Shown here in pieces: positions 1-64,000 of a stretch of DNA of 64,000 nucleotides. Within the stretch, counting starts at the first letter, position 1. Every line of letters begins with the position of its first letter. The notes below the pieces were generated by a model. It was not told the DNA's origin, did no database searches, and saw nothing but the letters and a program-made list of their open reading frames with translations. A program made the position numbers and the translations under genes. The stretch is from Bacteroidia bacterium. Its GTDB lineage: Bacteria > Bacteroidota > Bacteroidia > Flavobacteriales_D > Cryomorphaceae. The stretch lies in assembly GCA_030427905.1 (NCBI GenBank), contig JAUICL010000001.1, positions 930,001 through 994,000 of the forward strand, written 5' to 3'.

Positions 1-1
1 T

Positions 2-994
2 TTCGATTGCAGCCATGACGCTAGTTGGGTTGGCGTTGTATGCGTCCAGAACCACTTGGTTGCGCTCGGTTACCGTCAGTTGAGAACGGTTGTTTTCGGG
101 GATGTATGCTGCTAAACTGGCTGCGATCTTTTCATCTGGTATCTGGAAGTACTTCCCTATACCTACTGCCGCCATCAAGTTGGGGAAATTGTAGGATCCC
201 ACAAGATTCGTCTCGACAAGAATCCACTCATTATTTTCACCCCGAAACTCAAACGACAATTTTGGGCTCGTACTGACAAGCCTTCCTTGCGTTCCCGAGT
301 TGTCTATGGCATTATAGATGGTTCGATCAAGATGATCCGATAGATCCATGAGTAAGGGATCGCTACCGTTTACAAAAACTTTTCCGGCCGATTTCTCAAT
401 ATAATCGTAGAGTTCTTTTTTTCCTTTTTTCACTCCTTCCTCGCCACCGAAGCCTTCTAAATGAGCCTTTCCGATATTGGTGATCATTCCAAAGTCGGGT
501 TCAGAAATCCCACAAAGCATTTTGATCTCACCCTGATGGTTTGCCCCCATTTCTACAATCGCCATTTCGGCATCTAAGGGGATGGAAAGAAGGGTGAGGG
601 GGACACCGATGTGGTTGTTTAAATTTCCTTTGGTGGCATAGGTTCTGAGCGAGCTATTGAGTACTGCGTGGATAAGCTCTTTGTTTGTAGTCTTTCCATT
701 GCTACCAGTAAGGCCGATCACCGGAAATTTGAACTGCCGACGATGATACTGCGCAAGCTCTTGAAGTGTTGTCAATACATCTTCAACCAGTGCCACGCCT
801 TTAATGTTAGCGTTTTTTTTATCATCCGACACGACAAGACTAGCGCCTTGCTCAACAGCTTTTTCAGCAAATTCATTCGCGTCAAAATTCGGTCCTTTTA
901 AGCAAAAGAAGATACTTCCTTTTAGATCCTTTCGAGTGTCGGTGGTAACTACAGGTGTAGCTGAAAACTGGTTGTAGATTTCTTCGATGCGCAT
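2..994 (-). CDS. murF: UDP-N-acetylmuramoyl-tripeptide-D-Ala-D-Ala ligase MurF (5' part, runs off the window)
   Basis: MurF adds D-Ala-D-Ala to UDP-MurNAc-tripeptide, the last cytoplasmic step of peptidoglycan precursor synthesis. Reading down from the ATG at 994 gives MRIEEIYNQFSATPVV, then the Mur-ligase N-terminal pattern TTDTRKDLKGSIFFCLKG, the ATP-binding loop GSNGKTT (around 700-680), and near the window edge the MurF hallmark DAYNANPTS (about 47-20). The frame is open from 994 to position 2 with no stop, so roughly 331 codons of a ~430-codon gene are visible and the C-terminal domain lies outside. It sits just behind the terminator of gldJ. ddl, which makes its D-Ala-D-Ala substrate, is also in this window at 19120-20106. 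Function is certain from the motifs. Confidence 0.93.
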   Translation of the reverse strand, partial: MRIEEIYNQFSATPVVTTDTRKDLKGSIFFCLKGPNFDANEFAEKAVEQGASLVVSDDKKNANIKGVALVEDVLTTLQELAQYHRRQFKFPVIGLTGSNGKTTNKELIHAVLNSSLRTYATKGNLNNHIGVPLTLLSIPLDAEMAIVEMGANHQGEIKMLCGISEPDFGMITNIGKAHLEGFGGEEGVKKGKKELYDYIEKSAGKVFVNGSDPLLMDLSDHLDRTIYNAIDNSGTQGRLVSTSPKLSFEFRGENNEWILVETNLVGSYNFPNLMAAVGIGKYFQIPDEKIAASLAAYIPENNRSQLTVTERNQVVLDAYNANPTSVMAAIE

Positions 995-998
995 AGCT

Positions 999-1006
999 CA
1001 AAAATA
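999..1006 (-). promoter_or_regulatory. candidate -7 box TATTTTTG for murF
   Basis: On the minus strand TATTTTTG fits the Bacteroidota -7 consensus TAnnTTTG and lies only 4 nt before the murF ATG. It overlaps the T-rich tail of the gldJ terminator, so the match may be accidental, and no -33 TTG is visible at the usual distance. If real, the murF message would be leaderless. Confidence 0.3.
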
Positions 1007-1039
1007 AAAAGCCCGATACCATCAGGCATCGGGCTTTTT
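1006..1039 (-). terminator. intrinsic terminator of the porP-like/gldJ unit
   Basis: AAAAAGCCCGAT (1006-1017) pairs with ATCGGGCTTTTT (1028-1039). Read on the minus strand, the hairpin is followed by a T-rich run (ATTTTTG). It lies between the gldJ stop (1062) and the murF start (994). Confidence 0.85.
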
Positions 1040-1061
1040 AAAAGTTTTAAACTGATTGAGT

Positions 1062-2807
1062 TTACTTACTTTGGTTTAGTCCAACTGGGCTACCAACGCG
1101 ATCCATCGCACATCTGAAACCGATGGTTGATGTAGACTTGCGCTCATCAAGGAATCTTCTCGTTCCAGGGCTCAAGTAATAGGCTCGATCATTCCAGCTT
1201 GCTCCTTTGTACACTCTAGAGCGATTGCTGATCAAGGTTGTTGTACCGTAATCGTACATGCTGTTTTCGCTCGCACCCGAGCCGGCTAGCATGTAGTCCT
1301 TGCTCGATTCCAAATCTCCATCTCGGAAATTGATGTTGTCGGCAATTCGGTAGTTATCTCTGTCGATGTTTTCTTCAGGACGTACTTTACGCATGCGAAG
1401 TTCACCAGGCGTATCTTGCACGTAGTCACCGTATCCGCTCAATAGCTCAGGAGCTATACGCAAGTCGCTAGACTGAATCTCTTGAATACCATCTCTGATA
1501 AGCGTATTGGCTTCTTCAAATTTCCCGTCTTCATAACGCTCATTAGCTTGGTCTGAGTAAGAAATCAGGTTGTCGATAAGCTGTTGTTCTTCTGGGTTTA
1601 ACTTTCCTTCGGTCAATTTTGCAAACTGAGCGATGTAAGTGGCAACACCTTCAACATCGTAAGTAACGATTGTCAATTTATCATCGATGTTTCCTTCACT
1701 GTTGAGAACTTTCGTTTCAAACACATTACCACGGAAAGGACGGAAATCATCCATGTCTTCCGGGCTCAATGGTCTGTAAACGTCCATTACCCATTCACTC
1801 ACGTTACCCGCCATGTTGTAAAGACCGTAGTCATTTGGTTGGTAAGCGTAGACATTTGCTGTAATATCAGCGTTATCGTTAAGTGAACCGGCTGTACCCA
1901 TGTTATCACCACGTCCTCTCTTAAAGTTGGCAACATACTCACCGTAGAAACGGCTGTTGTTGTTACCATCACGTACGAAGTGTCCATTCCAAGGATAAAC
2001 CTTTTTGTCGGTGATCAATTCTTGGTAGGTATTTCCGATCAAACCGTAGGCAGCGTATTCCCACTCTGCTTCAGTTGGGAGTCGGTAGCGCGGTAGTAGG
2101 ATACCGTCTTCCATGCGCACATTTCTAAACTCATTGTCTGGATCGAGGTCAGGCAGACCATCCACGCGCTTTCCACTTTCGTACTGACCGGCAAGGTATG
2201 CGTCAGTGCTGAAGTGATCTTCATTGATTTGCTGTGGGAAGTGCTCAAAAAGCCCTTCACGGATTAAGATTGCCTCGTTCACACGGTCAGAACGCCATGC
2301 ACAGTAGTCATTCGCCTGCAACCAGTTTACACCTACTACTGGGTAGTCGTTATAGGCTGGGTGACGCAGGTAGTAATCTACGTAAGGCTCATTATAAGCA
2401 AGCTTAGATCTCCAAACCAACGTGTCAGGAAGAGCTTTGTTGTAAATTTCAGGGTAGTCATCACCGTATACCCGCTTCAACCAATATAGGTACTCCAACC
2501 ATGCGTGGTTGGTTACTTCCACTTCATCGAGGTAAAAAGAAGAAACAGTAACGCGACGTGGAATATTATTCCAGTCTTCCATCACTTGCTCCTCAGTAGC
2601 ACCCATTGTGAAGGTACCCCCTTCAATCAAGATCAGACCAGGGCCCGTTTCTTGCTCGTAGTATGGTACTTTTTCAAATCCACCATTTCGAGGATCGTTA
2701 TACTCCCATCCAGTCGTATTCGAACCTTCGTAACTACAGGCGCTGAAGATCAAAATCCCAGCAATTGCAGCGATAGCATTGGTAAGTAGGTTAGACTTCG
2801 TTTTCAT
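1062..2807 (-). CDS. gldJ: gliding motility lipoprotein GldJ
   Basis: GldJ is an outer-membrane lipoprotein needed for gliding and for a working type IX secretion system; it stabilises GldK and the rest of the motor-coupled ring. The 581-residue product has a signal peptide with lipobox FSAC (Cys24), then an FGE-sulfatase/SUMF1-like domain beginning around residue 58 (GGTFTMGATEEQ, YLDEVEVTNHAWLEYL) and ending with YKGASWNDRAYYLSPGTRR and GFRCAMDRVG near the C terminus. This split domain with a long insert is typical of GldJ rather than GldK. It follows a PorP/SprF-like gene by 34 bp on the same strand and is divergent from porU, and a strong terminator follows it. The gldJ-porU-porV neighbourhood is known from other Flavobacteriia. 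Confidence 0.93.
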   Translation of the reverse strand: MKTKSNLLTNAIAAIAGILIFSACSYEGSNTTGWEYNDPRNGGFEKVPYYEQETGPGLILIEGGTFTMGATEEQVMEDWNNIPRRVTVSSFYLDEVEVTNHAWLEYLYWLKRVYGDDYPEIYNKALPDTLVWRSKLAYNEPYVDYYLRHPAYNDYPVVGVNWLQANDYCAWRSDRVNEAILIREGLFEHFPQQINEDHFSTDAYLAGQYESGKRVDGLPDLDPDNEFRNVRMEDGILLPRYRLPTEAEWEYAAYGLIGNTYQELITDKKVYPWNGHFVRDGNNNSRFYGEYVANFKRGRGDNMGTAGSLNDNADITANVYAYQPNDYGLYNMAGNVSEWVMDVYRPLSPEDMDDFRPFRGNVFETKVLNSEGNIDDKLTIVTYDVEGVATYIAQFAKLTEGKLNPEEQQLIDNLISYSDQANERYEDGKFEEANTLIRDGIQEIQSSDLRIAPELLSGYGDYVQDTPGELRMRKVRPEENIDRDNYRIADNINFRDGDLESSKDYMLAGSGASENSMYDYGTTTLISNRSRVYKGASWNDRAYYLSPGTRRFLDERKSTSTIGFRCAMDRVGSPVGLNQSK

Positions 2808-2841
2808 GATAATAGTTTCTATGCAGGTTTCCCTAGTAAAA

Positions 2842-3819
2842 CTAGAATTGTGGGCAGTTTATTGCCCGGAATTTCTTCGATTTAGGACGGCAGTTAAACT
2901 TCAGCGCAAGTGATATTTCGTGCGATCCAGCCGTTTTTGTTGTCAAACGGCTTGTAGTTAGGTCATAACTGTATCCTACTTTCACACGTTCTGTCTCGAC
3001 TCCAGCTAAAGCAATAAACGAATCGTCGAATCTATACCAAAGACCACCAATTAGTGGACCTTTCTTGATATAGACCCCAAGATTAACTTGCTCAAAGTCA
3101 TACTGACGTTGGTAGAGAATATTAGGAGAAATCGTTGTTTCTGATTCTCCTTTCACATCTTTGTTGATGGGAATGGTAGCACCAGCGTGAACGGTATATT
3201 TTCTTTCTAAAGGAGACTCTGCCACAATCAATGACTCATTTGGTTCAAATAAGTGGTGTACGGCAACTCCCCCATAAAAGGTTTCACTAAAAATTACTAA
3301 GCCCGAAGAAAAGTCAACATTATCTACCGTTCCCCCTCGAGGCGTATCTTGCGTATTGTAGATGAAACCTCGTCTCGGATCGATTTGATCTCCAAATGTC
3401 AACTGACTCCAGTCTAAGGATCGCTGAAAATATGTGGCTTGAAAACCAGCTACCATCGATACATCGTCGGTAATGTTCAGTTGGTAAGAATAGATAGCGT
3501 TTATGTTGAACGAGTTCAAGGTTCCCTGCCCAGCGTTGTCATTCATGACATAAAAGCCAAGACCACCACTAATTACAGGTACATACTGGTCGTATGATGC
3601 TGACATCGTTACGAAGTTACCCGTGAGGGCAGGCCATTGGTTACGATAGTTCATAACCACCCGAGGACATTTATTCGTACCCGCCAAGGCAGGGTTCAAA
3701 TACAGCGGGTTCGCATAAAACTGCGTGAACGCGGGATCTTGAGCCGATGCCTTTTCTACGAATGTAAAACAGCATATTGTACACAATACAACTGCCAGTG
3801 CTATAGGTTTTCTCAACAT
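2842..3819 (-). CDS. PorP/SprF family type IX secretion outer-membrane protein
   Basis: 325 residues with a signal peptide ending in KASAQ and the family signature directly after it (DPAFTQFYANPLYLNPALAGT, then VMNYRNQWPAL). The rest is the alternating pattern of a beta-barrel, with a terminal segment rich in basic residues. PorP/SprF proteins sit in the outer membrane, and particular members serve type B cargo by helping its secretion and keeping it at the surface. It leads a two-gene minus-strand unit with gldJ. A second family member (51044-52057) lies next to a PKD adhesin, so this copy, beside core T9SS genes, may be the more general PorP. That assignment is inference; family membership is clear. 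Confidence 0.9.
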   Translation of the reverse strand: MLRKPIALAVVLCTICCFTFVEKASAQDPAFTQFYANPLYLNPALAGTNKCPRVVMNYRNQWPALTGNFVTMSASYDQYVPVISGGLGFYVMNDNAGQGTLNSFNINAIYSYQLNITDDVSMVAGFQATYFQRSLDWSQLTFGDQIDPRRGFIYNTQDTPRGGTVDNVDFSSGLVIFSETFYGGVAVHHLFEPNESLIVAESPLERKYTVHAGATIPINKDVKGESETTISPNILYQRQYDFEQVNLGVYIKKGPLIGGLWYRFDDSFIALAGVETERVKVGYSYDLTTSRLTTKTAGSHEISLALKFNCRPKSKKFRAINCPQF

Positions 3820-3977
3820 ATATGCCGTTAGAATTCCAGATTTTTAAAGCCTCAATTATACGAATTTTTTTAAACTACAGACGTCGCTACTCATCCGTGT
3901 ACAATATAAATTGCAGACCTTCGTTTTTCTGATGTTTACGGTTAAAAGTACGTTTTTTCATCACTTGGGTTGCCATT

Positions 3978-3985
3978 TATCTTGG
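3978..3985 (+). promoter_or_regulatory. weak candidate -7 box for porU
   Basis: TATCTTGG differs from TAnnTTTG at one position and lies 41 nt before the porU ATG in the 207-bp divergent spacer. No TTG is seen 17-23 nt upstream. A weaker box, TATAATTG, reads toward the porP-like gene at 3860-3853. Confidence 0.3.
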
Positions 3986-4026
3986 GGAAATGTTCCGTAC
4001 AATTGTAAAGTTATTGTCCAGTACCA

Positions 4027-7000
4027 ATGAATATGAGACTTATTGTCGCTTGCTTACCTCTCTTAATAGTTCTCTTTGGAGCCGATTCTTACGGTCAAAA
4101 TCGATCTATCGATAAGATTGTTTGGGGGAGTGATTACACCACTGTTGAGCTTGAAGTTGGAGATGTTTCCGTGCCGACTTGTCATGGATGTTTGAATAGT
4201 CCAGCTCATGATGGCTTGCCAGTTTATCTGGGAAAGCACACCCTGGGCAAAGGCTTAAATGCTAGCCAGGTCTCACTCCGTGTTCTGAAATTGGGAGAGG
4301 CGATTAGTATCACGAATCCCGATAAACCAATTGGTGTAGAGTCTCTTAACTGGGTTAGGAAAGATGAGCGCGGAACAGGTGTGATCGTTTTTGAATTCGT
4401 TCCCATCGTTGAGAGTGCTGGCACTTATTATCGAATTGATGAGTTTGAGCTCAATATTGTAAAAGGCCCTACTCAGTCTCGTGCTAAGAGTCGATCTTTT
4501 AAGTCCACTAGTGTATTAGCTACTGGCGAATGGTATAAAATAGGCGTCACGGAAGATGGCGTTTATCGGATTACGCGAGATGAACTGGCAGATTTGGGCA
4601 TCGATGTCGAAAATCTAAATCCCAGAAGTCTCAATATCTTCGGAAATGGAATCGGTCAACTACCTTACGAGAACTCGGTGGAGCGACCAGATGACTTGAT
4701 CCAAAACGATATATATGTAGAAGGAGAGTCTGATGAGTCTTTCGATGAAGACGATTATATTCTCTTTTATGGAAAGGGGCCGCACAGCTGGACTTACAAT
4801 GCGAATATTGATCTTTTTGATCACCACAAACACGAGTTTGTTGACACGTCCTACTACTTTATTGGAATCAATACGGGGCATCAGGCTTCGAGAATTTCAA
4901 GTGTAAACTCTTCAGGTCAATCTCCAAATCAGCAAGTGAACTCTTTCGACGATTACGCTTTTCATGAAGTAGATCGAGAGAATATGCTTAAGAGCGGGCG
5001 CGTATGGTACGGGGAGAAATTTGATGTACAGACCACCTACACGTTCAGCGGCGATAAATTCACTTTTCCCAATTTGGTTCAAGGCGAAGATTTAACCATC
5101 AGAGCAGAACTGCTTTCAAGAACTACGGTGAGTGGTAGCTGTAAATTCGAATTGACCGCCAATGGTGTTTCCGATTTTGAACTGTTTTCACATGTTGGGA
5201 CCCAAGTTACTTCCCGTTATGCCGTTAGTAAAGAACTGGAGATCGTTGCCCCCAATGGAAATCCCAATGTGTTCACCACCATTTCTTACGAGAAGAATGC
5301 TCCATCAGCCAGTGGGTGGTTGAATTGGCTCAATGTTAACGTTCGTCGAGACTTAGAGATGTCTGGGTCGCAAATGATATTTAGAGATATTCGGTCGGTT
5401 GGGCCAGGGAATGTTTCAAGGTTTAATGTTGCCAATGCATCCGGGATTCGCGAAATATGGGATGTTACTCTTCCTACTAATCCAAAAAGGATTAACGGTA
5501 TTTTCGAAGGCGGAACCATCTCCTTCACTTTTCCAACCGATGAATTGAAAGAGTTTGTGGCTTTTTCGGGAGGGTTCAAAAGTGTCCGTCTGTTTGGATC
5601 AGTGGGAAACCAGAACTTGCATGGGTTAGGCGAAGACAATGTTATCGATATGGTCATTGTGGCTCCTACCATATTTATGGAAAAGGCCGAAGAACTTGCT
5701 GACATTCACCGAAATTACGACCCGGATCCGCTTAATGTTGAAGTGGTGGATATAAATCAGGTGTACAACGAATTCTCGTCGGGAATGCGCGATGTAACTG
5801 CCATTAAATGGTTTATGAAAATGTTTTACGACAGGGCGAATGGTCAGGATGAAGATATGCCGAGATACCTGCTCTTGTTTGGTGATGGCTCCTTCGACAA
5901 TAGAAACTTTACGGCTGGAAATACAAACCTTATTCCGACATTTCAATCTCTTAATTCGCTGGAGCCAGCAGACTCATTCGTGTCAGATGATTATTTCGGT
6001 TTTCTGTCAGATGACGAAGGCGAAGGCAATCTGGATGTCATGGACATTGGGGTAGGGCGTATTGTAGCCAAGAATATTCAAGAAGCTACTTCTGTGGTCA
6101 ATAAGATTAGACGTTACGTCGAGATCAATGAGCAGAGTTTCGATGATAATTGTACAGTTTGTGGAAACAACGCTAGCAATTTTGGGGCATGGCGAAATGC
6201 CATCGCTCTTGTAGCAGACGATGAAGATACCAACGATCACATGAGTAATTCTCAGACTATCAGTAATTTAATTAATGGTTACACCAACGATTTTAATATC
6301 GAGCGAATTTTTACGGATGCGTTTCAACAAATTGCTACTCCAGGTGGAGAGAGATATCCTGATGTGAATGCCGCCATCGACCGAAGAGTTAGAAATGGGG
6401 CGTTTATTGTCAACTATATTGGACACGGAGGTGAGCTTGGTTGGGCACAGGAGCGAATTTTAGATATCCCTACCATACTCGATTGGGATAACTCCACACA
6501 GCTACCGGTGTTTATGACAGCCACATGTGAGTTTACAAGATTCGATGACCCGCTGCGAACATCTGCGGGAGAGTTGGTTTTGCTAAATGGTAATGGTGGT
6601 GGGATTGCACTACTTACAACTACTAGACTCGTTTATTCAGGACCAAACTTCACATTGAATCAGCGATTTTACGACGCACTCTTCAATCGACCTGCGGATG
6701 AAGAAGTAACTCGCTTAGGTGATGTGAGTCGAGAATGCAAGAATAGTTCGCTTTCGGCTGGGAGCTCCAACCATCGAAATTTCTCCCTTATCGGCGACCC
6801 TGCCCTACCAATGGCTATTCCGAAGTACCGGGCTGAGATTACTGCTATCACCGATACCTTGGGAACGGCTATAGATACCTTGAAAGCACTTGGTGTAGCT
6901 AGGGTGACAGGTGAGATAAGAGATCAGTTTGGGAATCTTTTGCCCGACTTCAATGGGCGTCTCAATGCCACAGTCTTTGATCGCATAGAAGAGAAAACAA

Positions 7001-7902
7001 CTTTGGCCAATGATGGCGGGAACCCTTTTACTTATCCAACGCAAGAAAATATAGTGTACAGGGGGAATGCTGAAGTGACAAATGGCCATTTCGAATTTGA
7101 CTTTGTTATTCCGAAGGATATTTCATTCGCTACGGATACTACAGCGCGAATTAGCTTGTACGCCGTTGGTCTCACCGAAGATGCCACGGGCTATGCCAAT
7201 GAACTGGTCATTGGTGGTCGAGATGAAAATGCGATTGATGATGGGCAGGGGCCAGAAGTAAGTCTCTACTTAAATGATGAAAACTTCGTTTTCGGAGGGT
7301 ATACCAATGGTACGCCAGTATTGATTGCCGAAGTGTTTGATCCCAACGGAATTAATACCGTAGGTAGCGGTGTTGGGCACGATATATCTGCGGTCCTGGA
7401 TGGTGATACCCAAAACTCAATTGTGTTAAACGACTATTACGAATCCGATTTGAATACTTACCGAAGTGGAAGGGTGCAGTATCAGTTCGACGAGCTAGAG
7501 CCAGGTAATCACACCTTGAAACTTAAAGTGTGGGACGTGCACAATAATTCAAGCGAAGCTGAAATCGAATTTATCGTAGCCGAGTCTGAAGAGTTTGCCA
7601 TTGAGCGCGTCCTCAATTACCCCAATCCGTTTACTACGAATACGTCATTCTTCTTTGAACATAATCAAAGTTGTGACTTCCTAAACGTACTCATTCAAGT
7701 GTATACCGTAAGCGGAAAGTTGGTAAAGTCGATAAATACTGTATCCAATACGGATGGATTTCGTAATGAAGCCATTTCCTGGGATGGAAAAGACGACTAC
7801 GGAGATAAATTAGCCACCGGCGTTTATGTCTATAAATTGTCTGTTCGAAATCCTGCGGGAGATCAAGTGGAAAAGTTTGAAAAACTTGTGATTCTGAACT
7901 AA
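4027..7902 (+). CDS. porU: type IX secretion system sortase PorU
   Basis: PorU is the surface gingipain-like cysteine protease that removes the C-terminal signal from T9SS cargo and attaches it to the cell surface. The 1291-residue product has a signal peptide (ends DSYGQ), an N-terminal prodomain-like region with GEWYKIGVTEDGVYRIT (about residues 168-184), and a peptidase C25 domain. The catalytic pair is visible: His800 in NYIGHGGELGW and Cys834 in MTATCEFTRFDDP. The C terminus (NYPNPF then SWDGKDDYGDKLATGVYVYKL) is a FlgD-like/type A fold, as in other PorU proteins, where it is retained. porV, its attachment-complex partner, begins 51 bp downstream. Length and order match known PorU genes. 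Confidence 0.94.
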   Translation: MNMRLIVACLPLLIVLFGADSYGQNRSIDKIVWGSDYTTVELEVGDVSVPTCHGCLNSPAHDGLPVYLGKHTLGKGLNASQVSLRVLKLGEAISITNPDKPIGVESLNWVRKDERGTGVIVFEFVPIVESAGTYYRIDEFELNIVKGPTQSRAKSRSFKSTSVLATGEWYKIGVTEDGVYRITRDELADLGIDVENLNPRSLNIFGNGIGQLPYENSVERPDDLIQNDIYVEGESDESFDEDDYILFYGKGPHSWTYNANIDLFDHHKHEFVDTSYYFIGINTGHQASRISSVNSSGQSPNQQVNSFDDYAFHEVDRENMLKSGRVWYGEKFDVQTTYTFSGDKFTFPNLVQGEDLTIRAELLSRTTVSGSCKFELTANGVSDFELFSHVGTQVTSRYAVSKELEIVAPNGNPNVFTTISYEKNAPSASGWLNWLNVNVRRDLEMSGSQMIFRDIRSVGPGNVSRFNVANASGIREIWDVTLPTNPKRINGIFEGGTISFTFPTDELKEFVAFSGGFKSVRLFGSVGNQNLHGLGEDNVIDMVIVAPTIFMEKAEELADIHRNYDPDPLNVEVVDINQVYNEFSSGMRDVTAIKWFMKMFYDRANGQDEDMPRYLLLFGDGSFDNRNFTAGNTNLIPTFQSLNSLEPADSFVSDDYFGFLSDDEGEGNLDVMDIGVGRIVAKNIQEATSVVNKIRRYVEINEQSFDDNCTVCGNNASNFGAWRNAIALVADDEDTNDHMSNSQTISNLINGYTNDFNIERIFTDAFQQIATPGGERYPDVNAAIDRRVRNGAFIVNYIGHGGELGWAQERILDIPTILDWDNSTQLPVFMTATCEFTRFDDPLRTSAGELVLLNGNGGGIALLTTTRLVYSGPNFTLNQRFYDALFNRPADEEVTRLGDVSRECKNSSLSAGSSNHRNFSLIGDPALPMAIPKYRAEITAITDTLGTAIDTLKALGVARVTGEIRDQFGNLLPDFNGRLNATVFDRIEEKTTLANDGGNPFTYPTQENIVYRGNAEVTNGHFEFDFVIPKDISFATDTTARISLYAVGLTEDATGYANELVIGGRDENAIDDGQGPEVSLYLNDENFVFGGYTNGTPVLIAEVFDPNGINTVGSGVGHDISAVLDGDTQNSIVLNDYYESDLNTYRSGRVQYQFDELEPGNHTLKLKVWDVHNNSSEAEIEFIVAESEEFAIERVLNYPNPFTTNTSFFFEHNQSCDFLNVLIQVYTVSGKLVKSINTVSNTDGFRNEAISWDGKDDYGDKLATGVYVYKLSVRNPAGDQVEKFEKLVILN

Positions 7903-7933
7903 TTCCGATGCGAAGTCAAATTAACTATATTTG
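7903..7933 (+). promoter_or_regulatory. promoter of porV (TTC-N20-TATATTTG)
   Basis: TATATTTG at 7926-7933 is a perfect TAnnTTTG -7 box, with TTC at 7903-7905 as a near-consensus -33 element 20 nt before it. The box ends 20 nt before the porV ATG, so porV can be transcribed separately from porU. Confidence 0.65.
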
Positions 7934-7953
7934 CACCCTTCTATAGAACATTC

Positions 7954-9252
7954 ATGAAGAGAATATCCTTTCTTTTATCAATAGCCCTTTTAAGTGGTTC
8001 TCAGGCCTTTTCTCAGAGCGTAGACTGTGCTGGAGCCATTAACGGTAGCGATTGCGACCAGCTGAACGCCATTACCACCGCCGTACCTTTTATGCTTATC
8101 GGTCCAGATTCGAGATCGGGCGCCATGGGAGATGCTGGTGTAGCTCTTTCGCCAGATGTGAATGCCCAACACTGGAATCCAGCAAAGCTGGCATTTTCTG
8201 AACAGGAGATGGAAGCTGGTTTTTCATACAGCCCATGGCTTCGCCAATTGGTTGATGATATGAACCTGGCTTATGGTTCGTGGTTTATGAAGTTGAACAG
8301 AACATCTGCAGTAGGAGCAAGCTTGCGCTATTTTACTTTGGGAGATATAACATTTACGGATAGTAACGGAAATGAAATACGTCCTTTCAGGCCAGCAGAA
8401 TTTGCCGTTGACGTGAGCTACTCACTACAATTGTCAAGCCGTTTTAGCGGTGGTATCACTGCCCGATGGATTAACTCTAACCTTACTGGAGGTGTTTCAG
8501 TAGGAGGCTCGGATTCTAAAGCAGCTAACGCTTTTGCCGTTGATGTAGCAGGTTTTTATACCAACGATGATATTCGTGTCGGAGACAAAGACGCGACGCT
8601 TAACTTCGGTATGGTAATTTCCAATATTGGTAACAAGGTGTCTTATACCAATACATCAGAGAGAGACTTTCTTCCGACAAACTTGAGATTGGGAACAGCA
8701 TTTACAATTGATCTCGACGAGTACAACAGCATTACATTAGCCTACGATGCAAACAAATTGCTCGTGCCAACCCCACCGATCTATGACAATTCAGGTGACC
8801 CTGGGTATGAAGGTGACCCCAATTTTATCATAGCAGGGAAAGATCCTGATGTAGGAGTAGCAGCTGGAATGTTTCAATCGTTTTACGATGCGCCCGGTAA
8901 TGTGCTCGTTGATGAAGATGGAGTGATTCAACGAAACAGTGATGGGACTGCTCAGGTGGAAGATGGAAGCGTCTTTAGAGAAGAACTTAGAGAGATCAAT
9001 CACTCGATTGGTTTGGAATACTGGTACGCTGATCAGTTTGCGTTTCGTGGAGGATACTTCTACGAGCACCCAACAAAGGGTAATAGACAATATTTTACCG
9101 TTGGAGCTGGATTCCGATACAAAGTATTTGGAGTTGACTTGTCATACCTGATCGCTACCGAGCAGAGAAACCCATTGGCAAACACGCTTAGATTTTCACT
9201 CAATTTCCGATTTGGTGATGGTGGTGGATCTAGCTCTGCTCCAGCAGAATAA
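7954..9252 (+). CDS. porV: type IX secretion outer-membrane protein PorV (LptO)
   Basis: PorV is a 14-strand barrel of the FadL type that collects folded cargo from the SprA translocon and delivers it to PorU. The 432-residue product has a signal peptide (SQAFSQ), the family start AVPFMLIGPDSRSGAMGDAGVAL and HWNPAKLAF, and long alternating barrel strands ending in an aromatic-rich terminus (RFSLNFRF). A stretch around residues 270-345 is rich in Asp, Gly and Glu and looks like an extended extracellular loop, which makes it slightly longer than usual (about 380-400 residues). ispF starts 2 bp after its stop. Confidence 0.93.
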   Translation: MKRISFLLSIALLSGSQAFSQSVDCAGAINGSDCDQLNAITTAVPFMLIGPDSRSGAMGDAGVALSPDVNAQHWNPAKLAFSEQEMEAGFSYSPWLRQLVDDMNLAYGSWFMKLNRTSAVGASLRYFTLGDITFTDSNGNEIRPFRPAEFAVDVSYSLQLSSRFSGGITARWINSNLTGGVSVGGSDSKAANAFAVDVAGFYTNDDIRVGDKDATLNFGMVISNIGNKVSYTNTSERDFLPTNLRLGTAFTIDLDEYNSITLAYDANKLLVPTPPIYDNSGDPGYEGDPNFIIAGKDPDVGVAAGMFQSFYDAPGNVLVDEDGVIQRNSDGTAQVEDGSVFREELREINHSIGLEYWYADQFAFRGGYFYEHPTKGNRQYFTVGAGFRYKVFGVDLSYLIATEQRNPLANTLRFSLNFRFGDGGGSSSAPAE

Positions 9253-9254
9253 TC

Positions 9255-9731
9255 ATGAAAATCAAAGTCGGCTTCGGGTTTGATGTTCACCAACTAAGGG
9301 AAGATCATCCGTTTGTTTTGGGTGGAATAGAAATTCCACATACCCATGGGGCTTTTGGCCACTCTGATGCAGATGTGCTGCTCCACGTTATTTGCGATGC
9401 CCTCCTTGGTGCAGCCAATCTAAGGGATATTGGATATCAATTCCCCGACAACGACCCCAAGCTAAAGGGCATTGATAGCAAGATTCTTCTCGAAAAAACA
9501 GTTACCCTCGTTCGTGAGAAGGGATATGAAATCGGGAATGTGGATTGCACCATTTGTCTCCAGAAGCCTAAAATCAACCCCTACATCCCCGAGATGAAGA
9601 GCGTCATAGCTCCAATCCTTGGGCTTGATGAAGAAGATGTTTCGATCAAGGCGACGACTACCGAAAAACTCGGCTACGTAGGCCGAGAAGAAGGAGTAAG
9701 CGCATATTGTGTTTGCTTGATTTCAAAATAA
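9255..9731 (+). CDS. ispF: 2-C-methyl-D-erythritol 2,4-cyclodiphosphate synthase IspF
   Basis: IspF closes CDP-methylerythritol phosphate to the cyclodiphosphate in the non-mevalonate isoprenoid pathway. The 158-residue product has normal length and shows the metal ligands in GFDVH (Asp10, His12) and in HSDADVLLH (His44), plus the CDP-binding TTEKLGYVGREEG near the end. It trails porV by 2 bp and so probably shares its transcript. The pathway feeds the polyprenyl chain that MenA in this window attaches to the quinone ring, but no other MEP gene is here. Confidence 0.96.
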   Translation: MKIKVGFGFDVHQLREDHPFVLGGIEIPHTHGAFGHSDADVLLHVICDALLGAANLRDIGYQFPDNDPKLKGIDSKILLEKTVTLVREKGYEIGNVDCTICLQKPKINPYIPEMKSVIAPILGLDEEDVSIKATTTEKLGYVGREEGVSAYCVCLISK

Positions 9732-9757
9732 TTTCCTGAAGTTTCTAACTTGGCGGT

Positions 9758-10246
9758 ATGATTCGCCCCAAGTCCATACAGATTGACTTTCAGCACGCTG
9801 ACTCCAAAGAAGACTTGGCGCCTGAAGATCAAATTTTATTTAGTAAAGCCATTGCCGCATTTGGTAATGCCTATGCTCCCTATAGCAATTATCGCGTGGG
9901 TAGCGCAGTGCTGTATGCCGACGGACACATCGTGACGGGCTGCAATCAAGAAAACATGGCTTATCCAAGTGGGCTTTGTGCTGAGCGAGTTGCCCTTTTC
10001 GCCGGGGCATCACTCTACCCCGATTCAGAAATCGTGGCCATCGCCGTCGCTGTAGAACGTAGTTCCCCAAATTCGAGTATTTCACCTTGTGGGGCTTGTC
10101 GACAAGTGATGATCGAGTTTGAATCGAAGCAAAAGAAACCGATCAGGGTTATAAGTGGAGCGAGTCAAGGCGCAGTAGATGTTTATTCTTCTGTAAAACA
10201 GCTTCTTCCAATGTCTTTTTACGACGAAAACCTAGAGGGAAACTAG
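9758..10246 (+). CDS. cdd: cytidine deaminase
   Basis: Hydrolytic deamination of cytidine and deoxycytidine to uridine and deoxyuridine for pyrimidine salvage. The 162-residue homotetramer-type enzyme has the substrate motif APYSNYRVGSAVL, the zinc/catalytic site Cys74-Ala75-Glu76 (SGLCAERVAL), and the second zinc pair Cys111 and Cys114 (SPCGACRQVM). An N-terminal tail of about 25 residues precedes the core, as is common in Bacteroidota. It follows ispF by 26 bp on the same strand. Confidence 0.95.
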   Translation: MIRPKSIQIDFQHADSKEDLAPEDQILFSKAIAAFGNAYAPYSNYRVGSAVLYADGHIVTGCNQENMAYPSGLCAERVALFAGASLYPDSEIVAIAVAVERSSPNSSISPCGACRQVMIEFESKQKKPIRVISGASQGAVDVYSSVKQLLPMSFYDENLEGN

Positions 10247-10282
10247 TTTTCCAATCAAAGTGTGATTCTAACATCCTCTGTG

Positions 10283-10290
10283 TATATTTG
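10283..10290 (+). promoter_or_regulatory. -7 box TATATTTG of pdhA
   Basis: Perfect TAnnTTTG ending 20 nt before the pdhA ATG, in the 64-bp gap after cdd. No clear TTG 17-23 nt upstream. Confidence 0.55.
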
Positions 10291-10310
10291 TCGGTTCAAT
10301 ATAGATTAGA

Positions 10311-11348
10311 ATGGCAACAAAGACGACCACTAAGCCTAAGGCTAGCTCTCGAGCATCGAAGCCAAAATTCTCAAAGGAAACCTACATTGATTGGTTTGAG
10401 AAAATCCTTTTGATGCGAAGATTCGAAGAGAAATGTGGGCAACTATATATTCAACAAAAATTTGGAGGCTTCTGCCATTTATACATCGGTCAGGAGGCTA
10501 TCCTCGCTGGAATGTCTTCAGCGATGGAAAAAGAAGATCGCGTAATAACAGCATACAGAGATCACGCGCATCCGCTAGTGTTGGGAACCAACCCCGATAA
10601 AGTGATGGCTGAGCTCTATGGTAAGACTACCGGTCTTTCAAAAGGGAAAGGTGGTTCGATGCACATGTTTGACAAAGAGCGAAACCTTTTTGGAGGCCAT
10701 GGAATCGTTGGAGCCCAGATTGCTCTAGGAGCTGGAATCGCATTTGCCGATATGTATCGAGGTGAAAAGCACGTAACATACACTTTTATGGGTGATGGAG
10801 CTGCGCGCCAAGGTATTCTCCACGAGACTTTTAACATGGCGATGACATGGAAAATTCCCGTAGTGTTTGTGATTGAAAACAACCACTACGCCATGGGAAC
10901 TTCTGTTGCTAGAACTTCGAACGTTCAAGATATGAGCAAGCTCGGAATGAGCTACGATATGCCATCACTGTCGGTAGATGCCATGAAGTGTGAAGATGTA
11001 CATGAAGCATTTGCCAAAGCAGCCAAGCACTGTCGCGAAGGAAAGGGGCCATATCTTTTGGAAATGAAAACCTACCGTTACAAAGGGCACTCAATGTCTG
11101 ATCCACAGAAATACCGCACAAAGGATGAAGTGGAGCAGTACAAGGCAATCGATCCGATGAACGCTGTGAAAAATGTGATTCTCGAAAACAAGTGGATGAC
11201 AGAAGAAGATGTGAAGGCCTTGGATAAGAAAGTGAAAGATCGCGTTCAGCAATCTGTACAATTCGCTGAAGATTCACCTGAACCAGCACCATCTGAATTG
11301 TACGAAGATGTTTATTACCAAACTGATTACCCTTACGTTAAAGTCTGA
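10311..11348 (+). CDS. pdhA: pyruvate dehydrogenase E1 component alpha subunit
   Basis: The thiamine-diphosphate-binding E1 alpha chain decarboxylates pyruvate and passes the acetyl group to the lipoyl domain of E2. The 345-residue product has a basic Ala/Lys/Thr-rich tail (residues 1-20), then IGQEAILAG, the acceptor loop GHGIVGAQIALGAGIAFA, and the ThDP/Mg motif GDGAARQG (Gly161-Asp162-Gly163) with Asn190 in ENNHYAMGTS. The phosphorylation-loop equivalent (YRYKGHSMSDPQKYR) is also present. pdhC follows after 5 bp. The E1 beta gene is not here, as in many Flavobacteriia where it lies elsewhere. Confidence 0.95.
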   Translation: MATKTTTKPKASSRASKPKFSKETYIDWFEKILLMRRFEEKCGQLYIQQKFGGFCHLYIGQEAILAGMSSAMEKEDRVITAYRDHAHPLVLGTNPDKVMAELYGKTTGLSKGKGGSMHMFDKERNLFGGHGIVGAQIALGAGIAFADMYRGEKHVTYTFMGDGAARQGILHETFNMAMTWKIPVVFVIENNHYAMGTSVARTSNVQDMSKLGMSYDMPSLSVDAMKCEDVHEAFAKAAKHCREGKGPYLLEMKTYRYKGHSMSDPQKYRTKDEVEQYKAIDPMNAVKNVILENKWMTEEDVKALDKKVKDRVQQSVQFAEDSPEPAPSELYEDVYYQTDYPYVKV

Positions 11349-11353
11349 TAGAC

Positions 11354-12598
11354 ATGGCAGAAATCGTTAGAATGCCCAAATTGAGCGACACCATGGAAGA
11401 AGGTGTTGTGGCAGAATGGCACAAAAAAGTTGGAGATGCAGTAGAATCTGGAGATCTCCTGGCCGATATAGAAACTGATAAAGCCACGATGGAGTTCGAG
11501 TCTTTTCAAGATGGAACCCTGCTTTATATTGGTGTTGAAAAAGGTCAAACCGCTGCTGTCGATTCTATTCTGGCTATTCTCGGAGAAAAAGGTGAAGACG
11601 TTCAAGAATTGATCGATGGAGATTCTGCACCGGCTAAATCAGAGGCTGCTAAAGAAGAACCAAAAGAAGAATCTGCTCCAAAACAAGAGTCTGAAGCACC
11701 AAGTCAAACAGAAGCTCCGGCGCCGACCCAAAGTTCTGGGAATAACGGTGGCCGAATTAAGGCATCGCCACTTGCTAAGAAGCTGGCTCAAGACAAAGGA
11801 ATCGATATTGCTTCGGTATCAGGCACTGGTGAAGGTGGGCGAATTGTAAAACGCGACATCGAGAACTACAGTCCTTCGGCATCGGCATCGTCTTCGGTAT
11901 CAGCAGGTGTTGAAAGCTATACAGAAGAGCCTGTTTCTCAAATGAGAAAGGTGATAGCTAAGCGTTTAGGAGAAAGCAAATTCTCAGCGCCACACTTCTA
12001 CCTGACCATGGAGATTGATATGACTCAGGCTATGGCAGCGCGAAAGGCAATTAATACGACTCTCGCACCGGCGAAGATTTCCTTCAATGATATGGTGATC
12101 AAATGTGCCGCGGCAGCTTTGAAGAAGCACCCGAAGGTGAACTCATCTTGGTTGGGAGATCGCATTCGCTACAATAGCCACGTGCATATCGGGGTGGCCG
12201 TAGCGGTAGATGAAGGGCTTCTAGTACCGGTGGTACGCCATGCCGATACAAAACCGATGTTGGCAATCAACGAAGAAGTGAAAACGCTAGCTGGAAAAGC
12301 ACGTGATAAGAAACTACAACCCCAGGAATGGGAAGGAAATACCTTCACTATTTCCAATCTGGGGATGTTTGGAATAGATGAGTTCACTGCTATCATCAAT
12401 CCGCCTGACGCCTGTATCATGGCCGTAGGAGCGATTGTGGAGAAACCTGTTGTGAAAAACGGACAAATCGTAGTTGGGAACACCATGAAGGTTACCCTTT
12501 CTTGCGATCACCGCGTAGTGGATGGTGCTGTAGGTTCTGCCTTCTTGCAAACATTCAAAGCATACATGGAAAACCCAGTGATGATTTTAGCGCACTAA
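11354..12598 (+). CDS. pdhC: dihydrolipoamide acetyltransferase (pyruvate dehydrogenase E2)
   Basis: E2 core of pyruvate dehydrogenase, transferring the acetyl group from lipoate to CoA. Domains over 414 residues: one lipoyl domain (1-78) with the attachment Lys43 in ETDKATMEF; an Ala/Pro/Glu-rich flexible linker (about 95-130); the E1/E3-binding domain (KASPLAKKLAQDKGIDI with GRIVKRDIENY); and the catalytic domain from about 190, with the active-site His386 and Asp390 in CDHRVVDGAVG. It is close to pdhA and followed by a strong terminator, so the two form one transcription unit. Confidence 0.95.
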   Translation: MAEIVRMPKLSDTMEEGVVAEWHKKVGDAVESGDLLADIETDKATMEFESFQDGTLLYIGVEKGQTAAVDSILAILGEKGEDVQELIDGDSAPAKSEAAKEEPKEESAPKQESEAPSQTEAPAPTQSSGNNGGRIKASPLAKKLAQDKGIDIASVSGTGEGGRIVKRDIENYSPSASASSSVSAGVESYTEEPVSQMRKVIAKRLGESKFSAPHFYLTMEIDMTQAMAARKAINTTLAPAKISFNDMVIKCAAAALKKHPKVNSSWLGDRIRYNSHVHIGVAVAVDEGLLVPVVRHADTKPMLAINEEVKTLAGKARDKKLQPQEWEGNTFTISNLGMFGIDEFTAIINPPDACIMAVGAIVEKPVVKNGQIVVGNTMKVTLSCDHRVVDGAVGSAFLQTFKAYMENPVMILAH

Positions 12599-12617
12599 TC
12601 CATTCGATATTCAATTT

Positions 12618-12647
12618 AAAAAAGGCCGCTTTCGAGTGGCCTTTTTT
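12618..12647 (+). terminator. intrinsic terminator after pdhA-pdhC
   Basis: AAAAAAGGCC (12618-12627) pairs with GGCCTTTTTT (12638-12647) around a short GC-flanked loop, giving a U-tract on the plus strand. It lies 20 bp after the pdhC stop. Confidence 0.88.
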
Positions 12648-12674
12648 ATTTTTACAGCTATAATCTAAATTGAC

Positions 12675-14774
12675 TTGAGCGATTTTCTGAAGACGCAACT
12701 CGAATACGTCAAGGGTATGGGGCCAGATCGGGCCGAGCTGATGGCTACCGAGCTGGGTATTCGCACGGCGGGTCAATTGCTCGAGCACTTTCCTTTTCGG
12801 TACGTCGATCGCTCTCAGCTTCATCGTATTTCAGAGATAGGAAAAACTGCCCAATACGTTCAGTTAAAAGGTGTTCTTGGTCCAATTTCAACAGAAGGAA
12901 CGGGGCGTAAGATGCGTATGCGGTCCTACCTGAGAGATGAAACCGGACAGATTGAACTCATTTGGTTTAAGGGGATTAAATGGCTCAAGGAGAGTTTGAA
13001 ACCGGGCCAAATCTATCTAGCCTACGGCAAAACGGGCGTGTTCAACCGAATTCTGAATATCGCCCATCCTGAACTTGAATTGGCCAACGAGCAGGCCGCA
13101 CAAAGCGGTTTTATTCAACCCGTCTATAGTTCTACAGAGAAGTTGAATAAACGCGGTCTCAGTTCCAAGGGAATCGAAAAGTCTATCAAAGACTTGCTTT
13201 CCCGACCAGATTTTGCAGTCGAAGAAAATCTACCCGATTATGTAAGAGAAGATCTTAAGCTCATTTCTCGCCGGCAGGCGTATAAGCAAATTCACCAGCC
13301 ACAATCTACTACCAGCCTTATGCATGCTCAGCGGCGCATTAAGTTTGAAGAGCTCTTTTTCATCCAGCTAGAGCTGCTGATGAAGAAAAACTTGCGAACG
13401 GCGGTGGTGCGCGGCTTCGTACTCCCTGAGATTGGGGAGTATTTCGACCGGTTTTACCACGAACACTTGCCTTTTGAATTGACAGGTGCTCAGAAACGTG
13501 TTCTCAAAGAAATTCGCGCAGATATGCGCAGCGGTCATCAAATGAACCGACTCCTGCAAGGGGATGTGGGAAGTGGAAAAACCATCGTTGCGGCGCTAAC
13601 GGCTCTTATGGCAATCGACAACGCATTTCAGTCAGCCGTGATGGCACCGACCGAGATTCTGGCCAATCAGCATTTTGAATCGTTTTCTGAGATGTTCGAC
13701 TCCCTCGGTCTTCGGGTAGAACTCCTGACTGGGTCTACCAAAAAAGCCAAGCGAAAGGAGATTTTTCAAGGAATTGAAGATGGTAGCATCCACGTTTTGA
13801 TCGGGACCCACGCCTTGCTGGAGCCTACCGTGAAATTCAAGAACCTAGGAGTTGCCATTGTCGATGAGCAGCACCGTTTTGGGGTAGCTCAGCGCGCGCG
13901 AATGTGGAAGAAGAATGCCATTCCACCACATGTGTTGGTTATGACAGCTACGCCTATTCCGCGTACACTTGCCATGACTCTATACGGCGATTTGGAAGTG
14001 AGTATAATAGATGAGCTGCCGCCAGGCCGCAAGCCGATCGATACCATGCAATTTTCTGATGCCGGGCGTCTACGCATATTTGGTTTTATGGAAGATCAGA
14101 TAAAACGGGGCAGGCAAGTTTACGTCGTATATCCCTTAATTGAAGAATCTTCAACACTCGACTTGAAGGATTTGATGGATGGATACGAGAGCCTTTCTCG
14201 CCGTTTTCCAAAACCCGATTTCCAAATCAGCATCGTCCATGGCAAGATGAAGCCTGCCGACAAGGAGTTTGAAATGAATCGCTTCGCTAAAGGTGAGACG
14301 CAAATATTGGTCGCTACTACGGTGATCGAAGTGGGCGTGAATGTGCCCAATGCTTCAGTGATGGTGATCGAGAGTGCGCAGCGCTTTGGACTCAGTCAAT
14401 TGCACCAGCTTCGCGGCAGAGTGGGAAGGGGTGCAGAGAAATCTTACTGCCTGCTGGTAGCCGACGATAAGCTCTCAGCCGATGGGCGTAAGCGATTGCA
14501 AACCATGTGTGATACCAACGACGGTTTCCGAATTGCGGAGGTCGATTTGGAGCTCCGCGGTCCGGGCGATATGATGGGAACCCAACAGAGTGGGATGCTC
14601 GATTTGAAGCTGGCCGACCTAGCACAAGATTCTAAAGTCTTGCAGTTTGCCAGAAACACGGCTTTGACCATGCTCGATGAAGATCCAAATCTCGATATGG
14701 ATAAGAATGCAGTTGTGAAGAAATGGGCTGAAAAAACCATTTTGAAAAAACCCAATTGGAGCTTGATTTCCTGA
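12675..14774 (+). CDS. recG: ATP-dependent DNA helicase RecG
   Basis: RecG remodels stalled replication forks and branch-migrates Holliday junctions. The 699-residue product has the usual length: N-terminal wedge/OB domain (LEYVKGMGPDRAELMATELG at the start, QLKGVLGP around 70), then the SF2 helicase core with Walker A GDVGSGKT (Lys301), DEQH box (Asp397), TATPIPRTLA, and the motif VI region LRGRVGRG; the C-terminal RecG-wedge follows. The start is TTG at 12675, chosen because the family motif begins immediately after it and the next ATG (12717) would remove the first 14 residues. It is the first gene after the pdhC terminator. Confidence 0.94.
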   Translation: MSDFLKTQLEYVKGMGPDRAELMATELGIRTAGQLLEHFPFRYVDRSQLHRISEIGKTAQYVQLKGVLGPISTEGTGRKMRMRSYLRDETGQIELIWFKGIKWLKESLKPGQIYLAYGKTGVFNRILNIAHPELELANEQAAQSGFIQPVYSSTEKLNKRGLSSKGIEKSIKDLLSRPDFAVEENLPDYVREDLKLISRRQAYKQIHQPQSTTSLMHAQRRIKFEELFFIQLELLMKKNLRTAVVRGFVLPEIGEYFDRFYHEHLPFELTGAQKRVLKEIRADMRSGHQMNRLLQGDVGSGKTIVAALTALMAIDNAFQSAVMAPTEILANQHFESFSEMFDSLGLRVELLTGSTKKAKRKEIFQGIEDGSIHVLIGTHALLEPTVKFKNLGVAIVDEQHRFGVAQRARMWKKNAIPPHVLVMTATPIPRTLAMTLYGDLEVSIIDELPPGRKPIDTMQFSDAGRLRIFGFMEDQIKRGRQVYVVYPLIEESSTLDLKDLMDGYESLSRRFPKPDFQISIVHGKMKPADKEFEMNRFAKGETQILVATTVIEVGVNVPNASVMVIESAQRFGLSQLHQLRGRVGRGAEKSYCLLVADDKLSADGRKRLQTMCDTNDGFRIAEVDLELRGPGDMMGTQQSGMLDLKLADLAQDSKVLQFARNTALTMLDEDPNLDMDKNAVVKKWAEKTILKKPNWSLIS

Positions 14775-14794
14775 GCGTTTAAACCCATTATTTT

Positions 14795-14802
14795 TAGTTT
14801 TG
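14795..14802 (+). promoter_or_regulatory. -7 box TAGTTTTG of pheT
   Basis: Perfect TAnnTTTG in the 47-bp recG-pheT gap, ending 19 nt before the pheT ATG. No clear -33 TTG. Confidence 0.5.
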
Positions 14803-14821
14803 CGGGTTAAACCTATTCCGC

Positions 14822-17251
14822 ATGAAAATATCTTTCAATTGGCTTAAAGACTATATCGATTTTGACCTTTCGCCAGAAGAGCTTGCTGAGATTTTGACCG
14901 ACACGGGTCTCGAGATAGAAAAGGTAGAGCAATTTGATTCTTTACCAGGGGGATTGCGTGGAGTAGTGGTTGGTGAAGTGCTTGAAACGGCGCAGCACCC
15001 CAATGCCGATAAGTTGAAAACGACGAAGGTAGATGTGGGAGCTGGTGAGCCATTAGATATCGTGTGTGGAGCACCCAATGTTGCTACAGGGCAAAAAGTG
15101 TTGGTAGCAACGGTAGGCACAACCCTTGAGCCAAAACCTGGGGAGAGTTTCCAGATTAAAAAGGCCAAAATACGCGGAGAAGTTTCGATGGGGATGATCT
15201 GTGCCGAAGATGAGCTGGGAATAGGAGAAAGCCACGATGGAATTATGGTGCTTCCTGCTGACACAGAAGTGGGATTGCCGGCAGCAACATACCTCGGAAT
15301 GGAATCAGATCACGTGCTTGAGATTGGTCTGACGCCAAACAGAACCGATGGGTTTGGCCATTTTGGAGCGGCTCGTGATTTGGCAGCTAGGCTAAATTTG
15401 AATAAGCCAACCAAAGCAAAGCTTCCAGAGATAAAAGAAATGCCAGCGCCTTCATCTGATGAGATGGGACTTTCTATCACCATTGAAGACAAAGAAGGCT
15501 GTGGGCGCTACGCTGGCCGCGTAATAAAAGGCCTTAAGGTTGGTCCTTCTCCAAAATGGCTTCAAGATAGATTGAGAGCTGTTGGGCAATCTCCAATCAA
15601 CAATGTGGTCGATATAACAAACTACGTTCAGCTCGAAACGGGGCAGCCGCTTCACGCTTTCGATTTGGCTAAAATCGACGGTAAGGAAATTCGTGTGAAT
15701 ACCCTCCCAACAGGAACAAAATTCAAGACGCTCGACGATGAAGAGCGGACCCTTGATGAGAGCGATTTAATGATCTCTAACGCCAGTGGTGGCATGTGCA
15801 TCGCAGGTGTCTTTGGTGGCAGCGAAAGCGGTGTGAAAGAGTCTACGTCAGGAATTTTCCTCGAAAGTGCCTGGTTTAATCCAGTCCGTGTTCGAAAAAC
15901 TGCCAAAAGACATGGCCTTAACACCGATGCTTCGTTCCGATTTGAACGCGGTGTAGATCCAAACGGAACAATTTATGCCCTTGAACGAGCCACGGCGCTC
16001 ATTCTCGAAATAGCCGGTGGGGAATTGCATGGGGATGTCTTTGATGAAGTTGGCGAAGTGCCAAACCCTGCTGAAGTTTCCTTTTCAACTAAGCGATTCG
16101 AAGTGCTTTCTGGGGCCAAGCTAACTGATAAAGAACTCGAGTCTATCTTCGAATCACTCGATATCGAAGTGATTTCAAAAGAAGGTGATTCATATTCACT
16201 CCGCATTCCGACGTATCGCGTAGATGTGACGAGAGAAGTTGATGTTATCGAAGAGGTACTTCGCATTTACGGGTACAATTCGGTTGAAATGCCGACTCAC
16301 ATGCGCATGTCTGTTTCTATCGAAGATAAACCATCGCGCCATGAGATTCTAGCCGGATTGAGCAAAATGCTCGTAGGCCGTGGGTTTAATGAAATGATGT
16401 CGAATGGATTGACGCAGTCTTCAAAGATTTTGGACGTCACAGGTGATGAAGGCCAAGCGCAGTTGGTTCCGATGCTCAACCCTTTGAGTCAGGAGCTCGA
16501 CGTATTGCGACCAAACTTAGTTGTGAGTTCGCTTGAGCGTGTAGCCTATAATTTGAATCGACAATCAGAGCGACTTCGCCTTTTCGAGATCGGAAAGCGG
16601 TATTTGAAATTGGAGAGTGGATACGAAGAGAACACGATGCTCACGCTTACCATGGTCGGTGGTAGACAGAGCGAAAACTGGAATAACTCAAACGAATCTG
16701 TCAGTGCGTCTGATGTCAAAGGACACCTTGAGTCGGCGCTCGAATTTATGGGCGTCCGCTTTGTTTTAGATCGGAGTGAAGGTGATGCCTTCATCGGCGC
16801 CGGTGTTTCTGTGAAAGTTCGCAATAAAGTAGTCGGACAGATTGGCTCCATAGCCCAAAAAGCCTTGAAAGCTTACGGGATCAAAAAAGAAGTGTGGATG
16901 GCGGAAATCAATCTCGATGCCTGCCTGGAAACAGTGAAGCACGCAGCTACCACGATCAAAGCACTTCCAAAATTTCCTTCGGTGAGAAGAGATCTTTCTC
17001 TACTGGTCGATACGGCTGTGTCCTTTGCAGATATTGAGCGTATCGGATTGAAGCGAGGTGGAAAATTGGTGCAAGAAGTTGGATTATTTGACGTTTATGA
17101 AGGCAAGAACCTTCCAGCAGGAAAAAAGAGCTACGCGGTGAGCTTTGTACTTCAAGATCCAGAAAAAACGCTCAACGATAAAGTAATAGACAAGACAATG
17201 AGCGCCATTCAGCGAGAACTAGAGTCGAGCCTTGGTGCCAGCCTGAGATAA
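14822..17251 (+). CDS. pheT: phenylalanine-tRNA ligase beta subunit
   Basis: Beta chain of the alpha2-beta2 phenylalanyl-tRNA synthetase, carrying tRNA binding and editing. The 809-residue product has the full domain set: an EMAP-type tRNA-binding domain (about 40-150, VVGEVLETAQHPNADKLKTTKVDVG), the B3/4 editing domain (about 200-390, INNVVDITNYVQLETGQPLHAFD), the B5 domain (about 410-480), the core-like domain, and a C-terminal FDX-ACB anticodon domain (ALPKFPSVRRDLSLLVD to the end). Its stop overlaps the next start by one base (TAATG), so translation is coupled to the acyltransferase. pheS is elsewhere. Confidence 0.96.
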   Translation: MKISFNWLKDYIDFDLSPEELAEILTDTGLEIEKVEQFDSLPGGLRGVVVGEVLETAQHPNADKLKTTKVDVGAGEPLDIVCGAPNVATGQKVLVATVGTTLEPKPGESFQIKKAKIRGEVSMGMICAEDELGIGESHDGIMVLPADTEVGLPAATYLGMESDHVLEIGLTPNRTDGFGHFGAARDLAARLNLNKPTKAKLPEIKEMPAPSSDEMGLSITIEDKEGCGRYAGRVIKGLKVGPSPKWLQDRLRAVGQSPINNVVDITNYVQLETGQPLHAFDLAKIDGKEIRVNTLPTGTKFKTLDDEERTLDESDLMISNASGGMCIAGVFGGSESGVKESTSGIFLESAWFNPVRVRKTAKRHGLNTDASFRFERGVDPNGTIYALERATALILEIAGGELHGDVFDEVGEVPNPAEVSFSTKRFEVLSGAKLTDKELESIFESLDIEVISKEGDSYSLRIPTYRVDVTREVDVIEEVLRIYGYNSVEMPTHMRMSVSIEDKPSRHEILAGLSKMLVGRGFNEMMSNGLTQSSKILDVTGDEGQAQLVPMLNPLSQELDVLRPNLVVSSLERVAYNLNRQSERLRLFEIGKRYLKLESGYEENTMLTLTMVGGRQSENWNNSNESVSASDVKGHLESALEFMGVRFVLDRSEGDAFIGAGVSVKVRNKVVGQIGSIAQKALKAYGIKKEVWMAEINLDACLETVKHAATTIKALPKFPSVRRDLSLLVDTAVSFADIERIGLKRGGKLVQEVGLFDVYEGKNLPAGKKSYAVSFVLQDPEKTLNDKVIDKTMSAIQRELESSLGASLR

Positions 17252-18552
17252 TGCAGAAAATTTGGTATGATTTCGTCAAGTTCTGGGTGCGTTTAGCTAT
17301 TAAGCTATTCTATCGCCGGATTGAGATACAAGGGTATCGCGATTACCCTGTAGATGGACCTGTATTGCTCGCACCCAATCACCAAAACGCCTTTATGGAC
17401 GCTTTGATTCCAGCTGTCTTTGCTCCGCGTCCTGTACATTTTTTGGTTCGTGCCGATGTTTTTAAATCGAAGTTTGCGCGTTGGTTTTTCAATTCGTTGA
17501 ATATGATGCCAGTCTACCGGCAGCGCGATGGGATCTCAAATCTTGCCAAGAACGATGACATCTTCGAGAAGTGCTACCAGATTTTACGCAACGAAGGGAC
17601 GCTTTTGATCTTCCCAGAAGCTGGCCACCTCGGCATTCGAAAGCTGCGACCTTTGAGCAAGGGATTTACCCGAATTGTGTTTGGAGCCTTGAAAGACCAC
17701 GAGCATTTGAAGATAAACGTGGTTCCAGTTGGATTGAATTACGGTCACTATTCCGAAGCTCACTCCCGTTTGATGCTCAATTTTGGAAAACCCATTCCGG
17801 TAGACGATTACAAGGAGCTTTTCGAAGAAAATCCAGCTAAGGCCATGACCGCTTTACGACTCGAAGTACAAGAAAAACTCGAGAAGGAGATCATCCACGT
17901 GGCCGACGACAAGGCCTTGGAGCCTATGGAAATTGAGCTTGAGCGCATTTTGCCATTTTATTTGCGCAGACAGAGTGGATTCACCAAAGCTGATGCGCAG
18001 CATTATTTCTACAAGAATAGAGAGAAGAAATTGGTGGATCTCACCAAGAATGAATCTTACCTAAAAAGGATCCACATCTACGATATCGAAATGCGTAAGC
18101 GCAAACTCCGCGCGCCATTTTTCTTTATCAATGAGAAGGATATCGGGTATTGGGCCGTACAGTTTATTTTTCTTCTGGCTGTTCTCCCACTGTTTTTGCT
18201 CTCATGGCTCGTGCATTTACCTACCTACCTAATTATTCATGGTGTTTTGAATAGGTATGTTGCCGACAAGCAGTTTCACAGCTCCATCAAGTTGGTGGGA
18301 GCCTTGGTGCTCATTCCATTGTTCATGTTCGTTTTCGGGATAGTAGCAATGATGTGCTCTATTCGCACATCGTTCATTGTTCTCGGATTGCTGCTTTTCT
18401 TCCCATTTAGCATTATGGTAATCCGGGAGCTTCGGCTGCCGTATCGCTATGCCTTGACCAAAATCAGAATGATGTTTCTGAAACTTAGAAATAAGGATTT
18501 GGTGAAGTATCTGAAATCGATTGAAGAGATGATCCTTAAATCTATAGGCTGA
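17251..18552 (+). CDS. PlsC-like phospholipid/glycerol acyltransferase, membrane protein
   Basis: 433 residues. The N-terminal half is a lysophospholipid acyltransferase domain: acceptor/catalytic motif APNHQNAFMDAL (His44 and Asp50, an H-X5-D spacing instead of the classic H-X4-D), FPEAGHLGIRKLRPLSKG (substrate-binding block, about 126-143) and VVPVGLNYG. The C-terminal part (about 300-390) has three or more hydrophobic segments, so the enzyme is anchored in the inner membrane. The reaction is transfer of a fatty acyl chain to a glycerol-phosphate or similar lipid; the exact substrate cannot be read. It is coupled to pheT in front (one-base overlap) and to rdgB behind (TGATG). Confidence 0.82.
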   Translation: MQKIWYDFVKFWVRLAIKLFYRRIEIQGYRDYPVDGPVLLAPNHQNAFMDALIPAVFAPRPVHFLVRADVFKSKFARWFFNSLNMMPVYRQRDGISNLAKNDDIFEKCYQILRNEGTLLIFPEAGHLGIRKLRPLSKGFTRIVFGALKDHEHLKINVVPVGLNYGHYSEAHSRLMLNFGKPIPVDDYKELFEENPAKAMTALRLEVQEKLEKEIIHVADDKALEPMEIELERILPFYLRRQSGFTKADAQHYFYKNREKKLVDLTKNESYLKRIHIYDIEMRKRKLRAPFFFINEKDIGYWAVQFIFLLAVLPLFLLSWLVHLPTYLIIHGVLNRYVADKQFHSSIKLVGALVLIPLFMFVFGIVAMMCSIRTSFIVLGLLLFFPFSIMVIRELRLPYRYALTKIRMMFLKLRNKDLVKYLKSIEEMILKSIG

Positions 18553-19130
18553 TGAAGATAATTTTTGCCAGTAATAACCCGAACAAGTTGGCCGAAATGC
18601 GACAGGCCCTCGGCGAAGGCTTTGAACTAGTATCCTTGAGTGAAGCAGGTTTTGAAGGCGAGATACCGGAGATGGGTGAGACCCTTGAACACAATGCTCA
18701 CCAGAAAGCGCAGTATATTTTCGATCGGTTCCAAGTACCAGTATTCGCAGATGATACGGGGTTGGAGATCAAAGCCCTGGATGGAAAGCCAGGAGTGCAT
18801 ACCGCGCATTACTCAGGCCAGCGAGATCCGCAGGCCAATATGTCCAAAGTGTTGGGTGAAATGGCGGGTGCAGCAGATCGTTCAGCTCAGTTTAGAACGG
18901 TCATTTCGTTTATCACACCCGACAATCAAACTTTGTTTGAAGGCGTAGTAGAAGGTGAGATTGCCGATGAAATATCAGGTAGCCAAGGTTTTGGTTACGA
19001 TCCTATATTCATCCCATCAGGTGAGAGTAGAACCTTTGCCGAGATGACGATGGAAGAAAAGGGTCGGATGAATCACCGGGTGCGCGCTTTGAAAAAGCTT
19101 GTTGAACACGTCAAAGGGCTCAGCGCTTAG
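18552..19130 (+). CDS. rdgB: non-canonical purine NTP pyrophosphatase (RdgB/HAM1)
   Basis: Hydrolyses dITP, ITP and XTP to the monophosphate, keeping deaminated purines out of DNA. The 192-residue product has the family start MKIIFASNNPNK, the metal-binding ADDTGLEIKALDGKPGVHTAHYSG (Asp67/Asp68) and the closing GFGYDPIFIP with MNHRVRAL. Its start overlaps the preceding stop (TGATG). The last 11 bp overlap the end of ddl, which is convergent. Confidence 0.94.
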   Translation: MKIIFASNNPNKLAEMRQALGEGFELVSLSEAGFEGEIPEMGETLEHNAHQKAQYIFDRFQVPVFADDTGLEIKALDGKPGVHTAHYSGQRDPQANMSKVLGEMAGAADRSAQFRTVISFITPDNQTLFEGVVEGEIADEISGSQGFGYDPIFIPSGESRTFAEMTMEEKGRMNHRVRALKKLVEHVKGLSA

Positions 19131-20106
19131 GAAGCGTTGCTTCGATTATCATAGTGATCAAATCCTTCTTGGAAATTCCCGCCGCTTCGGCTTGCTGTGG
19201 CACCAAGCTTTTGTCACTCATTCCCGGGACTGTATTGATTTCGATGGGGTAAAACTCGTTTCCCTTTAATTTGTAATCAACTCGGGCAAAGCCCCGACAC
19301 ATAAAAGCCGTGAAGATCTCTTTCGAAATGCGCTGGCATTTTTTGTAAAGGTCTGCAGGTAATTCAGCTGGTGTGATTTCTTGAGTTTGATCGTAATCGT
19401 ACTTGGCCGCGTAGTCAAAAAACTCCTTTTTCGTCCTAATCTCGGTAATCTCCAATGCTCTTGGACCTTCAGGTGTTTGGATAACCCCACACGTAAACTC
19501 TCCGCCTTCCAGGTATTCTTCGATTAGAACAGCTCCACCTACCGAGTACGCTTTTTTGACAGCTTCTTCTAGCTCACTTTCCTGTTTTACTTTCGATATG
19601 CCCAAACTCGAACCACCTTCGTTCGGTTTTACGAAAACAGGATAGCCCAGCTTGGAAGTCACTTCAGAGATATTCAATTCATCAGGGCGATTGACCAGAA
19701 TACCTTGAGCCACGTTGAAGCCCATCATGCGCATGATTCGCGTCGTTGTGATCTTGTGGAAAGTGATGGAACTATTCAGCACGTCCCCACTGGTGTAGGG
19801 CATGTCAATCAAGTCGAAATAGCCCTGGAGCTTTCCGTCTTCACCAGGCGTACCGTGAATCATATTGAAGCAAATATCCGGTTTGAATCTTTGGTCGCCA
19901 TCTTGAAAGCTGAAATCGTTCTTGTCTATCGGTTGCTCTCCAGATTCTCCGATACCCACCCAGCCGTTCTCATCGATACGCATCAGGCGCGGATCATACA
20001 TATCGCGATCTATATTCTCCAAGATCATTCGAGCGCTTTTCATCGATATCACTGATTCGCCTGAAAAGCCTCCACAGATGATTCCTACTTTCACTTTCTT
20101 ATCCAT
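19120..20106 (-). CDS. ddl: D-alanine-D-alanine ligase
   Basis: ATP-grasp enzyme joining two D-alanines for peptidoglycan precursors; MurF, also in this window, uses the product. The 328-residue product shows GGFSGESVISMKSA at the N terminus, the domain motif HGTPGEDGKLQG, the ATP-grasp loop FVKPNEGGSSLGISKV, and the substrate/metal site GFARVDYKL with EINTVPGMSDKS. Transcribed alone on the minus strand; convergent with rdgB (11-bp overlap) and divergent from the PASTA gene. Confidence 0.95.
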   Translation of the reverse strand: MDKKVKVGIICGGFSGESVISMKSARMILENIDRDMYDPRLMRIDENGWVGIGESGEQPIDKNDFSFQDGDQRFKPDICFNMIHGTPGEDGKLQGYFDLIDMPYTSGDVLNSSITFHKITTTRIMRMMGFNVAQGILVNRPDELNISEVTSKLGYPVFVKPNEGGSSLGISKVKQESELEEAVKKAYSVGGAVLIEEYLEGGEFTCGVIQTPEGPRALEITEIRTKKEFFDYAAKYDYDQTQEITPAELPADLYKKCQRISKEIFTAFMCRGFARVDYKLKGNEFYPIEINTVPGMSDKSLVPQQAEAAGISKKDLITMIIEATLPKR

Positions 20107-20113
20107 TTAATGC

Positions 20114-20121
20114 CAAATATA
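20114..20121 (-). promoter_or_regulatory. -7 box TATATTTG of ddl
   Basis: Read on the minus strand, TATATTTG is a perfect TAnnTTTG only 7 nt before the ddl ATG, predicting a very short or absent 5' leader. No TTG at 17-23 nt upstream. Confidence 0.5.
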
Positions 20122-20258
20122 GGTCTAAGTTCTGCCAGAGTATAAACGTCATTTCGCTAAGAATTGACACAGACATTGTGAATTAAATTTCACGGCATTG
20201 TGCAATGAAGAAATTGGCAATAAACTGATGATCATTCCGTTATTCAGAAATAAGATTT

Positions 20259-20279
20259 TAGCTTTGATGGCTATCTTTG
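20259..20279 (+). promoter_or_regulatory. two overlapping-range -7 boxes for the PASTA gene
   Basis: TAGCTTTG (20259-20266) and TATCTTTG (20272-20279) both fit TAnnTTTG. The first has TTC at 20235-20237 (21-nt spacer); the second ends 19 nt before the ATG. Either or both could drive the PASTA-cargo pair. Confidence 0.5.
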
Positions 20280-20298
20280 CGGGGTTGACAGAGAATAC

Positions 20299-21117
20299 AT
20301 GAAAAATTTATTTAGGCTTTTTACAAACGGCAGGTTTTGGATGCATATTGCGCTGATTCTGATTGTGCTCGGAGCATCTGTTTATCTTGTTTTGTTGTGG
20401 GCCAACACTTATACAGATCATGGTGAAGCGATCGAAGTTCCGGCCATCGAAGGAATGCAAATAGCCGAGATCGAACAAGAACTACTCAACCTTGGACTGA
20501 CATACGAGATCACCGACAGCGTTTATAGTGATGTAATCGACAGAGGAAGCATTGTGAGCCAAAACCCAAGTGGTGGCATGAAGGTCAAAGAAGGCCGCAC
20601 GATTTTCTTGACTGTTAACAGTATGCTTCCCGAGATGGTGGCAGTGCCCGATCTTGAAGGCAAATCGAGACGAATTGCGCTTCCACTTATTGAGATTGCT
20701 GGTTTGGTTCTTGATGAATTGAAATATCAGCCCGATGAGTCGTGTACCGATTGTGTCTTGGGTCTTCTCTATGAAGGAGAACCAATAGAGGCTGGAACCG
20801 AATTGCGAAAGGGAGAAAAAATTAGTTTGATTCTTGGTCGCCAGAGCAATGTGCGCACAACGGTTCCAGATATTGGTGGAATAACATACGCAGATGCGCG
20901 TGAACTCCTAAGTGGACTATCGCTCAATATGGGAGCTATCATTTATTGCAATGGTTGCGAAACACAAGAAGATACACTGAAGGGGTACATTCTTAACCAA
21001 ACTCCAAATAGTGGAGATGAGGTGAAGCTCGGTTCCTTTATCGACGTTTACCTGACTACAGATACGGCCGCGGCAAAATCGCTCAGAGCTTATAAAGATA
21101 CAACTGCACAACTATGA
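20299..21117 (+). CDS. membrane-anchored protein with three PASTA domains
   Basis: 272 residues: short cytoplasmic start, one transmembrane helix (about 15-35, HIALILIVLGASVYLVLLW), then three PASTA repeats at about 42-108, 114-182 and 188-258 (VPAIEGMQIAEIEQELLNLGL; VPDLEGKSRRIALPLIEIAGL; VPDIGGITYADARELLSGLSL). PASTA domains bind muropeptides or D-Ala-D-Ala ends in other bacteria, but here there is no kinase or penicillin-binding domain attached. The neighbour ddl is divergent, which suits a cell-wall role; this is inference. Its stop overlaps the next start (ATGA). Confidence 0.85.
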   Translation: MKNLFRLFTNGRFWMHIALILIVLGASVYLVLLWANTYTDHGEAIEVPAIEGMQIAEIEQELLNLGLTYEITDSVYSDVIDRGSIVSQNPSGGMKVKEGRTIFLTVNSMLPEMVAVPDLEGKSRRIALPLIEIAGLVLDELKYQPDESCTDCVLGLLYEGEPIEAGTELRKGEKISLILGRQSNVRTTVPDIGGITYADARELLSGLSLNMGAIIYCNGCETQEDTLKGYILNQTPNSGDEVKLGSFIDVYLTTDTAAAKSLRAYKDTTAQL

Positions 21118-22982
21118 AATGGAGACTAGTAATTTTTGGAGCACTCCTGACGCAAATATCGTTTGCCCAGGAAATGATTTACCCCGCTACCATCGGGACC
21201 AATATTGACCACAAGTTGGTGAAGCGTGGGATTACTGAGCAACAACAAAAAGACGATGTAATGTTGGAGCTGCCCTTTATCGATGATTTTTCTGTCGACC
21301 GATTTCCAGGTAACGAAGGTGGTTATCAAGTGTTGTGGGAAGGAAGACAAGCGACTAGAAACAACGGGTGGCCTTTGAATGCCCCTACAGTTGGAGCAGT
21401 CAGTTTCGACGGCGCAGATGAGTTTGGATACCCTTATGATTGGGAAATAGGAACAGGTTCGGCCGACACCCTTACATCTTGCCCAATAAATTTGGAAGGA
21501 AATATTCAAGACAATTATGGGATTAGCTTTTACTACCAACCAAAGGGAAATGCCCATCCACAAACAGCTCCGTCAGCGAATGACACGCTCGTTCTTGAGT
21601 TTTATGCTCCGGAGATGGATGAGTGGTTTTGGGTTTGGTCAACAAATGACCTGAGTGTTACGGATGAATTCACTTTTGTATATCTCCCGATAAATCAAAC
21701 ACGATATTTGAAAGAAGGATTTCAGTTCCGGTTTAGAAACTACGCAAGATTGCAAGGTGCTCTTGATACCTGGAATGTAGATTATGTCTGGGTGGATTTG
21801 AACAATAATAACAGCTCGGAGGTCATTGACGACGTGGCGTTTGCTAAGCAAGAGTTTTCTATTTTGAACAATTACACAGCCATTCCGCGCGATCATTTTG
21901 CCGAAGACCCAGCATCGCAGATGATTGATGCAATTCGAATTTTATATCGAAACTTGAATGACGTTCCGCGTACCCTTCAGGGAAATAAAGTGCGGGTGAT
22001 TGATGCACTGACTGGCACGGTTATGGAAGATCACCCGAATCCATCCAATCCGGCAGTACCGGCAGGTTCAACACTTGAATACGCGCATACGATCAATTCT
22101 TCACCAAACAATATTGTCTATGATCCAAGTACGAGCGATACCGAACTTGACTACGAAGTTCAGTTCATCCATGATGTAGCTGATTTCAACTTAACGGCAA
22201 GCAACGACACCATGCGCTTCCACCAGAAGTTTTTTACGCATTATGCCTACGATGATGGTTCAGCTGAAGCATCATATGCTGTCCCGTCGGCAGGTGCTGA
22301 CGTAGCTCTACGGTATGATGTATTGAAAACTGATAGCATTTGGGCGCTTGAAATTTATACCATGCCATTTGGGTATGACTATGAAGGGACTCCAATTACC
22401 GTAACAATATGGGAAGATGAAAATGGTCAACCAGGAGATGTCATTTCCCAGAAATTAAGAAACATAGAGTTCGGTGTTCAAACGTATCAGGAGGCGATCA
22501 TTTATCAATTCGATTCGGCGATTTACGTGCCATCGGGAAGTATCTTTGTAGGTTATCAGCAGAGCAATCAAGAAGATGGAATTAGAGTAGGTATAGACTT
22601 CAATACTGAAGGGAATGAAGGGAATTTGTTTTATAATGAAGGTCTGTGGCAAGCATCGAGCATGCCTGGCTCAGTGATGATCCGCCCCATGTTTACTTCC
22701 AATGGGTATGAAGATTTGGTTACGAAAGCCGATTTTATTGATTTTTCTGATCAAGTGAAGGTGTATCCGAATCCAGCCAGAAATGTGCTCAACATCAATA
22801 CCGATCAAGAAGGGATGCTCATTGGACGGGTCTACGACATCAGCGGTCGCATGCTCGACTCGTTTCAATTTAGAGGAAGAGCACAACGATCTGTTTCATC
22901 ATTTGAAAATGGGGTTTACCTCCTGATTATAGATGATGAATTGGGGAATAGGGGAGTAAAGAAGTGGATAGTAAATCACTAG
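21114..22982 (+). CDS. secreted protein with type A T9SS sorting domain
   Basis: 622 residues: signal peptide (MKWRLVIFGALLTQISFAQ), a large extracellular body with jelly-roll-like features (YGISFYYQPKGNAHPQ, HYAYDDGSAEASYAVPSAGADVALRYD), and a C-terminal type A sorting signal (VYPNPARNVLNI, VYDISGRMLDS, GVYLLIIDDE). It is therefore PorU/PorV cargo. The body belongs to a widespread Bacteroidota family of unknown function; I do not recognise an enzyme. It overlaps the PASTA gene by 4 nt and rluD starts 1 bp after its stop. Confidence 0.85.
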   Translation: MKWRLVIFGALLTQISFAQEMIYPATIGTNIDHKLVKRGITEQQQKDDVMLELPFIDDFSVDRFPGNEGGYQVLWEGRQATRNNGWPLNAPTVGAVSFDGADEFGYPYDWEIGTGSADTLTSCPINLEGNIQDNYGISFYYQPKGNAHPQTAPSANDTLVLEFYAPEMDEWFWVWSTNDLSVTDEFTFVYLPINQTRYLKEGFQFRFRNYARLQGALDTWNVDYVWVDLNNNNSSEVIDDVAFAKQEFSILNNYTAIPRDHFAEDPASQMIDAIRILYRNLNDVPRTLQGNKVRVIDALTGTVMEDHPNPSNPAVPAGSTLEYAHTINSSPNNIVYDPSTSDTELDYEVQFIHDVADFNLTASNDTMRFHQKFFTHYAYDDGSAEASYAVPSAGADVALRYDVLKTDSIWALEIYTMPFGYDYEGTPITVTIWEDENGQPGDVISQKLRNIEFGVQTYQEAIIYQFDSAIYVPSGSIFVGYQQSNQEDGIRVGIDFNTEGNEGNLFYNEGLWQASSMPGSVMIRPMFTSNGYEDLVTKADFIDFSDQVKVYPNPARNVLNINTDQEGMLIGRVYDISGRMLDSFQFRGRAQRSVSSFENGVYLLIIDDELGNRGVKKWIVNH

Positions 22983-22983
22983 G

Positions 22984-24012
22984 ATGAGCGAAGCCGAGGA
23001 GCCAGAAGAAGAAGTACTATACGAGCATTACAAGATTAAGGCGGATGCCGGTCAGGAGTTGTTGCGAATTGACAAGTTTCTGATGGATCGGGTGCCCAAT
23101 ACTTCCCGCACAAAAATTCAGGAAGCCGCTACCAATGGAAACATTCAGGTGGATGGGCAGAAGGTGAAGGCCAATTATAAGGTGAAGCCAGGTGATGAAG
23201 TATCCATCGTGTTACCTTATCCACAGCGCGAGATAGAGCTCATTCCCGAAGATATTCCGATCGAAATCCTTTTCGAAGACGACACCCTGATTATCGTCAA
23301 TAAGCCTGCGGGCATGGTGGTACATCCGGGCTACGGAAATTACAGAGGTACATTGGTTAATGCACTTGTACATCACTTCGGTCATTTACCCGAGCAAGAA
23401 GGGGGCATACCCAACAGACCGGGGCTCGTGCACCGATTGGACAAGAACACAACCGGTGTGATGGTCATAGCCAAAACAGAACAAGCTTTGACAGATCTTT
23501 CGCTACAGTTTTTTGAACGAACTACTGATCGTAGGTATGTGGCGCTGGCTTGGGGAGATATTTCTGAAGACGGAACCGTGGAAGGGAATATTGGAAGGTC
23601 GCTGAAGAACCGGAAGGTGATGTCCGTTTTTCCGGAAGGAGATTATGGAAAGCACGCTGTAACCCATTACAAAGTGCTAGAGCGCCTCAACTACGTGACG
23701 CTCGTGGAGTGCAAGCTCGAAACGGGAAGAACCCACCAGATTCGCGCGCATATGAAGTACATCGGTCATCCGCTTTTTAATGACCCAGAATATGGCGGAA
23801 ACAAAATATTGAAGGGTACGACATTCAGCAAGTACAAGCAATTTGTAATCAATAATTTCGATGTACTTCCTTATCAGGCTCTTCACGCGCGCATGCTCGA
23901 ACTAACTCACCCAGTTACGAAGGAGCGCATGCGTTTTGAAGCTGATTTGCCAGAAAATTTCCAGGCTGTAATCGGTCGATGGCGCGATTATATCAGCCAC
24001 CGCCAAGACTAA
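22984..24012 (+). CDS. rluD: ribosomal large subunit pseudouridine synthase, RluD family
   Basis: Isomerises uridines in helix 69 of 23S rRNA (family function). The 342-residue product has an N-terminal S4 RNA-binding domain (about 22-85, LRIDKFLMDRVPNTSRTKIQ and VKPGDEVSIVLP) and the catalytic domain with the nucleophile Asp153 in VHRLDKNTTGVMV, followed by GRTHQIRAHMKYIGHPLFND. It starts 1 bp after the preceding stop and its end overlaps menE by 4 bp on the other strand. Distinguishing RluD from RluA/RluC paralogues rests on length and the S4 domain. Confidence 0.92.
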   Translation: MSEAEEPEEEVLYEHYKIKADAGQELLRIDKFLMDRVPNTSRTKIQEAATNGNIQVDGQKVKANYKVKPGDEVSIVLPYPQREIELIPEDIPIEILFEDDTLIIVNKPAGMVVHPGYGNYRGTLVNALVHHFGHLPEQEGGIPNRPGLVHRLDKNTTGVMVIAKTEQALTDLSLQFFERTTDRRYVALAWGDISEDGTVEGNIGRSLKNRKVMSVFPEGDYGKHAVTHYKVLERLNYVTLVECKLETGRTHQIRAHMKYIGHPLFNDPEYGGNKILKGTTFSKYKQFVINNFDVLPYQALHARMLELTHPVTKERMRFEADLPENFQAVIGRWRDYISHRQD

Positions 24013-25052
24013 ACTTTGTTCCTGAGATAGGCTTCTACCGTAGCGCGGCGTCTTACCTTTCCAGATTCGGTGTACAGAAATGAATCTAACTCGACTATTT
24101 CGCGTGGCTTGTGAATCGGAGTTTCCCATTCTATGGTCGATAGGTCTAATCCTTTCGCTTTTCCTTCGGTAAATAAGGCTACGCGCTGTCCGAGTTTGTC
24201 GTCGGGCACGCTGGCTATAAAAAAGGGTACTGAGATGGTCAACAGCCTTGCTTCGATGCGTTCTGGAATCATCTTTACGCCACCCGAATTTATCAAGTTG
24301 TCTCGCCGCCCCAACCAACTAAAGCCAGCGTTTTCACGATGAATCAAGTCATTGGTCTGAATCCACCCATCGGTGATCCCTGGCCAATTTACCCTTAGTG
24401 CACTTTCATCATCTACGTCAATTTCCACGCCTTCAAGCGGCTGGTATGTCAGGCTTCCTTCTTGGATTTTGGCCAAGGCACAATGCGTTAGCGTTTCAGT
24501 CATTCCGAAGCTGGCGTATGCGTGTAGCTTTTTATTCAATGCCTTTTGAATAAGCTCAGGACTCATTGATCCGCCACCGATCAAAAAGGTGGTCTCGGGT
24601 GCTTCGATTTGATCAATACACCGATCGAATTGATGAGGGGTCAGTGGAACAAAATCGTAATCGACCTTCCCGTGCAAAGGTGTGGAACTAGGTGGATGAA
24701 CATGAAGGTCAAATTCGCCCACAATGGCTCGAATCACCATCATTTTTCCGGCAATGAAACTCAGTGGAAGGAAAAGTCCTGCGCGAGTTTCTGGCCCTAA
24801 ACCAAAGAAATCAATTGTAGCCTTGGCCGATTGGATTAGCGCTGATTTGGGAAACACCATAGCCTTTGGCTTCCCCGTAGACCCCGAAGTGTGAACGGTC
24901 AGTGAGCTGCTTTTGTCAAAAAAACAGGCAGCAATGCGAAATGCTTCGGAGTCGTGATTCGCCAATTCGGTTTTTGGGTAAAATACTCCGTTCAGCCTAA
25001 TACCTTCGTAAGAATGCTGATCTAACTTGTCCATTGATTCGGGAGCTGCCAT
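24009..25052 (-). CDS. menE: o-succinylbenzoate-CoA ligase MenE
   Basis: Adenylate-forming enzyme that activates o-succinylbenzoate to its CoA ester in menaquinone synthesis. At 347 residues it is shorter than typical MenE (about 450-490) but has the P-loop SLTVHTSGSTGKPKAMVFPKSA, ASFGMTETLTHCALA (A5), WIQTNDL (A7) and RDNLINSGGVKMIPERIE (A8), and ends before a full C-terminal lid, as in other compact Bacteroidota forms. It overlaps menC by 31 bp from the ATG at 25052 (13 bp if the ATG at 25034 is used). Confidence 0.9.
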   Translation of the reverse strand: MAAPESMDKLDQHSYEGIRLNGVFYPKTELANHDSEAFRIAACFFDKSSSLTVHTSGSTGKPKAMVFPKSALIQSAKATIDFFGLGPETRAGLFLPLSFIAGKMMVIRAIVGEFDLHVHPPSSTPLHGKVDYDFVPLTPHQFDRCIDQIEAPETTFLIGGGSMSPELIQKALNKKLHAYASFGMTETLTHCALAKIQEGSLTYQPLEGVEIDVDDESALRVNWPGITDGWIQTNDLIHRENAGFSWLGRRDNLINSGGVKMIPERIEARLLTISVPFFIASVPDDKLGQRVALFTEGKAKGLDLSTIEWETPIHKPREIVELDSFLYTESGKVRRRATVEAYLRNKV

Positions 25053-26068
25053 GGCTTGCCACTAAGATACTTCAAATGTCCCTGCTCAATGACCATTGGC
25101 GAGTCAATATTGTTTGTGTAGAGCATGCCGGTTCCCAGTCCTTGGGGAATGTCGGCTTTCTTGAATGCCGTGTACTGAGCGATGGCGTTCAACCCAATAT
25201 TGCTTTCCAAGGCGGAAGTCATCCACCAATAGGCACCTGTACTCTCAGCGAGATCTATCCACTCATTGGAGTCCTTCCATCCACCAACTAAGCTGGGCTT
25301 GAGAATAATTGCTTGCGGCTTAATGGTTTCGATCAATTTTCTTCGCTCCGCGCTAGTCTCGATACCGATCAACTCTTCGTCTAGAGCTATGTCTATTGGT
25401 GTGGTTTCGCAAAGCTTAGCCATTTCGTCCCATTGACCTTGTTTGATCGGTTGCTCGATAGAGTGGATGTCGTAAGCGGCGAGACTATTGAGCTTAGCCA
25501 TGGCATCGGTCGGTGCAAATGCGCCATTGGCATCCACCCTTATGGTGATGTCGTTCTTCGAAAAGGTTTCGCGAATACCGGCCAGCAGATTGAGTTCTTC
25601 ATCAAAATCGATCGCCCCGATTTTTAGCTTGATCGTTGTGAATCCCTGATCGATTTTTTCGACGATCTGCGCTTTCATAGCAGCGTGATTCCCCATCCAC
25701 ACCAGCCCATTGATCGGGATGCTTTCACGGCCAATTGATACCGGGTTGGCGATCAGTTGATTCAAGTCTCCGCTTTCTAAATGGGCCAACGCCATTTCCA
25801 GTCCAAACCGAATCGAAGGCCAGCCAGCTAAATCGGGCCTTGGCTTGTCGTGGTTTATAGCTTCAACCACGCGATCGAGCATTTCTTCATAGCCCTCGCG
25901 GTGGTCTACTGAGAGACCGGGGAGTAAACCACATTCACCAATACCAAAGCGGCCGTTTTGAGTAGAGATCGAAATGAACCAACTCGGCTTTTCGGTGAAA
26001 GAACCACGCGACGTGCCGCGGGGACGATCGAAGATTAGGGTATGCTTAAACCATCGGGCAGACTTCAT
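25022..26068 (-). CDS. menC: o-succinylbenzoate synthase MenC
   Basis: Enolase-superfamily dehydratase forming o-succinylbenzoate. Catalytic and metal residues are visible in the 348-residue product: KLKIG (Lys147/Lys149), RVDANGAF (Asp179), SIEQPI (Glu205), ALDEEL (Asp230) and IILKPSLVGG (Lys257). I take the ATG at 26068, whose first base shares the last base of the menA stop (TGATG); an in-frame TTG one codon upstream is unlikely. Coupled to menA before it and menE after it. Confidence 0.93.
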   Translation of the reverse strand: MKSARWFKHTLIFDRPRGTSRGSFTEKPSWFISISTQNGRFGIGECGLLPGLSVDHREGYEEMLDRVVEAINHDKPRPDLAGWPSIRFGLEMALAHLESGDLNQLIANPVSIGRESIPINGLVWMGNHAAMKAQIVEKIDQGFTTIKLKIGAIDFDEELNLLAGIRETFSKNDITIRVDANGAFAPTDAMAKLNSLAAYDIHSIEQPIKQGQWDEMAKLCETTPIDIALDEELIGIETSAERRKLIETIKPQAIILKPSLVGGWKDSNEWIDLAESTGAYWWMTSALESNIGLNAIAQYTAFKKADIPQGLGTGMLYTNNIDSPMVIEQGHLKYLSGKPWQLPNQWTS

Positions 26069-26970
26069 CAATATATGAGTCCAAGCCCCATTGTCACGGC
26101 AAAAAGCAGGGTGGTAAGGGCTAATTTTTTCAATTCGAGATCTAATTCTGAAGGGGCTTCGTTTCGGGCTACTACGCTAACGTTTTGAAACAGCATAGGA
26201 GCAGCCAAAAGGAAGATAAATTGGTAAGGAGAATGGTATTCGATCAAGGTGAAAACGATGGCGGATATCAGCGCTCCAAAAATCAAAAGCGTGTGGTAAA
26301 TCTTGGCGTTTCTTTGCCCGAGTCGCACTACTAGCGAGTTTTTACCAGAGTTTCGGTCATTTTCTTCATCTCTCATATTATTGAGATTCAAAACGCCAGT
26401 GGCAAGCAAACCAATAGAGACGGCGGGCAATATTTCGTGCAGGTTTATTTCGTTGGTGTGGAGGAAATAAGTGCCGGTAACACCTGTCAGGCCAAAGAAT
26501 ATAAACACAGCGATGTCTCCCAACCCTTGATAACCGTAAGGTTTTTTTCCGACGGTATACTTAATGGCTGCTACAATAGCTAGAACCCCAAGACCTAGAA
26601 AAAAGTAGATGGTTTTCATACCCACCGTTTTTGACGCTTCCATAAGAAGCCACAGGCCTGATAAAAAGGCTAGTAGAGCAAAAATACCGATGGCTACGCG
26701 CATTGATTTTAGCGAAATTTCTCCGCTTTGTACGGTGCGCTTTGGTCCGCGTCGGGAAGGATTGTCAACTCCATTTTTGAAATCTCCATAGTCGTTGGCC
26801 AAATTGCTCAGTATCTGCAAAAACAGCGTGGTAGCAAGGGCTCCTAAGAGAATGTTGATGTAGAAACTCCCTTTCCAAAGTGCGAGTAGGCTCCCCAGAA
26901 TGATACTTGAAAATGAAAGTGGTAGCGTTCGCAACCGAAAGGCTTTGAACCATGCTTCTACTGTCGTCAT
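26068..26970 (-). CDS. menA: 1,4-dihydroxy-2-naphthoate polyprenyltransferase MenA
   Basis: Inner-membrane UbiA-type enzyme that attaches the polyprenyl tail to dihydroxynaphthoate. From the ATG at 26970 (preferred over an in-frame TTG at 26988, because MTTVEAWFKAFRLRTLPLS is the usual family start) the product has 300 residues with about eight membrane helices. The prenyl-diphosphate/Mg motif NLANDYGDFKNGVD (about 56-69) and the second Asp-rich motif NNMRDEENDRNSGKNSL are both present. First gene of a menA-menC-menE unit. Confidence 0.93.
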   Translation of the reverse strand: MTTVEAWFKAFRLRTLPLSFSSIILGSLLALWKGSFYINILLGALATTLFLQILSNLANDYGDFKNGVDNPSRRGPKRTVQSGEISLKSMRVAIGIFALLAFLSGLWLLMEASKTVGMKTIYFFLGLGVLAIVAAIKYTVGKKPYGYQGLGDIAVFIFFGLTGVTGTYFLHTNEINLHEILPAVSIGLLATGVLNLNNMRDEENDRNSGKNSLVVRLGQRNAKIYHTLLIFGALISAIVFTLIEYHSPYQFIFLLAAPMLFQNVSVVARNEAPSELDLELKKLALTTLLFAVTMGLGLIY

Positions 26971-27123
26971 AAGGGGCAAATTTCGCAAGAATGAATTAAT
27001 TCTCGAATCTTAAACCCTAGTAATTTCTCAGAATTTATCAAGGAATTGACTTTTTACGCCCGATTAAAAATCCATTGTGTGAAATCGTTGGGGAAGAGGG
27101 CAATATCCTGATTGTTCTGGGCG

Positions 27124-27131
27124 TATATTTA
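27124..27131 (+). promoter_or_regulatory. candidate -7 box TATATTTA for the STAS-like gene
   Basis: One mismatch to TAnnTTTG, ending 7 nt before the ATG at 27139. Confidence 0.3.
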
Positions 27132-27138
27132 GTGAGCA

Positions 27139-27537
27139 ATGGGCTATCCAAAGAAAATAAAGGGCGGTGGATATGAGTTCTCTAGAGACGACAGAGGATT
27201 CTATTATCTCAATTTGCTTTCGGGCCCCAATTTCACCGTTAGAGATGTGGTGGAAATCGAGAAATACATGGATGCTTTTCATCAAAACGAGCCCTTACCC
27301 TTTCTGATCGAGTTGGGGTATGGAACGATTCTCTCCGAAAAAGTTCAAGCTATTTTTGCCTACGGAAGTCATAGAAGATCGGTCGCAGATGCCATTTTGA
27401 TCAGCACGCCCGCACATCGCACTACGGCCAATCACTACATCAGGCAGTTTAGACCCAAAACACCCACTCGTGTTTTTAGCGATGTGTTCGATGCGCTTGA
27501 GTGGATTGGGTCTAAGTCTAAATCGAGTATTGCCTAG
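27139..27537 (+). CDS. small STAS/SpoIIAA-like protein of unknown function
   Basis: 132 residues, no signal peptide or membrane helix. The pattern is a beta-hairpin start, VRDVVEIEKYMDAFHQNEPLPFLIELGYGTI, an alpha/beta middle (ALIS-like ADAILISTPAHRTTANHYI) and an end FSDVFDALEWIGS. This order resembles a conserved Bacteroidota family with a SpoIIAA/STAS-like fold (the family with ...FLVD... and a C-terminal ALEWL); assignment is by pattern only. It lies alone on the plus strand between menD and menA, overlapping the menD end by 20 bp. No enzyme motif is visible. Confidence 0.7.
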   Translation: MGYPKKIKGGGYEFSRDDRGFYYLNLLSGPNFTVRDVVEIEKYMDAFHQNEPLPFLIELGYGTILSEKVQAIFAYGSHRRSVADAILISTPAHRTTANHYIRQFRPKTPTRVFSDVFDALEWIGSKSKSSIA

Positions 27538-29221
27538 TCAAGGCTTCAGAAATGTATTTGAAATAATTTTTAAGAACGGCTGCGTTTTCCGCTTTGGGTG
27601 TTGCAACTTCCAAAACCACCTTGCCGCTAGCCTGATTGAACGCTGCCAATTGATGCGTTAAATTGGCTTCAGAATCGGCTTTGATGTGAGTGAAACCATA
27701 GGCCTTGGCAAGTGATTGGATATCGACGGGATGGTGAGCATCAAAAAACGGCTCGAGAGCAGCTGTAGTGTCTGGACCTTTTATAATTCGGAAAATGCCA
27801 CCCCCACTATTGTTAATGACTAAAACCTTCAGATTTTCAGGAAACTCACGATTCCAAAGTGCATTTACGTCATAGCAAAAGGACATATCGCCTGTGATGA
27901 TTAAATGCGATCTCTTTGGGTCTCTTTTGGCAAATCCAGATGCCGTACTTGTAGATCCATCTATACCGCTCGTGCCGCGATTGGCAAACTGTTCTATACC
28001 TTTTTGCTGACCAAATAGTTGAGCATATCGCACCGGTGAACTATTGGCAAGGTGCAGTACTTGAAAGTCCAAGTTTCCATCAAGAACCTTTGAAAACACC
28101 TGAAAATCGGAATAGGGTAGCCTGGCGGTGTAGGAATTGTGAGCTTCCTGGGCAATACTTTTTATCGAATCCCATTTTTGACGATAGCTAGAGTTCAAAC
28201 CACCCATATACTCCATGCACAGGGCTAGACCTGTTTCGGCCTTCGCTTCAATATGGTGAGTTAGCGTCTGAAAGGTGTCAATCAATTCAGCTTTTTCGTC
28301 AAAGTGGATATGGCTTCTAATTCCCGCTTCGCGAAGCGTAGCTTTGACCACTTTTGATACCAGCATGCCCCCCATGGTGATCAACACATCGGGCATAATT
28401 TCCGATAGCAGCTCCCGATCGTTTATCGACATCAATATCCGGTCTATGGTGCTTATGGTACCCGAAGCTTCAATATTACTTGTGGTTTCGGTAAGTACCG
28501 CTGTATTTGGAAATTTCTTCAATTCAGCTACCACCGCAGATAGCTTGTGATTGGGAGCTGACTGACCGATCAATACGAGGATTTTCTTTTGACCAGAAAT
28601 CACTCTTTTTATTTCCGCTTTGATAGAAGTGTCGAGTTCTCTAAAACCTGCGAATTTTTTGATGGGCGGCCTGAAATCAGGAGCTTCATTTAGTTCCACC
28701 TGATGGTAAAGCGGCTCCCGAAGTGGAATATTGATGTGAATAGGACCATCTGTAATCTGGAGTGCATTATCGAGTTTACGGATGTTCCAGTTTTGTTCTA
28801 TATCATTCGTAGGCTCCGCTTTGAGTGAGAATGAGTCGCAGATGTGATTTTCGAGCACACCTTCCTGACGTATGGTTTGACCATTTCCTTGGTCTACCCA
28901 TTCTAAAGGACGATCTGCACTGACCACAATTAACGGGAGTCGTTGATAAAAGGCTTCGGCAGCTGCAGGGCCAATATTGATCACGGCTGAACCGCTTGTG
29001 CAAACTACGGCTACTGGTTTTTTACTGGCCAGAATCATCCCTAGAGCATAAAAGCCTGCTGACCTTTCGTCTGCTATACTGTGGCAATTAAACCATGAGT
29101 CGGCGTGGAAAGAAATAGTCATGGGGGCATTCCGCGAACCCGGACATATCACAATATCTTGAACGCCGAATGCTTTAAATCTGGAAACTAAGAGTTGAAT
29201 ACCTTCTTTATCGCTGATCAA
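27518..29221 (-). CDS. menD: SEPHCHC synthase MenD
   Basis: Thiamine-diphosphate enzyme condensing 2-oxoglutarate with isochorismate, the first committed step to menaquinone. The 567-residue product has normal length; catalytic Glu52 in ADERSAGFYALG, ICPGSRNAPM near the N terminus, and the ThDP/Mg motif GDMSFCYDVNAL (Gly444-Asp445). The start is a TTG at 29221: the family start (ISDKEG...) begins directly after it and no ATG lies nearby. It is 7 bp downstream of the menF stop. Confidence 0.94.
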   Translation of the reverse strand: MISDKEGIQLLVSRFKAFGVQDIVICPGSRNAPMTISFHADSWFNCHSIADERSAGFYALGMILASKKPVAVVCTSGSAVINIGPAAAEAFYQRLPLIVVSADRPLEWVDQGNGQTIRQEGVLENHICDSFSLKAEPTNDIEQNWNIRKLDNALQITDGPIHINIPLREPLYHQVELNEAPDFRPPIKKFAGFRELDTSIKAEIKRVISGQKKILVLIGQSAPNHKLSAVVAELKKFPNTAVLTETTSNIEASGTISTIDRILMSINDRELLSEIMPDVLITMGGMLVSKVVKATLREAGIRSHIHFDEKAELIDTFQTLTHHIEAKAETGLALCMEYMGGLNSSYRQKWDSIKSIAQEAHNSYTARLPYSDFQVFSKVLDGNLDFQVLHLANSSPVRYAQLFGQQKGIEQFANRGTSGIDGSTSTASGFAKRDPKRSHLIITGDMSFCYDVNALWNREFPENLKVLVINNSGGGIFRIIKGPDTTAALEPFFDAHHPVDIQSLAKAYGFTHIKADSEANLTHQLAAFNQASGKVVLEVATPKAENAAVLKNYFKYISEALTRQYSI

Positions 29222-29228
29222 TTTGGAT

Positions 29229-30215
29229 CTAATTATGGTTTAACAGCTTGTACATGGCTTGAGCTTTTGCTTCGGTCTCATCCCATTCAGCTTCAAGAAC
29301 AGAGCCTTGGGTGATACCTCCACCCACATAGATGGAAGCCCTGTTTTGATGTATTTGCATACACCTCAAATTAACGTAAAAATCTGCGTTTTCTCTGTCT
29401 CTCACCAGGCCAATATAGCCGGTGTACAGACCGCGGTTGTGATTTTCAAATGCTTCGATAGCTTCGATAGATCGGGATACGGGCAGCCCAGCAATAGCAG
29501 GGGTAGGGTGAAGTTTTGCCAAGATCGTATCAAGCGACATCTCTCCCATTTGAAATGTGAAGGTCGATTTGATATGAGCTACATTTCCCGCTTCAATGGT
29601 CTCTGGGCTAGATTCCGCATACGCTTCAACGCCCAATGTATTCAGTGTCGCTCTGATGTGCTGGCTCACTAATTCTTGTTCTTCCATTTCCTTTTCGCCC
29701 CATGTGTATGGAGCGGTAGCTACAGGTTGCGTTCCAGCAAGACTCACTGTTTTTAACGACCCCTTTCTTTGTTCGAGCAAAATCTCAGGGCTTGCTCCAA
29801 TCCAGCATCCGAGAGTTGGGTGAAGCAAGGTGTAGTTGAAGCTGTCCTTTCGCATTCTGTTTAAGTATCCAAACGTTCCGGCGAGATCGAAGTCGCCTTC
29901 GATGCTCACTGACTTAATCTTGGAAAGAATCGCTTTTGTTAGCTCGTTGAGCTTGAATAGCTTGCCAAACTCGGCGAAAGTTCGGGCGTACTCACTGAAG
30001 GTGCTACCCACTTCGGCCTTGCGAAATGGTTTGTGATCTACCGCTTTTGTCGGACTGTAGTACACAGCATTTTCACTTCCCCACGGCTTTACAACAAAAT
30101 AGGGGTATTTCGATGGTTTGACCGTTCCACATGATTCAAACCGATAAACCTTATCGGATTGTGGCAGCCTGCACCAGGCAAAGGGGGAAAGATGTTTCGG
30201 GCTCTGCTTATCCAT
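29229..30215 (-). CDS. menF: isochorismate synthase MenF
   Basis: Chorismate-binding enzyme converting chorismate to isochorismate. 328 residues from the ATG at 30215 (an in-frame TTG at 30230 is less likely). Visible motifs: GASPEILLEQ, SLAGTQPVA, KEMEEQELVSQHI, LHPTPAIAGLP (a family hallmark), and near the end FYVNLRCMQI with YVGGGITQGSVLEAEWDET. The product is a short form, with a reduced N-terminal domain. It overlaps the thioesterase gene by 8 bp and leads into menD. Confidence 0.92.
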   Translation of the reverse strand: MDKQSPKHLSPFAWCRLPQSDKVYRFESCGTVKPSKYPYFVVKPWGSENAVYYSPTKAVDHKPFRKAEVGSTFSEYARTFAEFGKLFKLNELTKAILSKIKSVSIEGDFDLAGTFGYLNRMRKDSFNYTLLHPTLGCWIGASPEILLEQRKGSLKTVSLAGTQPVATAPYTWGEKEMEEQELVSQHIRATLNTLGVEAYAESSPETIEAGNVAHIKSTFTFQMGEMSLDTILAKLHPTPAIAGLPVSRSIEAIEAFENHNRGLYTGYIGLVRDRENADFYVNLRCMQIHQNRASIYVGGGITQGSVLEAEWDETEAKAQAMYKLLNHN

Positions 30216-30624
30216 TTGGCAGATCGACAATCATGTTTGTCATTCTACAGACACTTATCAATTTTCCTTCCGGAGATTCAATGCGTATCTCCCAAACGTG
30301 GGTCGTTCTTCCACGATGCAGAAGGGTACCAGTTCCGATGACTTCACCTTCTCTGATGCTTCGAATGTGGTTGGCATTGATCTCAAGGCCCACAGCTCCT
30401 TTTTTGTCACCTGCTACAAGTAGGTGACTACCCAAGCTCCCGATAGATTCGGCAAGCGCTACTGAAGCACCGCCATGGAGCAGGCCAATAGGCTGATGGA
30501 CTAATGGAGAGACAGGCATTCGCGCTACAATTCGGCCTTGTGCTATTTCTTCAAAAGATATTTTGAGCGTTTCGATCAAGGTGTTCTTGCAAAACGCTTC
30601 AACTTCTTCAATGGTTTTAATCAC
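30208..30624 (-). CDS. menI: hotdog-fold thioesterase, probable DHNA-CoA thioesterase (MenI)
   Basis: 138 residues of the PaaI/YdiI hotdog type with the active-site region HQPIGLLHGGASVALAESIGS (catalytic Glu in ALAES) and VGLEINANHIRSIREGEV. YdiI-type enzymes release 1,4-dihydroxy-2-naphthoate from its CoA ester. Family alone does not fix the substrate, but position as the first gene before menF and menD, with overlap to menF, makes the menaquinone role likely. Its own promoter is visible upstream. Confidence 0.82.
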   Translation of the reverse strand: MIKTIEEVEAFCKNTLIETLKISFEEIAQGRIVARMPVSPLVHQPIGLLHGGASVALAESIGSLGSHLLVAGDKKGAVGLEINANHIRSIREGEVIGTGTLLHRGRTTHVWEIRIESPEGKLISVCRMTNMIVDLPNG

Positions 30625-30638
30625 TTGAAAATTTTTTT

Positions 30639-30671
30639 CAAAGATACCATAAGGGGCATATTCGATGTCAA
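30639..30671 (-). promoter_or_regulatory. promoter of menI-menF-menD (TTG-N22-TATCTTTG)
   Basis: On the minus strand TTG (30671-30669), a 22-nt spacer and a perfect TATCTTTG (30646-30639) match the Flavobacterium consensus TTG-N17-23-TAnnTTTG. The box ends 14 nt before the menI ATG. Confidence 0.72.
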
Positions 30672-30686
30672 TTTATCGCTAGGTTG

Positions 30687-30694
30687 TAGATTTG
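30687..30694 (+). promoter_or_regulatory. -7 box TAGATTTG of the response regulator
   Basis: Perfect TAnnTTTG ending 7 nt before the TTG start at 30702, so the message would be almost leaderless. Its -33 region falls within the divergent menI promoter (30639-30671). Confidence 0.55.
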
Positions 30695-30701
30695 ACAAAA
30701 A

Positions 30702-31430
30702 TTGACAGCCTTGGCAGAAAAGAAAAAGCGGATTCTTCTGGTCGAAGACGAAGAGAGCCTAATAGAAGTAATAGCTCTAAACTTAAGGCTCGAAGGCTAT
30801 GATGTGACCATAGCGCGCGACGGCGAAGAAGCTATTAGAACGGCACTAGGAGCTCGGTTTGACCTTTGTATACTCGACATCATGCTGCCTAAGGTGGATG
30901 GAATAACGGTTTGCCGAACTTTACGGATGGAGAATGTGGGAATCCCGATACTTTTTTTAAGTGCTAAGTCTTCGAGTAGCGATCGGGTGGAAGGGCTTAA
31001 AAGTGGTGGCGATGACTACCTCGTAAAACCATTTAATTTGGAAGAGCTCCTCTTAAGAGTCTCGAATCTGATTCGAATGCATGGATTGGCTAAAGGCCAT
31101 GACTCCGATTTGAAGTCATATTCGTTTGGTGGAAACGAAGTTCGATTTGACACGTTTGAGATACGTGGTGTATCTGGTGAGTGGCTCACCTTATCAAAAA
31201 GGGAAATTAAACTTCTAAAATTTTTGATTGAGAAAGAAGGACAAGTGGTTTCGCGCGAAGAGATTCTCGAGACGGTGTGGGGCTACGATGTCTATCCTTC
31301 CACACGCACTATCGACAATTACATACTCTCTTTTCGTAAATATTTTGAAAAAAATTCGCGAGAACCAGTTTTTTTTCAATCAATTCGTGGAGTTGGGTAT
31401 AAATTTAACGACCCTGGGAAGGGTGTGTAA
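30702..31430 (+). CDS. OmpR/PhoB-family response regulator (orphan)
   Basis: 242 residues: receiver domain (about 9-125) with acidic pocket Glu15/Asp16, phospho-acceptor Asp59 (CILDIMLP), Ser87 and Lys109 (YLVKPF); then a winged-helix DNA-binding domain (about 140-238) with TLSKREIKLLKFLI, VVSREEILETVWG and STRTIDNYILSFRKYF. No sensor kinase is next to it. There is no ATG near the N terminus: the start is the TTG at 30702 or the in-frame TTG at 30711. It is divergent from menI with overlapping promoter regions. Target genes cannot be read from the sequence. Confidence 0.9.
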   Translation: MTALAEKKKRILLVEDEESLIEVIALNLRLEGYDVTIARDGEEAIRTALGARFDLCILDIMLPKVDGITVCRTLRMENVGIPILFLSAKSSSSDRVEGLKSGGDDYLVKPFNLEELLLRVSNLIRMHGLAKGHDSDLKSYSFGGNEVRFDTFEIRGVSGEWLTLSKREIKLLKFLIEKEGQVVSREEILETVWGYDVYPSTRTIDNYILSFRKYFEKNSREPVFFQSIRGVGYKFNDPGKGV

Positions 31431-31590
31431 GTGTCACTAGTACAGCGCTTTGTGTATTGGTTGGTTCGCTGTGTTGAAATTTTGTCGAGAAAAAACTGCC
31501 ATTAAACGCGTTTTTTTTGTGTTTAAAGGCAACCATGAAATATAGTCCCGTCTTATAGGTGGTTTCAAATTTTTCCTTGCAGGTTTTAAG

Positions 31591-31618
31591 GCGCCCCGAA
31601 TTCGTTCCGGGCGCTTTT
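31591..31618 (+). terminator. terminator-like hairpin after the response regulator
   Basis: GCGCCCCGAA (31591-31600) pairs with TTCCGGGCGC (31605-31614) with one mismatch, followed by TTTT. It stands 160 bp after the regulator stop and ends 4 bp before the convergent addB stop. Confidence 0.72.
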
Positions 31619-31621
31619 CTA

Positions 31622-34324
31622 TTATTCAAACTTCGCGTACTTGAAGTCCGAGTTTTTTTCCAGCTTCTCACTCAGATTCAACATGGCTCTGATGGTCTCC
31701 GCTAAGAATGTTTCGTACGCGGTCTGGATCTCTTTTTCTTCTATGCTATGTTCTGTGCACAGTCCGCGGTTGTATGGCTTGGGCATAGAAATGATTCCGG
31801 CTCCCTTTATTCTTCGCGTGTAATGTTGTTGACCCAGCCATTGGTAGAGCATAAGCTGAGCTAGTTTGGGATGGCTCTGCAAAGTGTCCTGATCTATTTC
31901 CCCTCCGATATCTTTTGGATAAACATTTCCCGTTTTATAATCGACCACCATCAGCCCGTTCTCATGGCCTTCCACCCGATCGGCTATCCCGAAAAGGTTA
32001 GCCCGAATGGTGGTTCCTTCCACATCCACTTCAAACGGAGCTTGCATCACCACTTCAGCGTCTACAAAATCAAATGCACCATGCTCATTCACATAGGCCA
32101 ACTCTGAGTCGATAAACTTCGTGATCATTTCGTATGCCTTTTGTCTCAATAAGGCATTCAAGCCTTGGGTGGCACCTACCCAATCTCTGTTTTTAGCAAT
32201 GGCCTTGTCAAGTTCTTCGTCAATCTTCGAATTCATTTTGGTCAAAAGATCAAGCGTCACTTTTCCACCTACCAACGGAAGGTAAAGCTGCTCGAGTGTA
32301 TCGTGAACCACCGTTCCATATGTAGCGTCTGAAACTTCGGCAAGTTCTGGCTCACCGAGTTTTATGACCGATGTATAATACCATTCGAGTGGATCCTCGT
32401 AAAACCGATTGATGGATGAAGCAGACAGCCTCTCTTCAATGTGATGTTTTATTTGATCGAAGATGTAGCCATCTTTGACTAACTCAGCTGTAGCTATAGG
32501 GCTATTTTCAGAAACTTCTGGTGCGTACCAGTTTAGCTGGAGCTTGGGGTTCAGTATTTTCAAATTGTACTGCAGCTGGGCAATGTACCGGCTCATTTCC
32601 CCACCGCTCATACCTTCACGGTTTGTGTGAAAAATGAGCGACAGTTTGCTGGCGTTCTGAATGAGTCGGTAGAAATAGTATGAGAACACAGATTCACGCT
32701 CACGCTTACCCGGCAATCTGTGGTGGTTCAAAATCTCGTAGGGAATAAAACTTTCCAAATTTGGCTTGGGGGGCAGCACACCTTCATTTACTGAAGTGAC
32801 TATCACGTGATCGAAGCTCAAGCCCCGGGATTCAAGCATTCCCATAATCTGCAACTGATCGATGTGCGAGCCGATGAGATCAACTTTGACGCTTCGCACC
32901 CATTGGAAAACTATTTTTTTCAATCCATCAATATCCAATAGGTCAAAGCCGTCTGCTTTTAATTGAGCTAGGCCTACTTGTAGCTCTTCCGCCACTTTTC
33001 GAACCTGAATTTCAAGCAATTTATTCTCGGATTTTTTGGCCGCGGCACCTAGTTGACCAAAAATCTGAATCAAGCTTTCCACTCGCTCCCTACCTTCACC
33101 TTTCAACCAATCAAAGATTAGATCCCAAGCGGGGTCGTTGACCGATTCTCTTAGTGCATCAATGCTCATGTATCCGTTTGGCGGAGTGACTGCATGCATG
33201 GTTGGTAGCATGATCAATGACACTTGGTTGGTCTTAAACTCATTCCATACATCGAGTTTTACCAATAGATCTCCGTCGGAAACATTGGTACGCTTCGCCA
33301 GATCAAAGAGCAGATCCATCCAGTGGGCCACGGCACTGTCGGCTGCCGACACTCCCATGGTCATATTTGCTTCAATCTCTTTGGGGAGATAACTCAAGAC
33401 AGGTGTGAGCAAACTTTCGTCAGATAAAACCAGTGCAGTTTTCTTCAGCGACTCTGGGGGTAAGTTTTCCAACAATCGGCCTACGATGGACGCCTGCTGT
33501 AAATTGAAATCAGTTTGATAGATGTCTACTTCCAGATCCTTCTCGAGAAGCCCCTTTTCTGGGGTTAGGGCCTTTCCGATCCCTTTTTTGAGATACGATC
33601 GAATGAACGTACCCGCATGATGATTAGGAGTGTCGATGTAGTAGGGGTCTACTTCAAAGAAGCACTCGGCGCGCTTTTCCTTGATCAACCGTTGGATAAT
33701 TTCTTGCTCACAGCCACTCAGTGCGTTTAACCCAGCGAAAACGTAATAGGTTGAATCATCCGAAATAACCGTGTCCAGTTTTTCGAGACAAGTGGAGATG
33801 ATCATTCCGCTGTAGCCCAACTTTCTTGATGCGAGTTCGGTTTTGAAGCGATCGTGTATTTCCTTCAGGCTCATCCAGAAGGTTCGGTATCTGGATTGCG
33901 ATTCGCTGAGTGGCTTGTCGAGAAAGCTAAAATGCTCGATATCGGTATACGCCACCAAGTCTTTGAATACATCTGCATTTTTCAGACCGTGACTATCGAT
34001 GGTGTTGAAGTCTTTGATCAGTGTGTCGCACCAACCCACCACAGTGTCGAGCGATTGGGCGTTGGCACCCATTACTCCCTGATATGCCTTGTAAAACGAG
34101 CCCACCAGCTCGATGTGATTGGCTGATTGGAGTCCGCTAACCTTTCCAGCCCATTGATTGATAGTGGTAATCTCCGGAATCCAATTGGTCCCGTCAACCC
34201 GTTGCGAAATCGTTCGTTTCAACTCCAGTCCCGACCGCTGGGTTGGGAGAATCACACAAAGATTTTGAAACGGGATTTCTAATTTTTTGAGCTCGTCAAA
34301 TAGTGCTTCTGAAAAAGCGCTCAT
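31622..34324 (-). CDS. addB: AddB-like PD-(D/E)XK nuclease subunit
   Basis: 900 residues. The N-terminal half is a degenerate helicase fold (VILPTQRSGLELKRTI in place of an active Walker A; SRGLSFDHVIVTSVNEGVLPP mid-protein), as in AddB/RexB, which partner AddA in end resection for RecBCD-type recombination repair. The C-terminal nuclease core is intact: Asp782 (GIADRVEGH), Asp795 and Lys797 (VVDYKTGN). The usual first iron-sulfur cysteine (YxxCPF...) is replaced in RFYEDPLEWYY, and only one Cys lies near the C terminus, so the Fe-S cluster seems absent. It overlaps the TPR gene by 4 bp (ATGA). addA is 5 kb away on the same strand. Confidence 0.85.
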   Translation of the reverse strand: MSAFSEALFDELKKLEIPFQNLCVILPTQRSGLELKRTISQRVDGTNWIPEITTINQWAGKVSGLQSANHIELVGSFYKAYQGVMGANAQSLDTVVGWCDTLIKDFNTIDSHGLKNADVFKDLVAYTDIEHFSFLDKPLSESQSRYRTFWMSLKEIHDRFKTELASRKLGYSGMIISTCLEKLDTVISDDSTYYVFAGLNALSGCEQEIIQRLIKEKRAECFFEVDPYYIDTPNHHAGTFIRSYLKKGIGKALTPEKGLLEKDLEVDIYQTDFNLQQASIVGRLLENLPPESLKKTALVLSDESLLTPVLSYLPKEIEANMTMGVSAADSAVAHWMDLLFDLAKRTNVSDGDLLVKLDVWNEFKTNQVSLIMLPTMHAVTPPNGYMSIDALRESVNDPAWDLIFDWLKGEGRERVESLIQIFGQLGAAAKKSENKLLEIQVRKVAEELQVGLAQLKADGFDLLDIDGLKKIVFQWVRSVKVDLIGSHIDQLQIMGMLESRGLSFDHVIVTSVNEGVLPPKPNLESFIPYEILNHHRLPGKRERESVFSYYFYRLIQNASKLSLIFHTNREGMSGGEMSRYIAQLQYNLKILNPKLQLNWYAPEVSENSPIATAELVKDGYIFDQIKHHIEERLSASSINRFYEDPLEWYYTSVIKLGEPELAEVSDATYGTVVHDTLEQLYLPLVGGKVTLDLLTKMNSKIDEELDKAIAKNRDWVGATQGLNALLRQKAYEMITKFIDSELAYVNEHGAFDFVDAEVVMQAPFEVDVEGTTIRANLFGIADRVEGHENGLMVVDYKTGNVYPKDIGGEIDQDTLQSHPKLAQLMLYQWLGQQHYTRRIKGAGIISMPKPYNRGLCTEHSIEEKEIQTAYETFLAETIRAMLNLSEKLEKNSDFKYAKFE

Positions 34325-34899
34325 GCCTTGAATCCTTTGCCGATAAAGCTAAGGAATTCTTTGAAGGCTTTCCGCGATTTGAACACCTTGACCATTTCTC
34401 CGGAAAGCGATTGAGCTTTTCTCTCGGCTTCGGTTTCTTTCTGAATATTCGTCGGTTTTTCTAGACTTATATTAAAGTTGGGATCGTCTTCAGCGAGTTT
34501 GTCGGCTAGGGCAAATAGGGAATTGGCCTTGCTCTGGTGTCCGAGCTTTTCCTCTAAAAGTCCGAGATTGTTATGCGCTACGGCATCTTCAGGATCTAGG
34601 CTTATTGCAATTTGGTAATCTTCAATTGCTCCTTGTATGTCGCCCATGGCATCGCGTATATAGGCTCTGCTAGAGTATCGATAAGGATTCTTGGGCTCCA
34701 AAGATTGAGCTGTGTTCATATCTTGAAGTGAAGCGGGGAGATCGCTGTTGTGAAAAAAGGCAACCGCTCGTGTGCTGTACCAATCTGCATTGGTGTTGTC
34801 CATTTCTATCGCTTCAGAAAAGTGTTTTATTGCCTCTGCATACCGTTCCTTGTCGTATGCTTCCTTACCTCGTTGGAAAACGTTTATTTTGTCTAACAT
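34321..34899 (-). CDS. TPR repeat protein
   Basis: 192 residues with three to four tetratricopeptide repeats between about 5 and 135 (AYDKERYAEAIKHFSEAIEMD; ADWYSTRAVAFFHNSDLPASL; YRYSSRAYIRDAMGDIQGAI; AVAHNNLGLLEEKLGHQSKA) and a basic tail. No signal peptide, so cytoplasmic. Its stop overlaps the addB start, which suggests joint translation and perhaps a scaffold role for the nuclease, but the link is only positional. Confidence 0.85.
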   Translation of the reverse strand: MLDKINVFQRGKEAYDKERYAEAIKHFSEAIEMDNTNADWYSTRAVAFFHNSDLPASLQDMNTAQSLEPKNPYRYSSRAYIRDAMGDIQGAIEDYQIAISLDPEDAVAHNNLGLLEEKLGHQSKANSLFALADKLAEDDPNFNISLEKPTNIQKETEAERKAQSLSGEMVKVFKSRKAFKEFLSFIGKGFKA

Positions 34900-34913
34900 C
34901 CTTATATTTTGCT

Positions 34914-35168
34914 GTGGAATTTCCCTTGTACCGAAAATACATCAATGAAAAATCGTATTTCAAAATTACTTCACTTGAAGCATTTACTGAAATTCAAACT
35001 ATAGGTAAAAACTATAGGACGATTGAGTTTGTTGTAAAAATTCTACCCGATCGATATCTCATCCAAGATATGCTTGATTTGAAAGATGGACTTTGGGAGG
35101 AAGTTTCGGCAGCCGAGTTTGAAGCCTTTCAGGAAAGCTGCAGGAGAGATTTCAAGAAAGTAACATAA
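34914..35168 (+). CDS. small conserved protein of unknown function (84 aa)
   Basis: A GTG start at 34914 gives VEFPLYRKYINEKSYFKIT, EIQTIGKNYRTIEFVVKILPDR and a tail FEAFQESC. This matches my memory of a conserved Bacteroidota family of about 80-90 residues that begins with (M)xFPxYRKYxNxKSFFKI and contains AKILPDRxxIxDM. Longer in-frame starts upstream would run into the TPR gene and give low-complexity sequence, so they are not used. It is divergent from the TPR gene (15-bp gap), with TATATTTTG just before the start. Function unknown. Confidence 0.7.
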   Translation: MEFPLYRKYINEKSYFKITSLEAFTEIQTIGKNYRTIEFVVKILPDRYLIQDMLDLKDGLWEEVSAAEFEAFQESCRRDFKKVT

Positions 35169-35270
35169 ATGGCATGATTCCTTCTTGTGAATTTGGCATC
35201 TTGCCGTTTTTAAGGGCTGATGAATCAACTTGGTAAGAGTTTTTTCGTCAGTGACATAAGGCCACCAAAA

Positions 35271-37934
35271 ATGAGAAACCTCGTACTTACATGTGTATTG
35301 CTATGCTTCGGGTTTTTACCCGTTCGCGCATTTCACATCATTGGTGGAGAGATGTACTATCAGTGCTTTGCCGATGGTACATACGATTTTACGATGAAAC
35401 TTTTTCGCGACTGCGGGAATAATCAAGGGGCACCATTCGACAACCCGGCAAGTTTTGGAATATTCGATGAAAACAACCAACTGGTAGATCAAATTTCCGT
35501 AAATGTATCTTCTATCACACCTGTGATTCCCGATCTAAGCTCACCATGTATTTCTATTCCCCCAAACATATGTGTGGAAGAAGGGATTTATGAATTTACA
35601 ATTGATCTTCCAGACGATGGTCAGACTTATACCGTGGTTTACCAACGTTGCTGTAGGAATCAAACAATACAAAATCTTGAAATACCAGGTAGCCAAGGGC
35701 TGACTATCGCGGCTGAAGTGCCCGCAATGCCGGACGGAGAATGTAATTCACGACCTTCTTACAACAATTTTCCACCGCCAATTCTATGTGCCCAAGAGTA
35801 TTTGGAATTTGACCACAGTGCCACCGATTTAGATGGCGATTCTTTGGCGTATTCACTTTGCAGTCCATTCATAGGGGCTTCTCAAGACGCTCCTCAACCT
35901 TCGCCGCCTTCAGCCCCACCTTACCCTACAGTAAACTGGGCTGCAGGGTTTGATGAGCTTGATCCAATTACTGGAAACCCGGGGCTGAGTATTGACCCCA
36001 TTACAGGGTTGCTCTCCGGAACTCCCACGGTTATTGGTCAGTTTGTAGTGGGGGTTTGTGTAGAAGAATGGCGAGATGGTCAATTGTTGAGTGTCAATAC
36101 GCGAGATTTTCAATTTAATGTTGCCGTTTGCGAAGAGTCAACCCAGGCCATTATCGAAGAAGTAGACCCAGCGGAGTTTTGTGAAGATCTTACCGTTGAG
36201 TTTTTCAATGCATCCGACCCGACGAACGATTTTCTTTGGGATTTTGGTGACCCGGAAACCGATGAAGATACCAGTGAAAATTACGATGGAATATACACCT
36301 ATCCCGATACAGGTACCTACAGCGTGATGCTTATCACCAATCCGGGCTTTTTCTGTTCCGATACTTCCATCATTGAAGTTCCGCTCTATATGGAAATTAC
36401 GGTGGAAGTGAGCGTCGCAGATTTCGAGTGTATTAATGGACAACAGGTTTTCTCCTTTGAAGCCGATGGAGATTTTGATCATGATAATAGTACGGTACTC
36501 TGGGATTTTGGCGAAGGTGCTACCCCTTCAAATGCAGAAGGAGTCGTTATAAATGGTATTGAGTTTGTCGAAACGGGTCCACAAGAAGTCTTTGTGGAAG
36601 TATTAAACAATATCTGTCCCGCTGCCGATAGTGTAGAAATCAATATCCCGGAAGAACCTACTGCCGAGATTACCCCACAAAACATTTTCTGCAGTGGCCT
36701 TTCCTATCAATTCTCGCAGACCAGCACCAATGCCAATATTTACCTTTGGGATTTTGGGGTGGAAGATGGCGATGGAGATACGAGTGCTGATCAAACCCCT
36801 ACGTTTCTCTTTCCCGAACCTGGCCAATACGAAGTGTCTTTGACAGTTCAAAGCGTATTAAACTGCCCTGTAACAGTCACGGAGAATTTTGAGATATTCC
36901 CCTTTCTCGATGCCGATTTTGACCCACCGCCTATAGCTTGTTTTGAAGAGAATGCCGTGGCTTTTTCTGCCGGTGGGAGCTATACCGATGACGCAGTTTT
37001 TTCTTGGACCTTCGAAAATGGTTCGCCTGCAACGAGTAGTTCAGAAAATCCTTCGGGAATCGAGTTTTCGGAAGCTGGGGCCAATGAAGTTACGCTCACG
37101 ATTAGCGAGAACGGGTGTACTAGATCTGCTGCCGAGAATGTCGTTCTCCACGCCAACCCGATAGCCGATTTTGAATTGTTTCCGCCGGGTGGATGCCTAC
37201 CTGTTGATGTACTCTTTTCGAATAGATCAACCACATCGAGTTCTCAAGTGGAATACACCTGGGATTTTGGAGATGGCATGTCGACAACGGGATACAACGT
37301 AGAGCACACCTACAATAGCCCTGGACTGTATACGGTTTCTCTAACTGTGCAAAACCTGAATGGATGTATCGACTCGGATACCCATACCATCGAAAACGTA
37401 GTCGAAGTTGTGCCATCACCCACAGCTAGCTTTCGCGTTAACCCGGGCATTATTTCCGTTTTTGACCCGGTTGTTGAAATTACAGATATGAGCTTAGGCT
37501 CTGTCTCATGTGAGTATCTCCTAGACGGACAGGTCTTTAGTGAATGTGATTTTACACATGAGATGGAAACCCTCCAAGCGCAGACTATTACCTTGACTGC
37601 CACCAACGAATATGGGTGTTCTGATCAAGCTGAAGCCGAAATCAAGTTTTCTGACCATATCATCTACATTCCCAATTCGTTTACCCCAGATGGCGATGGC
37701 TTGAATGATCTCTTCATCCCGGAAGTGATCGGGGCCACCAATATCCAAATGTTTATTACCGATAGATGGGGGAGAGAAGTGTTCTCAAACAAACATGTTA
37801 CCCGCGGATGGGATGGAGGCGATGCGAGCGGAGAGTATTATGTGGAAGCTGGGGTCTATCAATACTTCATAATTATCACCGACCATTTAGGCTGGAATTT
37901 CGAGTACTTGGGTACGGTCACCCTTCTGCGCTAA
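35271..37934 (+). CDS. PKD-repeat surface protein with type B T9SS C-terminal domain
   Basis: 887 residues from the ATG at 35271 (MRNLVLTCVLLCFGFLPVRA signal peptide; an in-frame ATG at 35220 would add 17 residues before it). An N-terminal unit rich in Cys (MYYQCFADGTYDFTMKLFRDC, VYQRCCRNQTI) and DATDLDGDSLAY-type cadherin-like sequence is followed by about five PKD-like repeats (FLWDFGDPE, LWDFGEG, LWDFGVEDG, FSWTFENG, YTWDFGDGMS) and a gliding-associated C-terminal domain (IPNSFTPDGDGLNDLF, DRWGREVF, YQYFIIITDHLG). It is PorV/SprF-type cargo, probably an adhesin. Convergent with the acetyltransferase (17-bp overlap). Confidence 0.88.
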   Translation: MRNLVLTCVLLCFGFLPVRAFHIIGGEMYYQCFADGTYDFTMKLFRDCGNNQGAPFDNPASFGIFDENNQLVDQISVNVSSITPVIPDLSSPCISIPPNICVEEGIYEFTIDLPDDGQTYTVVYQRCCRNQTIQNLEIPGSQGLTIAAEVPAMPDGECNSRPSYNNFPPPILCAQEYLEFDHSATDLDGDSLAYSLCSPFIGASQDAPQPSPPSAPPYPTVNWAAGFDELDPITGNPGLSIDPITGLLSGTPTVIGQFVVGVCVEEWRDGQLLSVNTRDFQFNVAVCEESTQAIIEEVDPAEFCEDLTVEFFNASDPTNDFLWDFGDPETDEDTSENYDGIYTYPDTGTYSVMLITNPGFFCSDTSIIEVPLYMEITVEVSVADFECINGQQVFSFEADGDFDHDNSTVLWDFGEGATPSNAEGVVINGIEFVETGPQEVFVEVLNNICPAADSVEINIPEEPTAEITPQNIFCSGLSYQFSQTSTNANIYLWDFGVEDGDGDTSADQTPTFLFPEPGQYEVSLTVQSVLNCPVTVTENFEIFPFLDADFDPPPIACFEENAVAFSAGGSYTDDAVFSWTFENGSPATSSSENPSGIEFSEAGANEVTLTISENGCTRSAAENVVLHANPIADFELFPPGGCLPVDVLFSNRSTTSSSQVEYTWDFGDGMSTTGYNVEHTYNSPGLYTVSLTVQNLNGCIDSDTHTIENVVEVVPSPTASFRVNPGIISVFDPVVEITDMSLGSVSCEYLLDGQVFSECDFTHEMETLQAQTITLTATNEYGCSDQAEAEIKFSDHIIYIPNSFTPDGDGLNDLFIPEVIGATNIQMFITDRWGREVFSNKHVTRGWDGGDASGEYYVEAGVYQYFIIITDHLGWNFEYLGTVTLLR

Positions 37935-38388
37935 AGACCATGTCAATGTGAGGGATACCATCCCAGGGGTAAGGCTCGCTGACTTGCGCGTATCCCAGCG
38001 ATTCGTAAAAGCTTCTCAAGTACTGTTGGGCGGCAATCTTTATTGATGGCTCTCCTAAATTTTCTAGGATGTGGGCCATCGATTTTTCCATCAATACTCT
38101 ACCGTTTCCACCCATTCTGTAGTTTTTTGAAACCGCTACACGTCCTATGCTCGGCAATTCGTAGATCAGTCCTTTAGAAGCTATTCGAGCCGTAGCCACT
38201 ACATTACCTTCGTGATTCTTACCAATAACGTGTACACATGATGGGTCCAATCCATCCAATTCTTCATACGCGCAAGCTTGTTCTACGATAAAAACGTCTA
38301 TTCGCAGTTTCACCATGTCGTGAATCTCCTGCGGGCTCAGGTCTTCCCACGATTTAATTTCCCAGCGATCTATTTTTACCGAATCCAT
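37918..38388 (-). CDS. ElaA-like GNAT acetyltransferase
   Basis: 156 residues of the ElaA subgroup: LRIDVFIVEQACAYEELDGLD at about 28-48 is the signature, with ATARI (motif D/A start) and IGRVAVSKNYRMGGNGRVLM as the acetyl-CoA loop. Substrate unknown. Single gene, convergent with the PKD protein and divergent from the SRAP gene (34-bp gap). Confidence 0.88.
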   Translation of the reverse strand: MDSVKIDRWEIKSWEDLSPQEIHDMVKLRIDVFIVEQACAYEELDGLDPSCVHVIGKNHEGNVVATARIASKGLIYELPSIGRVAVSKNYRMGGNGRVLMEKSMAHILENLGEPSIKIAAQQYLRSFYESLGYAQVSEPYPWDGIPHIDMVFSAEG

Positions 38389-38422
38389 GCGAATGCCGTA
38401 TTTTTAGGTCAAAGATAAACGC

Positions 38423-39220
38423 ATGTGTGGTCGGTATGTAGTCGTTTCCAAGATTGTTGAAATAGAAGAACGGTTTGGGGTGCACGCCCCCGTTCCCTTT
38501 TCACCCCATTACAACATTGGGCCTGGTTCTATGGCACCTGTCATTACCAACAAGGACCCCAAGACTCTTCAGTTCTTTCGATTTGGACTTCAGCCCTTTT
38601 GGGCTAAAAAACCCATGTTTCTTTTCAATGCGAGGGCTGAAGGCGATCACAACAAAGCAAACGATCCGAACTATGCCGGAGCTGCGGGCATTATTACCAA
38701 ACCATCATTCCGAAAACCGATTAGAAGTCAGCGGTGCCTGGTAATAGCAGATTGTTTTATAGAAGGTACTACAGACCAAAAGCTCGACAAACCATTTGTC
38801 GTGCACCTAGCAAAAGGGAAACGACCATTCGCTTTCGCAGGTATTTGGGATGAATGGGTAAACCACTCCACAGGAGAGATTGTACAGAGCTTTGCTATTA
38901 TTACAACCACTCCCAACGAGCTATTGCAGAAACTTCCGCATCATCGATCGCCGGTTATTCTCAATCAAAAAGATGAGCAAAAGTGGCTCGACTCTTCACT
39001 TTCTCTTGCCGAAGTAACCGAATTGCTCCGGCCTTATTCGGGATCAGATATGAATGCTTATCCCATTTCGACTCGAATCAAGAATCCACGCGAGAATGAT
39101 ATCGACCTGCTCAAGCCTGTGGGGCCTTCGGTATCTCCCAACAAATCGCTGGTGGTGGAGCAGGAAGTTCTGCTTGAAGGTATGGGCTTCAGCAGAGCCA
39201 GACAGCGAAAAAACGGCTAG
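38423..39220 (+). CDS. SOS response-associated peptidase (SRAP/HMCES-YedK family)
   Basis: SRAP proteins trap abasic sites in single-stranded DNA through a thiazolidine bond to Cys2. The 265-residue product begins MCGRYVV (Cys2 fixes the start), with the DNA-binding NARAEG (Asn69), Glu114 in DCFIEGT, and His173 in LPHHRSPVIL. The segment around Glu114 normally reads GFYEW, and here is CFIEG, so the active site keeps Glu but changes the neighbours. It has a C-terminal tail of about 30 residues. It ends 6 bp from addA, a DNA repair gene on the other strand. Confidence 0.88.
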   Translation: MCGRYVVVSKIVEIEERFGVHAPVPFSPHYNIGPGSMAPVITNKDPKTLQFFRFGLQPFWAKKPMFLFNARAEGDHNKANDPNYAGAAGIITKPSFRKPIRSQRCLVIADCFIEGTTDQKLDKPFVVHLAKGKRPFAFAGIWDEWVNHSTGEIVQSFAIITTTPNELLQKLPHHRSPVILNQKDEQKWLDSSLSLAEVTELLRPYSGSDMNAYPISTRIKNPRENDIDLLKPVGPSVSPNKSLVVEQEVLLEGMGFSRARQRKNG

Positions 39221-39226
39221 CCGCCT

Positions 39227-42200
39227 TTAAAATAAGGTTCCCTGAACGGGAGTTGAATCACCACTGACTTTATCCCACTCTATTTTCCCTTGACCAACGT
39301 AGAGAACAAATCCTTCGATAGATTTGTCGCTCAATTCACTCAAAGCGTCCATATAGCTTCGCACTTGATGCTTGTGCTTCTCATCTTTACCACCGGTCTT
39401 AAAGTCTACGATCAAAATCTCTCCTTCACCATCTAGAACCAGATCGGGGCGAAGTACTTCTCCGTTTCGCACTATTTCCCTTTCGAAGAGCGGAGCATGC
39501 GATTTCAAAAGAGATTGGTACTTAGCATCGCCAAAAATGAGCTTGAGCATGGCGTGTAACTCATTTGCGCGTTGATGTTCGAGCTCAAATCGCTTGAGCT
39601 TGAGATCCACCATTTCATGGGCTTTCTCGAGCGAAGATGCCGATGCGACAATTTGGTGGAATAGGATTCCGAGTTCCCGATCTTCAGAAGATTCGTTGGC
39701 GGCAATTTTTATTTTTTCAAACCACGGAGACTTGGGAACCGCCGGTTTTACCCTGTTTTGATTGACATCATCTTCGGCTGCTTTGGCTCCTTCGAAAGTT
39801 CCGAGAGTGAGCTCTATCGTTTCGTCATCTAACTCTTGGTAATGACTCGTCCTGGTCTCGGCATAGGTGTCGATGATTGACTCGATGGTACCGTGAATCG
39901 GGGCGAATTGCCTGCCCCGTCGTTTGTAGTAGGTCAGAATCATCCCGATTTCAGCTCGGGTGAGCGCCACATATAGTTTGTTGAGCTCATCAAATACGCG
40001 TTCGGCTTCTTCTTGCTCTATCACGTGTTCTAAACCCATTTGGCCCAGCGCCTGAGTCATGGGGAGTGGGGCATAGGGCATAGGAGACTTTGGAATTCCA
40101 GCGAGGTTCACCCACTTGTTTTCACCACTCACTCCATCTGACCAGACCAACTGCGGAATAATCACCCATTTAAACTGGAGTCCTTTCGACTTGTGTATGG
40201 TCATGACTTGCACGGAATCCTTTCGGCTCTCGAGCTTGAGACTCGGTTTTTTGGATTTTTCGTCCCAATCTTTCAACACCGCCGAGACAGATCCGTTTTT
40301 GCCCGCTACTTCCGTGGCGTATTCCATGAATGCAATAAGCGCAGCAGACTGTCCGGTCGGGAGGTAGGTCAAGATTAGTTCTTCGATCACATCATAGACC
40401 CCGCGCTCCACCTGGTCAAATTTCCATTCCTTCAGATTGTGATCAGCCAGAAATCGATTGAAGTCAATTCTTCGCTTGGTTAAATAGGGCCCTGGAGCAT
40501 ATGAGAACTCGTGGAGCAGCGCAAGGCGACGCATCATCTGGATTTGAGCTGGCTGATGGCTGCTGTCCGCGCAAAGTCGCATTCCAGCTATCACGAATTG
40601 AACATCCGAAAACTGATCGAGCGCTAGACTATCAGATGAGCTTACCCCAATTCCCGCTTGATTCAATAGGCCAATAATACCTGCTCCATCTTTTACACGG
40701 CTCACCAAAATGGCTATGTCGCCATATGCGTAACCCTTTTCTTTGATGGCCTGAATTTGCTTGAAAATATACTGATCGTGAACTTCGGCATCTGAGTGCC
40801 CCCATTTCCTGATTTTAATAAAACCTTCTCCTTCGCTTTTCCCGGTTTTCTGAGAAGCATTATCTCCAAAGTACTCCGATTGAAAGAGCTCGATAGGGTT
40901 AGGAGAATTCGATGCAATGGTTTTAAAGAAGAAATTATTGAATGAAACGATTTCGTCACGGCTTCGGTAATTGGTGTTGAGCCTTACGATTTTGTGAGCG
41001 CGTTTCAGATTTTCTTGGGTAGTTGGTAGAAATTTTTCGGGTGGATTGATCAATTCTGGCAGTGCAATGAGTTGCTCAGCCTTCCCTCCTCTGAATCTAT
41101 AAATACTTTGCTTGGCATCGCCAACTACCAAGCTCGTTTTTCCTTTTGATAGCGATTCGTCAATGAGGGGTAGTAAGTTGAACCACTGCATCTCTGATGT
41201 GTCTTGGTATTCATCTATAAGCAGGTGATCGTACTTATTGCCAATCTTCTCATAAATGAACGAAACGGGTTCTTCGCGAAGCACATCAGAAATAATGGTG
41301 TTGAACTTGTATATAGGCAGGAGATTTTGCTGTTGGCAAAGCTCGTCAAGCGCCTTCGACAAGTCGGATAGTACGGCCACCAGCTCCAATTGTTTGAGAA
41401 TAGCATTGAAGAGAATGTACTGTTGATGGTTTTCAGCTAGGTAGTCCACAGCAGCTTCAAGTTTAGCTGTCAACTCTGCCTCTATAGAGCTTAGCTTGGC
41501 TTTGATATCGCTGCTCGCGGTTTTGGTGACCCACTCTCCGTTCAGAGCATTCTTTACCGCTGCAGGAAACTTTTGGGGTACGTCAAAATCGCGTAGTTGA
41601 TTAAAAAACTTGACGACTCCACTCTTCTTGTTTTTGAAGTCGTCCGCTTCCATTCCGGCTTTTTGGACAATAGCTACCAGTTCTTCGCCATAGGCCGTGA
41701 TGTGTTTTTTGAATTGATTTCGAAAAGCATAAATGGTGTTTCTAACTCCTTTAAAATCTATTTTGGAAAGGCCTTGGATAGCCTTATCACTTTCTGGGTC
41801 GATCACCAGATTTTCTAGATCGTACAAGGCTTGGATGACATTGACTTTTTCAAATTCATCAATCTTGTACCTGATGTAGGCGTTGAGGTGTTCGGTTATC
41901 TTCTTGTCTCTGCCGTATTGCTCTACCAGTAGGTCTACGGCATCCATGTAGAGACGCTTAACATCAATCAGCACTTGAAAATCTTGGCTTAAGCTCAGGT
42001 CACGGCTGAATGAGCGAATGAGTTTATGGTTAAACCGGTCTATTGTACTGATCCCAATGTCGTCGTAATCTTGAAGGGCAATTTCAAAGCTCTTGGCGGC
42101 GCGATCGGCAAGTTCCTTTGGTGATATGGCCAATTTCTCAATTAGCCAGTCTATCATAAAATCGCCGCCGCTATAGCCCTCTTCGATTTGGCTCATTTTA

Positions 42201-42382
42201 TGAAGCTCCTTCACAAAACGCTCTCGCATTTCATCGGCGGCTTTATTGGTAAATGTTATGGCCAGTACGCGCTTAAACTGATGCGGATTTTTGGAGGAAA
42301 GACTCAGTTGAAGAAAAATCTGAATCAAAGCGGTTGTCTTTCCAGAACCAGCGGACGACTTGTATATTAAAAACTCTCCCAT
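39227..42382 (-). CDS. addA: AddA-like helicase-nuclease (UvrD family)
   Basis: 1051 residues. SF1A helicase: Walker A SAGSGKT (Lys15), AITFTNKAADEMRERF, Walker B LLIDEYQDTSEMQW, VVGDAKQSIYRFRGG, VMTIHKSKGLQFKWVIIP and YVALTRAE. The C-terminal nuclease has VDFKTGG (Asp993, Lys995) preceded by RPDLVLDGEGE. This is the translocating nuclease of the AddAB complex that resects double-strand ends. addB lies at 31622-34324 on the same strand, but a TPR gene, the PKD protein, an acetyltransferase and the SRAP gene stand between them, so AddAB is not a tight operon here. Confidence 0.92.
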   Translation of the reverse strand: MGEFLIYKSSAGSGKTTALIQIFLQLSLSSKNPHQFKRVLAITFTNKAADEMRERFVKELHKMSQIEEGYSGGDFMIDWLIEKLAISPKELADRAAKSFEIALQDYDDIGISTIDRFNHKLIRSFSRDLSLSQDFQVLIDVKRLYMDAVDLLVEQYGRDKKITEHLNAYIRYKIDEFEKVNVIQALYDLENLVIDPESDKAIQGLSKIDFKGVRNTIYAFRNQFKKHITAYGEELVAIVQKAGMEADDFKNKKSGVVKFFNQLRDFDVPQKFPAAVKNALNGEWVTKTASSDIKAKLSSIEAELTAKLEAAVDYLAENHQQYILFNAILKQLELVAVLSDLSKALDELCQQQNLLPIYKFNTIISDVLREEPVSFIYEKIGNKYDHLLIDEYQDTSEMQWFNLLPLIDESLSKGKTSLVVGDAKQSIYRFRGGKAEQLIALPELINPPEKFLPTTQENLKRAHKIVRLNTNYRSRDEIVSFNNFFFKTIASNSPNPIELFQSEYFGDNASQKTGKSEGEGFIKIRKWGHSDAEVHDQYIFKQIQAIKEKGYAYGDIAILVSRVKDGAGIIGLLNQAGIGVSSSDSLALDQFSDVQFVIAGMRLCADSSHQPAQIQMMRRLALLHEFSYAPGPYLTKRRIDFNRFLADHNLKEWKFDQVERGVYDVIEELILTYLPTGQSAALIAFMEYATEVAGKNGSVSAVLKDWDEKSKKPSLKLESRKDSVQVMTIHKSKGLQFKWVIIPQLVWSDGVSGENKWVNLAGIPKSPMPYAPLPMTQALGQMGLEHVIEQEEAERVFDELNKLYVALTRAEIGMILTYYKRRGRQFAPIHGTIESIIDTYAETRTSHYQELDDETIELTLGTFEGAKAAEDDVNQNRVKPAVPKSPWFEKIKIAANESSEDRELGILFHQIVASASSLEKAHEMVDLKLKRFELEHQRANELHAMLKLIFGDAKYQSLLKSHAPLFEREIVRNGEVLRPDLVLDGEGEILIVDFKTGGKDEKHKHQVRSYMDALSELSDKSIEGFVLYVGQGKIEWDKVSGDSTPVQGTLF

Positions 42383-42438
42383 AGTCAGTAGGTCAAACTT
42401 ACGATTATTCGCACTTTAGCAATCGGGAAATGGCTGAT

Positions 42439-42459
42439 TTACTTGTATTAGTCAAGTAA
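42439..42459. promoter_or_regulatory. 21-bp inverted repeat upstream of the MbnP-like gene
   Basis: TTACTTG (42439-42445), 7-nt spacer, CAAGTAA (42453-42459) is a perfect 7-bp inverted repeat. It is 18 bp before the ATG at 42478 in a 95-bp divergent gap, which is where an operator would be expected. No regulator gene is adjacent. Confidence 0.45.
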
Positions 42460-42477
42460 CCCGAATTACGAGGATAT

Positions 42478-43245
42478 ATGCTAAGAAATGTTTTGCTGGT
42501 TTGCCTTGCCGCTTTGATGTTTGCGTGTGACAAAGACGATGAGCAACCCACAACTAAGGAAGAGCCAAGGCTGATATTGTCTTTCGATCCGTTGGTAAAT
42601 GGAACGGAAATTCAATTGAATGAGCGATTCACAAACCCACAAGGATATCGGGTGGAAGCCACGCAGATTCAATTTTACCTGGCTCATATCAAGTTGCATT
42701 CTGGCTCATCGACCATAGACTTGGAAGAAATCGCCATAATCAGCATTGAAGGAAATAAACGAACCTTGGAGTTTGACATCCCCGAAGGTGACTATACCGC
42801 CTTATCCTTTGATTTAGGCGTGCCAGTAGAATTGAATGGAACCCAAAATCCCGATTTTACAACATCGCTTTACGACCCTGATCACCCATTGAGTGTAAAC
42901 AATGGAATGTACTGGGGCTGGGCTGCAGGTTACCGATTCTTTTCATTTGATGGCCGGTGTGATACAAGCGGTAGTATGGCTGATTTCGAAGCCTTGCCTT
43001 TTACCTTTCACACGGGTAGAGATACCCTCTACCGGGAAGTCGATGAATTTGCAAAATCGTTTTCAGCAAAAAACGGCGATGTGGTCCACTTCCAGTTCGG
43101 AGTAGAATTGAACACCATTTTCGATGGCCCGGCTGGAACGGTAGATTTAAGTTCGGATAGAAGTTTTCACGGGTCACCCGATCAAATGAAGTTAGGTACT
43201 ACCTTGGCTGGAAACTCTGCCGCTAGTTTCGTGTTGATGAATTAA
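42478..43245 (+). CDS. MbnP-like lipoprotein
   Basis: 255 residues with a lipobox ALMFAC (Cys17) and a periplasmic/surface beta-rich domain. The family mark is GMYWGWAAGYRFFSFDG (Trp146 and Trp148), together with the paired MauG-like gene 14 bp downstream. In methanotrophs MbnP is a copper-binding protein whose Trp is converted to kynurenine by the di-haem enzyme MbnH; this pairing is known in many proteobacteria and also outside methanotrophs. Whether this protein binds copper is inference. A 21-bp palindrome precedes it. Confidence 0.82.
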   Translation: MLRNVLLVCLAALMFACDKDDEQPTTKEEPRLILSFDPLVNGTEIQLNERFTNPQGYRVEATQIQFYLAHIKLHSGSSTIDLEEIAIISIEGNKRTLEFDIPEGDYTALSFDLGVPVELNGTQNPDFTTSLYDPDHPLSVNNGMYWGWAAGYRFFSFDGRCDTSGSMADFEALPFTFHTGRDTLYREVDEFAKSFSAKNGDVVHFQFGVELNTIFDGPAGTVDLSSDRSFHGSPDQMKLGTTLAGNSAASFVLMN

Positions 43246-43259
43246 ACTAAATTTACTTC

Positions 43260-44399
43260 ATGGCTCGTAAGGACAGACTCGCCAAAATATCCATTTTGTT
43301 TTTAGGAATCATCGTGGCAACGACTGCGTGTCGTGACGATGATGAAGAAACTACCGGTAGCAAAAGGGTAGTGTGCGAATCGGTACCCGATGCGGGAACT
43401 CCCTACGAACTCGAAGTGCCTTACTTCTTTCCGCAGCCCAGCCTTCCAGCCGATAATCCCTTGACGGAAGAAGGAATTGAACTAGGGCGTCATTTGTTCT
43501 GGGATAAGACGCTCTCCCGAAACAATACGGTGAGTTGTGGCTCGTGTCACTCTCCTGAAACCGCTTTTTCGGACGATGCACCCAAGAGTATCGGCCTATA
43601 CGGAGAAACAACAAGGCGGAACAGCATGCCACTTATGAATATGGCTTGGAATACCAGCTTTTTTTGGGACGGCAGAGCGGCCACACTCGAAGAGCAAATT
43701 TTAGAACCCGTTACGCATCCCGTCGAGATGGATCTGACCTGGGCTGAAGCTGTGGAGCGCATCGAGAGCGACTCGGCTTACCAGGAAATGTTTACCCAAG
43801 CCTTCGGTACACCTTGTGTCGATTCGTTGCGTATGTCATTTGCCATGGCGCAGTTTATACGGACCATGATTTCGGCAAGGTCGCGTTTTGATTTGGCTTA
43901 CCGATATGGACAAGCACAATTGACACCTTCCGAACAGCGTGGACTGGAGCTCTTTCTCGCCGAAGGCGGTGACCCCAATATTTATCCTGGTGGTCAGAAT
44001 GGTGGCGATTGTTTCCATTGTCATGGTGGGGCACTTGTGCAGTTCACCGATCATCTGTTTAGAAACAATGGCCTTGACTCCATCATAGGTGAAGATCGTG
44101 GTAGAGAAGAAGTATCGGGTGTTATCTACGACCGTGGTCGATTCCGTACCCCCACACTTCGGAATATTGCCCTTACAGCGCCCTACATGCACGACGGTAG
44201 ATTCGCAACCCTGCATGAAGTGCTAGAGCACTACAATAGTGGTGGTCATGAATCAGCAACTGTAGATCCGTTGATGAAATTTACCGGTGAAGGTTTGGGA
44301 CTTTCGCCCCTGGATATTGACGATCTAGTCAACTTTTTGGAATCCCTTTCGGATTACGAGTTTATTGAGAATGAGAATTTTCAAGACCCGAACGAGTAG
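43260..44399 (+). CDS. di-haem cytochrome c peroxidase/MauG family protein (MbnH-like)
   Basis: 379 residues with a signal peptide and a lipobox-like VATTAC (Cys24), two c-type haem motifs CGSCH (Cys93/Cys96/His97) and CFHCH (Cys251/Cys254/His255), and MauG-type blocks [20 protein letters not shown] and [20 protein letters not shown]. The MauG/CCP family covers H2O2 peroxidases and Trp-modifying enzymes. The 14-bp gap to the MbnP-like gene favours the second, with MbnP as substrate. It cannot be distinguished from an ordinary CCP by eye; the pairing is the main argument. Confidence 0.87.
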
Positions 44400-44448
44400 C
44401 AAGCATCTCTTTTGATAACCTTTTGCCAGATCTGCCGTAGAAAGCGGT

Positions 44449-47400
44449 ATGAGGAGGTTGTATATAAATTTGATTTCTGTAACGATAGCCGTACTTTTTG
44501 GTAGTCTGGCTAGCGCGCAGTGTGAGTTGTATGACTTTTATGGAAATCCTTCTGCTACGCCCTACTGGTATAGCTGTAGCGGTGGTGATTTTGATTTGAG
44601 TATCCAGTCGCCTAATAGTTTGGGCTCCTGGACAATAGACTGGGGAGATGGAAACTCCGACTCAGGTACCGACCTGGTACCACCCAATGCCATTACACAT
44701 ACCTATGCGGCGGCTGTCGATTCGTTTGTTGTCGTATTCACAGAAACATCAACAGGATGTACGGTGCAAGGGGTTGTGATCATGGAAGAAGCTACAAGTG
44801 CTTCGATCCAAATTCCCGTTGGGGGACTTACCCAAGCCTGTGCTCCGCAAACGATGGAGTTTATCAACTCGAGTACAAATACTTCTGAGACAACTGTTTT
44901 TACATGGGACTTTGGCGATGGGTCGCCAATTGAAGTTTACGATTACACCAACCTTGGTCAGACTATCTCCCATACCTATCAAGTGGGGACTGTAGATTGT
45001 GAGACTGTGGTAACACTCACCGCCGAAAACTACTGTAATACCGTACAGGGTGGGCCAAGTGCCGCAACCTTTAACCCCATTCGTATTTGGGATATCGATG
45101 ATGCCGCCATTTCAGCGTCAGAAACGGTACTCTGTTACCCTGACAACGAAGTAACATTTACCAATACCACCGAGCGAAACTGTCTTTTGCAAGGAAACAT
45201 CTACCAGCGTTATGAGTACTGGAACTTTGGAGATTACTGGGGTGAAGGGCAAGACTCTATTATTGATTGGAGAGCCTGGCCACCAACATTTCCGCACACT
45301 CTTCAGTACCCTGGGATTGGGTCTTACACTGTAACGCTACTCGATAGTAACCTTTGTGGTATCGACATGGCCACCATTACTATCCAGATTGTACCACCAC
45401 CTACAGCCGACGCAGCCGCGAGTGCTATGACGGTGTGTGCTGGTGAAGTGGTGACTTTTTCGAACAACTCTTCTTCGAACGCTACGAATCACGTTTGGGA
45501 CTTTGATGACGGTACCCCGCTAGTTTATTCTGGTGCAAATACGGTTGATCATGCGTTTCAGAGCGCTGGGAACTATAATGTGAGTCTGGTTGCCGCCGTG
45601 GGTGGCTTGGCCAGTGGTTGTAGCGATACCACCTATATACCCATTACCGTTTTGCCCTCGCCCGAGGCTGTCATATCACTGGACAATACGCAAGATTGTG
45701 ATAGTATCCTCGTCAATTTTTCTGACGCTTCGACAGGAAGTATAAATACCTGGGATTGGAGCTTTGGAAATGGGAATACAAGTACAAACCAGAACCCTGG
45801 AGCTGAATGGTATGTCGGCCCAGGTATTTACAATGCCGTTCTCACTGTAGAAGGGATTAATGGATGTATCAACTCCGACTCGGAAATAATAATGGTAAAC
45901 GAAAGCCCGATTGCTGACTTTGTAGTCAACGATGTGTGTATTGGCTCTGAAGGAACTATGACCGACCTTTCATCTAGTCCTGGTGGTGATCCTATCATTA
46001 GCTGGGATTGGGATTTTGGCGATGGAGATGGAAGCACAGATCAGAATCCAACTCATACATACAATATGGCTGGTTCTTATTTTATCAGCTTGACAGTGAA
46101 TACAGGAAATTGTACGGCTACTACCACTACGAGCGTTACCGTTCAAGATGCACCTTCATCTGACTTTATTCAAGATGAAGTGTCGGGTTGTGGACCACTC
46201 GAAGTGAATTTTACAAACCAAAGTACCGATGCCGACAACTATAGTTGGATTTATGGCGATGGAAGTGGAACTGCTGACGAGAACCCAACGCAGATCTTCC
46301 AAAACTTCGGAGACGTTGATTCGGTGTATTCCGTGACCTTAGTTGCACGAAACACGTTTGGATGTGCCGATACATCTACATCGCAGGTTACAGTTCATCC
46401 TACAGCGGTTTCTCAATTCCAGACCTTTTATACACCCGGATGTTCACCTAGTCCATCCAATTTTCTGAATAACTCAGTAAACGCTACCGATTACGAATGG
46501 GATTTTGGAGATGGTTCTCCAGTTACCGACGAAGTGAACCCTTCGCACGTCTTTATCAATACTGGGCTTACCCTTCAAACTTTTGAAATTTCCTTAGTGG
46601 CTTCTACGCCTTTTGGATGTAACGATACTTCTACAGCTTCGGTAGCCGTTTACCCTGAGCCTTCCTTCGATTTCACCTTGGAAGGCGATACAGGCTGTGC
46701 ACCGTTTGTAGCAAACTTCCCTGTCATTAGCGGGGCGGTCAGTACCTACTGGTCTTTTGGTGATGGAACCATTTCAACCGCGCCAAACCCTAGTCACGCC
46801 TATGCAAACAACACGTTGGCACCTATTACCTACGAAGCGGAGATGGTTGGTACATCAGCATTTGGATGTACCGATACGGCTACTGCCCTTGTGGTAGTAA
46901 ACCCAAACCCAATTGCGCAGTTTTCGGCGAGTCCGACTGCCGGGTGTAGTCCTGTGGTGGTTAATCTGGAGAACCAATCTCTATTGGCCGATTCAGTACA
47001 CTGGACTTATGGAGATGGATCTGCTTCGGATACCATGGCTGTGGCTCATTCGCATACGTTTGTAAACAATACCAATCAAACAGTCGTGTACACAGTGGTT
47101 TTGGAAGTATTCACCGAGAATGGTTGTTCTGAGACTTTCACGCGAAATATTGAAGTACATCCAGCCGTTACAGCTGCCTTTGAACATCCTGAAGATGGAT
47201 GTGCCCCATTGGGATTCACTTTTGAGAACACATCTCAAAACGCTAGTCTCTTTCAGTGGGATCTTGGTAATGGTATAGTAAGTGTGGCCGATGAGCCTAT
47301 GGCTGGCTACGACGTGAATACCTTTGAGCCCGATACTTTTGATATTCAACTCGTAGCGACATCACTTTTTGGATGTGAAGACACAGCCAGATCGTCGATC

Positions 47401-49491
47401 ATCGTCTACCCTAAACCACAGGCTAGTTTCCTGCCAAACACGACAGCGGGTTGTGGACCACTCGATGTAGAGTTCCAGAACAATAGTAGCATCGCCGATT
47501 CGTACACTTGGATTTATGGAAACGGCCAAACTTCTGATACCACTGCAACTCTGCATGAACACACATTTACTACGACTTCTACCATTCCGGTAGACTATGA
47601 AGTCACGTTAATTGCCTCGTCTGACTATGGATGTTCTGATTCGGCGAGTGTAGAAATTATGGTTTATCCAGATGTCAATGCGGCCTTTACACACAATCCT
47701 GATTCGGGCTGTTCTCCGCTTTCGGTGAGCTTCGTAAATCAGTCATTTGGTGGAGCGACTTACGCCTGGAATTTTGGGGATGGAAGCACGGCTTTTATTC
47801 AAAATCCAAACCACCTATTTGTCAATTCAACTGACTCTTTGGTGACCTTCGAAGTTGAGATGATCGCACAGTCTGGTTTTGGATGTATGGATACGACCTA
47901 CTCCGAAATTGTAGTATATCCGCTTCCTTCTATTAATGCGGTGATTTCTGAGATCGACGGTTGTTACCCTGCCGATGTCACGCTGGCCAACTTGTCTGAA
48001 GGGGCTGAAACCTACACCTGGGATTATGGTGACGGAGCGAGTAGCAATGAAACTGATTCGCTGCACGTACACCAATATGTGAACCCAGGAATAGAAGTGG
48101 AAACTTATACCGTATCACTCACTGGAGTATCGGAGTATGGGTGTGAAGCCACTACCATGTTTGATATTGACATCATTCCGCAGATCATTGCAAGTGTGAA
48201 TCCACCTCTTGGAGGATGCTCACCATACATCGCTGAGTTTGAAAATAACTCGATTGGTGCCATGACTTATTACTGGGATTTTGGCGATGGAGTCACTTCG
48301 CAGGAAGTAGATCCTGTGCATGCCTACAACAATGCCAACTCAAATGACTCAACCTACACCGTATTGTTTGTGGCCCAATCGCTATGGGGATGTGGTGATA
48401 CGCTCGAGTTTGAGATTCCGGTTCTCGGACAGCCTAATGCCGGTTTCGTGGCTGCGCCTTTGGTACAGCAATTTCCAGAATCAACTATTGATGTGATCAA
48501 TCTTAGTTCGGCTAATGATGGTTCTGAATACGCCTGGAACTGGGGTGATGGAAACACTACGACTAGCTCCGATCCAAGCGACCCGAATACATACACGTAC
48601 GAAACTTGGGGTGAATTTGACATTTCACTAGTCGTTGGATCGGCCATTTGTGCCGACACGGCTACCCAGTCGGTTACCATTTTACCACCGCTTCCTATTG
48701 CCGATTTTGAAGGAGAAGGTATCGGGTGCTTGCCATTAGTAGTGGCATTTGAAAGCACATCGACCTATGCGGAATCGTACTTGTGGGATTTCGGAGATGG
48801 TACCAATAGCAATGAAGCCAATCCAGTACACACTTACTACCAAGTTGGGACCTTCAATGTGACCCTGACTGTAACTGGGCCTGGTGGCGATCAGGATATC
48901 GAGATCAGAACTGGAATTGTAACCGTACACCCGCGGGCTGAGGCTTACTTCACGGTGAATCCACCCGTAATCAGTATTCCCGATGATGTGTTCTTCTTGA
49001 ACCTTTCGCAGAATGCCGATACCTATCACTGGGATTTTGGTGATGGCCAGACTTCTGATGAATTTTCTCCTTACCACTTCTACGAAACCTTGGGGTGGCA
49101 TGGTGTAACCCTTATTGCAAATAACGAGTTTAACTGTCCAGATACGTTTGCCGTCGAACAGGCCATTTTGGGTAATGTAGATAGCCAAATCTCATTTCCG
49201 AATGCCTTTACCCCTAACCCGAATGGGTCGAATGGTGGATACTGGACACTGGACGATATGTTTAACAACGACATTTTCTTCCCGCTCTATAAGGGCGTTG
49301 AAAAGTTCGAGATGCAGATATTCAACCGATGGGGTGAATTGCTATTCGAAACTACCGATATACACCAAGGGTGGGATGGGTATTACAAAGGACAGATTTG
49401 TCAACAAGATGTCTATGTCTGGCGCGTGTCGGCCACTTTCCAAGATGGCGGTGACTTTACAGATATGGGTGACGTAACATTGATAAGATGA
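44449..49491 (+). CDS. giant PKD-repeat surface protein with type B T9SS signal
   Basis: 1680 residues: signal peptide (LFGSLASAQ), then a chain of about 18 PKD-type repeats that can be counted by their W-x-(F/Y/W)-G-(D/N)-G core (WTIDWGDGN, FTWDFGDGS, YSWIYGDGS, YEWDFGDGS, VHWTYGDGS, YYWDFGDGV, YLWDFGDGT, YHWDFGDGQ and others). Many repeats carry the segment PFGC/FGC(A/E/S)DT and a GC(S/A)P start, so the array grew by duplication. The C-terminal domain (FPNAFTPNPNGSNGG, FNRWGELLFET, QDVYVWRVSATF, DMGDVTLIR) is the type B gliding-associated signal. It is probably a surface adhesin. The next gene overlaps by 4 bp (ATGA). Confidence 0.92.
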   Translation: MRRLYINLISVTIAVLFGSLASAQCELYDFYGNPSATPYWYSCSGGDFDLSIQSPNSLGSWTIDWGDGNSDSGTDLVPPNAITHTYAAAVDSFVVVFTETSTGCTVQGVVIMEEATSASIQIPVGGLTQACAPQTMEFINSSTNTSETTVFTWDFGDGSPIEVYDYTNLGQTISHTYQVGTVDCETVVTLTAENYCNTVQGGPSAATFNPIRIWDIDDAAISASETVLCYPDNEVTFTNTTERNCLLQGNIYQRYEYWNFGDYWGEGQDSIIDWRAWPPTFPHTLQYPGIGSYTVTLLDSNLCGIDMATITIQIVPPPTADAAASAMTVCAGEVVTFSNNSSSNATNHVWDFDDGTPLVYSGANTVDHAFQSAGNYNVSLVAAVGGLASGCSDTTYIPITVLPSPEAVISLDNTQDCDSILVNFSDASTGSINTWDWSFGNGNTSTNQNPGAEWYVGPGIYNAVLTVEGINGCINSDSEIIMVNESPIADFVVNDVCIGSEGTMTDLSSSPGGDPIISWDWDFGDGDGSTDQNPTHTYNMAGSYFISLTVNTGNCTATTTTSVTVQDAPSSDFIQDEVSGCGPLEVNFTNQSTDADNYSWIYGDGSGTADENPTQIFQNFGDVDSVYSVTLVARNTFGCADTSTSQVTVHPTAVSQFQTFYTPGCSPSPSNFLNNSVNATDYEWDFGDGSPVTDEVNPSHVFINTGLTLQTFEISLVASTPFGCNDTSTASVAVYPEPSFDFTLEGDTGCAPFVANFPVISGAVSTYWSFGDGTISTAPNPSHAYANNTLAPITYEAEMVGTSAFGCTDTATALVVVNPNPIAQFSASPTAGCSPVVVNLENQSLLADSVHWTYGDGSASDTMAVAHSHTFVNNTNQTVVYTVVLEVFTENGCSETFTRNIEVHPAVTAAFEHPEDGCAPLGFTFENTSQNASLFQWDLGNGIVSVADEPMAGYDVNTFEPDTFDIQLVATSLFGCEDTARSSIIVYPKPQASFLPNTTAGCGPLDVEFQNNSSIADSYTWIYGNGQTSDTTATLHEHTFTTTSTIPVDYEVTLIASSDYGCSDSASVEIMVYPDVNAAFTHNPDSGCSPLSVSFVNQSFGGATYAWNFGDGSTAFIQNPNHLFVNSTDSLVTFEVEMIAQSGFGCMDTTYSEIVVYPLPSINAVISEIDGCYPADVTLANLSEGAETYTWDYGDGASSNETDSLHVHQYVNPGIEVETYTVSLTGVSEYGCEATTMFDIDIIPQIIASVNPPLGGCSPYIAEFENNSIGAMTYYWDFGDGVTSQEVDPVHAYNNANSNDSTYTVLFVAQSLWGCGDTLEFEIPVLGQPNAGFVAAPLVQQFPESTIDVINLSSANDGSEYAWNWGDGNTTTSSDPSDPNTYTYETWGEFDISLVVGSAICADTATQSVTILPPLPIADFEGEGIGCLPLVVAFESTSTYAESYLWDFGDGTNSNEANPVHTYYQVGTFNVTLTVTGPGGDQDIEIRTGIVTVHPRAEAYFTVNPPVISIPDDVFFLNLSQNADTYHWDFGDGQTSDEFSPYHFYETLGWHGVTLIANNEFNCPDTFAVEQAILGNVDSQISFPNAFTPNPNGSNGGYWTLDDMFNNDIFFPLYKGVEKFEMQIFNRWGELLFETTDIHQGWDGYYKGQICQQDVYVWRVSATFQDGGDFTDMGDVTLIR

Positions 49492-51038
49492 TGAGATTTA
49501 AAAGATATATAGGGGTCGTTTGTGTAATGACCATTAGTGTGGCTGCTTCTGCGCAGAAGATGGGGAGATATCACAAAAATCTCCTATACGAAGCTGAAAT
49601 ATACTTTGAGCAGGGCGACTATTACTACGCATCTGAGCTGTACACCGAAGTATCGAAGGTGGCGCAAGACAATGGCGAAGTGCTCGGAAGGCTTGGAATC
49701 TGCTATTTCCATATTCCGCCACTTCAAGATCAAGCTGAGCGCTATCTCGAGCTTGCCGTAGACAGAGACGATACAGAGTCGCTCTACTACCTTGCTCAAA
49801 AGCGCATACAGTCTTATCGCTTTTTTGAGGCAATCGATTTGCTTCAGAAGTACGAAGAAAAAGGCGATAGAATGAAGTCTTCTAAAGAAGTTGGCGACCT
49901 AATTGCCTCGGCAGAGCGAGCTGCTGTAATGGTCCGTAATCCTGTCCATGTTTCTATCAAGAATCTGGGCAATGGAGTAAATTCTTCTCTTCACGACTAT
50001 GCACCCGTTTGGGATGCACAAGGTGAACGCCTGTATTTTACATCGCGACGACGCTATGATACCGACAGCGAGAAAGATGTGTCTGAGCAATATGACGAGA
50101 ACATTTACTCAGTTGATCTCTTGTCGGAGACCAAAAGAGCTATGGCTGCCAATGAGCCGCTGAATTCCAGAACAAATGATGCAGCTGTAGCCTGCAGCGA
50201 AGACGGGAAAAGTTTAATTCTTTACCGAACGCGCAAAAACGGTTTTTCAGGAGATCTATACATTACCGAAAAAGATGGGCATAGCTGGAAAGAGCCAGAA
50301 AAGCTCAACGACCAGGTGAATAGTAAGTACCACGAAGCGAGCGCTTGTTTTGGAAACAAGGAAGGAACGGTACTCTACTTCTCAAGCGATCGCCCAGATG
50401 GGTTTGGGGGCAAGGACTTATATGTTGTTCGCAAACTTCCCGATGGAAAGTGGAGCGATGCCCAAAACCTAGGTCCGAACATCAACAGTGCCTACGATGA
50501 AGATGCACCCTTTATTTCGGCAAAGGGAAATCTCTACTTCGCATCCAACGGTCATGAGACCATGGGTGGGTACGATATATTCTGTGCTATTGCTGAAGGC
50601 GAGACTTTTCTGAAGCCTGAGAATCTGGGTTATCCGATTAATACACCAGGTGATGATGTATTCTTTGTGATGGACAAAGAGGGAAAACAAGCTTACTTTT
50701 CTTCGGAGCGCGTGGGTGGATATGGTTTACAGGACTTGTACCGTATCCAATTTAACGATGCAAATACGATTATTTACAGAGGTAAATTGGTGACGATAGG
50801 TGACAATATTCCACCCTATGCGACCATCACTCTACTCAACAAAGACAGTGGAGCCGTAGAAGGGCTCTACCAGGCTGACCCGAAAGACGGAAGCTTTGTG
50901 TTGGCTCTCAATGCCGACCAAAACTATACCGTAGTGGTAGAAGCTGATGGCTTTAGAGCACTCGAGCGACCGCTGTACATTGCTTCAGACGACGAGCGTT
51001 CTGAAGATGAAGTCGAAAAAATAATCCTTTCAAAATAA
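49488..51038 (+). CDS. PorE-like beta-propeller lipoprotein-class protein without OmpA domain
   Basis: 516 residues: signal peptide (TISVAASAQ), a TPR-like region (about 28-130, LLYEAEIYFEQGDYYYASELYTEV), then PD40/WD40-like propeller blades (APVWDAQGERLYFTSRR, AAVACSEDGKSLILYRTRKNG, SACFGNKEGTVLYFSSDRPDGFGGKDLYVV, PFISAKGNLYFASNGHETMGGYDIF, FVMDKEGKQAYFSSERVGGYGLQDLYRI) and a carboxypeptidase-regulatory-like C-terminal domain (about 435-510). PorE has the same order plus an OmpA domain that holds peptidoglycan; that last domain is missing here. Translationally coupled to the PKD protein (ATGA) and 5 bp before the porP-like gene. Confidence 0.85.
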   Translation: MMRFKRYIGVVCVMTISVAASAQKMGRYHKNLLYEAEIYFEQGDYYYASELYTEVSKVAQDNGEVLGRLGICYFHIPPLQDQAERYLELAVDRDDTESLYYLAQKRIQSYRFFEAIDLLQKYEEKGDRMKSSKEVGDLIASAERAAVMVRNPVHVSIKNLGNGVNSSLHDYAPVWDAQGERLYFTSRRRYDTDSEKDVSEQYDENIYSVDLLSETKRAMAANEPLNSRTNDAAVACSEDGKSLILYRTRKNGFSGDLYITEKDGHSWKEPEKLNDQVNSKYHEASACFGNKEGTVLYFSSDRPDGFGGKDLYVVRKLPDGKWSDAQNLGPNINSAYDEDAPFISAKGNLYFASNGHETMGGYDIFCAIAEGETFLKPENLGYPINTPGDDVFFVMDKEGKQAYFSSERVGGYGLQDLYRIQFNDANTIIYRGKLVTIGDNIPPYATITLLNKDSGAVEGLYQADPKDGSFVLALNADQNYTVVVEADGFRALERPLYIASDDERSEDEVEKIILSK

Positions 51039-51043
51039 CGCCT

Positions 51044-52057
51044 ATGAATCGTTTATACGCTTTAGCTTTTTGCGTGTGTTCGATCTTGGCCGTTCAAACG
51101 AAAGGTCAAGACCAGCAATACACACAGTTTTACTCAAACCCTATGCTCCTAAACCCTGCATTTGCTGGTACTAGCGTGCAAACTAGGGTAGCGATGAACT
51201 ATCGAAACCAATGGCCGGCATTGCCGCAGTCATTTGTTTCGTATAGTGTTGGTGTAGATCATTTCGTGCCTACATTTAATAGTGGGATGGGGATCACCGT
51301 TAACCACGATAAAGCTGGTGTAGGTGGACTCACATACACTTCTGCTTCTTTCCACTATGCCTATGAGATTAGGGTGACGAGAAAGATCAGCATCCGTCCA
51401 GGGATTAGTTTTGGATTTGGATCCAATTACCTCGATGTAAACAAACTGACCTTTATGGATCAGCTAGCTCGCGATGATGATGGAGCCACTACTTTGGATC
51501 CCGACAGAACCCGCTTTGAGCAGGAGCCGGTAAACTATCCAGATTTTGCTGGTGGATTGGTTTTTTACTCCGAAAAGATTTGGCTTGGGGCAGCGCTCCA
51601 CCATATGAATGAGCCTATTCAATCGCTGACCGGTGGTGAATCAAGGCTTCCCAAGCGCTTTACCATGCACGGTGGTGTGCGTGTGAAACTCTCCGAAACA
51701 GGAGCCTTTAGCAAGCGCCAGTATATTGTACCTGCCTTCAACTACCAGGCGCAAGGGTTGTTTGATCAACTCGATCTTGGTTTCTATTACGAATATGCTC
51801 CACTGATGGTCGGAGTGTGGTATCGGGGACTTCCGATCAAATCGAACGACTACGATTACGCGAACCACGATGCTATTGCATTCTTGGTTGGGTACGAATA
51901 CAACAATATGACATTTGGATACAGCTATGACTTAACCGTTTCTGAGCTTACCCCAAATTCAGCTGGATCTCATGAAATATCGCTGGTTATGGAGTTTGCT
52001 ACAAAGCGAAACAAAAAGAAAAGTAAGAGGCGCATCATGCCTTGTGCAAAGTTCTAG
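51044..52057 (+). CDS. PorP/SprF family outer-membrane protein, partner of the PKD adhesin
   Basis: 337 residues with the family signature after the signal peptide (DQQYTQFYSNPMLLNPAFAGT, VAMNYRNQWPALPQSFVSYSVG) and barrel strands ending NSAGSHEISLVMEF with a basic tail. It is the second such protein in the window (see 2842-3819), and the two share the same N-terminal and C-terminal patterns. In F. johnsoniae SprF is specifically needed for SprB, which is encoded next to it; here the neighbour cargo is the 18-PKD protein. Last gene before a terminator at 52081-52117. Confidence 0.91.
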   Translation: MNRLYALAFCVCSILAVQTKGQDQQYTQFYSNPMLLNPAFAGTSVQTRVAMNYRNQWPALPQSFVSYSVGVDHFVPTFNSGMGITVNHDKAGVGGLTYTSASFHYAYEIRVTRKISIRPGISFGFGSNYLDVNKLTFMDQLARDDDGATTLDPDRTRFEQEPVNYPDFAGGLVFYSEKIWLGAALHHMNEPIQSLTGGESRLPKRFTMHGGVRVKLSETGAFSKRQYIVPAFNYQAQGLFDQLDLGFYYEYAPLMVGVWYRGLPIKSNDYDYANHDAIAFLVGYEYNNMTFGYSYDLTVSELTPNSAGSHEISLVMEFATKRNKKKSKRRIMPCAKF

Positions 52058-52080
52058 CCTATCATATTCAAGACAGTCTT

Positions 52081-52117
52081 AAAAGCCCGGAATGCAACAT
52101 GCAGATCCGGGTTTTTT
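52081..52117 (+). terminator. intrinsic terminator of the PKD-PorE-like-PorP module
   Basis: AAAAGCCCGGA (52081-52091) pairs with TCCGGGTTTTTT (52106-52117), with a U-tract on the plus strand 24 bp after the porP-like stop. Confidence 0.85.
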
Positions 52118-52215
52118 ATACCATTAGTTTCCTAGAGCAATTCAATTTTCTCAAGCTTTTAAATCATAAAAAAGCTAAATGGGTGTTTTTACGGTTTCTA
52201 GATACAGGGATTTCT

Positions 52216-52223
52216 TAATTTTG
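52216..52223 (+). promoter_or_regulatory. -7 box TAATTTTG of the SiaB-like gene
   Basis: Perfect TAnnTTTG ending 18 nt before the ATG; a TTC at 52196-52198 stands 17 nt upstream as a possible -33 element. Confidence 0.55.
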
Positions 52224-52241
52224 TAGCACCAAAACCTACTT

Positions 52242-52814
52242 ATGTCTGTTCCCAAGGATGCCCTTGAGAGGTTTTACAATCTCTCAGAAGAGGCGTTTAC
52301 ATCTGTTTTGTCCGATGAAGGGACAGTTCTTGTGCACCATCAGAGTGGTGCAGTCTCTGAGACGCAGGTGGGAGCCATCGTAGATGAAATCGAAGCAAAA
52401 GTCAGTGAGACGGTTAAGAATCGCTCGATGAGCAAGCGGTTTTTCTTGGTTTTTGTTGAGCTATTGCAGAATGTGGTAAAGCATGGGGTTATTGATCAAA
52501 AGGGCCATGCTCCGGTAGATTTCTTCGTCTATCTCAAAAATGGCCGTTTGATAACAACCTTTTCAAATATTGTGGAAAAAGGGGAAGCAAAGCGAATTGA
52601 GTCACGGTTTAGAGAAGTGAATAGAATGAATAGAGACGAACTCAAAACGGCTTATTTGAACCAGTTGACCATGGGTGAACTCTCAGATAAAAGCGGTGCT
52701 GGACTGGGTGTTATGACCGTGGTGCTCCGTTCTAAGAATAAATCTGAAGTTTCGTCTGAATCGATCAGTATGCTCTTCGATAAATTTACCTGTAGCTTTT
52801 TTATCGATCCGTGA
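52242..52814 (+). CDS. SiaB-like ATP-binding protein (anti-sigma-kinase type fold)
   Basis: 190 residues, cytoplasmic. A GHKL-type ATPase pattern is visible: N box VELLQNVVKHG (Glu73-Asn76) and G box SDKSGAGLGVMT (about 148-159). This resembles SiaB of Pseudomonas, a kinase that phosphorylates SiaC (DUF1987), part of a partner-switch controlling c-di-GMP. Neither SiaA (phosphatase) nor SiaC is next to it here, and the DUF1987 partner may lie elsewhere. NRDE follows after 15 bp. The name is a family-level call. Confidence 0.8.
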   Translation: MSVPKDALERFYNLSEEAFTSVLSDEGTVLVHHQSGAVSETQVGAIVDEIEAKVSETVKNRSMSKRFFLVFVELLQNVVKHGVIDQKGHAPVDFFVYLKNGRLITTFSNIVEKGEAKRIESRFREVNRMNRDELKTAYLNQLTMGELSDKSGAGLGVMTVVLRSKNKSEVSSESISMLFDKFTCSFFIDP

Positions 52815-52829
52815 TACCTTTGTAGGTAC

Positions 52830-53534
52830 ATGTGTACACTTACCTATGTCACTGGCCAGCAGGGCCGCATCATCACCATCAATAGGGATGAGAATTCCAA
52901 ACGCAATGCACGGGTCTTAAGTCCATTTGAAACACCCGATTCTAAGAAATACTTTATAGCCAAGGAGCCTGTACACGGCGGTACCAATGTGGCCGTTTTG
53001 GAAAGTAAAGCACCTCAAGTCAATGTGCTGCTCAATGGGGCTTTTGAGCCGCACGCTTTTGGAAAAACCTACCGGCTTAGCCGTGGGATAATGGTGCTCG
53101 AAAGTCTGGAGTTTAAGAATCTGAAGTCCTTTTCGGAGGAGTACAACTTCAATCAAATTGAACCTTTTACCCTTGTCCGTTTTGATAAAGCGATCGAAGA
53201 ACTGCGGTGGGACGCGAGCCGAGTACACTACCGCCAATTCGATCCAGATACTCCCGTGATCTGGTCATCAGCCCAACTCTACTCACCTCAGTCGAGAGCA
53301 AAACGCGAAGCCTGGTTTGATGCCTGGTTGAAAACGCACGAAATCAGCGCTCAGTCTTTGGGGGAGTTTCACCACAAAGCAGGGGAGGGAAAACCAGAAA
53401 GCGACCTGATTATGCATATTGGAAATCAGGTCGAAACGGTGTCGATTACTCAAGTGGCAGATGCTCAGGATCACGCTGGCGTCACCCACTGGAATATCGT
53501 GGATGGAGCGAAAAATGAGTATGCTTTTAAATAG
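52830..53534 (+). CDS. NRDE (TANGO2-like) protein
   Basis: 234 residues beginning MCTLTYVTG with the family motif NRDEN (Asn18-Asp20-Glu21). The protein has the N-terminal nucleophile-like fold start (Cys2) and GGTNVAVLESKAPQVNVLLNGAF typical of this family. NRDE proteins are widespread; their biochemical role is not settled. Follows the SiaB-like gene by 15 bp and is convergent with map (8-bp overlap). Confidence 0.86.
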   Translation: MCTLTYVTGQQGRIITINRDENSKRNARVLSPFETPDSKKYFIAKEPVHGGTNVAVLESKAPQVNVLLNGAFEPHAFGKTYRLSRGIMVLESLEFKNLKSFSEEYNFNQIEPFTLVRFDKAIEELRWDASRVHYRQFDPDTPVIWSSAQLYSPQSRAKREAWFDAWLKTHEISAQSLGEFHHKAGEGKPESDLIMHIGNQVETVSITQVADAQDHAGVTHWNIVDGAKNEYAFK

Positions 53535-54333
53535 TTTGGAAACGCATGGCGTTCATGCCTCTCTTTTCGAGCGCTTCTTCCACGTAGTCGAAAGTCGATA
53601 AGATATCTGGCTTGCCATCGACCATGGCGATGTCGTGCTCGAAGTGGGCTGAGTACTTCTGATCAGCAGTCACGATGGTCCAATCGTCTTCGAGCATCAA
53701 GATGTCTTTGGTACCCATATTAACCATAGGTTCAATCGCCAGAACCATCCCGTTTTGAAGTTTCTTTCCGCGACCGCGTCTCCCGTAATTTGGCACTTGT
53801 GGGTCTTCGTGCATGGTTTTTCCAAGTCCGTGTCCCACTAATTCGCGCACTATTCCGTACCCTTCTTTTTCGGCGTGCTGCTGTATGGCATAGCCTATAT
53901 CGCCAATGCGGTTGCCCCAAACCATCTGCTCAATTCCAATATAGAGACTCTCCTTGGTAATGCGTAGAAGTTTTTCGACTTCAGGACTCACTTCACCGAT
54001 AGCAAAGGTGTATGCGTGATCGCCGTAGTAACCGTTCTTTACTGTTCCACAATCTATAGAAGCGATATCTCCTTCTTCCAAAGGCTTGTCAGATGGGATA
54101 CCGTGCACGACTGCTTCATTCACCGAGATACACAGCGAATTAGGGAAGCCATTGAATCCAAGAAAGCCCGGTACAGCGCCATTGTCGTGGATGTACTCGT
54201 AGGCCAGTTTGTCGAGCTCCAGCGGTGTGACTCCCGGCCCGATTTTTTCGGCAATCAAGCCTAGGGTTCGCGATACAATCTGCGCACTCTCGCGCATGAG
54301 TTCTATTTCTTCAGCTGATTTTAAGTGGATCAT
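53527..54333 (-). CDS. map: methionine aminopeptidase, type I
   Basis: Removes N-terminal Met from nascent proteins. The 268-residue product has the metal ligands Asp94 (SIDCG), Asp105 (GDHAYTF), His168 (GHGLGKTMHEDP), Glu201 (AIEPM) and Glu232 (HFEHD), plus His77 (VVHGIP) near the substrate. There is no SH3/zinc-finger extension. In many bacteria map stands in the ribosomal spc operon; here it follows a HAD phosphatase gene by a 4-bp overlap (ATGA), so it is transcribed apart from ribosomal genes. Confidence 0.95.
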   Translation of the reverse strand: MIHLKSAEEIELMRESAQIVSRTLGLIAEKIGPGVTPLELDKLAYEYIHDNGAVPGFLGFNGFPNSLCISVNEAVVHGIPSDKPLEEGDIASIDCGTVKNGYYGDHAYTFAIGEVSPEVEKLLRITKESLYIGIEQMVWGNRIGDIGYAIQQHAEKEGYGIVRELVGHGLGKTMHEDPQVPNYGRRGRGKKLQNGMVLAIEPMVNMGTKDILMLEDDWTIVTADQKYSAHFEHDIAMVDGKPDILSTFDYVEEALEKRGMNAMRFQTI

Positions 54334-54779
54334 TTGGAACCAAAAAGTTTAGAGAAAACGGTTTTCTTTTTCTTGTAATTATGGTGCGCTTCCGGGTTTT
54401 TGAATTGGTGATTCACTTCACCGTCTTCCGGGTGCAACATCTGGTAAATTTCTCCCCAGCCCAAAAAGCCACCAATATTTCGATCATCGATAAAGATATC
54501 GGCATTGATCTTTCGGCTTATCGAAGCGTCGTGCTTCTCCTCTGGGTACGACATGTTTACAGCGTAAAACTCCACACCATTCGAAGCGCAATACTTTACT
54601 GCTTCATCCAACAAAGCCCCATCGCGATACGTCCAAAGGATAAGCTTGTGCCCCTTTTTCTGCAACGCCTTTAAGGTATCGAAAGCAAATAGCATCTCCT
54701 TTCCGATTTTCGGGTAGGCGTGCTCCACAATGGTGCCGTCAAAGTCAACTGCTATGGTAAGGCCTTCGTCAGATATCAT
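54330..54779 (-). CDS. small HAD-superfamily hydrolase (BT0820-like)
   Basis: 149 residues from the ATG at 54779 (MISDEGLTIAVDFDGTIVEHAYP; upstream in-frame codons run into the repeat region and look unlike coding sequence). HAD motif I DFDGT, motif II-like LILWTYRDG, and the acidic pair IFIDDRNIGGFLGW (motif IV) are present, with a basic tail KKKKTVFSKLFGSK. The Bacteroides BT0820 structure belongs to this group; substrate unknown. Its 5' side borders the repeat region. Confidence 0.82.
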   Translation of the reverse strand: MISDEGLTIAVDFDGTIVEHAYPKIGKEMLFAFDTLKALQKKGHKLILWTYRDGALLDEAVKYCASNGVEFYAVNMSYPEEKHDASISRKINADIFIDDRNIGGFLGWGEIYQMLHPEDGEVNHQFKNPEAHHNYKKKKTVFSKLFGSK

Positions 54780-54833
54780 GTACTGAAATTTGCCACAAAA
54801 GTAGGTAAATATATGGTGGGGGTTTGTACTTCT

Positions 54834-55090
54834 CTGATTAACGTTGGCCACCTTAAAAAATTGAATGTCGAACACCGATTAACGAGTAGCGATTTGCGAA
54901 ATTTTGAAATAGGTGATCACTTCTAAAATCGCTAATCGTTGTTCCTTGTACTGACGCTATCGGTCACCACTGCTTCGCAGTTCTGAAATCAGTACAAAAG
55001 GTTTCAGCTTTAGAGTAGGCACCACGAAGGCCGCAAAGGTCACAAAGTTACACAGAGATACTCTCCGTACTCTATGGCTCAGTGGTGATA
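54834..55090. repeat. long intergenic repeat, copy 1
   Basis: Begins CTGATTAACGTTGGCCACC and holds in order: a segment with an internal inverted repeat (TAGCGATTT at 54887-54895 against AAATCGCTA at 54926-54934), the palindrome GTGATCAC (54913-54920), TTCCTTGTACTGACGC, CACTGCTTCGCAG, then CACAAAG-type short units and GTTACACAGAG. The same blocks in the same order appear in copy 2 at 55437. Confidence 0.85.
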
Positions 55091-55230
55091 AGAAGATCGA
55101 GTAGTTTGATACCAGGCATTGCGTTTCACAAATCATACGGTAGTAGTGTATGAGATTCGAACCATACCCCCAATGTGCAAGAAAAAAGTATCTCCATAGA
55201 AGTTCTAGCTCTGATTCAAATTTGATAGGT

Positions 55231-55329
55231 AGTTAGACCGCAATATCACCGTATTCAGACCGTATTATGACCGTCTGAAGACCGTCACTAGACCGTAAGG
55301 AGACCGTATGAAGACCGTATGAAGACCGT
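55231..55329. repeat. tandem array of nine 11-bp units ending in accgt
   Basis: Nine adjoining 11-bp units: agttagaccgc, aatatcaccgt, attcagaccgt, attatgaccgt, ctgaagaccgt, cactagaccgt, aaggagaccgt, atgaagaccgt, atgaagaccgt. The 3' part (g/c-accgt) is fixed while the first 4-5 bases vary. The array stands between the two long repeats. Confidence 0.9.
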
Positions 55330-55436
55330 GAGATGAATTTAGTAGCCTAGAGCTCTCAGTTTCCTTATCATATGGGTCGCGCTGGGTGATGATATAGGTC
55401 TGCTTTTCTGTTTGAAGTAGACGATAATGTATGCCC

Positions 55437-55804
55437 CTGATTAAAGTTGACCACCTCAATACATTGAATATCGAACATCGATTAACGATTAGAGATTTGC
55501 GAAGTTTTTAATTGGTGATCACTTCTAAAATCGCTAATCGGTGTTCCTTGTACTGACGCACTGACGTTATCGGTCACCACTGCTTCTTGTACTGACGCTT
55601 CTTACAGTCGGTCAGCACTGCTTCGCAGTTCTCAAATCAAAACGGTGAGCTAAAATGGGCACCACAAAGGCCACAAAGGCACAAAGGTCACAAAGGTCAC
55701 AAAGTTACACAGAGTTCTCTGTGTTCATTGCGCTCTAAGTGGTGAAAGAATTTAGACTGTTCTGAACGCCCAACCCGATAATGAATAGGGTCAACATTAA
55801 TCAG
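55437..55804. repeat. long intergenic repeat, copy 2, with terminal inverted repeats
   Basis: Homologous to copy 1 from 55437 to about 55750, with an extra inner duplication of CTTGTACTGACGC and CACTGCTTC. CTGATTAAAGTTGACC (55437-55452) is matched by its inverse GGTCAACATTAATCAG (55789-55804), 15 of 16 positions, so the unit is bounded by inverted repeats about 368 bp apart. No target-site duplication is evident and no reading frame lies inside. Confidence 0.75.
55663..55709. repeat. CACAAAGG short tandem units
   Basis: About five near-identical units of CACAAAGGC/CACAAAGGT run together and end in GTTACACAGAG, inside copy 2. Copy 1 has only about two (GGCCGCAAAGGTCACAAAG), so the number of units has changed since the copies separated. 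Confidence 0.75.
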
Positions 55805-55972
55805 ATACAGAACTTTTCACTTTTTCATCCATCGAAGCAATGTTGAGCTGCGAAGGTGGATCGTTTTTTACTACTTCGCTAAAACCGGTGTTCCTAGTTC
55901 TGAATTCAAAGAGCCCATCTACATCGGTCAATGTCTTGATACTTTGTTCTTAATACTTAATACAACACAACC

Positions 55973-57178
55973 TTAATTCCTCAAGACCGTAAACTCCACC
56001 CGTCTATTGATGGCTCTGCCCGCGTCGGTGTCGTTTGAAGTGATCGGTTTCGTGCTCCCATACCCCCGATAGCTCACCCGTGTTGGATTTACCTTGGCTT
56101 CGAGCAGGTAGTCCACTACGCTTTTGGCGCGGGCTTCGCTGAGTTTTTGATTGTACGACTCCGAGCCTACGTTATCGGTGTGCCCACCGATCTCGATTGA
56201 CAAGTATGGATAGTCCGTCAGGATATCGAGTAGCTTTTCCAGTTCGGCTTCCGACTTAGGGAGCAGCTCAGCTTTATCGAATTCAAAAAAGATATTCTCA
56301 AGGGTAATGGTATTTCCAACCTTGTACTGAATACTGTCTAGCTTGATTTCCTTCGTCGAAACGATGGCAGCTTTTTCGAGAACGATTTTTGGTCTCGGTG
56401 GGATAGATCGCTTGGGCTCAGGGGTGAGCGCTTCTGTGGGCTTCGCTCTTCGCACTTTTACGTCGTCGATGTAGTAGTATGCTCCACCGCGACCTTCTTC
56501 AAACTCGGTAGTTTCTGTCTTGTCGTCGTGGTAGAAGTTTCCGATGATCATAAAGTGTTTTTCTTCGTCTACTTCAAATACACCAGATACCTTTTTCCAG
56601 GCATTCCATCGCGATTTGATCACTTTGTCTTCATTCACTTGCGGGGTGAAAAACAGTGGCATTCGGTCGCGGGTTACCACGGCTGTATCGCTAAAGTAGA
56701 TTCCCAGATTGTTTGTTGCTCGCTCTGAAGCGATGGCACGACTCGTATAAAACTCGGCATAGTAGCGCACCCCCGGCACCAATGCCGAATCGAGTTCCAC
56801 CATCAGGTATTCGTGCCAAAATGTGTCTGTACCCCCTTTTCCATGTGTTTTGATTCCAGCCATTCGTGCACCCGTTCTTGGGCCTTGCTTACCATCGCTG
56901 TGCTTCTTTGGGTTCGACCAACACGTGGGCTTCGTTTCTGTACTGAAAAAATCAGGCGTGGTTTCGGTAGGAGAGTCCCAGGCTTCCACGTGCTCCATGT
57001 ACTCGCGTCCATTCTGATTCCATTTGCAGTAGTCGCGCTCCCTTTCCTCAAAACTCGAATTCGGAACATAGTTGTAGTATTCATCTTCGGGCAAGAGATC
57101 TGAGAGCGATTGACCAGCTAGGTCAGACCCTAAGCAAACGATGAATGAGATGGTGATGAAAGGTATAAACTGCTTCAT
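55973..57178 (-). CDS. OmpA-family outer-membrane/periplasmic protein
   Basis: 401 residues from the ATG at 57178 (MKQFIPFITISFIVCLGSDLAGQ signal peptide). The N-terminal 240 residues form a carbohydrate-binding-like/jelly-roll domain (YVPNSSFEER, FWHEYLMVELDSALVPG, YYYIDDVKVRR); the C-terminal third is an OmpA peptidoglycan-binding domain (IFFEFDKAELLPKSEAEL, IGGHTDNVGSESYNQKLSEARAKSVVDYL, VSYRGYGSTKPI, AINRRVEF). It is divergent from another OmpA-domain gene (57357). It likely tethers an outer-membrane complex to the cell wall; the role of the N-terminal domain is unknown. Confidence 0.88.
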   Translation of the reverse strand: MKQFIPFITISFIVCLGSDLAGQSLSDLLPEDEYYNYVPNSSFEERERDYCKWNQNGREYMEHVEAWDSPTETTPDFFSTETKPTCWSNPKKHSDGKQGPRTGARMAGIKTHGKGGTDTFWHEYLMVELDSALVPGVRYYAEFYTSRAIASERATNNLGIYFSDTAVVTRDRMPLFFTPQVNEDKVIKSRWNAWKKVSGVFEVDEEKHFMIIGNFYHDDKTETTEFEEGRGGAYYYIDDVKVRRAKPTEALTPEPKRSIPPRPKIVLEKAAIVSTKEIKLDSIQYKVGNTITLENIFFEFDKAELLPKSEAELEKLLDILTDYPYLSIEIGGHTDNVGSESYNQKLSEARAKSVVDYLLEAKVNPTRVSYRGYGSTKPITSNDTDAGRAINRRVEFTVLRN

Positions 57179-57321
57179 AAGTTTTCCACAAATCGGTTTT
57201 TTGACCATGATGTAAAACTAGCTCAAGTCCTTTTGGGTGGGGGGCTTAGAAGTTTTTAATATCATCAGATTAATGTGGAAAATGACGATTTCCAAAACCC
57301 TGCTTGCCAAGCATGGGCAAT

Positions 57322-57329
57322 TATCTTTG
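57322..57329 (+). promoter_or_regulatory. -7 box TATCTTTG upstream of the OmpA/Wza unit
   Basis: Perfect TAnnTTTG ending 27 nt before the ATG at 57357; a TTG at 57304-57306 is 15 nt upstream, slightly short of the usual spacer. Confidence 0.5.
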
Positions 57330-57356
57330 TTGGTGTTCATATTTTGAATTCCCCCT

Positions 57357-58508
57357 ATGCTGCCAAAAGTCTTGCGATTAGGACTTCTGTACGTATTTTT
57401 ATTTGCTGCATTTGCGAACGCGCATGCGCAAGATGACCCTTTCTCGTGCTTCAATGCACAGGAAATTCGGTTCCCATTGGGGCAAAACGATTTTTCGAAT
57501 CATCAGGTCTTGATGAACGAAAATACCTACAACGCGCTTTACTATCTATACGAAGACAAATACTCGTTTTGGTACAAGTTTATCGCTACGGAGAACATCA
57601 AAATTGAGTTTTCGGTCAGCCCTAGCAACAAGAGTGACCGCTACCGAGCCGTAGCTTTCGACTATGGTAAACCAGACTTTTGCGACGTGCTGATCAACGA
57701 AGGAGTCAAACCATTGGACCTGATCAGAGTGCCCATCTATACCGACGAAGGGCTGATTTACAAGAACGTTATCCACGCATCAGCAGGCGACACGATACAG
57801 ATTTCTGTTCTCAGCCTGAATCGCGAAGACTGTGGGCACTTCCTATACATGGAAGCCAACGGAGAGCAGATGTCTATCCACGCCATTCACCGTCCGTGCT
57901 ACGATTTCACTTTCCTGGAAGCACCGGATTTCTTGGCTACCAAAATGCACATGGACGAGCCAGAATTGGAATTGAACTTGGACGTGGAGCCTGATACACT
58001 AGTAGCTGTTGAAGATAGCTTGCCGAGCGGTCCACCTGAGCCTACGGATGAATATGCAGCTCTGACTTCCATCGAGGTTCAGCAAAAGGAAAAAGGGGTA
58101 GTGAATGTCGGGGATAAGCTCGTCCTGAATCAAGTGTTCTTCTACAACAATACATATGCCTTCAAGCCAGAAGCAGAAGTAGAGCTCAACCAGCTCTTGG
58201 TTTTTATGCAGGTCAATGAAGAAGTGACTATCGAAATTCAAGGGCATACCGCCAACAATGCCCAGGATATTCGCCCCGACCCAAACTTCAAAGGGCAGGG
58301 CAAGGAGTGGAACTTCAAAGGAAGTTCATATGAGTTGAGCGAGATGAGAGCCGAAGCGGTAAAAGATTTCTTGACGAAGAATGGAATCGACAAGAAACGA
58401 CTGAAAACGGTGGGTTACGGAGATACCATGAAGCGCGTTCCCGATGCCAAGACTTTCGAAGAGTCTGAGCGGAACATGCGCGTTGAAGTTTTGATTACTG
58501 AGCAATGA
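57357..58508 (+). CDS. OmpA-domain protein translationally coupled to Wza
   Basis: 383 residues: signal peptide (AFANAHAQ), an N-terminal beta-rich domain (about 28-180, FWYKFIATENIKIEFSV, HASAGDTIQISVLS), an acidic/Pro linker (about 205-235) and a C-terminal OmpA-like domain (VFFYNNTYAFKPEAEVELNQLLVFM, IEIQGHTANNAQDI, MRAEAVKDFL, VGYGDTMKRVP, NMRVEVLI). It overlaps the Wza gene by 4 bp (ATGA), so it may be the peptidoglycan anchor of the export complex. OmpA proteins attached to wza/wzc loci are seen in Bacteroidota, but a specific role is inference. Confidence 0.85.
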   Translation: MLPKVLRLGLLYVFLFAAFANAHAQDDPFSCFNAQEIRFPLGQNDFSNHQVLMNENTYNALYYLYEDKYSFWYKFIATENIKIEFSVSPSNKSDRYRAVAFDYGKPDFCDVLINEGVKPLDLIRVPIYTDEGLIYKNVIHASAGDTIQISVLSLNREDCGHFLYMEANGEQMSIHAIHRPCYDFTFLEAPDFLATKMHMDEPELELNLDVEPDTLVAVEDSLPSGPPEPTDEYAALTSIEVQQKEKGVVNVGDKLVLNQVFFYNNTYAFKPEAEVELNQLLVFMQVNEEVTIEIQGHTANNAQDIRPDPNFKGQGKEWNFKGSSYELSEMRAEAVKDFLTKNGIDKKRLKTVGYGDTMKRVPDAKTFEESERNMRVEVLITEQ

Positions 58509-59254
58509 GAATAGTTTTTTGCGCCATACTATCCCTGATCTTGATGGTAGGCTGCGTTCCACATAAAAAGATCACCTACTTTAAGGACATCAATGAGAGC
58601 CAAGGGGGAACTCTGGCTTTTCCCAATCCGCCTGCCTATATGCTACAGCCAGGCGATATAGTGGAGCTACAGGTGTCGAGCACAAGCCAAGAAACGGCGC
58701 AATACTTTTCAAAGCCGGGCTCGGATGTGGATAGAAAATACGCTGGAAACACTTACCAGATCAATGACGGTGGCCAGATTGATATGCCTTTGGTTGGACT
58801 GCTTCAAGTGGGTGGGCTGACTACCGACTCGGCACAGACCGTTATTCGATCGGCGCTCTTGAAGTATCTTCAAAAACCGACTGTCAACCTGCGGATGGTC
58901 TCCTTCCGTATCACAGTACTCGGCGAAGTGGATAACCCGGGCGTTTATGATGTACCAGATGGACAAGTCAATATTCTCGAAGCACTCGGCTACGCTGGTG
59001 ATATGACCATTTACGGTCAACGGGAAAATGTTCTGCTAATCAGAAATGAAGGTGATGAGAAAATTTACCATCGTCTCAACCTAAACGATTCTTCGACCCT
59101 GACATCAGAATACTTCTATTTGAAAAACAATGATGTGCTCTACGTAGAACCGTCAAAAGGAGCAACATCTAAGGACGACAATGCCTACCGCATTTTGCCA
59201 CTGGTCTTGAGTTCGCTGACTTTTATTGTGGTGATAATTGGTGTGATGCAATAA
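58505..59254 (+). CDS. wza: polysaccharide export lipoprotein, Wza family
   Basis: 249 residues: lipobox LMVGC (Cys17), Poly_export domain (about 43-135, YMLQPGDIVELQVSS, YQINDGGQIDMPLVGLLQVGGLTTDSAQ), SLBB-like segment (about 137-225, RITVLGEVDNPGVYDVPDGQVNILEALGYAGD), and a C-terminal hydrophobic helix. Wza forms the outer-membrane channel for capsule/EPS. It follows the OmpA gene by an ATGA overlap and precedes wzc by 3 bp. Confidence 0.92.
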   Translation: MRIVFCAILSLILMVGCVPHKKITYFKDINESQGGTLAFPNPPAYMLQPGDIVELQVSSTSQETAQYFSKPGSDVDRKYAGNTYQINDGGQIDMPLVGLLQVGGLTTDSAQTVIRSALLKYLQKPTVNLRMVSFRITVLGEVDNPGVYDVPDGQVNILEALGYAGDMTIYGQRENVLLIRNEGDEKIYHRLNLNDSSTLTSEYFYLKNNDVLYVEPSKGATSKDDNAYRILPLVLSSLTFIVVIIGVMQ

Positions 59255-59257
59255 GCT

Positions 59258-61657
59258 ATGGAAGAGAACTTAAATCGCCCCATGCGCCAACCCACCGATT
59301 TCGATCTCAAATCGTTTTTCCTTCGCTATCTGCGGTACTGGTATGTTTTTGCTATTTCTATCACCTTAGGATTGGTCGTGGCAAAGTACTACAACTGGTA
59401 CCAAAACCCCGTTTTTGGAGTTACCGCAAAACTCCTGGTGAAGGATGAAAATCCTGGGAAAGAGCAATTGCTGGAGCAGCTCAATGTCGAGAAGCCGGCA
59501 AAGAATATTGAAAACGAGATTGAGATCATTCGCTCTCATGCACTCATGGCGAAGGTGCTCAATGAACTCGATTTTGATGTGTCTTATTACCTGATCGGCG
59601 ATGTCAAAATCTCTGAAGTATACACCGATTGCCCTTTTAGAGTTGAAATAGACCAAATCGAGTATCAAGCCTATTTCCAAAACTTTGATATCCATCTTGT
59701 GGACGGGCAGAACTTTAAGATCGTTTTTCCCGATGGCGAAGCAGAGAAGGAAATAAACGGAAAGTACAATCTGCCTATTGATATAGGTTACGGGACAATC
59801 ACCTTGTACAAGCGCGAAAACTTTCCCGAAAAGGAATTGACAAAAGACGACTTCGACAAGAAGCATTACCGGATCTCCTTCAACACCATTGCCCACAATC
59901 AAAACAAATATTTGGGAGCCTTGTCGGTACAGTTATCTCGCTCGCAGAGTACCATCCTTCAGCTCTATCTCGAAGACGAAGTTCCTCGCAAGGGACTCGA
60001 TTTCCTAAACAAGTTGATCGAGGTGTACTTGATGAACGATGTAGATGTGAAGAACAAGTCGGCGTCGGCTACGGCACAGTTTCTCGATGAGCAGTTGGAT
60101 GCGATTACGGAAGACTTGGAGCGCATCGAGACTAACCGAGAAAACTACAAGGTTTCCAAAGGAATCATTGATCTCGAATCTGAGTCGCAGTTGGTGTTAG
60201 AGAGCATTAAAGATCTCGACGCTCAGTTGGCCATCAACACCACCCGAATCAGCATGATTCAGCAGTTGAAGTCCTACATCATAGACAATCAGGATGTTCG
60301 AGACTTGGCGCCTGCGTCTTTGGATATCGATGATCCCCTCCTGATCAAGTTGATCAATAAACTCTCAGAGCTACAAAGCGAGCGTGAGAGTGTGCTCAAG
60401 CGTGGTACCCCTGATGATCCGATGTTACCGGCCATCAATGCAGAAATCGAATTGACTCGCTCTTCACTTTTGGAGAATATTCGCAACATTCAAACGAGTC
60501 TGGAGTACAACGCCGAAGAGCTTCAACGTCAGCTCGACCGCTACAAAGGGCGCGTCGAAAAGATTCCGACTACCGAGCGTGAATTGCTAGGAATAGAACG
60601 GAAATTCCGCATTCAGGAATCACTCTACCTTTTCTTACTCAAGAAAAGAGCAGAGCTGTCTATAACCCTTGCAGCCACCGAAAGCGATACCCGCATCGTG
60701 GATAATGCACGGGTTTTTGGACCCATTCGCCCCATTCCGCAAAAGGCTTATTCCATCGCTTTGGTTCTAGCCATTCTCATTCCACTTGCCATCATTTTCA
60801 TCGTTGAAAAGATGAACGACAAGGTGACGGATGTGAAAACGATCAAGCGATTGACGGATATTCCCGTGCTTGGCTTGGTGCGTTTTAATAGACATAAGTC
60901 GGCTTTGGTAACCATCGAAAAGCCGCGCTCTTCCATTTCTGAAGAGTATCGAAACATCCGCACCAACCTGAAATTCTTCCACACAGAAGAAGAGTCAACC
61001 GTGACAATGGTGACTTCATCGATCGGTACCGAGGGAAAGACCTTTACGGCAATGAACTTGGCTACTATTATGGCGGCATCTGGTTCGAAGGTAGTGCTTG
61101 TGGGATTGGATCTTCGCAAACCGAGAATCGTTGAAGATTTTAATATCTCGAATGACATCGGATGTAGTAACTACCTGAGTGGGAATGCTACGCTCGATGA
61201 AGTCATCGTTCCATCTGGCTTGGAAAATCTAAGTATTCTGCCGTCTGGCCCCACTCCGCCAAACCCGTCAGAGTTGATCATGAGCGACCGAATGAAGGAG
61301 CTAATCGATGGTCTCAAGGAGCGGTTTGACCGAATCATTATCGACTCACCGCCTGTCGGTTTGGTCTCAGATGGATTGGTGATTGCCAACCACGCCGATG
61401 CCAGCTTGTTTGTGGTGCGCGATGGGGTCACGCGCAAAAGTCACATTTCTAGCGTCGATGAACTTTACCGAAACGGAAAGCTCAAGCACCTGGCGATCGT
61501 GTTTAATGCCGTCAAGAATCGAAATGCCCGCTATGGCTACGGATACAATAGCGGATATGGCTATGGCTATGGTGGAGATTACGGCTCTTATTTTGAAGAA
61601 GAAGAGACCACCAGCGGTTTGAAGGGAATGTGGAAACGCCTTCGGGGCAATGAATAA
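59258..61657 (+). CDS. wzc: polysaccharide co-polymerase with tyrosine kinase domain, Wzc family
   Basis: 799 residues: Wzz domain with two membrane helices (about 27-45 and 500-520), long periplasmic coiled coil, then a BY-kinase: Walker A IGTEGKTF (Lys594), Walker A' VVLVGLDLRKP and Walker B IIIDSPPVG (Asp696). The C terminus carries a tyrosine cluster of eight Tyr between residues 759 and 778 (YGYGYNSGYGYGYGGDYGSY), the expected autophosphorylation site. No phosphatase (Wzb) gene is in view. The flippase start overlaps its end by 8 bp. Confidence 0.94.
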   Translation: MEENLNRPMRQPTDFDLKSFFLRYLRYWYVFAISITLGLVVAKYYNWYQNPVFGVTAKLLVKDENPGKEQLLEQLNVEKPAKNIENEIEIIRSHALMAKVLNELDFDVSYYLIGDVKISEVYTDCPFRVEIDQIEYQAYFQNFDIHLVDGQNFKIVFPDGEAEKEINGKYNLPIDIGYGTITLYKRENFPEKELTKDDFDKKHYRISFNTIAHNQNKYLGALSVQLSRSQSTILQLYLEDEVPRKGLDFLNKLIEVYLMNDVDVKNKSASATAQFLDEQLDAITEDLERIETNRENYKVSKGIIDLESESQLVLESIKDLDAQLAINTTRISMIQQLKSYIIDNQDVRDLAPASLDIDDPLLIKLINKLSELQSERESVLKRGTPDDPMLPAINAEIELTRSSLLENIRNIQTSLEYNAEELQRQLDRYKGRVEKIPTTERELLGIERKFRIQESLYLFLLKKRAELSITLAATESDTRIVDNARVFGPIRPIPQKAYSIALVLAILIPLAIIFIVEKMNDKVTDVKTIKRLTDIPVLGLVRFNRHKSALVTIEKPRSSISEEYRNIRTNLKFFHTEEESTVTMVTSSIGTEGKTFTAMNLATIMAASGSKVVLVGLDLRKPRIVEDFNISNDIGCSNYLSGNATLDEVIVPSGLENLSILPSGPTPPNPSELIMSDRMKELIDGLKERFDRIIIDSPPVGLVSDGLVIANHADASLFVVRDGVTRKSHISSVDELYRNGKLKHLAIVFNAVKNRNARYGYGYNSGYGYGYGGDYGSYFEEEETTSGLKGMWKRLRGNE

Positions 61658-63005
61658 ACTCCTCAAGCGATTTACAAATAGTTCTGATGCCCGCGGTAAG
61701 CGCATTGTGCTGCACATCCTTTATGCCACTGGCCTGAAAGGAATCAATGCCGGAGTGAGCTTTTTGGTCATTCCGCTCTACCTGAGCTATCTCACCGATA
61801 TCAGCTACGGGATTTGGATTACCATCAGCTCAGTGCTCAACTGGTTTAATTTCTTTGATCTGGGGATGGGGCACGGGCTGCGCAATAAATTTGCCGAGGC
61901 CAAAGCCAAAGGCGAGAATGAGCTCGCAAGGAAGTACGTGAGTACGACTTATGCCTTGCTCGGCCTTGTGGCTGCTGGGGTTATGCTCATCTTTCTGGTT
62001 GTACATCTCTTTGTGGATTGGTCGCTGGTTTTTGCCGCACCACCCGAAATTGGCCCAGAAGTCAATCGCACAGTGTGGATTCTCTTCGCGCTTTTCTGTC
62101 CCCAGTTTGTGGCTCAGCTCATCAAGATGATCGTGACCGCAGATCAGCGGCCAGCGGTGGCCAACTTGATCAATTCCACCGTAAATATTCTTCAACTCCT
62201 GGGGTTATTTTTGTTTACTCAATTCATCCCCCCAAGTCTCGATCGCCTGGCATTGCTTATGGGTGGAATAAGCCTTGGTGTGCCCCTGCTGGCTAATTTC
62301 ATTCTCTTTAGTACCCGGTACAAAGCCTACCGACCAACCATTCCTACCGTCGATTTCAAGTTGTCAAAAGATCTCATGGGGCTGGGTTTTACATTCTTTG
62401 TTATGCAAGGAGCGGCATTGGTGGTTTTTATGACCGATAGCTTGATCATCACTCAGGTGCTAGGCCCCGATCAGGTGCCTGCTTACAATACTTCATTCCG
62501 TTACTTCAATCTGGCTACGGTTTTCTTTGGCTTGGTCACAACGCCTTTCTGGTCGGCCTTTACCGATGCCTATGTCAAAAAGGACTTCGGGTGGATTAGA
62601 AAAATGTTGTCGCGCCTGATCCGAGTTTGGTACGGATTTGCAGCGGTGTGCGTCTTGCTTTATTTTCTGGCACCAACCATTTACGGGTGGTGGATAAAAG
62701 GAGAACTGGTCATCGCGCGTGAGCTCGATCTGGTCATGATGCTCATGGTGCTCACCACTGCTTTTGTGACTATTTACGGAACGTTTCTAAGTGGAGTAGG
62801 GAAGCTCCGACTATCGCTTTCGCATGCGGTAGTGGTGATGGTGATCAATATCCCGCTTTCAATTTATCTGGCTAAAATACCTTCTCTGGGAAGTGCAGGT
62901 GTTATGCTCGCAAGCCTATTGGGAACGGCACTGCGACTCTTTTTCCAGCCGGTGCAGACGTACAAGATTTTGAAAGGGACAGCCAAAGGCTGGTGGAATG
63001 CCTAG
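61650..63005 (+). CDS. polysaccharide flippase, Wzx-like (MATE-like)
   Basis: 451 residues with about 12-14 predicted membrane helices and the family phrase DLGMGHGLRNKFAEAKAKGEN near the N terminus. It should move lipid-linked repeat units across the inner membrane for polymerisation. Position after wzc, with overlapping ends, makes it part of the same export unit. The last 4 bp overlap the sulfotransferase gene on the other strand. Confidence 0.88.
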   Translation: MNKLLKRFTNSSDARGKRIVLHILYATGLKGINAGVSFLVIPLYLSYLTDISYGIWITISSVLNWFNFFDLGMGHGLRNKFAEAKAKGENELARKYVSTTYALLGLVAAGVMLIFLVVHLFVDWSLVFAAPPEIGPEVNRTVWILFALFCPQFVAQLIKMIVTADQRPAVANLINSTVNILQLLGLFLFTQFIPPSLDRLALLMGGISLGVPLLANFILFSTRYKAYRPTIPTVDFKLSKDLMGLGFTFFVMQGAALVVFMTDSLIITQVLGPDQVPAYNTSFRYFNLATVFFGLVTTPFWSAFTDAYVKKDFGWIRKMLSRLIRVWYGFAAVCVLLYFLAPTIYGWWIKGELVIARELDLVMMLMVLTTAFVTIYGTFLSGVGKLRLSLSHAVVVMVINIPLSIYLAKIPSLGSAGVMLASLLGTALRLFFQPVQTYKILKGTAKGWWNA

Positions 63006-63940
63006 TCTCCGATGTAGTACTTCTGAAAATTCTCTGACTCCATCAAATCAGGCTTGATAGCGAGAAGTTTTTGATTGTCGGCCTTGAAGTGCTCGAAAAT
63101 CTCGTTTCGGAGTGCTTCATCAAAGGAAAACCGCTTGTTCCCGCCACCGCGGTGCTCGATCCAGTGAATAATTCTTCGGAAGGCTGATTTTCCGACGCGT
63201 GTCGATTCAAAAGCTGGTTTCCATTTGTTCCAGCCCCTGATCATACTTAGTTTTCGCTCAGAAAGCGTAGGGTTGATTTTACGCTTTACTTCATCGCCTC
63301 CTAATTTCCAGCCAAAATGCGAGCACATGGCATCTATGAACCCTTCCGAATCTCTTTGGAAATCTTCAAAAAGCATCACCTTGACATCGCCGAAAAGAGC
63401 CTTGTAAGTATTGATGATCGATGAGTAATAGTAAGATACGGTCGATTCTTTGGATTGAAAAGTGGGGTACATCGGGCGGGTTCGACCTTCCTGCCCATTG
63501 AATGAAATAAACGACTCTGGACTTAAGGTGTTTCCACCGTAAACCCCAATAGAATAAAGCGCTTCGAGAAGATTGACCTGATTTCGCATGACGAGCAAAA
63601 TTTCAGCGTCGGGAAATAAGGCGTGGAGTCTCTGGGCAGTTCGCGTCCGATTGGTGGATCCCAGATAAAGCGTTTGCCCCACGAACAATTCATTCGATAG
63701 AATAGCATTGGATTCGATCATCGTTTGAAGCTCTGCGCGGGTTTGATCCAAATCAAAAATAGACTCATCTTGATAGAGAATCTTTTGAAAAACGGGGTGA
63801 TACTGGGTGGTTTCGACGCTATATGCTCGAAATCCTTCAACCCTTGGAAATACGTGGTTTTGAAAATAGGTGCTCGCCGCGCGAGGCATCCCTATGTGCA
63901 GTACAGTTTTACCCACGTCCAAATCTAAAAAAATACCCAT
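63002..63940 (-). CDS. sulfotransferase-like protein
   Basis: 312 residues; the 5'-PSB loop of PAPS-dependent sulfotransferases is HIGMPRAASTYFQNHVF (about 15-31), and LLVMRNQVNLLEALYSI (about 115-131) resembles the 3'-phosphate-binding region. It has no signal peptide, so cytoplasmic or membrane-peripheral. On the opposite strand to the flippase, at the end of the capsule locus; a polysaccharide substrate would fit but is inference. Distant family member: call at domain level only. Confidence 0.75.
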   Translation of the reverse strand: MGIFLDLDVGKTVLHIGMPRAASTYFQNHVFPRVEGFRAYSVETTQYHPVFQKILYQDESIFDLDQTRAELQTMIESNAILSNELFVGQTLYLGSTNRTRTAQRLHALFPDAEILLVMRNQVNLLEALYSIGVYGGNTLSPESFISFNGQEGRTRPMYPTFQSKESTVSYYYSSIINTYKALFGDVKVMLFEDFQRDSEGFIDAMCSHFGWKLGGDEVKRKINPTLSERKLSMIRGWNKWKPAFESTRVGKSAFRRIIHWIEHRGGGNKRFSFDEALRNEIFEHFKADNQKLLAIKPDLMESENFQKYYIGD

Positions 63941-63947
63941 AGGTAAG

Positions 63948-63955
63948 TATCTTTG
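63948..63955 (+). promoter_or_regulatory. -7 box TATCTTTG at the window end
   Basis: Perfect TAnnTTTG ending 6 nt before an ATG at 63962, the start of a frame that leaves the window. Confidence 0.45.
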
Positions 63956-63961
63956 GGGGCA

Positions 63962-64000
63962 TGGAAGATGTGAGCATCTGTATGACCGCGACCATAGCCC
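63962..64000 (+). CDS. 5' end of a gene running off the window
   Basis: ATG at 63962 opens a frame MEDVSICMTATIA that is unbroken to the end of the window. Only 13 codons are visible, so no product can be named. The -7 box in front and the divergent sulfotransferase gene make a real start plausible. Confidence 0.4.

Follow-up and report, generated by a model that had tools for sequence, protein, structure and literature searches.

An ACCGT-core array with an exact 11-bp period as part of a dispersed, mostly intergenic repeat in a Bacteroidia genome and in scattered other lineages

The array and its surroundings

Between a minus-strand reading frame (54330-54875) and a minus-strand gene of the OmpA family (55973-57208), the 64,000-nucleotide stretch of DNA analysed here (hereafter the window) carries a tandem array of nine 11-bp units (55231..55329, plus strand). 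The frame at 54330-54875 comprises 181 codons, gave no match in a Pfam search that covered 10 proteins near arrays, and by eye probably starts nearer 54780; an M24 peptidase gene lies beyond it. A 64-codon minus-strand frame crosses the array and was not counted as a gene.

Direct reading gives contiguous units in the order agttagaccgc, aatatcaccgt, attcagaccgt, attatgaccgt, ctgaagaccgt, cactagaccgt, aaggagaccgt, atgaagaccgt and atgaagaccgt, of which the first two are degenerate (ACCGC and CACCGT) and units 3-9 end in GACCGT. This reproduces the count of the preliminary description, namely nine gapless units with ACCGT in 8/9, GACCGT in 7/9 and (A/T)GACCGT in 7/9; below, ACCGT is called the core and the variable bases before it the lead. 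TRF also detects the array, with a period of 11 at 55248-55329 and of 22 at 55235-55329. The pattern GACCGTN5GACCGT matches six times in the window and not once in 100 dinucleotide shuffles, and a three-unit ACCGT pattern with up to two mismatches matches seven times, against a shuffle mean of 0.07 and a maximum of 1. Same-strand ACCGT pairs number seven at a spacing of 11 bp and zero at 10 or 12 bp. The combination of constant and variable segments recalls a CRISPR, an identity that is ruled out by the 11-bp unit and by variable segments only 5-6 bp long that follow a common order, without unique spacers of about 30 bp; the earlier statement that this is not a CRISPR array is borne out, as the array contains no spacers as read.

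The array is preceded by a leader (55159..55230, plus strand, start approximate), which in alignment is common to L015, L009, L012 and, more weakly, L013, and is followed by a tail (55330..55427, plus strand) common to C8:220.7k, C1:185.8k and C5:570.0k, with its first half also at C5:779.6k. The long direct repeats that had been claimed to flank the array are confirmed by self-comparison and by matches at other genomic places: a left copy with an imperfect palindrome (54825..54991, plus strand) and, about 603 bp away, a right copy (55428..55639, plus strand). More partial copies of these repeats of about 170 bp are present on other contigs. A CACAAAGG-type repeat likewise has a left copy (55023..55057, plus strand) and right copies (55654..55714, plus strand), the latter including a 9-bp tandem array at 55662-55704.

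Copies in the source genome and absence from relatives

In the source genome (3.81 Mb on 13 contigs, the window included), pattern searches and a homology search with window positions 54780-55800 as query give the same nine array loci: C1:185.9k; C5:151.9k, 154.6k, 409.5k, 570.1k, 779.6k and 985.2k (the window); and C8:220.8k and 306.7k. The arrays are present in both orientations, vary in their number of units, and in no case (0/9) lie within a predicted frame of at least 90 codons. Their leads follow a common order (ATTCA, ATTAT, CTGAA, CACTA, AAGGA, then CTGGA or ATGAA), which indicates that they descend, as dispersed copies, from one ancestral array. Five copies share the leader and tail described above (subfamily A), three share other flanks (subfamily B), and one (L016) has neither. 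A separate four-unit 11-bp array (G000:C5:271147-271184, L387) has the core ACCGC in place of ACCGT.

The three-unit GACCGT pattern was absent from all 59 further family and order genomes that were searched, each of them from another genus. One of the source genome arrays stands in the gap between truB and queA, which there measures 492 bp. Among 23 relatives, queA was found within the 1.5-kb flank of truB in 18, including all seven same-family genomes, with gaps of at most 91 bp, and was not found within that flank in five; 17 of the 18 gaps measure 2-91 bp and contain no ACCGT pair at 11 bp, while the remaining one was computed as -37, from a match starting at residue 66. A period scan of the truB loci of the 23 relatives detected no array. 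By eye, the source gap ends with a queA-proximal piece resembling that of the relatives, and from this sequence comparison the array segment looks as if it had been inserted between gene end and promoter. The absence from all 59 relatives and the array-free truB-queA gaps thus point to a lineage-specific dispersed element and not to an ancient regulatory site. The preliminary description had named as counting against a functional element that the array be the only one in the genome, with relatives lacking a counterpart: the first part fell with the discovery of nine arrays, and the second agrees with the observations, for the exact three-unit pattern in the 59 family and order genomes and at truB-queA.

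Constraint on the core

Pairwise identities within subfamily A amount to 351/351 in the core, 178/254 in the leads, 675/970 in the tail and 508/826 in the leader. With gapped columns dropped, the invariant columns among the five copies number 35/35, 9/25, 36/97 and 20/73, respectively, and 35/35, 11/25, 64/97 and 27/73 when the most diverged copy (L013) is omitted; Fisher p values range from 1e-8 to 2e-14 and are rough, columns being treated as independent. Because arrays were first located by their core, the core counts are biased toward intact cores, and a table of 53 units, selected in the same way, is descriptive only. The homology search with window 54780-55800 returned no additional array with broken cores. 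All five significant matches to the tail adjoin intact arrays (one covers 48/102 bases, the query being the consensus of these copies), and four more tail matches of 14-15 nt have E values of at least 1. These comparisons suggest that in subfamily A the ACCGT core has been under constraint while leads, tail and leader drifted, the core-only pattern being seen in the source genome alone. The earlier wording of a conserved core with free flanks therefore stands for the core, on the comparison of copies, and does not stand for the leads, whose order is common to the copies.

Arrays in other lineages

A scan of genome contigs for four ACCGT units returned at least 113 stretches. Among the matches listed, many of the cases outside Bacteroidota are tandem copies of identical units, and several Bacteroidota genomes have multiple arrays with varied leads. 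In 21 genomes, all picked for having an array (19 Bacteroidota and one Cloacimonadota among the matches listed, plus G357), the three-unit pattern gave 792 matches on both strands, against 2 for the reversed control; the 792 overlap one another, and the number of arrays is lower. In a draw from the phylum, the four-unit pattern occurred in 2/395 genomes, one of them the source genome, and the reversed control matched in a single genome. Among genomes of the genus to which G457 belongs, 12/79 match (85 matches in G457, 10 in G482 and one to three in each of the other ten) and the reversed control matches in 4/79 (one or two each), so that in this genus the counts clearly exceed background in G457 and G482 only. 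The distribution of arrays is sporadic. A four-unit match occurs in 50 viral contigs, in many cases with identical or near-identical units, and window positions 55150-55430 had no blastn match in phages or plasmids.

The arrays comprise 3-13 units, and their leads are lineage-specific: 12 loci of Chitinophaga sp. E66 use ATTGTA, ATTGCA, ATTAAA and AGTCTA, and arrays of a Butyricimonas MAG consist of TGAACCGTT-type units. In nine of the 12 E66 loci the first core is preceded by the exact left end TTGTCATCTA, to the left of which the sequence is random. An inverted array lies beside a direct one in some lineages (G456, Flavihumibacter and the Cloacimonetes UBA5614). Anchored profiles, in which the anchor columns are constant by design, show that in G453 (17 copies) conservation is lost over the first two units or so beyond the array, and that in Butyricimonas (12 copies) it extends for about 50 bp on both sides and includes tail columns. 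At the Chitinophaga locus L272, a clean insertion was considered and by eye proved not to be clean: the array is missing from G514 and G477, a short 11-bp remnant is retained in G543 and G509, G507 has other sequence, and the two flanking genes lie apart in G482.

The period was assessed by a scan for any 5-mer repeated at periods of 7-20 in at least four units with leads at most 75% alike. Period 11 accounted for the single array of the window (1/1), for all 22 arrays of G453 (22/22) and for 3/11 in G456 (the others being five of period 7, two of period 9 and one of period 18); 400 kb of the source genome gave three arrays of period 11 and one of period 7. G009 plus G020 gave one of period 11, G004 one of period 7 and G003 none, and 40 drawn pieces totalling 639 kb gave three of period 7, one of period 9, two of period 14 and none of period 11. 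A general 11-bp habit of the phylum was accordingly rejected, no period-11 array being present in these 639 kb or in 300 kb of the same-family genomes G003 and G004. Counted over 300 kb of G453, ACCGT or ACGGT pairs on the same strand numbered 46 at 11 bp, 3 at 10 bp and 4 at 12 bp. Near positions 35325, 40296, 50685 and 179820 of G453:C1, this genome also carries 11-bp arrays of a second family, whose core differs (GATGAGTA type).

Most arrays, though not all, are intergenic. In G453, of which 300 kb were examined, 18/19 arrays lie between predicted genes and 1/19 inside a frame, and the loci outside the source genome comprise 43 in tandem, 33 in divergent and 10 in convergent gaps, eight inside a frame and seven at an edge (a direct array and a neighbouring inverted one counted as one, a small number of loci entered twice, genes taken as simple longest frames). 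In the source genome, six arrays are in tandem gaps, two in divergent gaps and one in a convergent gap (L016).

Proposed explanation and its rivals

The explanation that we favour, with confidence evenly balanced between acceptance and doubt, is that the arrays belong to a small dispersed non-coding repeat of REP/MITE-like kind, the functional part of which is a head-to-tail row of 11-bp ACCGT-core sites for a putative cooperative DNA-binding protein. The exact phase, the fixed core, the tolerant leads and the direct or inverted order would all fit such a protein. Each core may be contacted by one subunit, and the protein may oligomerise or polymerise along the array, by analogy with the geometry of PhoB/OmpR-type boxes or ParR/parC iterons, with the leads acting as a spacer of fixed length. 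Eleven base pairs are close to, and not exactly, one turn of B-DNA, and the step would suit a nucleoprotein superhelix, such as ParR forms on parC, better than binding along a single face of B-DNA. The element would spread as a non-autonomous repeat and be kept or tolerated through the putative protein binding, although its sporadic spread fits a selfish element as well. A wider proposal, which we advance tentatively, is that several lineages of Bacteroidota and their neighbours share an unrecognised system in which one protein family would coat rows of scattered chromosomal 11-bp ACCGT sites (nine arrays in the source genome, 19 within the 300 kb of G453), with leads adjusted in each lineage and a role in nucleoid organisation, segregation or silencing.

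A close rival, possible if rather doubtful in our judgement, is a purely selfish, minisatellite-bearing MITE/REP-like element comparable to BrickBuilt, the core of which would be a signal for a mobilising enzyme and from which the host would gain nothing. The arrays are indeed lineage-specific, mostly intergenic and present in both orientations, five copies have leader and tail in common, the truB-queA site of relatives is array-free, and the constancy of the core could reflect a signal for mobilisation. However, no inverted pair of at least 12 nt was found in the 492-bp truB-queA gap (one site, with insert ends not fixed to the base), L016 retains its array without A or B flanks, and the same core recurs in distant lineages. 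Y1_Tnp matches, two of them in the source genome, occur in 13/21 array genomes, several barely above the cut-off, and are missing from the other 8/21, a count that speaks against RAYT as the cause of the spread. Against mobility speaks also one divergent gene pair at which two Bacteroidales lineages have ACCGT arrays that differ in lead type (L032:2263-2752 and L239:8793-9230).

That same gene pair is among the observations in favour of an improbable alternative, cis-regulatory operators of a regulon with direct repeats of the OmpR/PhoB type. The 11-bp direct-repeat geometry agrees with such operators, as do the source genome arrays that lie 236-274 bp upstream of a same-strand gene at four places, and divergent gaps outside the source genome are somewhat over-represented, with 33/86 classed arrays against 27/96 gaps of G453 and 30/108 gaps without an array at those same loci. 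The difference falls short of significance (p 0.16 and 0.13, respectively), convergent sites such as L016 exist, and the neighbouring genes lack a common function: in a comparison of 507 proteins (blastp, E 1e-6, 50% coverage), none of the gene families lying up to 2.5 kb from an array recurred in more than 3/25 lineage groups. By position, no significant bias toward a promoter or terminator role was detected, divergent gaps being slightly high. Three Butyricimonas arrays (L283, L284 and L286) lie in paralogous operons with, by eye, ECF sigma, anti-sigma and SusC genes; two of them are upstream of the sigma-like gene, and the L283 array is just behind it.

A structured RNA or hairpin element is very unlikely, since the inverted arrays side by side in G456, Flavihumibacter and UBA5614 that would suit it are outweighed by window fold z-scores of -0.95 and -0.02, by 2/54 compensatory predicted pairs with a covariation term of +2.75 (four of the five A copies), and by a sole Rfam match up to E 1 that scores 19.4 bits against a cut-off of 51. 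Plain tandem-repeat slippage followed by point mutation, for which some identical adjacent units (atgaagaccgt twice in the window) and differing unit numbers can be cited, has hardly any chance as the full explanation and is largely refuted, since the lead order is common to loci and since differences among the compared copies avoid the core, in line with the earlier argument that slippage of identical units does not explain the array.

Hairpins or inverted ends are the features by which dispersed bacterial repeats are usually described. In the present element, the part that looks constrained is a row of direct repeats in exact 11-bp phase, with a single core that recurs in distant lineages. 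If a protein binds, the arrays would be ready-made probes for finding it, and the truB-queA site, together with array-rich (G457, G482) and array-free species of Chitinophaga, makes both spread and effect testable.

Comparison with known systems

A literature search, with most subscription papers outside its scope, brought up no paper describing these arrays. Of the published systems that were found, BrickBuilt of Porphyromonas gingivalis is the closest in kind, with 19 intergenic copies, imperfect 23-nt direct repeats and a leader and tail (PMC4596501). IS5-like terminal inverted repeats and predicted long stem-loops are described for it, and it is reported from P. gingivalis and P. gulae (PMC4596501). 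Both repeats are intergenic and multi-copy, with a leader, a tail and tandem direct repeats of conserved and variable positions, whereas the unit here is 11 nt and not 23 nt, and terminal inverted repeats were not seen at the one site tested. Since the length of the unit, the reported ends and the range of hosts differ, the arrays are filed as dispersed intergenic repeats and not as BrickBuilt. As is expected of a MITE, several intergenic copies, here five, share leader and tail.

Plasmid centromeres of the ParR/parC type consist of 11-bp iterons, and the arrays resemble them in lining up 11-bp direct repeats in a way that would suit a DNA-binding protein acting cooperatively, but differ in their many chromosomal copies and in having no recurrent neighbour gene in the comparison of the 507 proteins. 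Boxes of the PhoB/OmpR family are 11-bp direct repeats with a conserved core and a spacer, usually in few units; the arrays share this build and differ in their 3-13 units and in showing no significant promoter preference.

REPs are hairpins. The arrays are, like REP/RAYT systems, short, intergenic, dispersed and sporadic, but they form a direct array without a fold beyond chance, and the palindrome of a REP hairpin was not found for them in the source genome. A Y1-transposase-like gene (L010:4550-5122) lies between two subfamily B arrays (L010:3905-6660, corresponding to G000:C5:151904-154659), and short GC-rich hairpin-like repeats (CCGC...GCGG, by eye) occur near both of these arrays.
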